Shown piece after piece: positions 1-25,832 of a DNA stretch of 25,832 nucleotides. The translations under genes were made by a program, and so were the position numbers. Position 1 is the first letter of the stretch. Every line of letters begins with the position of its first letter. This DNA is from a virus, in the IMG/VR virus record IMGVR_UViG_3300011115_000660, positions 1 to 25,832 of that record; one strand, written 5' to 3'. The notes below the pieces were generated by a model. That model saw nothing but the letters and a program-made list of their open reading frames with translations. It was not told where the DNA came from and did not search any database.

Positions 1-674
1 CCGCTTGTCTGCAATTCCAGATCGCCCGCCTCGTTGGTCACGTCGGGCGTCCACACGGTGTTGTCCTCGCGGTCGCTCCACTGCACCTTGCGCCGATTGC
101 CGCCCGCGCCCAGCGCAAACAAAAACCGCTCGTCGGTGACCACCAGCGCCTTGTTGTCTATGGGCGCGTTGGCAATCGCCGCCGCGTCATTGGCCACGTT
201 TAGCGACCATTCCAGCAAACGACCGTCTGCGGTCGAACAACCCACCAGATAGCCGCCCCAGTTGTCGAGGCTCCACGACGTGGCCTCTTGGAAGTTGCCC
301 GTCTCTGGGCGTGCCACACCATAGTTGTACGACCCATAGAAGTTGCCGCCGTAACCGATATTGCGCGTCTCGGACAAGCTGCCGCTTATCAAATCTGACG
401 GCGTGATGTCTGTCATCGTCCCCGACGCATTGACCACTTTCAGCGCGTTATGGAAGCCAGCCGCGTACCAGCGATCACCATCTTGGTCTGCCCACGCCAG
501 CGCCGCGCGCGGCGCGGTCGAGCCTACAGTCTTGCGCGTCCGCCAGCCGCCCACGGGCCGCAACGTGTTTTCGATCCAGCGCACCAGATTTGCGTCATAC
601 CAGCGATTGCTGGCCTGAAACTCTGTGCCGTTGCGGTATATACCTGCTGGTATTTGGAGCGGCACTAGGGGCAT
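1..674 (-). CDS. phage nozzle-like tail protein (partial, 3' end off window)
   Basis: About 224 codons are visible, from an ATG at 674 to the left edge, with no stop reached. The N-terminus (MPLVPLQIPAGIYRNGTE) and the later segments GGYLVGCSTADGRLLEW, VVTDERFLFALGAGGN and QWSDREDNTVWTP match my memory of the beta-rich nozzle or tail-tube proteins of short-tailed phages, where Trp/Gly-rich blades recur. It would form part of the tail tip complex outside the capsid. The start overlaps the stop of the lipoprotein gene by one base (TGATG), so the two are probably translationally coupled. Its place after the lysis genes is unusual but it reads in the same late operon. Family assignment is from motif memory; the missing C-terminus prevents a length check. 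Confidence 0.72.
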   Translation of the reverse strand, partial: MPLVPLQIPAGIYRNGTEFQASNRWYDANLVRWIENTLRPVGGWRTRKTVGSTAPRAALAWADQDGDRWYAAGFHNALKVVNASGTMTDITPSDLISGSLSETRNIGYGGNFYGSYNYGVARPETGNFQEATSWSLDNWGGYLVGCSTADGRLLEWSLNVANDAAAIANAPIDNKALVVTDERFLFALGAGGNRRKVQWSDREDNTVWTPDVTNEAGDLELQTS

Positions 675-892
675 CACATACCCCAATCGGCATAGGCTGC
701 GAGTTGCGACAGCAAGGCAAGACCCGTTTTGCGCGCGGCGGGCATGTCGCTGCCCGCCAGCGCCTCTGCGTGATCTGCGGCGGCAGGCTTTAGGCGATCA
801 ATCGCGGAGCTTGTTTGCCATGTGTTGCAGGCGCTTAATGCGCTCAGCATCAGTAGCGCCGCCGCCAGTGTCCGCATCGTTGAGCCGTTCAT
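674..892 (-). CDS. putative o-spanin (Rz1-like lipoprotein), 72 aa
   Basis: The protein opens with a short signal peptide (MNGSTMRTLAAALLMLSAL) ending in a lipobox LSAC, with the lipidated cysteine at residue 22. A short Ala-rich mature part with no membrane segment follows. It overlaps the 3' part of the small membrane protein upstream by 95 bases in another frame, the nested arrangement typical of Rz/Rz1 genes. The expected role is as the outer-membrane half of a spanin pair that joins inner and outer membranes at the end of lysis. The ATG at 892 is preferred because GGAG lies about 10 bases upstream; an ATG at 877 is an alternative. An upstream extension to 973 is possible but would bury the signal peptide. 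Confidence 0.68.
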   Translation of the reverse strand: MNGSTMRTLAAALLMLSALSACNTWQTSSAIDRLKPAAADHAEALAGSDMPAARKTGLALLSQLAAYADWGM

Positions 893-1025
893 GTGCGTCA
901 ATCTCCGATTTAAGGTGCTGGTTCTCGGCCACCATAGCACTATCCTTGCGACCCTTAAAGTAGGCCGTCGCAAAGGCCACGAATAGCGCGCCCAGTGCAG
1001 CCAGCCACAGCTTAACGCGCCACAT
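798..1025 (-). CDS. putative i-spanin (Rz-like), 75 aa
   Basis: One N-terminal membrane segment (about residues 5-23, LWLAALGALFVAFATAYF) is followed by a charged helical stretch (about 28-70) that could form a coiled coil. The membrane-then-helix layout, its place directly after the endolysin gene and the overlapping lipoprotein gene all fit an inner-membrane spanin subunit acting across the periplasm. It starts on the stop codon of the endolysin gene (TGATG), so expression is probably coupled. It is shorter than lambda Rz, which is common in phages with compact spanins. Sequence identity to a named family is not evident, so the call rests on architecture and context. Confidence 0.6.
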   Translation of the reverse strand: MWRVKLWLAALGALFVAFATAYFKGRKDSAMVAENQHLKSEIDAHERLNDADTGGGATDAERIKRLQHMANKLRD

Positions 1026-1648
1026 CAGCGGTCACCATCAGCCCAGCGGCGCAGGCGCTCGCGCATGATCCACAGTGCGGCCAACACGACCACGCCCGCA
1101 AAAACCAGCGCGACGATCTGGGCCGTGCCATCCAGCGCGCCGATTGCCGCGACACCTGCGCCAGCGCCCGATACGATCTGCACGGCGGATGCCTGCACGG
1201 TGGTGGACTGCGCTGCGCTGGTGCGTTCTTCGGGTGCCTTGGCCTTGGTTTCCCACTCGCCTACAGGGTATGCCTTACGGTTTAGTTCAAAGTGCGGGCC
1301 ATCTTTGAATGACTTCCAATCGCCGCCCCAGTCGAGTTCGATACCCAAATCAGCGGCAGCCTTTTTTACTGCGGGGCCAAGCTGGTTGTACAGTGGCCAG
1401 TCGAAGGCGGGCTTTCCATTGGGGCCGATAGGCAGAAGGTCAACTGCGTGGCCCGTGATGTGGCGGCTATTCATGGTCTTAGATGCGCCGCTGGCCACAA
1501 GCTGCTTCTGGCGCTCAACCGTGCGTAGACCTTCGATGACGACGAAGTCTAACAGGCTATCTTGCAGTGCCTTATCCAGAACGAGACGTAGATCAGGGTG
1601 GATACCCTGCATGTTCTTCAGGCTGCGTGATCCGAATGTGCGTGTCAT
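1025..1648 (-). CDS. M15-family peptidoglycan peptidase (endolysin) with C-terminal membrane segment
   Basis: This is a 207-residue protein. Residues 1-125 form a peptidase M15 (VanY / L-alanyl-D-glutamate peptidase) domain: SRHITGHAVD (61-70) supplies the zinc ligands His63 and Asp70, and DGPHFEL gives the third, His119. It should cut peptide crosslinks of the cell wall at lysis. A Thr/Ala linker leads to a hydrophobic helix at about 176-194 and an Arg-rich tail (RERLRRW), so the enzyme is likely held in the inner membrane by its C-terminus. There is no N-terminal signal peptide. The start overlaps the preceding small membrane protein gene by 4 bases (ATGA). The family is well supported; the topology is an inference. 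Confidence 0.88.
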   Translation of the reverse strand: MTRTFGSRSLKNMQGIHPDLRLVLDKALQDSLLDFVVIEGLRTVERQKQLVASGASKTMNSRHITGHAVDLLPIGPNGKPAFDWPLYNQLGPAVKKAAADLGIELDWGGDWKSFKDGPHFELNRKAYPVGEWETKAKAPEERTSAAQSTTVQASAVQIVSGAGAGVAAIGALDGTAQIVALVFAGVVVLAALWIMRERLRRWADGDR

Positions 1649-1875
1649 TTTCCCACCTTTGCTATCAATGCCTTAATATCGTCGCGTATTTCGGCCAGCA
1701 TCGTGTTTGTCTCGCTGCGCGCGCGCTGGGTTGCGTCTAGGTCTTCACGCCGCTGGTTCCAGAGCCGCTTGATTTCCTTGGTGTTTTCCGCGCTGCCCGC
1801 TTCTAATCGGACAAGCCAAACGACCGTTGCAACAAAACTGACGGCTATGGGCCAGTACGCGAAAATACCTTCCAT
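1645..1875 (-). CDS. small membrane protein, candidate holin, 76 aa
   Basis: MEGIFAYWPIAVSFVATVVWL is one hydrophobic N-terminal segment. A charged, probably coiled-coil region follows (KEIKRLWNQRREDLDATQ to IRDDIKALIAKVGK). A good ribosome site (GAGGAG) sits about 8 bases before this ATG, so a longer reading to 2001 is unlikely. The gene lies immediately before the endolysin and overlaps it by 4 bases. A single-membrane-segment protein in this position is a holin or holin partner candidate, acting in the inner membrane to time lysis. Its coiled coil is also compatible with an accessory protein of the endolysin. I recognise no named holin family. Confidence 0.6.
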   Translation of the reverse strand: MEGIFAYWPIAVSFVATVVWLVRLEAGSAENTKEIKRLWNQRREDLDATQRARSETNTMLAEIRDDIKALIAKVGK

Positions 1876-1885
1876 CGGCGGCTCC

Positions 1886-2203
1886 TCACTCTGCGGGGTA
1901 CGGGAAGCGCGCCTTGATCTCCTCGATCTTGGCCAGCCACTCGTCTTTGGTTGCCTCATCGCGCAGCATCTGCATGGCGATAGGGTCTGCCTCGGTTGCA
2001 TAGGCCCGTTGGCGGTTCACTTCTTGCTCGGCGCGCGTAGGCGGTGGTTCGGGCGCTTTGGCTGGCGCTACGAAATTCGCCCCATCAAAGACCCATCCAA
2101 TCTGCGCGGTGTCGTGCGCCTGCCACCCACTGGGGGCATCTGTTCGGTTGTCGTCAACCGACACATTGACAACGGTGTTGTCTTGAACCTGAATAAATCT
2201 CAT
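1886..2203 (-). CDS. small protein following the tail fibre, possible fibre assembly protein, 105 aa
   Basis: The N-terminus ([20 protein letters not shown]) looks like a short beta-rich domain. A Pro-rich hinge (about 50-56) follows, then a helical tail with [17 protein letters not shown] and EIKARFPYP. Similar small proteins with a terminal motif of the type 'DP...R.EAT..EW..K..EIKAR.P' are common directly after fibre genes in aquatic phages and are usually left unnamed. The start overlaps the glycine-rich fibre gene by 4 bases (ATGA). A chaperone or fibre-attachment role is inferred from this position only. Confidence 0.6.
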
Positions 2204-3147
2204 GCCAGTTCCTCTATGATAATCAGACCGCCAGCGCCTGCGCCGCCCGCGTCATTCGCCGACAGGGCAACAACGCTTGCACCGCCCCCGCCAGCGTTAT
2301 ACCCTATCGCCGCCCCGCCGTTGCCACCCCCTGAGCTACCGCTTACACCAAATCCTGCCCCAAAAGAGCCGTAGGAGCTTGTGCCGCCGTTACCTACCGA
2401 GTTCAGCGTGCCGCTCGTGTACCCGTCCGTGCCACCCGCACCGTCTACGTTTATGTCTCCGCCGCTTGCAGTCCCGCCAGCCCCTCGTGCCCCCCTAACC
2501 GCCCCCGACGAGGCCGTTCTGCCGCTTCCACCAGCGCCGCCCGCTGCGCTTAAGGATACCCCTGTTCCAGAGAATGTGGTCGTACCGCCAGCGGAGCCGC
2601 TGTTAGCCCCCGCTGTCCCGCCTGCGCCCGCCGCGCCAACTGTGTACGTGTAGGATGCAGCAACCGACGTAATCAGTTTAACCGCAACGCCCCCCGCGCC
2701 GCCGCCGCCCGCCGCGCCGCCAGTCCCCGCGCCTTGGCCATCCGTTCCGCCGCCGCCGCCGCCGCCGCCCATAGCTGTTACGCGGATAGCCTTTGTGCCG
2801 CTTGTCGGGGTGTACGTGGCCGCAGTGCCCGTTGTGAGGGTTACGACATTTCGCAGCGAATAAAGCTGCCCAATGCTGTTGCTGACCCCGCCCGTGCCTG
2901 TGATAGCGCCAGTGGTGGCAATGGTGCCAGTGGCTTTGATGTTGCCCACCACGTCCAGCGGTTCCGTCGGGGTTAAAGTGTTGATGCCGATGCGGTCGTT
3001 GGTTGTGTCGATTTTCATCGGCGAGCCGTTGCCTAGCAACGTGTCGAGGCTGTCCAAGTCGGTATTGAGCTTAGTGCCCCATGTGTCTTCGGACGCGCCA
3101 ACCTCTGGCTTTACCAGCGCAAAGTACGTCGTCGTTGTATCGGCCAT
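2200..3147 (-). CDS. glycine-rich tail fibre / receptor-binding protein
   Basis: This is a 315-residue protein. Residues 1-75 ([20 protein letters not shown], then 'DSLDTLLG' and '[16 protein letters not shown]') resemble the conserved N-terminal part of phage fibres, with a short 'NDRIGI..TP..PLDV' repeat seen in trimeric fibre stalks. From about 125 to the end it is dominated by glycine runs (GGGGGGGG, GGAAGGGG, GGGNGG) and finishes with [13 protein letters not shown], the usual ending of polyglycine-sandwich receptor-binding domains. It should sit at the tail and touch the host surface. The glycine tracts are GC-rich and slippage-prone, so length variation between relatives is expected. 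The family is clear from composition; the receptor cannot be told. Confidence 0.8.
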
Positions 3148-3156
3148 GTTCTACCC

Positions 3157-3876
3157 CTAAGCTGCCCGCGTCCATGTCTCGCTGGTCGCGTTTTCGGTTG
3201 TCCAAGTTTCGCTCTGCGCCGCCTGTGGCGACCATGTGGCGCTGTCGGCGGTGCCCGCCGTCCAGCTCTCGGCTGTGGCACTCTGCGCCGTCCAGCTTTC
3301 CGCTTGTGGTGTCGTGCCTTCCCACTTCAGGGTGGCCTTGACCGATACTATAGCAGATGCGGCGGTACTCGCGCTAGTGGAGAAAATACGCTCCACCCGC
3401 GCCTCTGCCGCGCTCTGCGCGCTGGCGCTGGCGCTGTCGCTATAAACGGCCTCACCGCGCGCCGTGGCGGCGCTGGTGGCTGTGGCTGCCGCGCTGGGCT
3501 GCTGCACGCGCTGTGCGGCCCCTGTGGCCGCGCTGGTGGCTGTGGCTGCCGCGCTGGGCTGCTGCACGCGCTGTGCGGCCCCCGTGGCCGCGCTGGTGGC
3601 CGCTGCTGATGCGGCGGCGCTGATTAAGGTCACCACGGCCCCGCTGGCCACGCTGGTGGCCGTGGCCGTGGCTGCTGCCTGTCTTACGCGCTGGGCGGCT
3701 GACGTGGCGGCGCTGGCGGCTGCTGACGTCGCTGCGACCAGCCTGACGCGTTGGGCGGCTGATGTGGCGGCGCTGGCCGTGGCAGATGTGGCAGCGGCAT
3801 CGACAATCGTGCCGTCGAGGCCATACGCCTCGACGCCATATGCCGCTAAACCATACCCGCCACGATACGCCGCCAT
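3157..3876 (-). CDS. Ala/Thr/Ser-rich repeat fibre protein, 239 aa
   Basis: Three zones are visible. Residues 1-25 are Gly/Tyr-rich (RGGYGLAAYGVEAYGLDG). Residues 36-175 are seven tandem 20-residue repeats rich in Ala, Thr and Ser, most with a Q-R-V core. Residues 185-239 have a Trp at exactly every tenth position (185, 195, 205, 215, 225, 235), within the pattern [S/T]-W-[T/S]. The gene sits between two fibre/tail genes, so a trimeric fibre or fibre-connector on the virion is the likely role. No named domain is recognised. A spurious product is unlikely, because the amino-acid periods are exact, the gene fills the operon without gaps, and the differing base between the two most similar repeats is silent. 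Confidence 0.75.
   Translation of the reverse strand: MAAYRGGYGLAAYGVEAYGLDGTIVDAAATSATASAATSAAQRVRLVAATSAAASAATSAAQRVRQAAATATATSVASGAVVTLISAAASAAATSAATGAAQRVQQPSAAATATSAATGAAQRVQQPSAAATATSAATARGEAVYSDSASASAQSAAEARVERIFSTSASTAASAIVSVKATLKWEGTTPQAESWTAQSATAESWTAGTADSATWSPQAAQSETWTTENATSETWTRAA
3160..3324 (-). repeat. 10-residue Trp repeat (30-bp period)
   Basis: Six tryptophans fall exactly ten residues apart (W185 to W235 of the fibre). The last five lie in the context E-S-W-T, A-T-W-S or E-T-W-T. The DNA copies are diverged, so the protein period rather than the base sequence is conserved, as expected for a selected structural repeat. Confidence 0.85.
3352..3771 (-). repeat. seven tandem 60-bp units encoding 20-residue repeats
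   Basis: Seven units of 60 bp encode residues 36-175 of the repeat fibre. The most alike pair spans 3471-3590: two 60-bp units differing at one base (3523 versus 3583), a silent change in a Thr codon. The other units are diverged but keep the 20-residue register. This looks like recent duplication within an older array. Confidence 0.9.
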
Positions 3877-3879
3877 GGT

Positions 3880-4260
3880 TTAGTCCAGCGTGATGTCTAG
3901 GTCGTTTGCGGGAATGCGCAGCACGTCGCCCGTGGAAATTGTCTTGGACGCAGTCAGCGCGGCATAGACCAGCATATTGCCACTGGTGAGGGCGTCAAAC
4001 ACGGCGACGTGCGTGATCGTGCCCCAATCTGCCGTGGCCGTGGGCCATTCGATGGCAGAGCCGTTGGTGGCCAAGTTGCCGCTCACGCTCAATGTCACGG
4101 CCTGCCGCGCGTACGAGCCGCCCGACACTTCAGTGCCGCCGCCCGTGTCGCTGGGCGCTGCCGTGAACAGGCCGACGTACCACGCCGTGGGGCGCGTCGG
4201 CGATCCTGCGGTGAATGCCCACTGAAGGACGCGTGTCTCTAGGTCGTTGGTGAAGGTCAT
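3880..4260 (-). CDS. gp80-like phage structural protein, 126 aa
   Basis: The order MTFTNDLETRVLQWAF, then TAWYVGLFTAAPSDTGGGTE, then SGGSYARQAVTLSVSG, then WGTITHVAVFDA and GDVLRIPANDLDITL matches a beta-rich structural protein found widely in tailed phages, which I recall annotated as gp80-like or tail fibre-like. The length is typical of that family. It probably forms part of the tail or of a fibre base. The start overlaps the adaptor gene by 4 bases (ATGA). The precise virion location is not shown by the sequence. Confidence 0.75.
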   Translation of the reverse strand: MTFTNDLETRVLQWAFTAGSPTRPTAWYVGLFTAAPSDTGGGTEVSGGSYARQAVTLSVSGNLATNGSAIEWPTATADWGTITHVAVFDALTSGNMLVYAALTASKTISTGDVLRIPANDLDITLD

Positions 4261-4883
4261 GGTGCGCCTCTCCGAGTTTTCATGACAAGGCCCGTGCCGC
4301 CGTATTTGGCGTCATCGGATGTGCTATTTAGGGCTGCGATGCCCGCCGTGTACAGCGATCCCCAGCCTGAAATGCGTGGATCGTCTTTCAGGTATGGTGC
4401 AGAATGGATCAGCGCCCCGTACAGGTACACGTCGGGCGCTTCTGTCAACAACCAGTTGGTGGTGTTGGTGTCGGACAGGGCCGCGATGCGCCCATAATAG
4501 ACCAGCGACGCGTTGTAGGTGATGTCGGGCGTCGGGAACAGCTCGAAGCTGCCTGCCGTCAGGGCATAATGCGTTGGCCGTCCGACGCGGTCGTTGCGGT
4601 CGCCGCGCAGTTGCAGCATCTGTGCGGTGCTGATTGGGGCCACCTCGCCCGTGGGCGCGTCGGTGATTTGCAGCCGAATGGGTCGCAGATAATCCGCAGG
4701 GATTGCGCTGTACTGCGTGTCAAGCTGGGCCACGCTGCGCTTTTCCTGCCGCCAGTGGCGCACGTCGCGGTCGATGCCCGCCTCGGCCAGCCTGATGAAG
4801 CTGGGGATGGCCGATGCCAGGTCACTGCGCAGCAGGAAGTCCGCAATCTCGTCCTTCAGCCCGCTGTACGTGGTGAATGTCAT
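4257..4883 (-). CDS. head-tail adaptor protein (SU10 adaptor-like), 208 aa
   Basis: The opening TYSGLKDEIADFLLRSDL, then SFIRLAEAGIDRDVRHWRQEK, the central DYLRPIRLQI and the late segment YYGRIAALSDTNTTNWLL with PDVYLYGALIHSAPYLKDD are hallmarks of the SU10-type adaptor family. Those proteins form the ring between the portal and the tail of short-tailed phages. The length of 208 residues is in the usual range. The start overlaps the small basic gene upstream by 4 bases. Finding the adaptor without a portal in the same operon is unusual and suggests that the head genes lie elsewhere in this genome. Confidence 0.85.
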   Translation of the reverse strand: MTFTTYSGLKDEIADFLLRSDLASAIPSFIRLAEAGIDRDVRHWRQEKRSVAQLDTQYSAIPADYLRPIRLQITDAPTGEVAPISTAQMLQLRGDRNDRVGRPTHYALTAGSFELFPTPDITYNASLVYYGRIAALSDTNTTNWLLTEAPDVYLYGALIHSAPYLKDDPRISGWGSLYTAGIAALNSTSDDAKYGGTGLVMKTRRGAP

Positions 4884-5185
4884 TTCTTCGTCCCCTTGTT
4901 GCGGGCAGATATTGCCTTGGCCTTGGCCTTGGCGTCAGCCTTGCTGTTTGCGCCCCACGCCTTTAGCGATAGCAGAAGTCGCGTCGGTTCGCCATCTTCG
5001 TCACGCTCTGGTCCCGCCATATTGCCCATGCGCGCCAGAAACGACGCGCGGCGGGGGTTGTCGCCCGTCTTCACGGGCGGCTTCAAGTTCATGCCCTGCG
5101 CCTTGGCCGACGCGCGTCCCTTGTCGTTCAAGCCGCCTGCTGGGTTCTTGCCAGCCTTGCGCGTCCATGCAGGCGTCTTGGCCAT
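4880..5185 (-). CDS. DUF6321-like small basic protein, 101 aa
   Basis: MAKTPAWTRKAGKNPAGGLN, then KGRASAKAQG, then PRRASFLARMGNM and DEDGEPTRLLLSLKAW follow the pattern of DUF6321, a basic protein of unknown function common in aquatic phages. The Lys/Ala-rich tail (SKADAKAKAKAISARNKGTKK, roughly residues 80-101) suggests nucleic-acid contact or packing in the virion. The ATG at 5185 is chosen over a GTG three bases upstream because it sits on the stop of the preceding gene (TGATG). It could be a minor head component; that is inference. Confidence 0.72.
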   Translation of the reverse strand: MAKTPAWTRKAGKNPAGGLNDKGRASAKAQGMNLKPPVKTGDNPRRASFLARMGNMAGPERDEDGEPTRLLLSLKAWGANSKADAKAKAKAISARNKGTKK

Positions 5186-5340
5186 CACTTACCCTTTGGC
5201 TTTTTGGCCGTCTTGGCCGATGCCTTAAATGCGGCAGCGGTGGGCGCGCCCTTCGAGCCGACTTTGCGCATCTTCTCGCCAGATCCAGCCTTAATGCGGG
5301 CCTTCTTGGCGGCGATGTTTGCATATAGGCCGCCGCTCAC
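5185..5340 (-). CDS. small basic phage protein, 51 aa
   Basis: A GTG start at 5340 gives a protein that begins SGGLYANIAAKKARIKAGSG after the initiator and continues EKMRKVGSKGAPTAAAFKAS, ending in a Lys-rich tail. The pattern 'GLYANI..K..RI.AGSGEKMRK.GSKGAPTA.AF' is one I recall from the same gene clusters in other aquatic phages, always unnamed. Both ends overlap neighbours: GTGA with the cysteine-rich gene upstream and TGATG with the DUF6321-like gene downstream. Its basic character and position suggest a minor virion or DNA-binding protein. The function is unknown. Confidence 0.7.
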   Translation of the reverse strand: MSGGLYANIAAKKARIKAGSGEKMRKVGSKGAPTAAAFKASAKTAKKPKGK

Positions 5341-5438
5341 TTTTTAGCGCCCTTCATCATGCACTTGCCCATCGCCTTGCACTTTGCGGGGTTGGGGCAG
5401 CCCTTGCAGGGCGTGAATTTTGCGGTTGGCTTCTTCAT
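5337..5438 (-). CDS. cysteine-rich miniprotein, 33 aa
   Basis: The protein is MKKPTAKFTPCKGCPNPAKC followed by KAMGKCMMKGAKK. Four cysteines in a C-x2-C-x5-C-x5-C layout, with many lysines, could bind one zinc ion. It overlaps the DUF6496 gene by 4 bases upstream (ATGA) and the next gene by 4 (GTGA), so it fits the operon frame by frame. I recall similar 'CKGC..P..C...GKC' miniproteins in related phage clusters. The function is unknown. Confidence 0.65.
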   Translation of the reverse strand: MKKPTAKFTPCKGCPNPAKCKAMGKCMMKGAKK

Positions 5439-5620
5439 TTGGTCTTCCCCTTCTTGGTCTTGCCCGCCTCGGACAGGGCGATGGCGATGGCCTGCTTGCG
5501 GCTCTTAGCCAGTGGTGCTTTCGCTGGCCCCTTCGGATCCGCGCCCGCGTGCAACGTCCCCGCCTTGTACTCGCCCATCACCTTGGCGATTTTGGCCGAT
5601 GCCTTGGTTGGTTTCTTCAT
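5435..5620 (-). CDS. DUF6496-like small basic protein, 61 aa
   Basis: The core KIAKVMGEYKAGTLHAG and the later SRKQAIAIALSEAGKTKKGK match the DUF6496 pattern ('KV..VM.E...G.L..G......RKQAIAIALS.AG'), widespread in phages and in some bacteria and of unknown function. The ATG has a purine-rich G run just upstream. The protein is strongly basic and may bind nucleic acid. It is one of four consecutive tiny genes that overlap at start and stop codons. Confidence 0.8.
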   Translation of the reverse strand: MKKPTKASAKIAKVMGEYKAGTLHAGADPKGPAKAPLAKSRKQAIAIALSEAGKTKKGKTK

Positions 5621-5732
5621 CGTATCCCCCCACTTGGGTGTTATGGTGTGCGCGCCACTTTTGTTCTAGGGCATCTTCAGCCTCTGCCGCTGCCCGCGTC
5701 ATAACGCGTCTTGCTAGCCCGCCCCTGATCAT
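5505..5732 (-). CDS. uncertain small ORF overlapping the DUF6496 gene, 75 aa
   Basis: Its start overlaps the stop of the HDxFGH-domain gene by 4 bases (ATGA), the pattern used by nearly all real genes here. The first 38 residues (MIRGGLARRVMTRAAAEAED, then ALEQKWRAHHNTQVGGYD) look like a plausible helical protein and are the only coding content for the 108 bases before the DUF6496 start. The last 37 residues, Gly/Gln/Arg-rich, overlap the DUF6496 gene in another frame and look like a shadow. A real gene with a long overlap, or one whose true stop has been lost, are both possible. Confidence 0.38.
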   Translation of the reverse strand: MIRGGLARRVMTRAAAEAEDALEQKWRAHHNTQVGGYDEETNQGIGQNRQGDGRVQGGDVARGRGSEGASESTTG

Positions 5733-7153
5733 CGCGCCCAGCTTTCTCGGTTTCGCAACAACCGCGTCAGTTCATCTTCTTCGGGCATACCATACACCTC
5801 ATACGCCCATGGCGGCAACAGTCCCGTTTTCTGATCTGCAAAGACCGTATCGGCCCCAAGCGCAGTTCTATTTTGCGGCCCGTAAGGCCCGTAATTTAAC
5901 CAACTGTTTTGCCCGCGCGTTTCCGATGTCATCGCGCCGCGCGCCTCTGGTGAGTACATGCGTGCATGCTCTTGGAAGGCCCGTTCCTCGCCCGCTGCGC
6001 GGAAGAATGGGTTGCCTGCCCCAAAGTGCCCGAATGCGTCATGCACCGCTCGAAATGCGTCGTTGGCTACTGCGTCTGGTTTATCCCCGACGCGCCCAAC
6101 CCCCTTCAGCAGTGGGTTTGTGCTAGGGTCAAACGCGGCGCTTGATCCAAACCCAAAATCAGTGGGGAATACGTACAACTGCCCGTTTTCGATAAGATCT
6201 TTATACCCTAGAGATGGGGATCGAGCGTATGGATCGCTCATACCCTCGCGCAAAAACTTAAACTCAATCCCTGCGTCGCGCAGCTTTTTGTACTGATCCA
6301 TGGTTTCTTGGATCATGGCATCGTAAGCACGCCGCACCATTGGGTTGTTGGGGTCATGCTGCATCATGTCATACGCTGATGCGATCAATTCCGCCCGTGC
6401 AGGATCGACGGGGGCATACTCACGCAGTGGCGAGCTATCCATGCCGCGCGCGTCCATGTACTCGCGCGCTGCATTCTCGATCTCGCTAATTGGCCGCGCC
6501 TCAAAACGCCCCGTTTCTGGAATATCGACGATTGATGGCCTACCACTAGGGCCGATATATCCACTCGGCGCGGCCAATCGGTCGCGCAGCATGTAGGTTT
6601 CTGCGGCGGCACGCGATGGCATAGTCGCCATAATTCTTCCAGTGGCAGATTTTGCCATTGGCGTTGCCGCGCGCCGCACTGACGCTGCGGCTGGGATCAT
6701 GTCCAATAGTGAAAAACCTGCATTTAGCGCCGCAGATCCATAGTCTCCTGCGTTTAGGTCACGGCCCGCCTGCGCGGCGCTGATGCCACCCCCGACGACA
6801 GGTAGAAAATCCATCAGGCTGGCTACGTCTCCTGCCATCTTTCGGCTAGATCGCTCGCTGAGACCTGACATTGATTGCATCATGGGCGTAACACGCTCTG
6901 TGATGTCCTCGACAATAGTCGGCGTGCGCGGGGCGATTGTGCCGCGATTAGGGCGCTTCCGCCCATAATCCATGCCCGCCTCAGAATAAGGCTCGCCGCC
7001 GCGTAGCCCATATTCGGCCAACTGCCGACGTTCGGCGGGCGTGTTGACATCAAAGCCGCCCGTTGGCGTTGGCAGCGCATAGAGCATCCCCAGCAGCGCG
7101 GCTTCCTCGGCGCGCTTTTTGCGCAGGTTTTCGATAGTAGGGCCGATTGCCAT
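5729..7153 (-). CDS. unassigned virion-type protein with HDxFGH domain, 474 aa
   Basis: The N-terminal half is variable, with a hydrophobic/Gly-Ala patch at about 115-165 (FLPVVGGGISAAQAGRDL). The C-terminal half (about 255-455) is a conserved-looking domain: YDMMQHDPNNPMVRRAYDAM, GQLYVFPTDFGFGSS (325-339), FRAVHDAFGHFGAGNPFF (367-384, HDAFGH at 371-376), GEE and His396, ETRGQNSWLNYGPYG (411-425) and FADQKTGLLPPWAYE (438-452). I recall this motif order from large internal or polyvalent proteins of phages, where it has no assigned activity. The fixed His, Asp and Glu residues could build a metal site. It lies between terL and the adaptor, where ejection or head proteins are expected. The role is unknown. 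Confidence 0.6.
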   Translation of the reverse strand: MAIGPTIENLRKKRAEEAALLGMLYALPTPTGGFDVNTPAERRQLAEYGLRGGEPYSEAGMDYGRKRPNRGTIAPRTPTIVEDITERVTPMMQSMSGLSERSSRKMAGDVASLMDFLPVVGGGISAAQAGRDLNAGDYGSAALNAGFSLLDMIPAAASVRRAATPMAKSATGRIMATMPSRAAAETYMLRDRLAAPSGYIGPSGRPSIVDIPETGRFEARPISEIENAAREYMDARGMDSSPLREYAPVDPARAELIASAYDMMQHDPNNPMVRRAYDAMIQETMDQYKKLRDAGIEFKFLREGMSDPYARSPSLGYKDLIENGQLYVFPTDFGFGSSAAFDPSTNPLLKGVGRVGDKPDAVANDAFRAVHDAFGHFGAGNPFFRAAGEERAFQEHARMYSPEARGAMTSETRGQNSWLNYGPYGPQNRTALGADTVFADQKTGLLPPWAYEVYGMPEEDELTRLLRNRESWAR

Positions 7154-7154
7154 T

Positions 7155-8063
7155 CTATTGGTTCCCCATTCCCGTAAGTTTCTGCCTGCGGTACTCTAAA
7201 AAGTCGTCGTACGCGTTCTGTGGTATATCGTACAGCATGCTCTTATCAAACCCTGTCAAAGGCATATGGCGCGGCAGTGTCGTATATAGGCGCGTCGGCG
7301 GCGGTGCAGTCATCTGCTTGCCAGTCGAAAAGACCTGATTGGCAACGCCCTCGGCGGCGCGCGCTTCACCCTCACCGCGCGCCGCATAATAGCGCAGCTC
7401 TTGCGGGTTTATGCCATACTGTCTGGCCAGCGTGTCCAGCTTTTGCGCGGCGGTTGGATCAAGACCGCGCTCGGCAACCATGTAATCCATAAAATCATCG
7501 GCCAGCATATCTGGGTTTGCGCCTTGTGGTTTGTTCTGGGCAAATTGGATCGCGTGTTGCAGCTCATGTTCAAATAGCTGCGGGATTTGATCCTTCGGCA
7601 TGTTTTCATTGATCATCAATAGACCGCGCTCGTTTGCCGTCGGGGGCGTAAACGACGCGGCGTAATTGCCCGACGCTGGTGCACGCCCGACGTTGATCTG
7701 ATCAAATTCAGGGCGCAGCAAATTACCTATTTCGGTGTCGTTTAGGTATGTCGCCAGATTTACCGCCTGTGCGCTCGATTTCCTAAGCCGCTCTTCACTG
7801 TCGCGTTTTGGTATGGGCCGACCCGCATATGTCGGGCCGCTGTTCAGCGTGAGATCGCCGCGCGGATCGACAAAAATGCTGTTTTCTTTGTAAAACCCAA
7901 GCGGATCCGATTTGGCGTACGTGCGCATTTCGTCGATTGCTTCTGGCGCAAACTTGCGGCCCAGCCTTGTCGCCAGCTCTAGGAAATCCATCAAGCCTGC
8001 GACTTGTACGCCCTCTGGTTGGCTGCGTCGTGGCTGCGGCTCGGTGGTGTAATCCATCAACAT
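7155..8063 (-). CDS. zincin-like metallopeptidase-domain protein (HELQH), 302 aa
   Basis: The central segment QLFEHELQHAIQFAQNK carries an HExxH zinc motif (HELQH, 166-170), and a later YYAARGEGEARAAE (225-238) supplies a likely third ligand (Glu233). The 'GE.EAR' after HELQHAIQ is the arrangement I know from metallopeptidase-like domains of polyvalent phage proteins. Residues before it (RGDLTLNSGPTYAGRP, GLLMINENMPKDQIPQ) fit a small beta sheet leading into the active-site helix. Both flanking genes abut or overlap it. A virion-carried peptidase that trims other virion proteins or acts on entry is plausible; neither is shown. Confidence 0.65.
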   Translation of the reverse strand: MLMDYTTEPQPRRSQPEGVQVAGLMDFLELATRLGRKFAPEAIDEMRTYAKSDPLGFYKENSIFVDPRGDLTLNSGPTYAGRPIPKRDSEERLRKSSAQAVNLATYLNDTEIGNLLRPEFDQINVGRAPASGNYAASFTPPTANERGLLMINENMPKDQIPQLFEHELQHAIQFAQNKPQGANPDMLADDFMDYMVAERGLDPTAAQKLDTLARQYGINPQELRYYAARGEGEARAAEGVANQVFSTGKQMTAPPPTRLYTTLPRHMPLTGFDKSMLYDIPQNAYDDFLEYRRQKLTGMGNQ

Positions 8064-9265
8064 TATCTTGCGTCCCCGCGTACCATTGGCTGTGCGTCTG
8101 CCTCGCCCCCATCCCCCATAAGTCCGACTGTCGCCCCCGCCGCGCCCGCAAGCGGAATGCGGCCTTGGAAATACAGGCGGGCCACGGTTTCCTGTGGTAG
8201 ACCCATGAGCTGCGCCGTGATGTTTATCCTATCGTTTAACAGACCGACGATGCTGCGACTTGCCGATCTCAGCCCCGTGTCTTTGCCCATCCCGAACCAG
8301 CCTAGCGCCTGACCCTCGGCAGGGGCCAGATCTAACAGCCCCGCTGCGCGCTCGTATATGTCGGCCATCGGGCCATATTCAACTTGCGACTTTACGCCCT
8401 TGATGGCTGCCGTTTTTAGGCTGTCGTCGATGTCGCTATCCATGTTTACGGCGTCAATGCCGCCTTCCTTATACCGCCCAAAAGCCTCGTCCGACTTAAA
8501 CCACGCGCGCGGTATTTGGCGTGGGTATCGAGCCTCGAATGACAGCGGCGCGCCGCGTATTGCGTGCGTATCCATCGTCCCGCCCTGCAAATTTCCTGCG
8601 GTGTTTAGCGCAAACGAGCTGGGTTTCGGGTTCGTTGCAAAATTACCCATCGGGTCAGTATACAGACGGCGCGCCAGATCAGGGTGCGTACCTGTGATCA
8701 TCGGATATCCTACATCGTTGGCCGCCTCTGGCCCCGCCAAACCCAGTACTGGGCGATCTAGGGGTAGACCCTCTGCCGTGCGATACTGCAGCATGGTCGC
8801 ATTAAGCATGTTCGGCTCGGTCGGTGTCCGCGGTGACGTGCCCCCAAAATATGAGGAAAACTGCTTCATAAACGGCACTGACGGCACGCCCGCATTCTCT
8901 GCCGCCTCATAAATTGGGCCTGTGTGGTAGAAATACTGGTCGTCCGACCCCACTGCTGGGCGAATACGGTCTGCTAGTTCTTGGGCGATATCCGCCTGCG
9001 CCTCGATAAGAGGCCCCATCCGTCCGCCCGCTGGAAGTTTTGCGCCGCCGCGCAAGTCTGGCTGACTGGATCGGAATGGGATCTGCGGCACAATATCCAG
9101 AGTGCGCTGATACGCCTCTGGTGTTTCTGGCATTAACCGCTCCGAGGTTGGCTTCACCCGCTTTGCCGACGGCAACGCCATCTGTTCCGCCTTTTTGCGG
9201 ATCACAGCTCGTCCGATATCCTCGCCTTCACGCAAGATAAGCTTCAAGATATCATCGATAATCAT
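8063..9265 (-). CDS. DUF7178-like protein of the post-terminase cassette, 400 aa
   Basis: Key segments are FSSYFGGTSPRTPTEPNMLN (137-156), KPSSFALNTAGN (214-225) and MDTHAIRGA (231-239). This order, 'SP.T....N...A', then 'K..SF..N..G', then 'DTHA.RG', resembles DUF7178, a domain seen in phage internal proteins and loosely like helix-hairpin-helix glycosylase folds; that likeness is weak. The C-terminus ends with a Gly/Ala-rich hydrophobic patch (PLAGAAGATVGLMGDGG). A possible promoter and a hairpin lie just upstream, so it may head its own transcript. The stop is shared by one base with the zincin gene (TAATG). Function unknown; an ejected internal protein is my guess. Confidence 0.55.
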   Translation of the reverse strand: MIIDDILKLILREGEDIGRAVIRKKAEQMALPSAKRVKPTSERLMPETPEAYQRTLDIVPQIPFRSSQPDLRGGAKLPAGGRMGPLIEAQADIAQELADRIRPAVGSDDQYFYHTGPIYEAAENAGVPSVPFMKQFSSYFGGTSPRTPTEPNMLNATMLQYRTAEGLPLDRPVLGLAGPEAANDVGYPMITGTHPDLARRLYTDPMGNFATNPKPSSFALNTAGNLQGGTMDTHAIRGAPLSFEARYPRQIPRAWFKSDEAFGRYKEGGIDAVNMDSDIDDSLKTAAIKGVKSQVEYGPMADIYERAAGLLDLAPAEGQALGWFGMGKDTGLRSASRSIVGLLNDRINITAQLMGLPQETVARLYFQGRIPLAGAAGATVGLMGDGGEADAQPMVRGDAR

Positions 9266-9291
9266 GTGTGCCCCCGCGCAACTCTGCCGTC

Positions 9292-9320
9292 ACCATAGCA
9301 GATCACGTGTGGCCCATCAA
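9292..9320 (-). promoter_or_regulatory. possible sigma70-type promoter before the post-terminase cassette
   Basis: On the minus strand TTGATG (9315-9320) and TATGGT (9292-9297) are separated by exactly 17 bases. The site is followed by the start of the DUF7178-like gene at 9265. It lies just after the hairpin at 9338-9373, so it could restart transcription within the late operon. Confidence 0.4.
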
Positions 9321-9337
9321 TCCTGCCGTGTCTGGGT

Positions 9338-9373
9338 GGCGGCGCGCGTCAGGGAGGACATCCGCGCGCCGCC
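9338..9373 (-). other. 11-bp perfect inverted repeat downstream of terL
   Basis: GGCGGCGCGCG and CGCGCGCCGCC are perfectly complementary around a 14-base loop, inside the 145-bp gap after terL. No T run follows in either direction, so it is not a standard terminator. It may act as a pause, an RNA-processing site or a partial terminator. Confidence 0.55.
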
Positions 9374-9410
9374 TAGGCTCTAGCCGTGGCACAACGGCGA
9401 GCCTATCTCA

Positions 9411-10820
9411 TCAGGCGATCCCCTTCAGGTTTCGCCGAATTGGTTTTGACCAGTTGAACGTGGGCGATCCGAGTGACGTGGCCGCGTCCCCCGCAAATGT
9501 CAGGAACACCGCATCGGCCTTGTCTGGTGACTTCAGCCCGCGCCGCCGCATATCGTCCTTGCCCTCGGCCTTCATCTTGCCCGTACTCGCAAAGCTGTAT
9601 CTGATCGATGTCAGCTCGGCAATCAGTTCAGGGTCGTCGGGCAGCCGCGACCCGCGCTGTTCCAGCCAGCCGCGAAAGCGGAAGATCAGCTCGGTGCGCA
9701 GGTTGTTGTACGTGTTGCCGAAGGCGGGGGCCTCGCTGACGTTGATCGAGCGCACGGGCAGGCTTAGCTCGCGCAGGCGGTCGTACACGCCAGACCCCAG
9801 TCCGATCACGTCCACCAGTATCTCGCTGGGCCGCTCGCTGGGCAGCATCCCGTCGTACTGCGCCTTGACGCGGCCTACGGTCTGCATCAGATCCAGCCCC
9901 CTCCACGTCTCCACCTCGGTGACGACAGACCCGTACCGTTTGCACAAGGCCGTGCGGTCGCTACCAAATCGCGCCACGTCCAGCCCCCAGATCGGCCGCG
10001 TGTTGGGCGTCATCTTCACGTCGCGCGTCTTTGCCGCCTCGGCCAAATGCAGGGGGATGATCGTGTCGTCGTCGCCCTGCGCAAACTCGCCCAGCACGCG
10101 GATGCGGTACGCGTTGCTGTCCTCGCCGTATCGCAGCTTCATTTCCTCGACAAAGGCCTCGCTCACGCGCGGACTGTCGATGCACGACCAGTGCAGCGTG
10201 TACCAGTGATCCGACAGGCGGTTGTGCGTCTCGAAAAACGTGCCGCTCGTCCGCGTCGGGTTGCCCGCCAATATCGTGATCGCGCTGTGGCCCGACATCG
10301 ACCCACTGGCCGCTTCAAACACCTGTTCGGGCACGCCGCTCGCCTCGTCCACGACCAGCAGGACGTGGTCGCTGTGGACGCCCGCCAGCGCCTCTGGCTG
10401 CTCGGCGCGGCTCGTGCGCGCCGAAATAAACGCCTCGCTCGGCGCGGCCACCAGCTCGACGCGGTCTGTCTTGACCTCAAACAAAACTTGCAGCGCCTCT
10501 GGCAGCTCGTTCAACCACCGCTTCATTTCGGCAAACAGCGCGTCATATAGCTGGGCCGTCGTCGGCGCGGTCACCACCACCTTGCAGGGGAAGCGGAACA
10601 AGACAAACCAGATCATGGCCCAGCTCAGCGTCGTGGATTTGCCCGTGCCGTGACCAGACCGCACGCTGATCTTGCGCTCGCCGCGCCCGACGGCCCGCAG
10701 CAAATCCTCTTGGTACGCTTCGGGCACGGCCCCCAAAATCTCGCGTACGAACAGGACAGGCCCGTTTTCGTCGGACGCGTACCGCTCGATCATGGCCACA
10801 AACGGGTTGTCGCTACTCAT
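9411..10820 (-). CDS. terL: terminase large subunit
   Basis: This 469-residue protein is the motor ATPase and nuclease that packs DNA into the procapsid. The ATPase half shows Walker A SGHGTGKS (55-62) and Walker B VLLVVDEASG (153-162). The nuclease half shows the three acidic sites of an RNase H-like fold: GLDVARFGSD (279-288, Asp281), LVDVIGLG (Asp337) and SPDKADAV (431-438, Asp436). The length is normal. It overlaps terS by 4 bases (ATGA). Unlike most phages, the next genes are not portal and capsid but an unassigned three-gene cassette. Confidence 0.96.
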   Translation of the reverse strand: MSSDNPFVAMIERYASDENGPVLFVREILGAVPEAYQEDLLRAVGRGERKISVRSGHGTGKSTTLSWAMIWFVLFRFPCKVVVTAPTTAQLYDALFAEMKRWLNELPEALQVLFEVKTDRVELVAAPSEAFISARTSRAEQPEALAGVHSDHVLLVVDEASGVPEQVFEAASGSMSGHSAITILAGNPTRTSGTFFETHNRLSDHWYTLHWSCIDSPRVSEAFVEEMKLRYGEDSNAYRIRVLGEFAQGDDDTIIPLHLAEAAKTRDVKMTPNTRPIWGLDVARFGSDRTALCKRYGSVVTEVETWRGLDLMQTVGRVKAQYDGMLPSERPSEILVDVIGLGSGVYDRLRELSLPVRSINVSEAPAFGNTYNNLRTELIFRFRGWLEQRGSRLPDDPELIAELTSIRYSFASTGKMKAEGKDDMRRRGLKSPDKADAVFLTFAGDAATSLGSPTFNWSKPIRRNLKGIA

Positions 10821-11293
10821 TCGGTGCTTTCCTCTGCGTCAATCGCCGTGCCCTCGATCACCACGCCCTTGCTGACCTTGCGCAGGGCGTCCAAGTGCAG
10901 GGCGTTGATATTCAACACCACCGTCGGGCCGTTCTTGTTCTGCTGGTATCGATCAGGGTGATTGACCGTCGCCAGCCACTTGCGCACATCGATGCGCTCC
11001 TTGGCGACGGCGATTTGCTCCTTGGTGATACCCTCGGCGTCTGCCAGCGCGTCGGCGATGCTCAGCGCCTCGTCGGCCAGCTTGTCGGCATTCTCGCGCC
11101 GCGCCTCGTCCAGCGCGGCCTTGTAATCGGGGTGCGCATTCAGGTGACGGCTCAAATAGGTGCGGCTGCACCCCAGCTCCTCGGCCAAGTCCAGCACCGT
11201 GCCCCCCTCGGCGATGTACTCTTGCAGGTATTCCGCGCCGCCGCGCGTCTCAATCTCTGCAAAGAGGCGCTTGCGTAACGCCTTGCCCGCCAT
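10817..11293 (-). CDS. terS: terminase small subunit-like DNA-binding protein
   Basis: The protein has 158 residues from the ATG at 11293, which has GGGGAG 8 bases upstream; a longer reading to 11500 has an implausible His/Pro/Arg-rich N-terminus. Residues 15-55 hold a helix-turn-helix (TVLDLAEELGCSRTYLSRHL), followed by a long helical oligomerisation region with RIDVRKWLATVNHPDRY, a segment typical of small terminase subunits of the Sf6-like type. It should recognise the packaging site and hand the DNA to TerL, with which it overlaps by 4 bases. The family call rests on motif and position, both good. Confidence 0.88.
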   Translation of the reverse strand: MAGKALRKRLFAEIETRGGAEYLQEYIAEGGTVLDLAEELGCSRTYLSRHLNAHPDYKAALDEARRENADKLADEALSIADALADAEGITKEQIAVAKERIDVRKWLATVNHPDRYQQNKNGPTVVLNINALHLDALRKVSKGVVIEGTAIDAEESTE

Positions 11294-11325
11294 ACGATAC
11301 ACTCCCCAAGTGTCTGTCGGGGTGC

Positions 11326-11354
11326 AGTATAGCGTGACGTGGTCGCGTGGGCAA
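11326..11354 (-). promoter_or_regulatory. terSp: sigma70-type promoter of the late operon
   Basis: On the minus strand TTGCCC (11349-11354) and TATACT (11326-11331) are separated by 17 bases. The start point would be about 11319, leaving a short leader with GGGGAG before the terS ATG at 11293. TATACT matches five of six bases of the consensus -10. Confidence 0.5.
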
Positions 11355-11405
11355 GTGGGATGGTGGTGACACCTTTTTCGTATCAGGTGTATCGTGCGGG
11401 GTTGC

Positions 11406-11417
11406 AAAAAATTTTTT
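11406..11417. other. A6T6 tract in the terS upstream region
   Basis: Six A followed by six T form a 12-base palindrome in otherwise GC-rich DNA. Such tracts bend DNA. It sits about 110 bases from the terS start and could belong to a packaging site or be an UP-type element; its place upstream of the promoter at 11326 supports the latter. Confidence 0.4.
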
Positions 11418-11459
11418 CGGGGCGTATCTGTCAGATGCGCGTCGGGCTGCACATGCACG

Positions 11460-11489
11460 CCCCCGCCCTTAACCCCCCACGGGCGGGGG
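11460..11489. other. GC-rich hairpin between two promoter candidates
   Basis: CCCCCGCCC (11460-11468) pairs with GGGCGGGGG (11481-11489) around a 12-base loop. No T run follows on either strand, so it is not a standard terminator. On the minus strand it lies between the promoter candidate at 11518 and the terS promoter, where it could attenuate readthrough. Confidence 0.45.
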
Positions 11490-11517
11490 GCCTCTCGCAA
11501 ATCACCAGCAGCGCAAC

Positions 11518-11546
11518 ACCATAATCCGATAGACAGTATTATGCAA
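11518..11546 (-). promoter_or_regulatory. possible second upstream promoter of the late operon
   Basis: On the minus strand TTGCAT (11541-11546) and TATGGT (11518-11523) are 17 bases apart. The -10 is the same TATGGT as in the candidate before the post-terminase cassette, so the two may be read by the same polymerase form. Confidence 0.35.
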
Positions 11547-11748
11547 TGTGCAGCTTTGTGAATGTGATAGCGTTATCAATGACTTAGCTATTCGTGCTGC
11601 GTTACACGTTACCGACAGGGTATCACAGCCCAGTTGTCTATACTGTTTATGCACATAACCATACCGATTGTGCATTGACGCACAGCCAAAACCCTCGCAC
11701 GCGCGCGTGAGCGGCGGCGTGTCTCACAGAGAGGTTTGCGTGGTGCGT

Positions 11749-11818
11749 GGCACGATCCTGTCGGCACGTGGCGCGTGGCACGTGCGTCGCGGCACGTGCA
11801 TTGTGGCACGTGGCACGA
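11749..11818 (+). repeat. five direct 14-bp iterons (GGCACG core)
   Basis: GGCACG begins at 11749, 11763, 11777, 11791 and 11805, an exact 14-base period. The last four extend to GGCACGTG, whose CACGTG is a palindrome; the other six to eight bases of each unit vary. The array lies in the 1-kb gene-free region, about 100 bases before an A+T-rich stretch. A DNA-binding initiator or regulator site array is the likely function. Confidence 0.7.
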
Positions 11819-11926
11819 AGTAGGCGGGTCACGGCGCGCGCTGGGCTTACGGGTCTGGCAGGGGCATCTGGCGGGCGCACGCGACAGTCGCCGCAACACA
11901 TACGTAACATGCTAATTCCCTACGCT

Positions 11927-12012
11927 TCCTATATACAGATACAACACTATAATAGTACACCTATATATGTACCTTATATATCTTACATATAACTTGTAAG
12001 ATGTAGATGTTA
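11927..12012. other. A+T-rich segment, possible DNA-unwinding element
   Basis: By hand count 45 of the 60 bases from 11941 to 12000 are A or T, in a genome that is otherwise GC-rich. It includes TATAAT at 11948 and the inverted repeat CTTACA...TGTAAG near its end. Lying between the iterons and a second repeat family, it fits an origin melting region. No gene is seen in it. Confidence 0.5.
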
Positions 12013-12231
12013 CGGTTGTTTCGGTAGCCATTTAATAGCACGAAATCAACATGATAACCCCGTATCACGCACCGTAACACGCACAGTGTATAAGCGGCGA
12101 CTGCGTGATACGGTCATTACGGCAACGCATAGACATGATGCGCTTGCCTCGCCCCCGCCGTAACGCCTATTTCATCGCGTGCGGGGCGAATGTTACGCTG
12201 GGGAGAGCGTATGTTACGGCGTGTGATACGG
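12008..12231. repeat. family of CCGTA(A/T)CACGCA repeats, direct and inverted
   Basis: CCGTATCACGCA (12060-12071) is followed at once by CCGTAACACGCA (12072-12083). A perfect inverted copy, TGCGTGATACGG, lies at 12102-12113, and a shorter inverted copy, TGTGATACGG, at 12222-12231. Partial copies occur as TGTTACGG at 12008 and 12212, CCGTAACGCC at 12158 and TGTTACGCT at 12191. Such clusters are usual for initiator or repressor binding. Confidence 0.65.
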
Positions 12232-12239
12232 CAAACGAA

Positions 12240-12267
12240 ATGGCCGCGCAGCGATCTGCGCGGCCAT
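12240..12267 (-). terminator. intrinsic terminator of the minus-strand replication operon
   Basis: ATGGCCGCGCAG (12240-12251) and CTGCGCGGCCAT (12256-12267) form a perfect 12-bp stem with a 4-base loop. On the minus strand it is followed by TTTCGTTTG. It lies about 80 bases after the primase-helicase stop, in the right place to end that transcript and shield the origin-like region. Confidence 0.75.
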
Positions 12268-12347
12268 CCCAGATAGAAGATCACCCCCTTTGCGGTAGGC
12301 TCAAGTTCCAGCTAACGCCGATAGGCTGACACGCCCGCCGCCGTCGG

Positions 12348-14843
12348 TCAAGGCACGCCGTGGATGCCGTGGTCGCGCATACCACGGTCGATGCGCGTGG
12401 CGATGTCATTGGCGTTGTTGGACCGCGCCAAGCTCGCCGCCCGCTCATCCCACGACATCAGCGCCCACTCATCCAACTTAGCGCCTGCAACTCTGTAATA
12501 CACCGTCTCGAACGTGCGCTTTGCGTCTGTGCCGCCCGTGATCTGCCGCGTCTGCATCCGCGCCCAGCCCATGCCGTTAGGCCGCTTCAGCACATCCTGC
12601 GCGCGGCCCCACCAGTTCTTGGTGCTGTCAATCTCACCCGCTGCCGTCAAGGCATTGGTTAAGCGGCGCTTCAGGGCCGTGTTGGTGATGAAGTCTGCGG
12701 GGATGTCGTCCAGCACCTCGGATAGGATGTGATCCAGATCACTTTCGTTACTGGCCCGCATCAGCGCACGGCCCTCGCCCAGGTCTGGCGCGATACGAAG
12801 GGCCGACGTGTCAACGGCCACGCCGTGCAGGTACTGGCACAGGCCCGCGCCGAACCATGGCACGTACCGCCCGCTGACGCGCAGTGGATTGATCAGCCGC
12901 ACCAGTTCGGGCACGTCATCAAACTTTAGATTGGGCTGCACCAATACCGCGATCCGACGGTCAGTCTCGTCCAATGGTAGGGCATTCATGTGGTTGGTGG
13001 CCATCAGGATCGACGCGAAAATCTCGGCAGAGTAATTGCTGAGGTTCTTGCGCCGTATCTCCATCACCCGCTGGCGTGGATCGACCAGTTGCTTCAGCCG
13101 CTCGTACACCTCTCGCCGCTTCCACGCCATTGCCCCGCCCGCGTCGTCGCCCGCCATAACTTCCTCGCACAGCACCAGCAGCGCGTTGGCGATCCAGTCG
13201 TTGTACTGGCCTTGACCCTGCCCACCCATCAGTTCGGTGCTGCTGATATTGCGCACATGCTTCTGGCCCAGCGCGGCGGTCATCATGTCAAACAGCGTGC
13301 CACGACCCGTGCCCTGTATCTCGGCCACCATGATCACGCCGCAGTTGGGCGTGGCAGGATACTGCACCTTGGACGCCAGCCACATGCGGAACCAATCCCG
13401 CGCGCCCTCGTGCGGCACAAGATGCGTTAGCAGCGCCTCGAAGGCCGCGCCTGCCGCAGCGATCTGGGCCGCATTGACCTCGACGTGCGCCGTCGGCCGA
13501 TAGGTGTTGATGTATTGCGCGCCGTCCTCGACATAGAGGCGCTGGCCTGCGAGGTCTGGGCGGAAGCGGTGGCCGCTGACATCTATGCGGCGCGGGTCGC
13601 TGGCCCACAGGGCCACGGGGTGAATGATCTGCGAGCCGCCGCGCGGGCCGCGCACCTCGACCGCGCTAGGCTGCATCAGCACGCGAAAATTGGCCATCGT
13701 CATGGACTGCGAGGCGTCCGCATCGATGGGCATGACGCACCGCTGCTCGCTGGCGCAGAATGCCACTTCGGCGATCAGGTGATCCACGACGCGCTCCATG
13801 TCGTCGCGCATGTCAATGCCCACCTGCGCCGTCTCGGCGACGGGCGCAGGCGCGGGCTTGTCGAACAAAGTGCTGTTGCCCGCCAGTGCTTCAAGGCGAT
13901 CCAGCGCGCCCGTGTTCAGCGGCTTTGGCATCAGGGCCACGGGGCGGTGTGTCTCGTATGACGCCGTCTCCAAGATCGCCACACGCCCGTCGTGCGGGTT
14001 AAGGTATGCGATGCAGCGCGTCGTGTTGGCCGCGCTGGGCCCTTCCAGCCACGATGCGGACAGGCGCACGCTGTTATAGGCGGCGACCGTTATGTCCAGC
14101 TCTGCCAGCGTGAGCGGCCCGTGGTCGCGCGTGTCAAACACCTGATCGTCCAGATCATAAATCACGCTGGGCGAGCTGAAGCCTTCCTTGGACTTGGCAT
14201 CATTGATCCAGCCCAGTTCGGCCAGCACGCGCGAGGCGGTGTCGGCCACGATGGCGAGCTGCGCGCGCGTCAGCTCTGGCAGCTCGCAAAACAACACGTC
14301 GGCCAGCCCCCGATTGTCCACCCAACGGTAGGCCACCTCGACTTCGTCATCGCGGCCAATGGTGTGCGCGCCATAGACGCCAAACTGCCGCCCTGTATCT
14401 CCCGCGAAAATCTCCACGCGGTGGACGGCATCATCGGGCGCGCTGTCGGGCTGCCGAAAGCCCGCCGATGTCAGACGGTAGAAGCTGCTCTCGCCCTCGG
14501 CCAGACGGCAGAACCAGCACTCCTTGGCCCCCTTGCCCAGCCGCACGGGCGCGCGTTCCAGCAGCTCCCAAATGTCGGCAGGCAGGGCGTCGATGATGGC
14601 GTTGATCGCAACGGCGTCGTTCACATCCAGATCGATGGCCACCAGCCCGTTCTCAATGCGCACGCCCGTCGCCCGCCACCTAAGCTGACCAGACCACGCA
14701 TTGATCTGCGCCTCGTCCACGGTCAAGTTCGGCCAATCCTTCAGGACGCACATCTTATCCTTGTTGGCCAGAGGCGTGTACCCATTGTACAGCATCTGGT
14801 GACGCAGTGCGGTCTGCGTCTGTGTTTCTGCCTTACGATCCAT
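12348..14843 (-). CDS. primase-helicase: primase-polymerase domain plus SF3-like (DUF5906) ATPase
   Basis: The protein has 831 residues from the ATG at 14843, which has GAGG upstream; a TTG at 14858 is less likely. The N-terminal third resembles a primase-polymerase domain: GLVAIDLDV gives the paired aspartates (about 71 and 73), and RVEIFAGDTGRQFGVYGAH gives the following basic strand. The C-terminal part fits DUF5906/SF3 helicases: VIMVAEIQGTGRGTLFDMM (Walker A, with Arg where Lys is usual, about residue 514), ALLVLCEEVM (Walker B), and ASILMATNHMNALPLDETDRR (sensor and arginine finger). It should make primers and unwind DNA at the phage fork. It is the last gene before the terminator and the origin-like region. 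Confidence 0.85.
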   Translation of the reverse strand: MDRKAETQTQTALRHQMLYNGYTPLANKDKMCVLKDWPNLTVDEAQINAWSGQLRWRATGVRIENGLVAIDLDVNDAVAINAIIDALPADIWELLERAPVRLGKGAKECWFCRLAEGESSFYRLTSAGFRQPDSAPDDAVHRVEIFAGDTGRQFGVYGAHTIGRDDEVEVAYRWVDNRGLADVLFCELPELTRAQLAIVADTASRVLAELGWINDAKSKEGFSSPSVIYDLDDQVFDTRDHGPLTLAELDITVAAYNSVRLSASWLEGPSAANTTRCIAYLNPHDGRVAILETASYETHRPVALMPKPLNTGALDRLEALAGNSTLFDKPAPAPVAETAQVGIDMRDDMERVVDHLIAEVAFCASEQRCVMPIDADASQSMTMANFRVLMQPSAVEVRGPRGGSQIIHPVALWASDPRRIDVSGHRFRPDLAGQRLYVEDGAQYINTYRPTAHVEVNAAQIAAAGAAFEALLTHLVPHEGARDWFRMWLASKVQYPATPNCGVIMVAEIQGTGRGTLFDMMTAALGQKHVRNISSTELMGGQGQGQYNDWIANALLVLCEEVMAGDDAGGAMAWKRREVYERLKQLVDPRQRVMEIRRKNLSNYSAEIFASILMATNHMNALPLDETDRRIAVLVQPNLKFDDVPELVRLINPLRVSGRYVPWFGAGLCQYLHGVAVDTSALRIAPDLGEGRALMRASNESDLDHILSEVLDDIPADFITNTALKRRLTNALTAAGEIDSTKNWWGRAQDVLKRPNGMGWARMQTRQITGGTDAKRTFETVYYRVAGAKLDEWALMSWDERAASLARSNNANDIATRIDRGMRDHGIHGVP

Positions 14844-14858
14844 GATCACATCCCTCAA

Positions 14859-16262
14859 TCAATCAATTGTCTTGGTGTAATAGAAGCTCTCACTGGCTTC
14901 GCACGATATGGGCAGCCCCGTGGCCCAATCGGGAAGCTCCAACATAGCACGCTCCAATGCCGCGCGGCCATCCGCTACATCTGGCATCGGGCACAGGCCG
15001 ATGATCTCGTCGTGCGTGTGGCCCACCACCAGTTGTGGGTGCGAGAGCGACAGGCGCAAGAGGGCGTTCTTCAGCAGCGCGCCCGCGACGGCCTGCACGG
15101 CATTCTCCACCAGCGTGCCGTACCACAGGGCCGCGCGACCATAGCCGCGCCGATAGGTAAGCTGCTCGCGCACCTCGACCTTGCCCGTCAGCTTGTCCTT
15201 GCGCTCGCGCATTTCCCAGCGCAGCATCGGGTACAGCAGCGGCTCGCCGTTGGGCAGCAGGCACGCCAGCGTGCCGTGCATATAGTCGGGCAGGTACACA
15301 TAGTGCAGGTGGTTACCGACGGGGCGCAGTTGGTTGTGGTGGTGCATACACCAGATCACCGCTTCCCAAGTGTCATCCCAGTATCGGCGCGCCCACGGGT
15401 TTGTCGCCCGCCACTTTTCCACCACGTCAGCCGCTTCGTCGTCGCTGAATGACGCGCCATAATTGCGCGCCATCGCAAACAGCGCGCCCTTGCCACCGCC
15501 AAAGCCCAGCGACAGCACGGGAACCTTGCCGTGGCTCTGGCGCTCGGCCTTGGTCACGTCCTTTGGCTCCTTATTCAGGATCGACCCCGCCTGTCGCTTG
15601 TAAATGTCGGGCAGCGACGGGTCTGCATCATTCTGCCTGAATATATCTAGCACTGGATCAGCGCCGAAGGCGTCGCCCAGCCACGGCAGCACGCGCGCCT
15701 CAATGGCACTGTAATCGGCCCAGATCATCTTGTACCCATCGGGCGCGACAAAGACAGGACGGATTAGGCGCGATAGGGTGCGGCCCACGGGGCCGTATTC
15801 TTTCAACGTGTCATAAGACGCGCCATCCATGATCTGGTCAATGACGGCCAGCTCTTTAGCCTGATCGCCCACCGTGGCGCGTGCAAGGTTATGGATTTGC
15901 AAACCGCGCGACGAAAACCGCCCCGTCGCCGCTGCGCCATAGTACACATATTGGCCGCGCAGGCGGTCACCGCGCGACACCATCGGCAACAGCTTGACAA
16001 ACTTCTTGGGCGTGGCCGACGCGCCATAGGCGCGGACGTGCAGCACCTGCAACACGGTCGTCTCGTCGTTTGTCAAAGCGCGCTCGTCGGCGACCCGCTC
16101 CAAATAGGCGATCAAGTCCTCGACGCGGCTGCGCTCTAACGAATATGTTTCAAGCCTTGTAACACCGTCGCCTTCCTCGTCCTGCTCCTCGACCACCTCG
16201 CGCAGCAGGATCGCCACCGCCTCGGCCATATGACCAAGGCGCGCGACCACCCAATCGCACAA
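14859..16262 (-). CDS. family A DNA polymerase, C-terminal polymerase part (frameshifted from the upstream gene)
   Basis: This part carries the polymerase core: YGAAATGRFSSRGLQIHNL, motif A (MIWADYSAIEARVLPW), the K...LSLGFGGGKGAL...YG segment of motif B, and motif C (VVGHTHDEIIG). It has no credible start: the first in-frame start codon is a TTG at 16262 with no ribosome site, and the next is an ATG at 16229. The upstream frame loses homology exactly here and continues into an Arg/Trp/Cys-rich tail. The two parts together make one normal exonuclease-polymerase. Either one base is missing (indel or assembly error) or the ribosome shifts by -1. It replicates the phage genome with the primase-helicase downstream. 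Confidence 0.9.
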   Translation of the reverse strand: MCDWVVARLGHMAEAVAILLREVVEEQDEEGDGVTRLETYSLERSRVEDLIAYLERVADERALTNDETTVLQVLHVRAYGASATPKKFVKLLPMVSRGDRLRGQYVYYGAAATGRFSSRGLQIHNLARATVGDQAKELAVIDQIMDGASYDTLKEYGPVGRTLSRLIRPVFVAPDGYKMIWADYSAIEARVLPWLGDAFGADPVLDIFRQNDADPSLPDIYKRQAGSILNKEPKDVTKAERQSHGKVPVLSLGFGGGKGALFAMARNYGASFSDDEAADVVEKWRATNPWARRYWDDTWEAVIWCMHHHNQLRPVGNHLHYVYLPDYMHGTLACLLPNGEPLLYPMLRWEMRERKDKLTGKVEVREQLTYRRGYGRAALWYGTLVENAVQAVAGALLKNALLRLSLSHPQLVVGHTHDEIIGLCPMPDVADGRAALERAMLELPDWATGLPISCEASESFYYTKTID

Positions 16263-17014
16263 GGGACGTGCTGGTTGACCGTCCTGATCGCGCCGCCCGT
16301 CAGGCGGTGGATGTCATAGTCGGCACGCTCGGCATTCTCAATCGCCAGCGCGCCCGCCGCGCGGGCAAATTCCACGTCCACGGGCATTCCCGTGTCGTTG
16401 ATCTGCTCGCTGGCCCAATACTGTTGCCACGCCAGATCAGACAGCGGCAGGGTGGCCTGCCAGACGGTGCGCAGGGGCGGGATGTCATCCAGCGCATACA
16501 GCGTAAATGCGTTCCACTCGGCAGGATGCTCGGCAGGGTCAGCAAAAGGCGGCACGCAGAATTTCTGGATCAGGCGCTTGCCGTCGGGCCGCTTCTGAAT
16601 TTCGGCGCGCACGACCCTGCCCGCGCTGGCCAGATCAGGCGGCAAATGCGAGCGCACGGCCTGCACCATCGCATCCTTGAAATGTTCGGGCTTGGCATTG
16701 CTGTACCCCAGAATGCCGCGCGACAGGGCGAGGCGGTCAAAGCCCGCATTCCACGCCACAAAGTGCGCCTCGCCCATTTCGACACGCTCCAGAAACTCCA
16801 ACAGGTCAGTGGGCGCGTCGTTCCAATCGAGCCACTCACCCAGATGCGCGCGATCCTGCTTCCAAATTTTCACGGGCCCGTCGCCGATGGCATAGGTCAC
16901 GATCATCACCCGAAAGGCAGGGTCTGCACTGTACGGGTACACGCCCGTCGCCTTCAGATCAGCGCCCGACAGCGTCTCGGTGTCGATAAAGCAGAGGTTG
17001 TCGATATTTTCCAT
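16136..17014 (-). CDS. family A DNA polymerase, N-terminal 3'-5' exonuclease part (frame ends early)
   Basis: The ATG at 17014 overlaps the stop of the preceding gene by one base. Counting from the TTG three bases upstream, exonuclease site I is FIDTET (Asp12, Glu14), site II is FVAWNAGFDRL (Asn90, Asp94) and site III is YALDD (174-178). The polymerase lead-in QINDTGMPVDVEFA and LTGGAIRTVNQHV follows. After NQHVP the frame becomes Arg/Trp/Cys-rich, ending in TVLQGLKHIR; these last 40 or so residues look out of frame. The coding sense resumes in the -1 frame as LCDWVVARLG, giving a joint of H-V-P-L-C-D-W. Proofreading activity is expected if the two parts are made as one chain. Confidence 0.88.
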   Translation of the reverse strand: MENIDNLCFIDTETLSGADLKATGVYPYSADPAFRVMIVTYAIGDGPVKIWKQDRAHLGEWLDWNDAPTDLLEFLERVEMGEAHFVAWNAGFDRLALSRGILGYSNAKPEHFKDAMVQAVRSHLPPDLASAGRVVRAEIQKRPDGKRLIQKFCVPPFADPAEHPAEWNAFTLYALDDIPPLRTVWQATLPLSDLAWQQYWASEQINDTGMPVDVEFARAAGALAIENAERADYDIHRLTGGAIRTVNQHVPCAIGWSRALVIWPRRWRSCCARWSRSRTRKATVLQGLKHIR

Positions 17015-17307
17015 CAACGCACCGCCTGATCAATTTTGCTTTCGGCCTCGATGACACGATGTTCCACCTCGTCCGCAAAAGCGATTGATACAGCCATGCA
17101 CGCATCGCAATCGCACAAATCAGCAAAGTGCGCGACGGTTGATGCTAAACCCATCGCCGCGCCGACCATAACGGCAGGCGGCAGTTTGTGCTTTGTTGCC
17201 CACGCCGCGAGTTGATCGTTTAGGCTGTCCATGACGGCATAAAAATCAACCCACGCCTCGCCCGTGACCACCGCCAGCACCTTTTTTTCTTCGCTATGTT
17301 CGCTCAT
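17014..17307 (-). CDS. unknown small protein of the replication operon, 97 aa
   Basis: I do not recognise this protein. It is mostly helical in appearance, with LPPAVMVGAAMGLASTVAHF (about 42-61) as a small-residue helix followed by a cysteine cluster, LCDCDACMAV (three Cys). It overlaps the nuclease gene upstream by 14 bases and shares one base with the polymerase gene downstream, so it is made together with both. A polymerase or nuclease accessory role is possible from position alone. Confidence 0.6.
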   Translation of the reverse strand: MSEHSEEKKVLAVVTGEAWVDFYAVMDSLNDQLAAWATKHKLPPAVMVGAAMGLASTVAHFADLCDCDACMAVSIAFADEVEHRVIEAESKIDQAVR

Positions 17308-17593
17308 CGTGTTTCCTATCTCCTAAAAGCGCGTCCACCTCGGCCCGCGTCTTGATAAAGTGATGCTCGCAGCCCAGCGCCACTAGGCGCGCGCGCCACC
17401 AGTGCTGCAACTTTGATATGACCCCGCCCGCTGGTCGCTTTAACTCGACGAACACCACGCGCGGCCCTGACAGCACTATAAGACGATCAGGTACTCCACG
17501 CAACCCCACTGGGGATAGTTTTATACACACCCCACCCAGCACCTCTACACGCTGCCGTAAATATTCCTCTATTGACGCTTCGCGCTGTGCCAT
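17294..17593 (-). CDS. VRR-NUC nuclease, 99 aa
   Basis: The core motif is intact: GLRGVPDRLIVLSG, then VVFVELKRPAGG, then a helix with KLQHWWRARL and the ending KTRAEVDALL. The Pro-Asp and Glu-x-Lys residues are the metal-binding signature of the PD-(D/E)XK nucleases of the VRR-NUC family. At 99 residues it is a stand-alone domain, as usual in phages. It would cut structured DNA during replication or recombination. It is the first gene of the minus-strand replication operon, and GGGAG lies 8 bases before the ATG, within one arm of a palindrome shared with the divergent operon. Confidence 0.9.
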   Translation of the reverse strand: MAQREASIEEYLRQRVEVLGGVCIKLSPVGLRGVPDRLIVLSGPRVVFVELKRPAGGVISKLQHWWRARLVALGCEHHFIKTRAEVDALLGDRKHDERT

Positions 17594-17600
17594 GTATGTA
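17572..17600 (+). promoter_or_regulatory. possible sigma70-type promoter of the plus-strand operon
   Basis: TTGACG (17572-17577) and TATGTA (17595-17600) are separated by 17 bases. The -35 part lies inside the start of the divergent nuclease gene. The start point would be about 17607, leaving a short leader with GGAG before the ATG at 17627. Confidence 0.45.
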
Positions 17601-17624
17601 CTCCCTACATCACTATGGAGTACA
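17597..17624. promoter_or_regulatory. palindrome spanning the divergent starts; both arms carry a ribosome site
   Basis: TGTACTCC (17597-17604) and GGAGTACA (17617-17624) form a perfect 8-bp inverted repeat with a 12-base spacer. Read outward, each arm gives a GGAG ribosome site for one operon. The left arm overlaps the -10 of the plus-strand promoter candidate, so it could be an operator for the regulator encoded directly downstream. Confidence 0.5.
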
Positions 17625-17626
17625 CC

Positions 17627-17815
17627 ATGATCGACCTAAACGCAATGAGGCTGCCAGAGGCAGACCAACAGCGGGATGCTGTGAAGACGTTCCTGACACC
17701 AGAGGCGCGCGCACGGGTGAAGGCCGCCGCGTCGTTCACGGGCCGCCCTGAGTACGTCATCATCGAGGCTGCCATCATGCAAGCCCTGCCAGCAGCGGAT
17801 GCAACGACAGCATGA
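17627..17815 (+). CDS. ribbon-helix-helix-like small protein, possible regulator, 62 aa
   Basis: The segment VKTFLTPEARARVKAAASFT followed by GRPEYVIIEAAIMQAL fits the strand-helix-helix pattern of small DNA-binding dimers (CopG/Arc type): a short beta strand, an amphipathic helix and a second helix after a Gly turn. The ATG at 17627 is preferred over one at 17615 because GGAG lies 6 bases before it. It overlaps the nuclease gene downstream by 4 bases (ATGA). As first gene of the operon, next to a palindrome, autoregulation of both divergent operons is plausible. The fold call is from pattern only. Confidence 0.5.
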   Translation: MIDLNAMRLPEADQQRDAVKTFLTPEARARVKAAASFTGRPEYVIIEAAIMQALPAADATTA

Positions 17816-19083
17816 CCCAGCACATCACCCCCGAAGAACACAGCGACGTGGTGGGCGGATCGACTGCCGCGCGCCGCATTGGCTGCCCCGCCAGCTATAG
17901 GCTGGAGAAGCTTGTGCCACGCAACGATGTCGGCAGTGTATATGCCCGCGAGGGTACGGCCCTGCACGAGCTGATGGCGATGGCCCTGCGCGATGGCGTC
18001 GAGCCGACAGACATTCTGCCCTATACGTTCACGCACCCTGAAGGCTGGTCTTTCGTCGTTGACCAAGCCCTTTGGGATGACAAGGGCGAGCCTGCCTTGA
18101 CTGCCTATGACACGTTTGTGGCGCGGATCGAAAAAGAAATCGGCGAGCCGATGCGCATTTTGGTGGAGCGGCGCGTACAGTTTCCCGACGTCGCGGGCGC
18201 ATTCGGCACGTCGGATATTATCGGGCGCTGCGGCGGCGAGCTGTTCGTGATGGATTGGAAATTTGGCCACGGGCAGGTGTCAGCACAGGACAACAAGCAA
18301 TTGCTGTTCTATGCGGCAGGCGCGCTGAATACGGAACGCGCGTGGGTGGGCGATGTAAGCTATGACACCCCCGTCACGCTGGCGATCATCCAGCCCGCTA
18401 ACGCGATGCTGGGCATGAACATCGTACAGGCGTGGACGACCGACGTGTCCCGCTTAGAAGACTATGCGGCAGAGTTGACAGCCGCAGTCGATGAAGCGCA
18501 GCAGGAAAACGCGCGCTGCACCAAGGGCGATTGGTGCAAGTTTGCGCGCTGCAAGACAGTCTGCCCATTGCACCTGAATGCGTTTGGGTCGCTCGGCGAA
18601 AAGCTGGCGAAGCTGAACGAGGCCAAGGCGGCATCCAATGGATCGCCCGAAGACCGTCTTGATTGGGCGCAGCGGTATGCAGAGCTGCTGGAAATGGCAG
18701 AGCTGGTCGAGCCGCTGGTGGCCGAAGTGTTCGCGCAGGCGCACGCCTATGCCGAACAGGGCAACAAGATCGAGGGATGGGGCTTGCAGGCGAAGCCCGA
18801 AGGCAACCGCAAATGGGCCGTCGAGCAGCGCCTACTGAAGCTGTTTTTCAAGCGTCACCGCATCAAATTGGATGAGTGGGCAGAGCGCAAGGTGAAGTCG
18901 CCCGCGCAGATCGAAAAGCTGCTGAAGGCGCGCGACATTGCCCTGCCCAAGCATTATGTGGAGCGCGCGCCGTCTAGCGGCACGTCTCTGAAGCGAACGG
19001 AAAAGATCACCCGCCCGACGCGCAGCGTGCCCGAACGGCTGGCCGATCTATCCCAGAAATTGCTTGGCGCGGTAACGCGCTAG
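17812..19083 (+). CDS. DUF2800 Cas4-like nuclease with iron-sulfur cluster cysteines
   Basis: This 423-residue protein has GTALHELMAMAL (His52), VERRV (Glu119), GTSDIIGR (Asp135), LFVMDWKFGHG (Asp148, Lys150) and QLLFYAAGAL (Gln163), together the full active site of the RecB/Cas4 PD-(D/E)XK fold. Cys25 plus a C-terminal cluster (Cys236, 242, 247, 251) can hold a 4Fe-4S cluster as in Cas4 and AddB. This is the DUF2800 family that accompanies phage replication genes. It should process DNA ends during recombination-dependent replication. It overlaps the regulator gene and is followed by a 67-base gap. Confidence 0.9.
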   Translation: MTQHITPEEHSDVVGGSTAARRIGCPASYRLEKLVPRNDVGSVYAREGTALHELMAMALRDGVEPTDILPYTFTHPEGWSFVVDQALWDDKGEPALTAYDTFVARIEKEIGEPMRILVERRVQFPDVAGAFGTSDIIGRCGGELFVMDWKFGHGQVSAQDNKQLLFYAAGALNTERAWVGDVSYDTPVTLAIIQPANAMLGMNIVQAWTTDVSRLEDYAAELTAAVDEAQQENARCTKGDWCKFARCKTVCPLHLNAFGSLGEKLAKLNEAKAASNGSPEDRLDWAQRYAELLEMAELVEPLVAEVFAQAHAYAEQGNKIEGWGLQAKPEGNRKWAVEQRLLKLFFKRHRIKLDEWAERKVKSPAQIEKLLKARDIALPKHYVERAPSSGTSLKRTEKITRPTRSVPERLADLSQKLLGAVTR

Positions 19084-19150
19084 GCCGTGGCGTCACCTGC
19101 CCAGTGGTGAGGAACGGCGCGCTGCGCCAATATGAAAGAGAGACACGAAG

Positions 19151-19891
19151 ATGAATACGCAAGTACAAAAACCGAATGCTGGCGCAATGGCCGTCTACCA
19201 GACACTGCGGGCGGGCGTCGCGCAGACGCGCGCGTCGATGCCTGTCATGACGGGTGGCACGCCATACCTGCGCCTGCTGCGTGATGGCAAGTGGGCTATG
19301 GGCGCTGAAGACAGCGAGATTGTGGACGGCACTGAGGCCATCATCAACCCGCTTTCGATCCAGCATGGTTATAGCTGCTGGACAGATCGCGGGCCGAAGG
19401 AAGGCAAAAACGAAAAGCTGGGCGAAGAAATGTGGAAGATCACCCAGCCCAAGCCGATGGCGAACACGTTAGAGGAGCTGTCCGACCCTCGCACGCAGAA
19501 GCCGTGCAAGTGGAAGGATCAGATGTCGTTCGAGTTGAAATTGCTGGACGGCAAGTACAAGGGCGAGCAGGCGCAATACTCGGCCACCTCAGTGGGCGGC
19601 CTGCGCTTGGCGGATACGATCTTGAAAGAGCTGGAAAACCAGCTCGACACGGGGTCGATGTACATCTTCCCAATCGTCCGCATCAGCAGCGATAGCTATC
19701 CGCATTCGAGCTATGGCAAGACCTACACGCCCGTGATGGAAATCGTGGGCTGGGCCGACATGAACGGCAACGAGGAAGGGGCCGACGCGGGCGACGCGCC
19801 AGCACCAGAGCCTGAAGTGGAAGCGCCAGCACCCGCCGTCGAGGAACCTGCCGCGCAGGCCGCGCCTGCGGGCCGTCGCCGTCGCGTCTAA
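19151..19891 (+). CDS. conserved replication-module protein, candidate ssDNA-binding protein, 246 aa
   Basis: This is not a named family I can be sure of. It has a beta-rich central part with PYLRLLRDGKWAMGAEDSEI, NPLSIQHGYSCWTDRG, MSFELKLLDGKYKGEQAQY and TYTPVMEIVGWADMNG, then an acidic Pro/Ala-rich tail (EPEVEAPAPAVEEPAAQ) closed by five basic residues (GRRRRV end). It holds the slot filled by the DUF2815 single-strand DNA-binding protein in comparable phage modules (DUF2800, then SSB, then helicase). An acidic flexible tail is also an SSB feature, though the basic end is not. The ribosome site is AGAGAGAC before the ATG. A stable hairpin follows the stop. Confidence 0.5.
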   Translation: MNTQVQKPNAGAMAVYQTLRAGVAQTRASMPVMTGGTPYLRLLRDGKWAMGAEDSEIVDGTEAIINPLSIQHGYSCWTDRGPKEGKNEKLGEEMWKITQPKPMANTLEELSDPRTQKPCKWKDQMSFELKLLDGKYKGEQAQYSATSVGGLRLADTILKELENQLDTGSMYIFPIVRISSDSYPHSSYGKTYTPVMEIVGWADMNGNEEGADAGDAPAPEPEVEAPAPAVEEPAAQAAPAGRRRRV

Positions 19892-19899
19892 GGCACGAG

Positions 19900-19925
19900 G
19901 GGCGGGCGGTACACACCGCCCGCCC
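19900..19925 (+). other. strong intercistronic hairpin
   Basis: GGGCGGGCGGT (19900-19910) and ACCGCCCGCCC (19915-19925) form a perfect 11-bp stem with the loop ACAC, in the 54-bp gap before the helicase gene. No T run follows. It may protect the upstream mRNA from 3' decay or reduce readthrough, making the upstream protein more abundant than the helicase. Confidence 0.6.
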
Positions 19926-19945
19926 ACACCGCACGGGGGGACGTT

Positions 19946-21349
19946 ATGCGGCAGAGAAAAAACTTGCGGTCGGTGCAAAAGCGCCTGATCGAAGAAATGA
20001 AATCCAGCGAGGGCGTGTTGATTGTGTTGGGCATGGGCGGCGGCAAGACCGTCAGCGCCCTCACCGCGATCCACGACCTGCAAGAGGCGGGCACAATCCG
20101 CGCGGCCATCGTCATTGCCCCCAAGCGTGTGGCTTTGACCGTGTGGCCCGCAGAGGTGGGCAAGTGGGAACACTTGCAGCATATGCGCGTGGGCGTGATG
20201 TCGGGCAGCCCTGCCAAGCGCGCTGCGGTGCTGTGGGGAGATTACGACGTGTACGTCTGCGGCATCGACAACCTGCCGTGGCTGATTGACCAGCTTAAGA
20301 CGGGCCCGACGCACGCGGGCCTAGACCAGCTCGTCATTGACGAAATGTCGCGCTTCAAGTCGCCGCGCGGGTCGCGCGCCAAGGCGCTGAATAAGTTTTC
20401 CGCCGCGTTTGGGGCCATATGGGGCCTGACAGGCACGCCGCGCCCCAATGGCTGGCAGGACGTCTGGATGCCTTTGCAAATCATATCCAAGGCGCGCGCG
20501 TGGGGCCAGACGTTCGACCCGTGGCGGATGCGGCACTTCACGCCGCTGGACTATCACCAGCGGACGTGGGCCGTGCGGCAGGACGCCCTGCCATATTTGC
20601 GCAGCGTGGTGAACGAGTGGACGGTGACCATCCCGCCAGAGGAGACGGTGGACGTGCCCTTTGTCAGCGGGCCAGACCACGACATCGTCGTGCCCCTGTC
20701 GCCTGCGGCGCGGGCGGATGCCGAAAGCATGGAACGCGAGCTGATGGTGGAGCTTGGCCGCGAGGGCACGCTGGCTGATCTTGGGGCCGACGACGACGCT
20801 GTGGTGGCCCTCTCGCAGGCCGTGGCCAGCGGCAAGCTTTCGCAGATTATGCAGGGCTATATCTACCGCGACGGGCAGGCAGTGCAGCACTATGACGCGG
20901 GCAAGGCCGACGCGCTGGTGGACTTTGTCGACGCACTGGACGGCGAGCCGCTGATCGTCTGCTATTGGTATCAGGAAGACCTAGCGATGCTGCGCGAGCT
21001 GTACCCGTCTATCCCCCATCTGGGCGCGGGCGTGAGCGACAAGGCATTTGCGCAGACCTGTGCCGATTGGAACGCGGGCGAAATACCGCTGCTGGCCCTG
21101 CACCCCGCCAGCGCGGGCCACGGGCTGGAACTGCAATTTGGCGGCGCGCGGATGCTGTTCTACAGCACGCCGTGGTCGCCAGAGCTGTACATCCAGACCA
21201 TCAGGCGGATTGCGCGGTCTGGCCAAACAAAGCCCGTCTTCATCCACCACCTGCTGGCTGACCACGCATACGAGCGCCTGCGCATGGCGCGCGTGGCCGA
21301 CAAGCGCACCGACGAGGCCGACTTCATTAACGACATAGGGAGAATATGA
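19946..21349 (+). CDS. SNF2-type DEAD/DEAH helicase or translocase, 467 aa
   Basis: Motif I is GMGGGKTVSAL (29-39, Lys34), motif Ia is AAIVIAPKRVALTVW, motif II is VIDEMSRFKSP (Asp132, Glu133) and motif III is GLTGTPRPNGWQD (160-172). The second RecA-like domain ends with SAGHGLELQ, YSTPWSPELYIQTIRRIARS and the GQ of motif VI. This is the compact SNF2-like protein that regularly accompanies DUF2800 and PolA in phage replication modules; it uses ATP to move on DNA, probably at forks or recombination joints. GGGGGGA precedes the ATG. The stop overlaps the next start. Confidence 0.92.
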   Translation: MRQRKNLRSVQKRLIEEMKSSEGVLIVLGMGGGKTVSALTAIHDLQEAGTIRAAIVIAPKRVALTVWPAEVGKWEHLQHMRVGVMSGSPAKRAAVLWGDYDVYVCGIDNLPWLIDQLKTGPTHAGLDQLVIDEMSRFKSPRGSRAKALNKFSAAFGAIWGLTGTPRPNGWQDVWMPLQIISKARAWGQTFDPWRMRHFTPLDYHQRTWAVRQDALPYLRSVVNEWTVTIPPEETVDVPFVSGPDHDIVVPLSPAARADAESMERELMVELGREGTLADLGADDDAVVALSQAVASGKLSQIMQGYIYRDGQAVQHYDAGKADALVDFVDALDGEPLIVCYWYQEDLAMLRELYPSIPHLGAGVSDKAFAQTCADWNAGEIPLLALHPASAGHGLELQFGGARMLFYSTPWSPELYIQTIRRIARSGQTKPVFIHHLLADHAYERLRMARVADKRTDEADFINDIGRI

Positions 21350-21807
21350 TGATCGTGAACGGAAAAAGTTTAGTAGCCAAAGCGCCGTTGGCCCCGATGC
21401 GGGTCACCAAGGGGCGCGAGCATGGCGTGTCTTTTGGTCTGTCAGAAGCGGGGTATGACATCCGCATCGTACAGGCCGTGACGCTGCACCCATTCAAGCG
21501 TTTTACGCTGGCCTCGACGTACGATTATTTCGATATGCCCAGCAATTTGGTGGGCGTCGTACACGACAAATCGACGTGGGCGCGGCGCGGCCTGTCAGTA
21601 TTCAATACTGTGATTGAACCTGCGTGGCGCGGCTGGCTGACGTTGGAGCTGGTCTATCACGGGTGGGGCGTGCTGCGCATCCCCGCAGGCGCAGGCATCG
21701 CGCAAGTGCTGTTTCACCAGATCACTGATCACGCCGTGTACAGCGGCAAATATCAGGATCAACCAAACCGCCCCGTCGGGGCCATCAACTCGGAGAACGA
21801 CAAATGA
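21346..21807 (+). CDS. dCTP deaminase-like nucleotide enzyme, 153 aa
   Basis: The sequence shows the dCTP deaminase/dUTPase trimer pattern: HGVSFGLSEAGYDIRI (27-41), DKSTWARRGLSVFNTVIEPA (74-93) with Ser76 and Arg80, GWLTLEL with Glu101, GAGIAQVLFH (Gln120) and GKYQDQP at the C-terminus. Ser76, Arg80 and Glu101 correspond in spacing to Ser111, Arg115 and Glu138 of E. coli Dcd, which favours deaminase over dUTPase. It would turn dCTP into dUTP for thymidylate synthesis. Two adjacent ATGs (21346, 21349) both suit the GGGAG site. It overlaps both neighbours. Confidence 0.82.
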   Translation: MMIVNGKSLVAKAPLAPMRVTKGREHGVSFGLSEAGYDIRIVQAVTLHPFKRFTLASTYDYFDMPSNLVGVVHDKSTWARRGLSVFNTVIEPAWRGWLTLELVYHGWGVLRIPAGAGIAQVLFHQITDHAVYSGKYQDQPNRPVGAINSENDK

Positions 21808-22124
21808 TCACCGAGGGGCGCAAGGACGACGCGCAAAAGGCGCGCTACGATCTGCTGCCGCCAGAGCTGATGGACGGCACGGCCCGCGTGCTGTCCTTCG
21901 GCGCGGTTAAGTACGGCGACAGAAACTGGGAGAAGGGGATGCACTGGGGCCGCGTGTTCGCGGCCCTGATGCGCCACATGTGGGCGTGGTGGCGTGGTGA
22001 GGCTGCCGACGCAGAGACGGGGATGTCGCACCTCTGGCACGCGGCCTGCTGCATCGCATTTCTGATGGCCTACGAGGCGCGCGGCGCGGGCGTGGACGAC
22101 AGGCCGAATAAAAAGTCATCATAA
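21804..22124 (+). CDS. DUF5664 MazG-like dNTP pyrophosphohydrolase, 106 aa
   Basis: RYDLLPPELMDGTARVLSFG followed by AVKYGDRNWEKGMHWGRVF, then LMRHMWAWWRGE and ETGMSHLWHAACCIAFLMAYE match DUF5664, an all-alpha MazG-like enzyme family in phages for which dATP/dGTP diphosphohydrolase activity has been proposed. Glu, Asp and His residues of the helices would bind magnesium and nucleotide. It overlaps the deaminase gene by 4 bases, so the two form a nucleotide-pool pair. The real substrate cannot be told from sequence. Confidence 0.85.
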   Translation: MITEGRKDDAQKARYDLLPPELMDGTARVLSFGAVKYGDRNWEKGMHWGRVFAALMRHMWAWWRGEAADAETGMSHLWHAACCIAFLMAYEARGAGVDDRPNKKSS

Positions 22125-22128
22125 TGTG

Positions 22129-22157
22129 TTGACACCTCATAGGGTACACTGTAAAAG
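22129..22157 (+). promoter_or_regulatory. sigma70-type promoter before the clamp gene
   Basis: TTGACA (22129-22134), a perfect -35, lies 17 bases before TAAAAG (22152-22157). It sits in the 82-base gap between the DUF5664 gene and the clamp gene and could give extra transcription of the clamp and downstream small genes. Confidence 0.55.
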
Positions 22158-22206
22158 TACCTTACGGGGGCACGTCGCTCCCATCAACTCAAACTGGGAG
22201 ATTGAC

Positions 22207-22824
22207 ATGACTGACTTTACCGTTGCCCTAGACGCCAACATCCTGCGCGCTGCGCTGATCTGCACAAGCACCGAAGAAACGCGGTATTATTTGCAGGGTG
22301 TCAGCATCGAGCCAAACCCGCGCGATCTGCGCGTCGTCAGCACCGACGGCCATCGGCTGTTTTGCGCGCTCGTTACTGGCGCGGCGACAGTACCAGAAAA
22401 GTTTCTGATCCCCAGAGACGCGCTGGCGCGGGCGCTGAAGGGGTATAAGCATACCCACCTATACATATCCCGCGAAGGCAATCTATGGCACGCTGGCGAC
22501 GTTATTTTCACGCCCATTGATGGTGTTTTCCCTGAAAGCTGGCCGCGCACTATCCCGAAAGACGCACCAGAAAAGCTGACCGCCGCGCACTTTAATCCTG
22601 CGTACTTGGTCGACATGAAAAAGATCGCGGAAGCGTTGGGCGGAAAAGGATCGGTTGCAACCGTTCACCAAGACGGCGAGAACCCAGCGCTGGTGACATT
22701 CGGCGTGCGCGAGGACTGCCTCGCAGTGCTCATGCCAATGGGTAACAGCGCGTTCAATCTGCCGAACCCGCAGGCGCGGCGCTCGCTCGTCCATTCCTTA
22801 ACCACCATCCCAACCACCGCATAA
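22207..22824 (+). CDS. small DnaN-like sliding clamp, 205 aa
   Basis: LRVVSTDGHRLFCALV corresponds to the 'v.TDGHRLA' signature of the DNA polymerase III beta clamp. EKFLIPRDALARALKG matches the next strand and helix, and AVLMPMGNS matches the C-terminal 'vlMPM' of beta clamps. The protein is only 205 residues, a little over half of bacterial DnaN, so it may have two domains instead of three. The ATG at 22207 has GGGAG upstream; an in-frame extension to 22126 would cover the promoter and is unlikely. It would tether the phage polymerase to DNA. The ending (RRSLVHSLTTIPTTA) is not clamp-like. Confidence 0.75.
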   Translation: MTDFTVALDANILRAALICTSTEETRYYLQGVSIEPNPRDLRVVSTDGHRLFCALVTGAATVPEKFLIPRDALARALKGYKHTHLYISREGNLWHAGDVIFTPIDGVFPESWPRTIPKDAPEKLTAAHFNPAYLVDMKKIAEALGGKGSVATVHQDGENPALVTFGVREDCLAVLMPMGNSAFNLPNPQARRSLVHSLTTIPTTA

Positions 22825-22835
22825 GGAAATCCACC

Positions 22836-22946
22836 ATGCTGAATAGTAGCCATATCAAAAACATCACCGACAGCGTTCTGGGGGTCGTTGCCCTGTTCGC
22901 CATTCCCTGCCTCGTGCTGCTGATCAGCCACGGATTGGGGGCGTAA
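22836..22946 (+). CDS. single-membrane-segment miniprotein, 36 aa
   Basis: MLNSSHIKNITDSVLGVVAL followed by FAIPCLVLLISHGLGA is one short polar N-terminus and one clear hydrophobic helix (about 14-31). AAGGAAA lies 7 bases before the ATG, and the TAA stop is one base before the next ATG. It fits the tight packing of this operon. The function is unknown; small early membrane proteins of phages often act on host envelope processes. Confidence 0.6.
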   Translation: MLNSSHIKNITDSVLGVVALFAIPCLVLLISHGLGA

Positions 22947-22947
22947 C

Positions 22948-23238
22948 ATGAAACACCTTGAATATCGACTGCACGAGCTGGGCGACGGCAGCGCCGCCAA
23001 TGCGCTGTGGGATGACCTGTCGGCGGCGCATCCAGACCTGCGCATCCTGTTCGACGCGCTGCGGCAGCGCCTCTCGACCGAGGATGTCGCGTCGCTGCAC
23101 AGCACGATCGACAACCTGCGCGATGAGCTAGATGCGCGCGATGATGTGATCGCGCGCATGGACGAGGATCTGGAGTACCAGCGCGACCGCACACGGCGGC
23201 TTGAGATAGAGCTGCACGATATCAAACGCACCAAATAG
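22948..23238 (+). CDS. coiled-coil small protein, 96 aa
   Basis: From about residue 40 to the end it is highly charged and heptad-like (SLHSTIDNLRDELDARDDVI, then ARMDEDLEYQRDRTRRLEIE), predicting a long coiled coil. The N-terminal 35 residues (LEYRLHELGDGSAANALWDD) are helical. I do not recognise the family. It lies in a run of small genes after the clamp. Function unknown; an oligomeric accessory factor is possible. Confidence 0.65.
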   Translation: MKHLEYRLHELGDGSAANALWDDLSAAHPDLRILFDALRQRLSTEDVASLHSTIDNLRDELDARDDVIARMDEDLEYQRDRTRRLEIELHDIKRTK

Positions 23239-23248
23239 GGAGACGACG

Positions 23249-23434
23249 ATGAAAAAAGAGATCCAGAGCGCGACGGAAGAAATCACGCTGCTGGCCACGC
23301 TGAAGCGCATCAAGCGCAAGATCGACATCATGGCGATGGACGCGCCGCGCAACACGCTGGCGCACCAGAACGCCGCAGAGCTGCAACTATTGGCAGGCAT
23401 CGCCCTGCGCTGCATCGGAGAGGGAGAGCAATGA
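23249..23434 (+). CDS. unknown small helical protein, 61 aa
   Basis: A basic middle (LATLKRIKRKIDIM) and a helical end (AAELQLLAGIALRCIGEGEQ) are all that stands out. GGGAGACGACG precedes the ATG, a good ribosome site, and the stop overlaps the next start by 4 bases (ATGA). No family is recognised. Confidence 0.6.
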   Translation: MKKEIQSATEEITLLATLKRIKRKIDIMAMDAPRNTLAHQNAAELQLLAGIALRCIGEGEQ

Positions 23435-23700
23435 CACAAGACAGCACCGAGGAACGCCGCCGCAAGCATATGGCGGTGATGGACGATGGGAAGGAAAATT
23501 GGCAGTCCGAAGCGATGCACCAAAACGCATTGCTGCATGATGCCCTGACGCGCGCCGAAGTCGCAGAGGCCAAGCTGGCCAAGGCCGTGGACGCGCTAAA
23601 GGAAATTCTTTTCCTTTCAAATGAAGATGACGTTGGCGGCTGGTTTGATGCGCTGGCCCGTGCGCAAGACCTTATGGCAGAATTGGAGAACGTAAAATGA
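23431..23700 (+). CDS. unknown small helical protein, 89 aa
   Basis: The protein is helical and charged with a likely coiled coil at about 30-60 (LLHDALTRAEVAEAKLAKAV), then an acidic patch and a helix with GGWFDALARAQDLMAEL. It overlaps genes on both sides by 4 bases (ATGA). The family is not recognised. Confidence 0.62.
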   Translation: MTQDSTEERRRKHMAVMDDGKENWQSEAMHQNALLHDALTRAEVAEAKLAKAVDALKEILFLSNEDDVGGWFDALARAQDLMAELENVK

Positions 23701-23918
23701 TCCCAACATGGACAATCATGGCCCTGTCTCTGGGCGGGCCGCTTGAGGCGCATCCGCCCAGCATCGCGCTGATGTTCCCGTCCTATGCCGAGTGCAGCAC
23801 CCAGATCAACGCGCTGCAAGACGTGTTCGAGGCGCAGGGGCTGGACGTGCAGGGCGTACACTGCACAGAGACAGGCGCACCCAGCGTGTCGCCATTCCCG
23901 AAGGCGAGGCCGCAATGA
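23697..23918 (+). CDS. unknown small protein, possibly exported, 73 aa
   Basis: A short hydrophobic N-terminus (MIPTWTIMALSLGGPLEAHP) could be a weak signal or anchor. After it come two cysteines (AECST, VHCTET) around a helix (TQINALQDVFEAQGLDVQG), a layout seen in small periplasmic proteins with one disulfide. It overlaps both neighbours by 4 bases. The signal is weak, so a cytoplasmic place is equally possible. Confidence 0.55.
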   Translation: MIPTWTIMALSLGGPLEAHPPSIALMFPSYAECSTQINALQDVFEAQGLDVQGVHCTETGAPSVSPFPKARPQ

Positions 23919-24232
23919 TAAAGGCGAAATACCAGCTTGTGGCCAAGATGCTGTGTGATGGGTACAGCCGCAGGGTCATCGCGCAGCGCCTCGGTATGAA
24001 CGTTAATGGCGTCAACAGTTGCATCGCATACGCCCGCTCGATTGGCGTGGCGGCGCGGTTTGACAGGGAGCGCATCTTGCTGGCCAGCGCGCCGCCGCAC
24101 ATCGAAAAGTGGCTGCGCGCGCAGGCTCCCGACGGGGCCACGGCGGGGGACGTGATCCTCGCCATCCTGAATGACGTTTACAATGAGGATATGGAAAACA
24201 ACTGCCCCACGGGGCAAAAAGAGGAGGCCTAA
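23915..24232 (+). CDS. small helix-turn-helix protein, 105 aa
   Basis: LVAKMLCDGYSRRVIAQRLG followed by MNVNGVNSCIAYARSIGV reads as a helix-turn-helix of the sigma-region-4/LuxR kind: a scaffold helix, a turn at the Gly, and a recognition helix. The C-terminal half (PHIEKWLRAQAPDGATAGDV) is helical. The ATG at 23915 overlaps the previous stop (ATGA); a longer reading from 23792 is out of keeping with the upstream gene. It may regulate phage or host transcription. Confidence 0.65.
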   Translation: MIKAKYQLVAKMLCDGYSRRVIAQRLGMNVNGVNSCIAYARSIGVAARFDRERILLASAPPHIEKWLRAQAPDGATAGDVILAILNDVYNEDMENNCPTGQKEEA

Positions 24233-24233
24233 A

Positions 24234-24815
24234 ATGGATTTATATGTCAATCACACAAACCCTGACGGTTCAAGGGGCGGACAGGTTCACAGGCGCGCAA
24301 CCATCTATGAGGGCGCAACCATCTATGCGGGCGCAATCATCCATGAGGGCGCAACCATCTATGCGGGCGCAATCATCCATGAGGGCGCAACCATCTATGC
24401 GGGCGCAACCATCTATGCGGGCGCAACCATCTATGAGGGCGCAACCATCGGTGTGCGCGCAACCATCTATGAGGGCGCAACCATCGATGTGCGCGCAACC
24501 ATCTATGAGGGCGCAATCATCTATGAGGGCGCAATCATCGGTGCGCGCGCAACCATCTATGCGGGCGCATTCTGGCGAAATTTTGGTCCGATAGGGTCGC
24601 GCAATGCCAAGCTATTTGTCTGCGAGCAAGAATCGGAGCTTCTTTGGTGGACAGGTTGTATGTGCGCCAAGCGAACCGATGAATTTTTGGCTAGGATTAA
24701 AGAAACACACGGCAACAACCATTACGCGCAATCATATCGCGCTGCTATTGAGTTTATCACGGGCGAATACAACCGCCATAAAGCGCAGAAAGAGGAGGCC
24801 CAAAGTGGGCAATGA
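24234..24815 (+). CDS. left-handed beta-helix hexapeptide-repeat protein, 193 aa
   Basis: After a 21-residue start (MDLYVNHTNPDG...HRR), residues 22-111 are fifteen perfect-length hexapeptides of the type A-[T/I]-I-[Y/H/G/D]-x-[G/R]. The Ile at every sixth place with a small residue two places before it is the rule for left-handed parallel beta helices, about five coils here. The C-terminal domain (FVCEQESELLWWTGCMCAKR, then EFLARIKETHGNNHY) resembles the conserved tail I recall in unnamed phage proteins with such repeats. No catalytic His of hexapeptide acyltransferases is visible, so a scaffold or decoy role is more likely than an enzyme. GAGGAGG lies 6 bases before the ATG. Confidence 0.75.
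   Translation: MDLYVNHTNPDGSRGGQVHRRATIYEGATIYAGAIIHEGATIYAGAIIHEGATIYAGATIYAGATIYEGATIGVRATIYEGATIDVRATIYEGAIIYEGAIIGARATIYAGAFWRNFGPIGSRNAKLFVCEQESELLWWTGCMCAKRTDEFLARIKETHGNNHYAQSYRAAIEFITGEYNRHKAQKEEAQSGQ
24297..24566 (+). repeat. fifteen tandem 18-bp repeats
   Basis: The unit GCAACCATCTATGAGGGC recurs without length change fifteen times, with variation mostly in the last nine bases of the unit (TATGAG, TATGCG, CATGAG, GGTGTG, GATGTG). The period keeps the reading frame, so copies can be gained or lost without breaking the gene. A second frame also stays open across the array as a by-product. Confidence 0.95.
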
Positions 24816-24821
24816 AGCGGA

Positions 24822-25013
24822 ATGCGAGTGAACAAACAGAAGCTGCCAGAGGGCAAAGTCGCCAGCGACACGCCCAGCAGATATACCATCAGGAACGCCA
24901 TTGGCGCGCCGCGCAGGACGGTCAACGTGCCAGTGATGTCGACGCACACCTTGGAGATGAAAACAGCGCCCGTCACGGTGACGTGCGCGCCATGGGAGAT
25001 GGAAAATGAATAA
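24822..25013 (+). CDS. unknown small protein, 63 aa
   Basis: MRVNKQKLPEGKVASDTPSR, then NAIGAPRRTVNVPVMSTHTL, ending APWEMENE. The composition is like a real beta-rich protein. The competing frame at 24812-25009 is rich in Arg, Gln and His and reads like a shadow, although its start overlaps the previous stop. A GTG at 24828 is an alternative start. It overlaps the next gene by 8 bases. Function unknown. Confidence 0.5.
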   Translation: MRVNKQKLPEGKVASDTPSRYTIRNAIGAPRRTVNVPVMSTHTLEMKTAPVTVTCAPWEMENE

Positions 25014-25236
25014 GTTTTATAAGGCCATGGGTTTTGCGCTGCAGGTAGTGGGTGACATCTTTAGTTTTGGCGCTGTAACGAGGGCAATGAATAGCGAGGT
25101 AGCCGCTTGGAAAACAGCGCTACGTTTTGCGGAAGCTCTCGAACAAATCTCAAACTGCGAAACAGCGAGCGCAAACGCCACAGTCAAACGCATGGCGAAG
25201 ATTGCAAATGACGCTTTGTTGGGCGGTTTGAAATGA
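25006..25236 (+). CDS. unknown small helical protein, 76 aa
   Basis: The N-terminus (KAMGFALQVVGDIFSFGAV) is hydrophobic with an amphipathic look, followed by helices (AAWKTALRFAEALEQISN) and a Lys/Ala end. A strong GGGAG site precedes the ATG. It overlaps the next gene by 4 bases (ATGA). The A+T content is a little higher than its neighbours. I see no known family. Confidence 0.6.
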   Translation: MNKFYKAMGFALQVVGDIFSFGAVTRAMNSEVAAWKTALRFAEALEQISNCETASANATVKRMAKIANDALLGGLK

Positions 25237-25463
25237 CTGATGACCACAAACCTCATAGTCCAGTGGCGCAGAAACTTCGCGGCATGGGCTTCGTGACCCT
25301 GCCGCGCTGGTGGGTAACGCCCGCAGAGCTGGAAATCATCCATCGGATTGCCAAGCACCACCTGCCGTTGGTGATGGCCACCAAGGAACAAATACGGACG
25401 GAGCAGGAGCTGGATGAATACGGGCGTAACAGCCACGGCTGGCATGATTATCGCCCCGAATAG
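25233..25463 (+). CDS. unknown small protein, last gene of the plus-strand operon, 76 aa
   Basis: PVAQKLRGMGFVTLPRWWVT followed by PAELEIIHRIAKHHLPLVM suggests a small alpha/beta fold with an exposed Trp pair and several His. The C-terminus (RNSHGWHDYRPE) is polar. The start overlaps the previous gene, and a terminator lies 5 bases after the stop. The family is not recognised. Confidence 0.62.
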   Translation: MTDDHKPHSPVAQKLRGMGFVTLPRWWVTPAELEIIHRIAKHHLPLVMATKEQIRTEQELDEYGRNSHGWHDYRPE

Positions 25464-25467
25464 AGAG

Positions 25468-25491
25468 ACGCCCGCCTCGTGCGGGCGTTTT
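25468..25491 (+). terminator. intrinsic terminator of the plus-strand operon
   Basis: ACGCCCGC (25468-25475) and GCGGGCGT (25481-25488) form an 8-bp stem with a 5-base loop, followed by a short run of T (25488-25491). It sits between converging operons. On the minus strand the trailing bases (CTCTCTATT) are only weakly U-rich, so it mainly serves the plus strand. Confidence 0.75.
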
Positions 25492-25492
25492 G

Positions 25493-25651
25493 CTATCCGC
25501 CGCGCTGGGCGGCGAGGGCCGCGATGTGCGCGTCGATCTTGGTGATCGCCGATGCCTTGATCACGGCCTTTGTCAGCTCGTTGGGCTGCAACTTGATGTT
25601 GTTTTCGGGCTTGTAGTACCGATGGTTTGGTGTGTTTGCCTCGTCGGCCAT
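25493..25651 (-). CDS. unknown small protein ending a minus-strand operon, 52 aa
   Basis: MADEANTPNHRYYKPENNIK followed by LQPNELTKAVIKASAITKID and an Ala-rich end. The ATG at 25651 lies one base beyond the stop of the preceding gene, so the two are co-transcribed. It converges on the plus-strand operon, with the terminator two bases after its stop. No family is recognised; given the gene upstream it is probably part of the head module. Confidence 0.62.
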   Translation of the reverse strand: MADEANTPNHRYYKPENNIKLQPNELTKAVIKASAITKIDAHIAALAAQRGG

Positions 25652-25652
25652 G

Positions 25653-25832
25653 TCAGAACCCCTTTACGCGCAGGCGGGCAAAATCGCCGTCCAGCAGTTT
25701 CTTTTTGACGTAGGCCGCAAATTCCTGCGTGCCGACAGCCGCGCCGCACTCGGCAGACCATTGTTCGGCCACCACGAATGGGATGCGGCCCGCGAGGCGA
25801 AACTTGGCGTCGCCGTGGGCGCTGGGCGCGAT
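25653..25832 (-). CDS. C-terminal part of a small phage protein (5' end off window)
   Basis: Fifty-nine codons are visible up to the TGA at 25653. The segment FVVAEQWSAECGAAVGTQEF followed by AAYVKKKLLDGDFARLRVKG matches my memory of a small unnamed protein ('V...W..ECG.A.GT.EFA.YA...L..GDF.R') that lies near portal genes in aquatic short-tailed phages. If so, the portal and capsid genes probably lie just to the right. The start is outside the window. Confidence 0.65.
   Translation of the reverse strand: MAPSAHGDAKFRLAGRIPFVVAEQWSAECGAAVGTQEFAAYVKKKLLDGDFARLRVKGF

Follow-up and report, generated by a model that had tools for sequence, protein, structure and literature searches.

Where does this phage begin to copy its DNA, and which of the repeats crowded into one intergenic gap belong to that start? 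We examined a 25,832-base virus record (IMG/VR record IMGVR_UViG_3300011115_000660), a bacteriophage fragment whose whole length we call the window. An earlier note, made from the letters of this DNA, had proposed that a tandem GGCACG array and a nearby A+T-rich stretch are the iterons and melting region of a theta-type origin. The best explanation of our results is that this note found the right place for the origin and chose the wrong repeats, with the array being a separate, terminase-side feature. An origin beside the primase-helicase gene was supported, and its iterons would belong to another repeat family, that of TGTTACGG.

The minus strand encodes, in order, a family-A DNA polymerase, a DUF5906 primase-helicase, a small terminase, a large terminase, and the virion proteins; plus-strand genes begin near 17.8 kb. 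The array and the A+T-rich stretch both lie in a gap of ~1 kb between the primase stop and the start of the small terminase gene. The primase-helicase gene, which the earlier note had placed next door, is indeed the right-hand neighbor of this gap. The left-hand neighbor, the small terminase gene with its conserved non-coding leader, had been missed, as had the TGTTACGG-like repeats. A terminator scan returned no terminators, and Rfam and tRNA searches gave no match in the gap region. The features of this locus are as follows:

9411-10820, minus strand: large terminase subunit (TerL)
10817-11293, minus strand: small terminase subunit (TerS; HTH, Sf6_terminase family, by Pfam)
11458-11492, minus strand: conserved C/G-rich hairpin with a conserved GGGGTTAAGG strand (from conservation and folding)
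11514-11593, minus strand: conserved leader elements, GCTAAGTCATTGATA and a CATAAT-N-ATTATCGG-like dyad (from conservation)
11694-11738, minus strand: conserved GC-rich element AAACCTCTCTGTGAGACACGCCGCCGCTCACGCGCGCGTGCGAG, given in the terminase reading direction; candidate cleavage or recognition site (mean identity 0.78, 16 lineages)
11742-11819, no strand assigned: 7/14-base tandem array (GGCACG), on the terminase side and proposed to belong to a packaging region
11891-11909, minus strand: left inner iteron pair, CCGCAACA at 11891-11898 and ACGTAACA at 11902-11909 (plus-strand letters; from repeat finding)
11913-12005, no strand assigned: candidate melting region, A+T-rich and enclosed by the inverted iteron pairs (from an A+T scan; A+T-rich at the same place in relatives)
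12008-12024, plus strand: right inner iteron pair, TGTTACGG at 12008-12015 and TGTTTCGG at 12017-12024, with 9-base spacing
12060-12231, both strands: outer cluster of iterons from this family, each with no more than one mismatch, at 12060 (-), 12072 (-), 12106 (+), 12158 (-), 12191 (+), 12212 (+), and 12224 (+)
12240-12267, minus strand: perfect hairpin with a 12-base stem, terminator-like without a T run, just 3' of the primase gene (z -5.55)
12348-14858, minus strand: NrS-1-like primase-helicase (DUF5906; SF3/D5-type helicase core; Pfam PF19263, E 1.1e-15, and Foldseek)

Probable iterons beside the primase-helicase gene

The A+T content of 0.75 over 11941-12000 agreed with the hand count of the earlier note, and the segment 11913-12005 includes the most A+T-rich 60-base stretch of the window: across all 25.8 kb, the top 60-base windows (0.77) begin at 11940-11949. 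Repeat finding showed a second family in the gap, whose TGTTACGG/TGATACGG words flank the A+T-rich stretch on either side and occur in both orientations. The family has 11 sites with at most one mismatch between 11891 and 12231, and exact TGTTACGG occurs three times in the window, each time within the candidate origin region. The inner pairs (11891/11902 and 12008/12017) are oppositely oriented with the A+T-rich stretch between them, directly 3' of the primase gene. Each copy in the left pair differs from TGTTACGG, read on the minus strand, by one base, and the pair aligns with two full copies in the relative L003. Judging from the sequence, a replication origin in this intergenic region is likely, and its extent is best set at 11891-12231, inverted TGTTACGG-type pairs included.

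GC skew, which the earlier note had suggested as a check, gave no sign change at the candidate in the window or in three long relatives (G006 and G019 among them). Its turn or minimum lay ~5-6 kb away (5.9 kb in the window), at the gene-strand switch. Because the minimum follows this switch, the skew is uninformative on the origin.

The same plan recurred among relatives of the primase. All 10 exact TGTTACGG copies of L003 and all seven of L005 were in the same gap, and the remainder of either contig had none. Among lineages that share the terminase family, nine have the order primase, iterons with A+T-rich stretch, array, conserved element, terminase; a tenth (L088) showed the iterons, array, and element, and its primase presumably lies beyond the contig end. 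Inverted pairs around an A+T-rich stretch 3' of the primase were found in the close relatives L003, L005, L007, L008, L071-L074, and L088. L075-L078, at ~32-34% identity and with other terminases, likewise have inverted pairs that bracket an A+T-rich stretch shortly 3' of the primase stop, each with an iteron word of its own. L079 (30% identity) has G-rich repeats that are less clear. The words of the relatives, one per lineage, were TGTTACGG, GTGTTGAG, GTGTTGTG, TGAGTACCA, TGGGATGG, TGTTGCA, and GTAGGTACG, and the cyanophage isolates Mel-JY33 and Nsp-JY18 carry GACCCGGGT repeats 3' of the primase. The iteron geometry thus seems to travel with the primase, while the word differs per lineage.

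We also scanned for the geometry in a strict form: two inverted tandem pairs of 8-mers with a pair spacing of 8-11, an inner distance of 40-160, and at least 50% A+T between them. With up to five mismatches, matches were found in 9 of 24 loci. In each of the nine, the best matches fell 3' of the primase stop, at a distance of 70-720 nt. Block-resampled sequence usually gave no match, and its best scores had at least six mismatches. Among the nine were two distant phages examined only after the pattern had been noticed: Bordetella phage BPP-1, with TTGCCTCGT twice, ~70 nt, and ACGAGGCAA twice, and Xanthomonas phage AhaSv, whose match is also 3' of the primase. The strict scan gave no match in the window, L005, L007, L072, L073, L075, L079, L080, or L069, nor in six of seven further annotated phages with distant primases. 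The window failed where L003 passed because its left inner pair is degenerate. Since several distant phages lack a match, the plan is common rather than universal.

The earlier note had seen no obvious dedicated initiator and looked to a new or small DNA-binding protein. The initiator is probably the primase-helicase itself, which belongs to a class (P4 alpha, SaPI Rep, and pRN1 ORF904) that binds its own origin. The best Foldseek match in the PDB was the C-terminal region of NrS-1 polymerase (6k9c, E 2.6e-17), with further matches to poxvirus D5/E5 and to SaPI5 helicases. The SaPI Rep and SCCmec Cch2 proteins initiate replication just 3' of their own genes (PMC7581432), as do pRN1 ORF904 and, by proposal, BIP-1 (PMC4234260). 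The assignment follows from these fold matches, from the gene neighborhood, and from the functional relatives that start replication 3' of their own gene. The C terminus, encoded at ~12492-12740, was modeled, with moderate confidence, as a winged-helix-like domain (AF2 topology H-S-H-H-S-S, residues 701-783, pLDDT ~60-86); searched as a separate fold, it gave weak PDB matches (E 0.06-0.1).

The array and the terminase-side leader

The five GGCACG units of the earlier note are real and beyond chance. They start at 11749, 11763, 11777, 11791, and 11805, in exact 14-base steps, and we add a sixth copy at 11812, 7 bases after the fifth. The longest chain of GGCACG at 14-base spacing had five members, against at most two in shuffled sequence, and a 7-base sub-period appeared at lags 7, 14, 21, and 28, each exceeding all 1000 dinucleotide shuffles. 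At least four exact 6-mers at a fixed spacing occurred elsewhere in the window only in a coding 18-base array, at 24295. The GGCACG array lies ~95 bp from the A+T-rich stretch and ~450-530 bp from TerS, beyond the conserved GC-rich element.

Conservation of the 14-base period in relatives, another check proposed earlier, was not found: in the same intergenic region the period was 7, 11, 13, or 14, and the repeat unit was likewise not conserved. A GGT/GTGCC-type core nonetheless recurred in many arrays. An array at the same position is present in all 10 lineages in which a primase-type origin neighbors TerS, and the strongest arrays were all in primase-bearing lineages. No array-like repeats were found beside distant primases that have other terminases. 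A weaker, 11-base array (GGTATGGTGAT) occupies the same place in a TerS clade with another replication module, being significant in L090, L101, L102, and L103 and not in L089 or L098. The TerS relatives L091, L093, L105, L106, L020, L113, L116, and L132 have the conserved element and no array.

The TerL relatives L030-L048 were considered as carriers of the same array and dropped as a test, because their 14/28-base array is flanked by a terminase-like gene upstream and by a recombinase gene, and its homology is not clear. In L033, L039, and L040, an upstream terminase-small-subunit-like gene is separated from the TerL gene by a serine-recombinase-like gene, which has the 14/28-base array (GCCTCGCATAACGG type) just upstream of it.

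In the window, the array directly abuts the GC-rich element (minus strand AAACCTCTCTGTGAGACACGCCGCC...), which is part of a conserved non-coding leader before TerS with a mean identity of 0.78-0.87 in several bins (16 lineages). A promoter-like TTGCCC-17-TATACT lies just before TerS, at 11354-11326. The element is kept in TerS relatives with another replication module, such as L103, which has an unrelated AAA_25 helicase. No primase homologue was detected in these element-bearing relatives by a search that was positive in three controls. L103 has its own AGGTGAGG repeat cluster between genes at 2540-2690, ~0.9 kb from its 11-base array, and this cluster is likely a different origin. In L005, L091, L096, and L106, ~290-780 bases are inserted between the GC-rich element and the TerS gene, so that the element is shifted from TerS and stays with the upstream side.

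The ends of the complete relative G006 fall inside its array, as a repeat-length overlap that assembly can produce. Contig ends were rejected as evidence of cos, the ends being scattered and the G006 overlap typical of assembly. The Myoviridae-like MW202879 was rejected as an annotated anchor, having no comparable leader.

Competing readings of the two signals

The sequence directly shows the repeats, how they are arranged, and that the two signals are inherited differently; from this we infer protein binding, melting, a replication start, and use by the terminase. We consider it likely that the gap holds two separate, adjoining signals, an origin at 11891-12231 and a packaging region at 11694-11819. 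At the origin, the primase-helicase from the adjacent gene would bind the TGTTACGG-type iterons, and the contact would probably be made by its C-terminal winged helix. With ~95 bp of A+T-rich DNA between them, the two oppositely oriented iteron pairs could place helicase rings on either side, which would then melt the A+T segment and allow priming there. In front of the small terminase gene, the 14-base array and GC-rich element would be where the terminase recognizes or cuts concatemers.

The part of the array itself in this scheme is open to more than one reading. We rank packaging first, neutral slippage next, and an origin role last, and membership of a cos/pac packaging region has a slightly better than even chance of being correct. 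The packaging role is less certain because several relatives retain the element without any array. Together with the strongest arrays being in primase lineages, this makes an accessory role at the origin or neutral slippage possible. That the array is a slippage-prone tandem repeat, a neutral spacer between the origin and the terminase leader, is unlikely overall, though by no means negligible: unit turnover between relatives is almost complete beside conserved neighbors, and several TerS relatives do without an array, but its position is the same in all 10 primase-type lineages, the 11-base form appears in the clade with the other module, and the GGT/GTGCC-type core keeps returning. In a bolder reading, which we hold doubtful, the array would be a terminase docking site recognized from its location and repeat rhythm, not from its sequence. 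The repeat unit would turn over freely beside the invariant GC-rich element, just as the origin would keep its geometry while the iteron word swaps by lineage with the primase-helicase.

The proposal that the GGCACG array itself forms the iterons of a theta origin, with a separate initiator and 11941-12000 as melting region, now seems quite improbable. Its short distance from the A+T-rich stretch would fit, as would its presence in every lineage that combines the primase-type origin with TerS and its strength in the primase-bearing ones. However, neither unit nor period is conserved, related primases with other terminases have their own iterons and no array, and the 11-base array persists with an unrelated replication module whose AGGTGAGG repeats are elsewhere. 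We would also give a low probability to the idea that the TGTTACGG sites are repressor or activator operators and that the A+T-rich stretch is a promoter of the late (terminase) operon. In its favor, inverted pairs are operator-like, the minus-strand terminase operon lies downstream of the region, and there is the promoter-like sequence just before TerS. Against it, no sigma-70-like site was found within the A+T-rich stretch. Moreover, the geometry stays with the primase gene where another operon lies downstream, and in BPP-1 and AhaSv it is again 3' of the primase.

Known systems and other features of the window

The plan of the candidate origin resembles those of P4, SaPI, and pRN1 origins. 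In SaPI origins, two iteron sets flank an A+T-rich stretch. As in SaPI and SCCmec Cch2, the candidate is directly downstream of the helicase gene, and the SaPI5 primase-helicase was among the Foldseek matches. Those origins have multiple short iterons recognized by the helicase C-terminal domain, perhaps as two hexamers (PMC7581432). By contrast, the protein here joins an NrS-1-like primase to the helicase and is encoded by lytic-type phage genomes that have a family-A polymerase; the iteron words are unrelated and different in each lineage. P4 alpha combines primase, helicase, and C-terminal winged helix in one protein that binds origin repeats (as described in PMC4234260), but its primase is of the bacterial TOPRIM type and its iteron sequence differs. 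P4 also has a second region, crr.

For pRN1 and Bordetella phage BIP-1 (primase, SF3, and winged helix), the origin is 3' of the replication gene and contains a large stem-loop whose sequence is not conserved. That study found no iterons, proposed stem-loop recognition, and referred to "not yet identified sequence motifs" 3' of the gene (PMC4234260), whereas the conserved feature here is the inverted tandem iterons, which BPP-1 shows directly as pairs. As single-stranded DNA, our inverted pairs could form a stem around an A+T loop, and this may be the stem-loop emphasized in the pRN1 work. NrS-1, the closest solved structure (6k9c), differs in that its 8-nt recognition sequence is reported to occur twice, in the middle of the genome (PMC7102993), and not as an iteron cluster beside the gene.

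On the packaging side, the array is like SPP1/SF6 pac and lambda-type cos in consisting of direct repeats in non-coding DNA just before the TerS gene. It differs in lying ~450-530 bp from TerS, past the GC-rich element. The boxA pac repeats of SPP1 are replaced by different repeats in SF6, and packaging works alike (PMC4737164).

These comparisons suggest an origin mark for NrS-1-like/pRN1-like primase-helicases that can be tested: an A+T-rich stretch bracketed by two inverted tandem pairs of a word of 8-9 bases, which differs from lineage to lineage. They would supply initiator-origin pairs for many phages and, for uncultured ones, a simple way to annotate origins.

Elsewhere in the window, the family-A DNA polymerase (14859-17017) is present as two overlapping minus-strand frames. 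It is a single frame in L071-L074 and Mel-JY33, and an error in the sequence near 16.26 kb, or a frameshift there, probably explains the split. The virion genes include a predicted Ala/Ser/Thr-rich protein at 3157-3876 with 60-base repeats at 3431-3666. The coding 18-base array (24171-24815, 15 copies) specifies beta-helix-like hexapeptide repeats of the GATIYE/GAIIHE kind, in a protein that matches phrog_7964.
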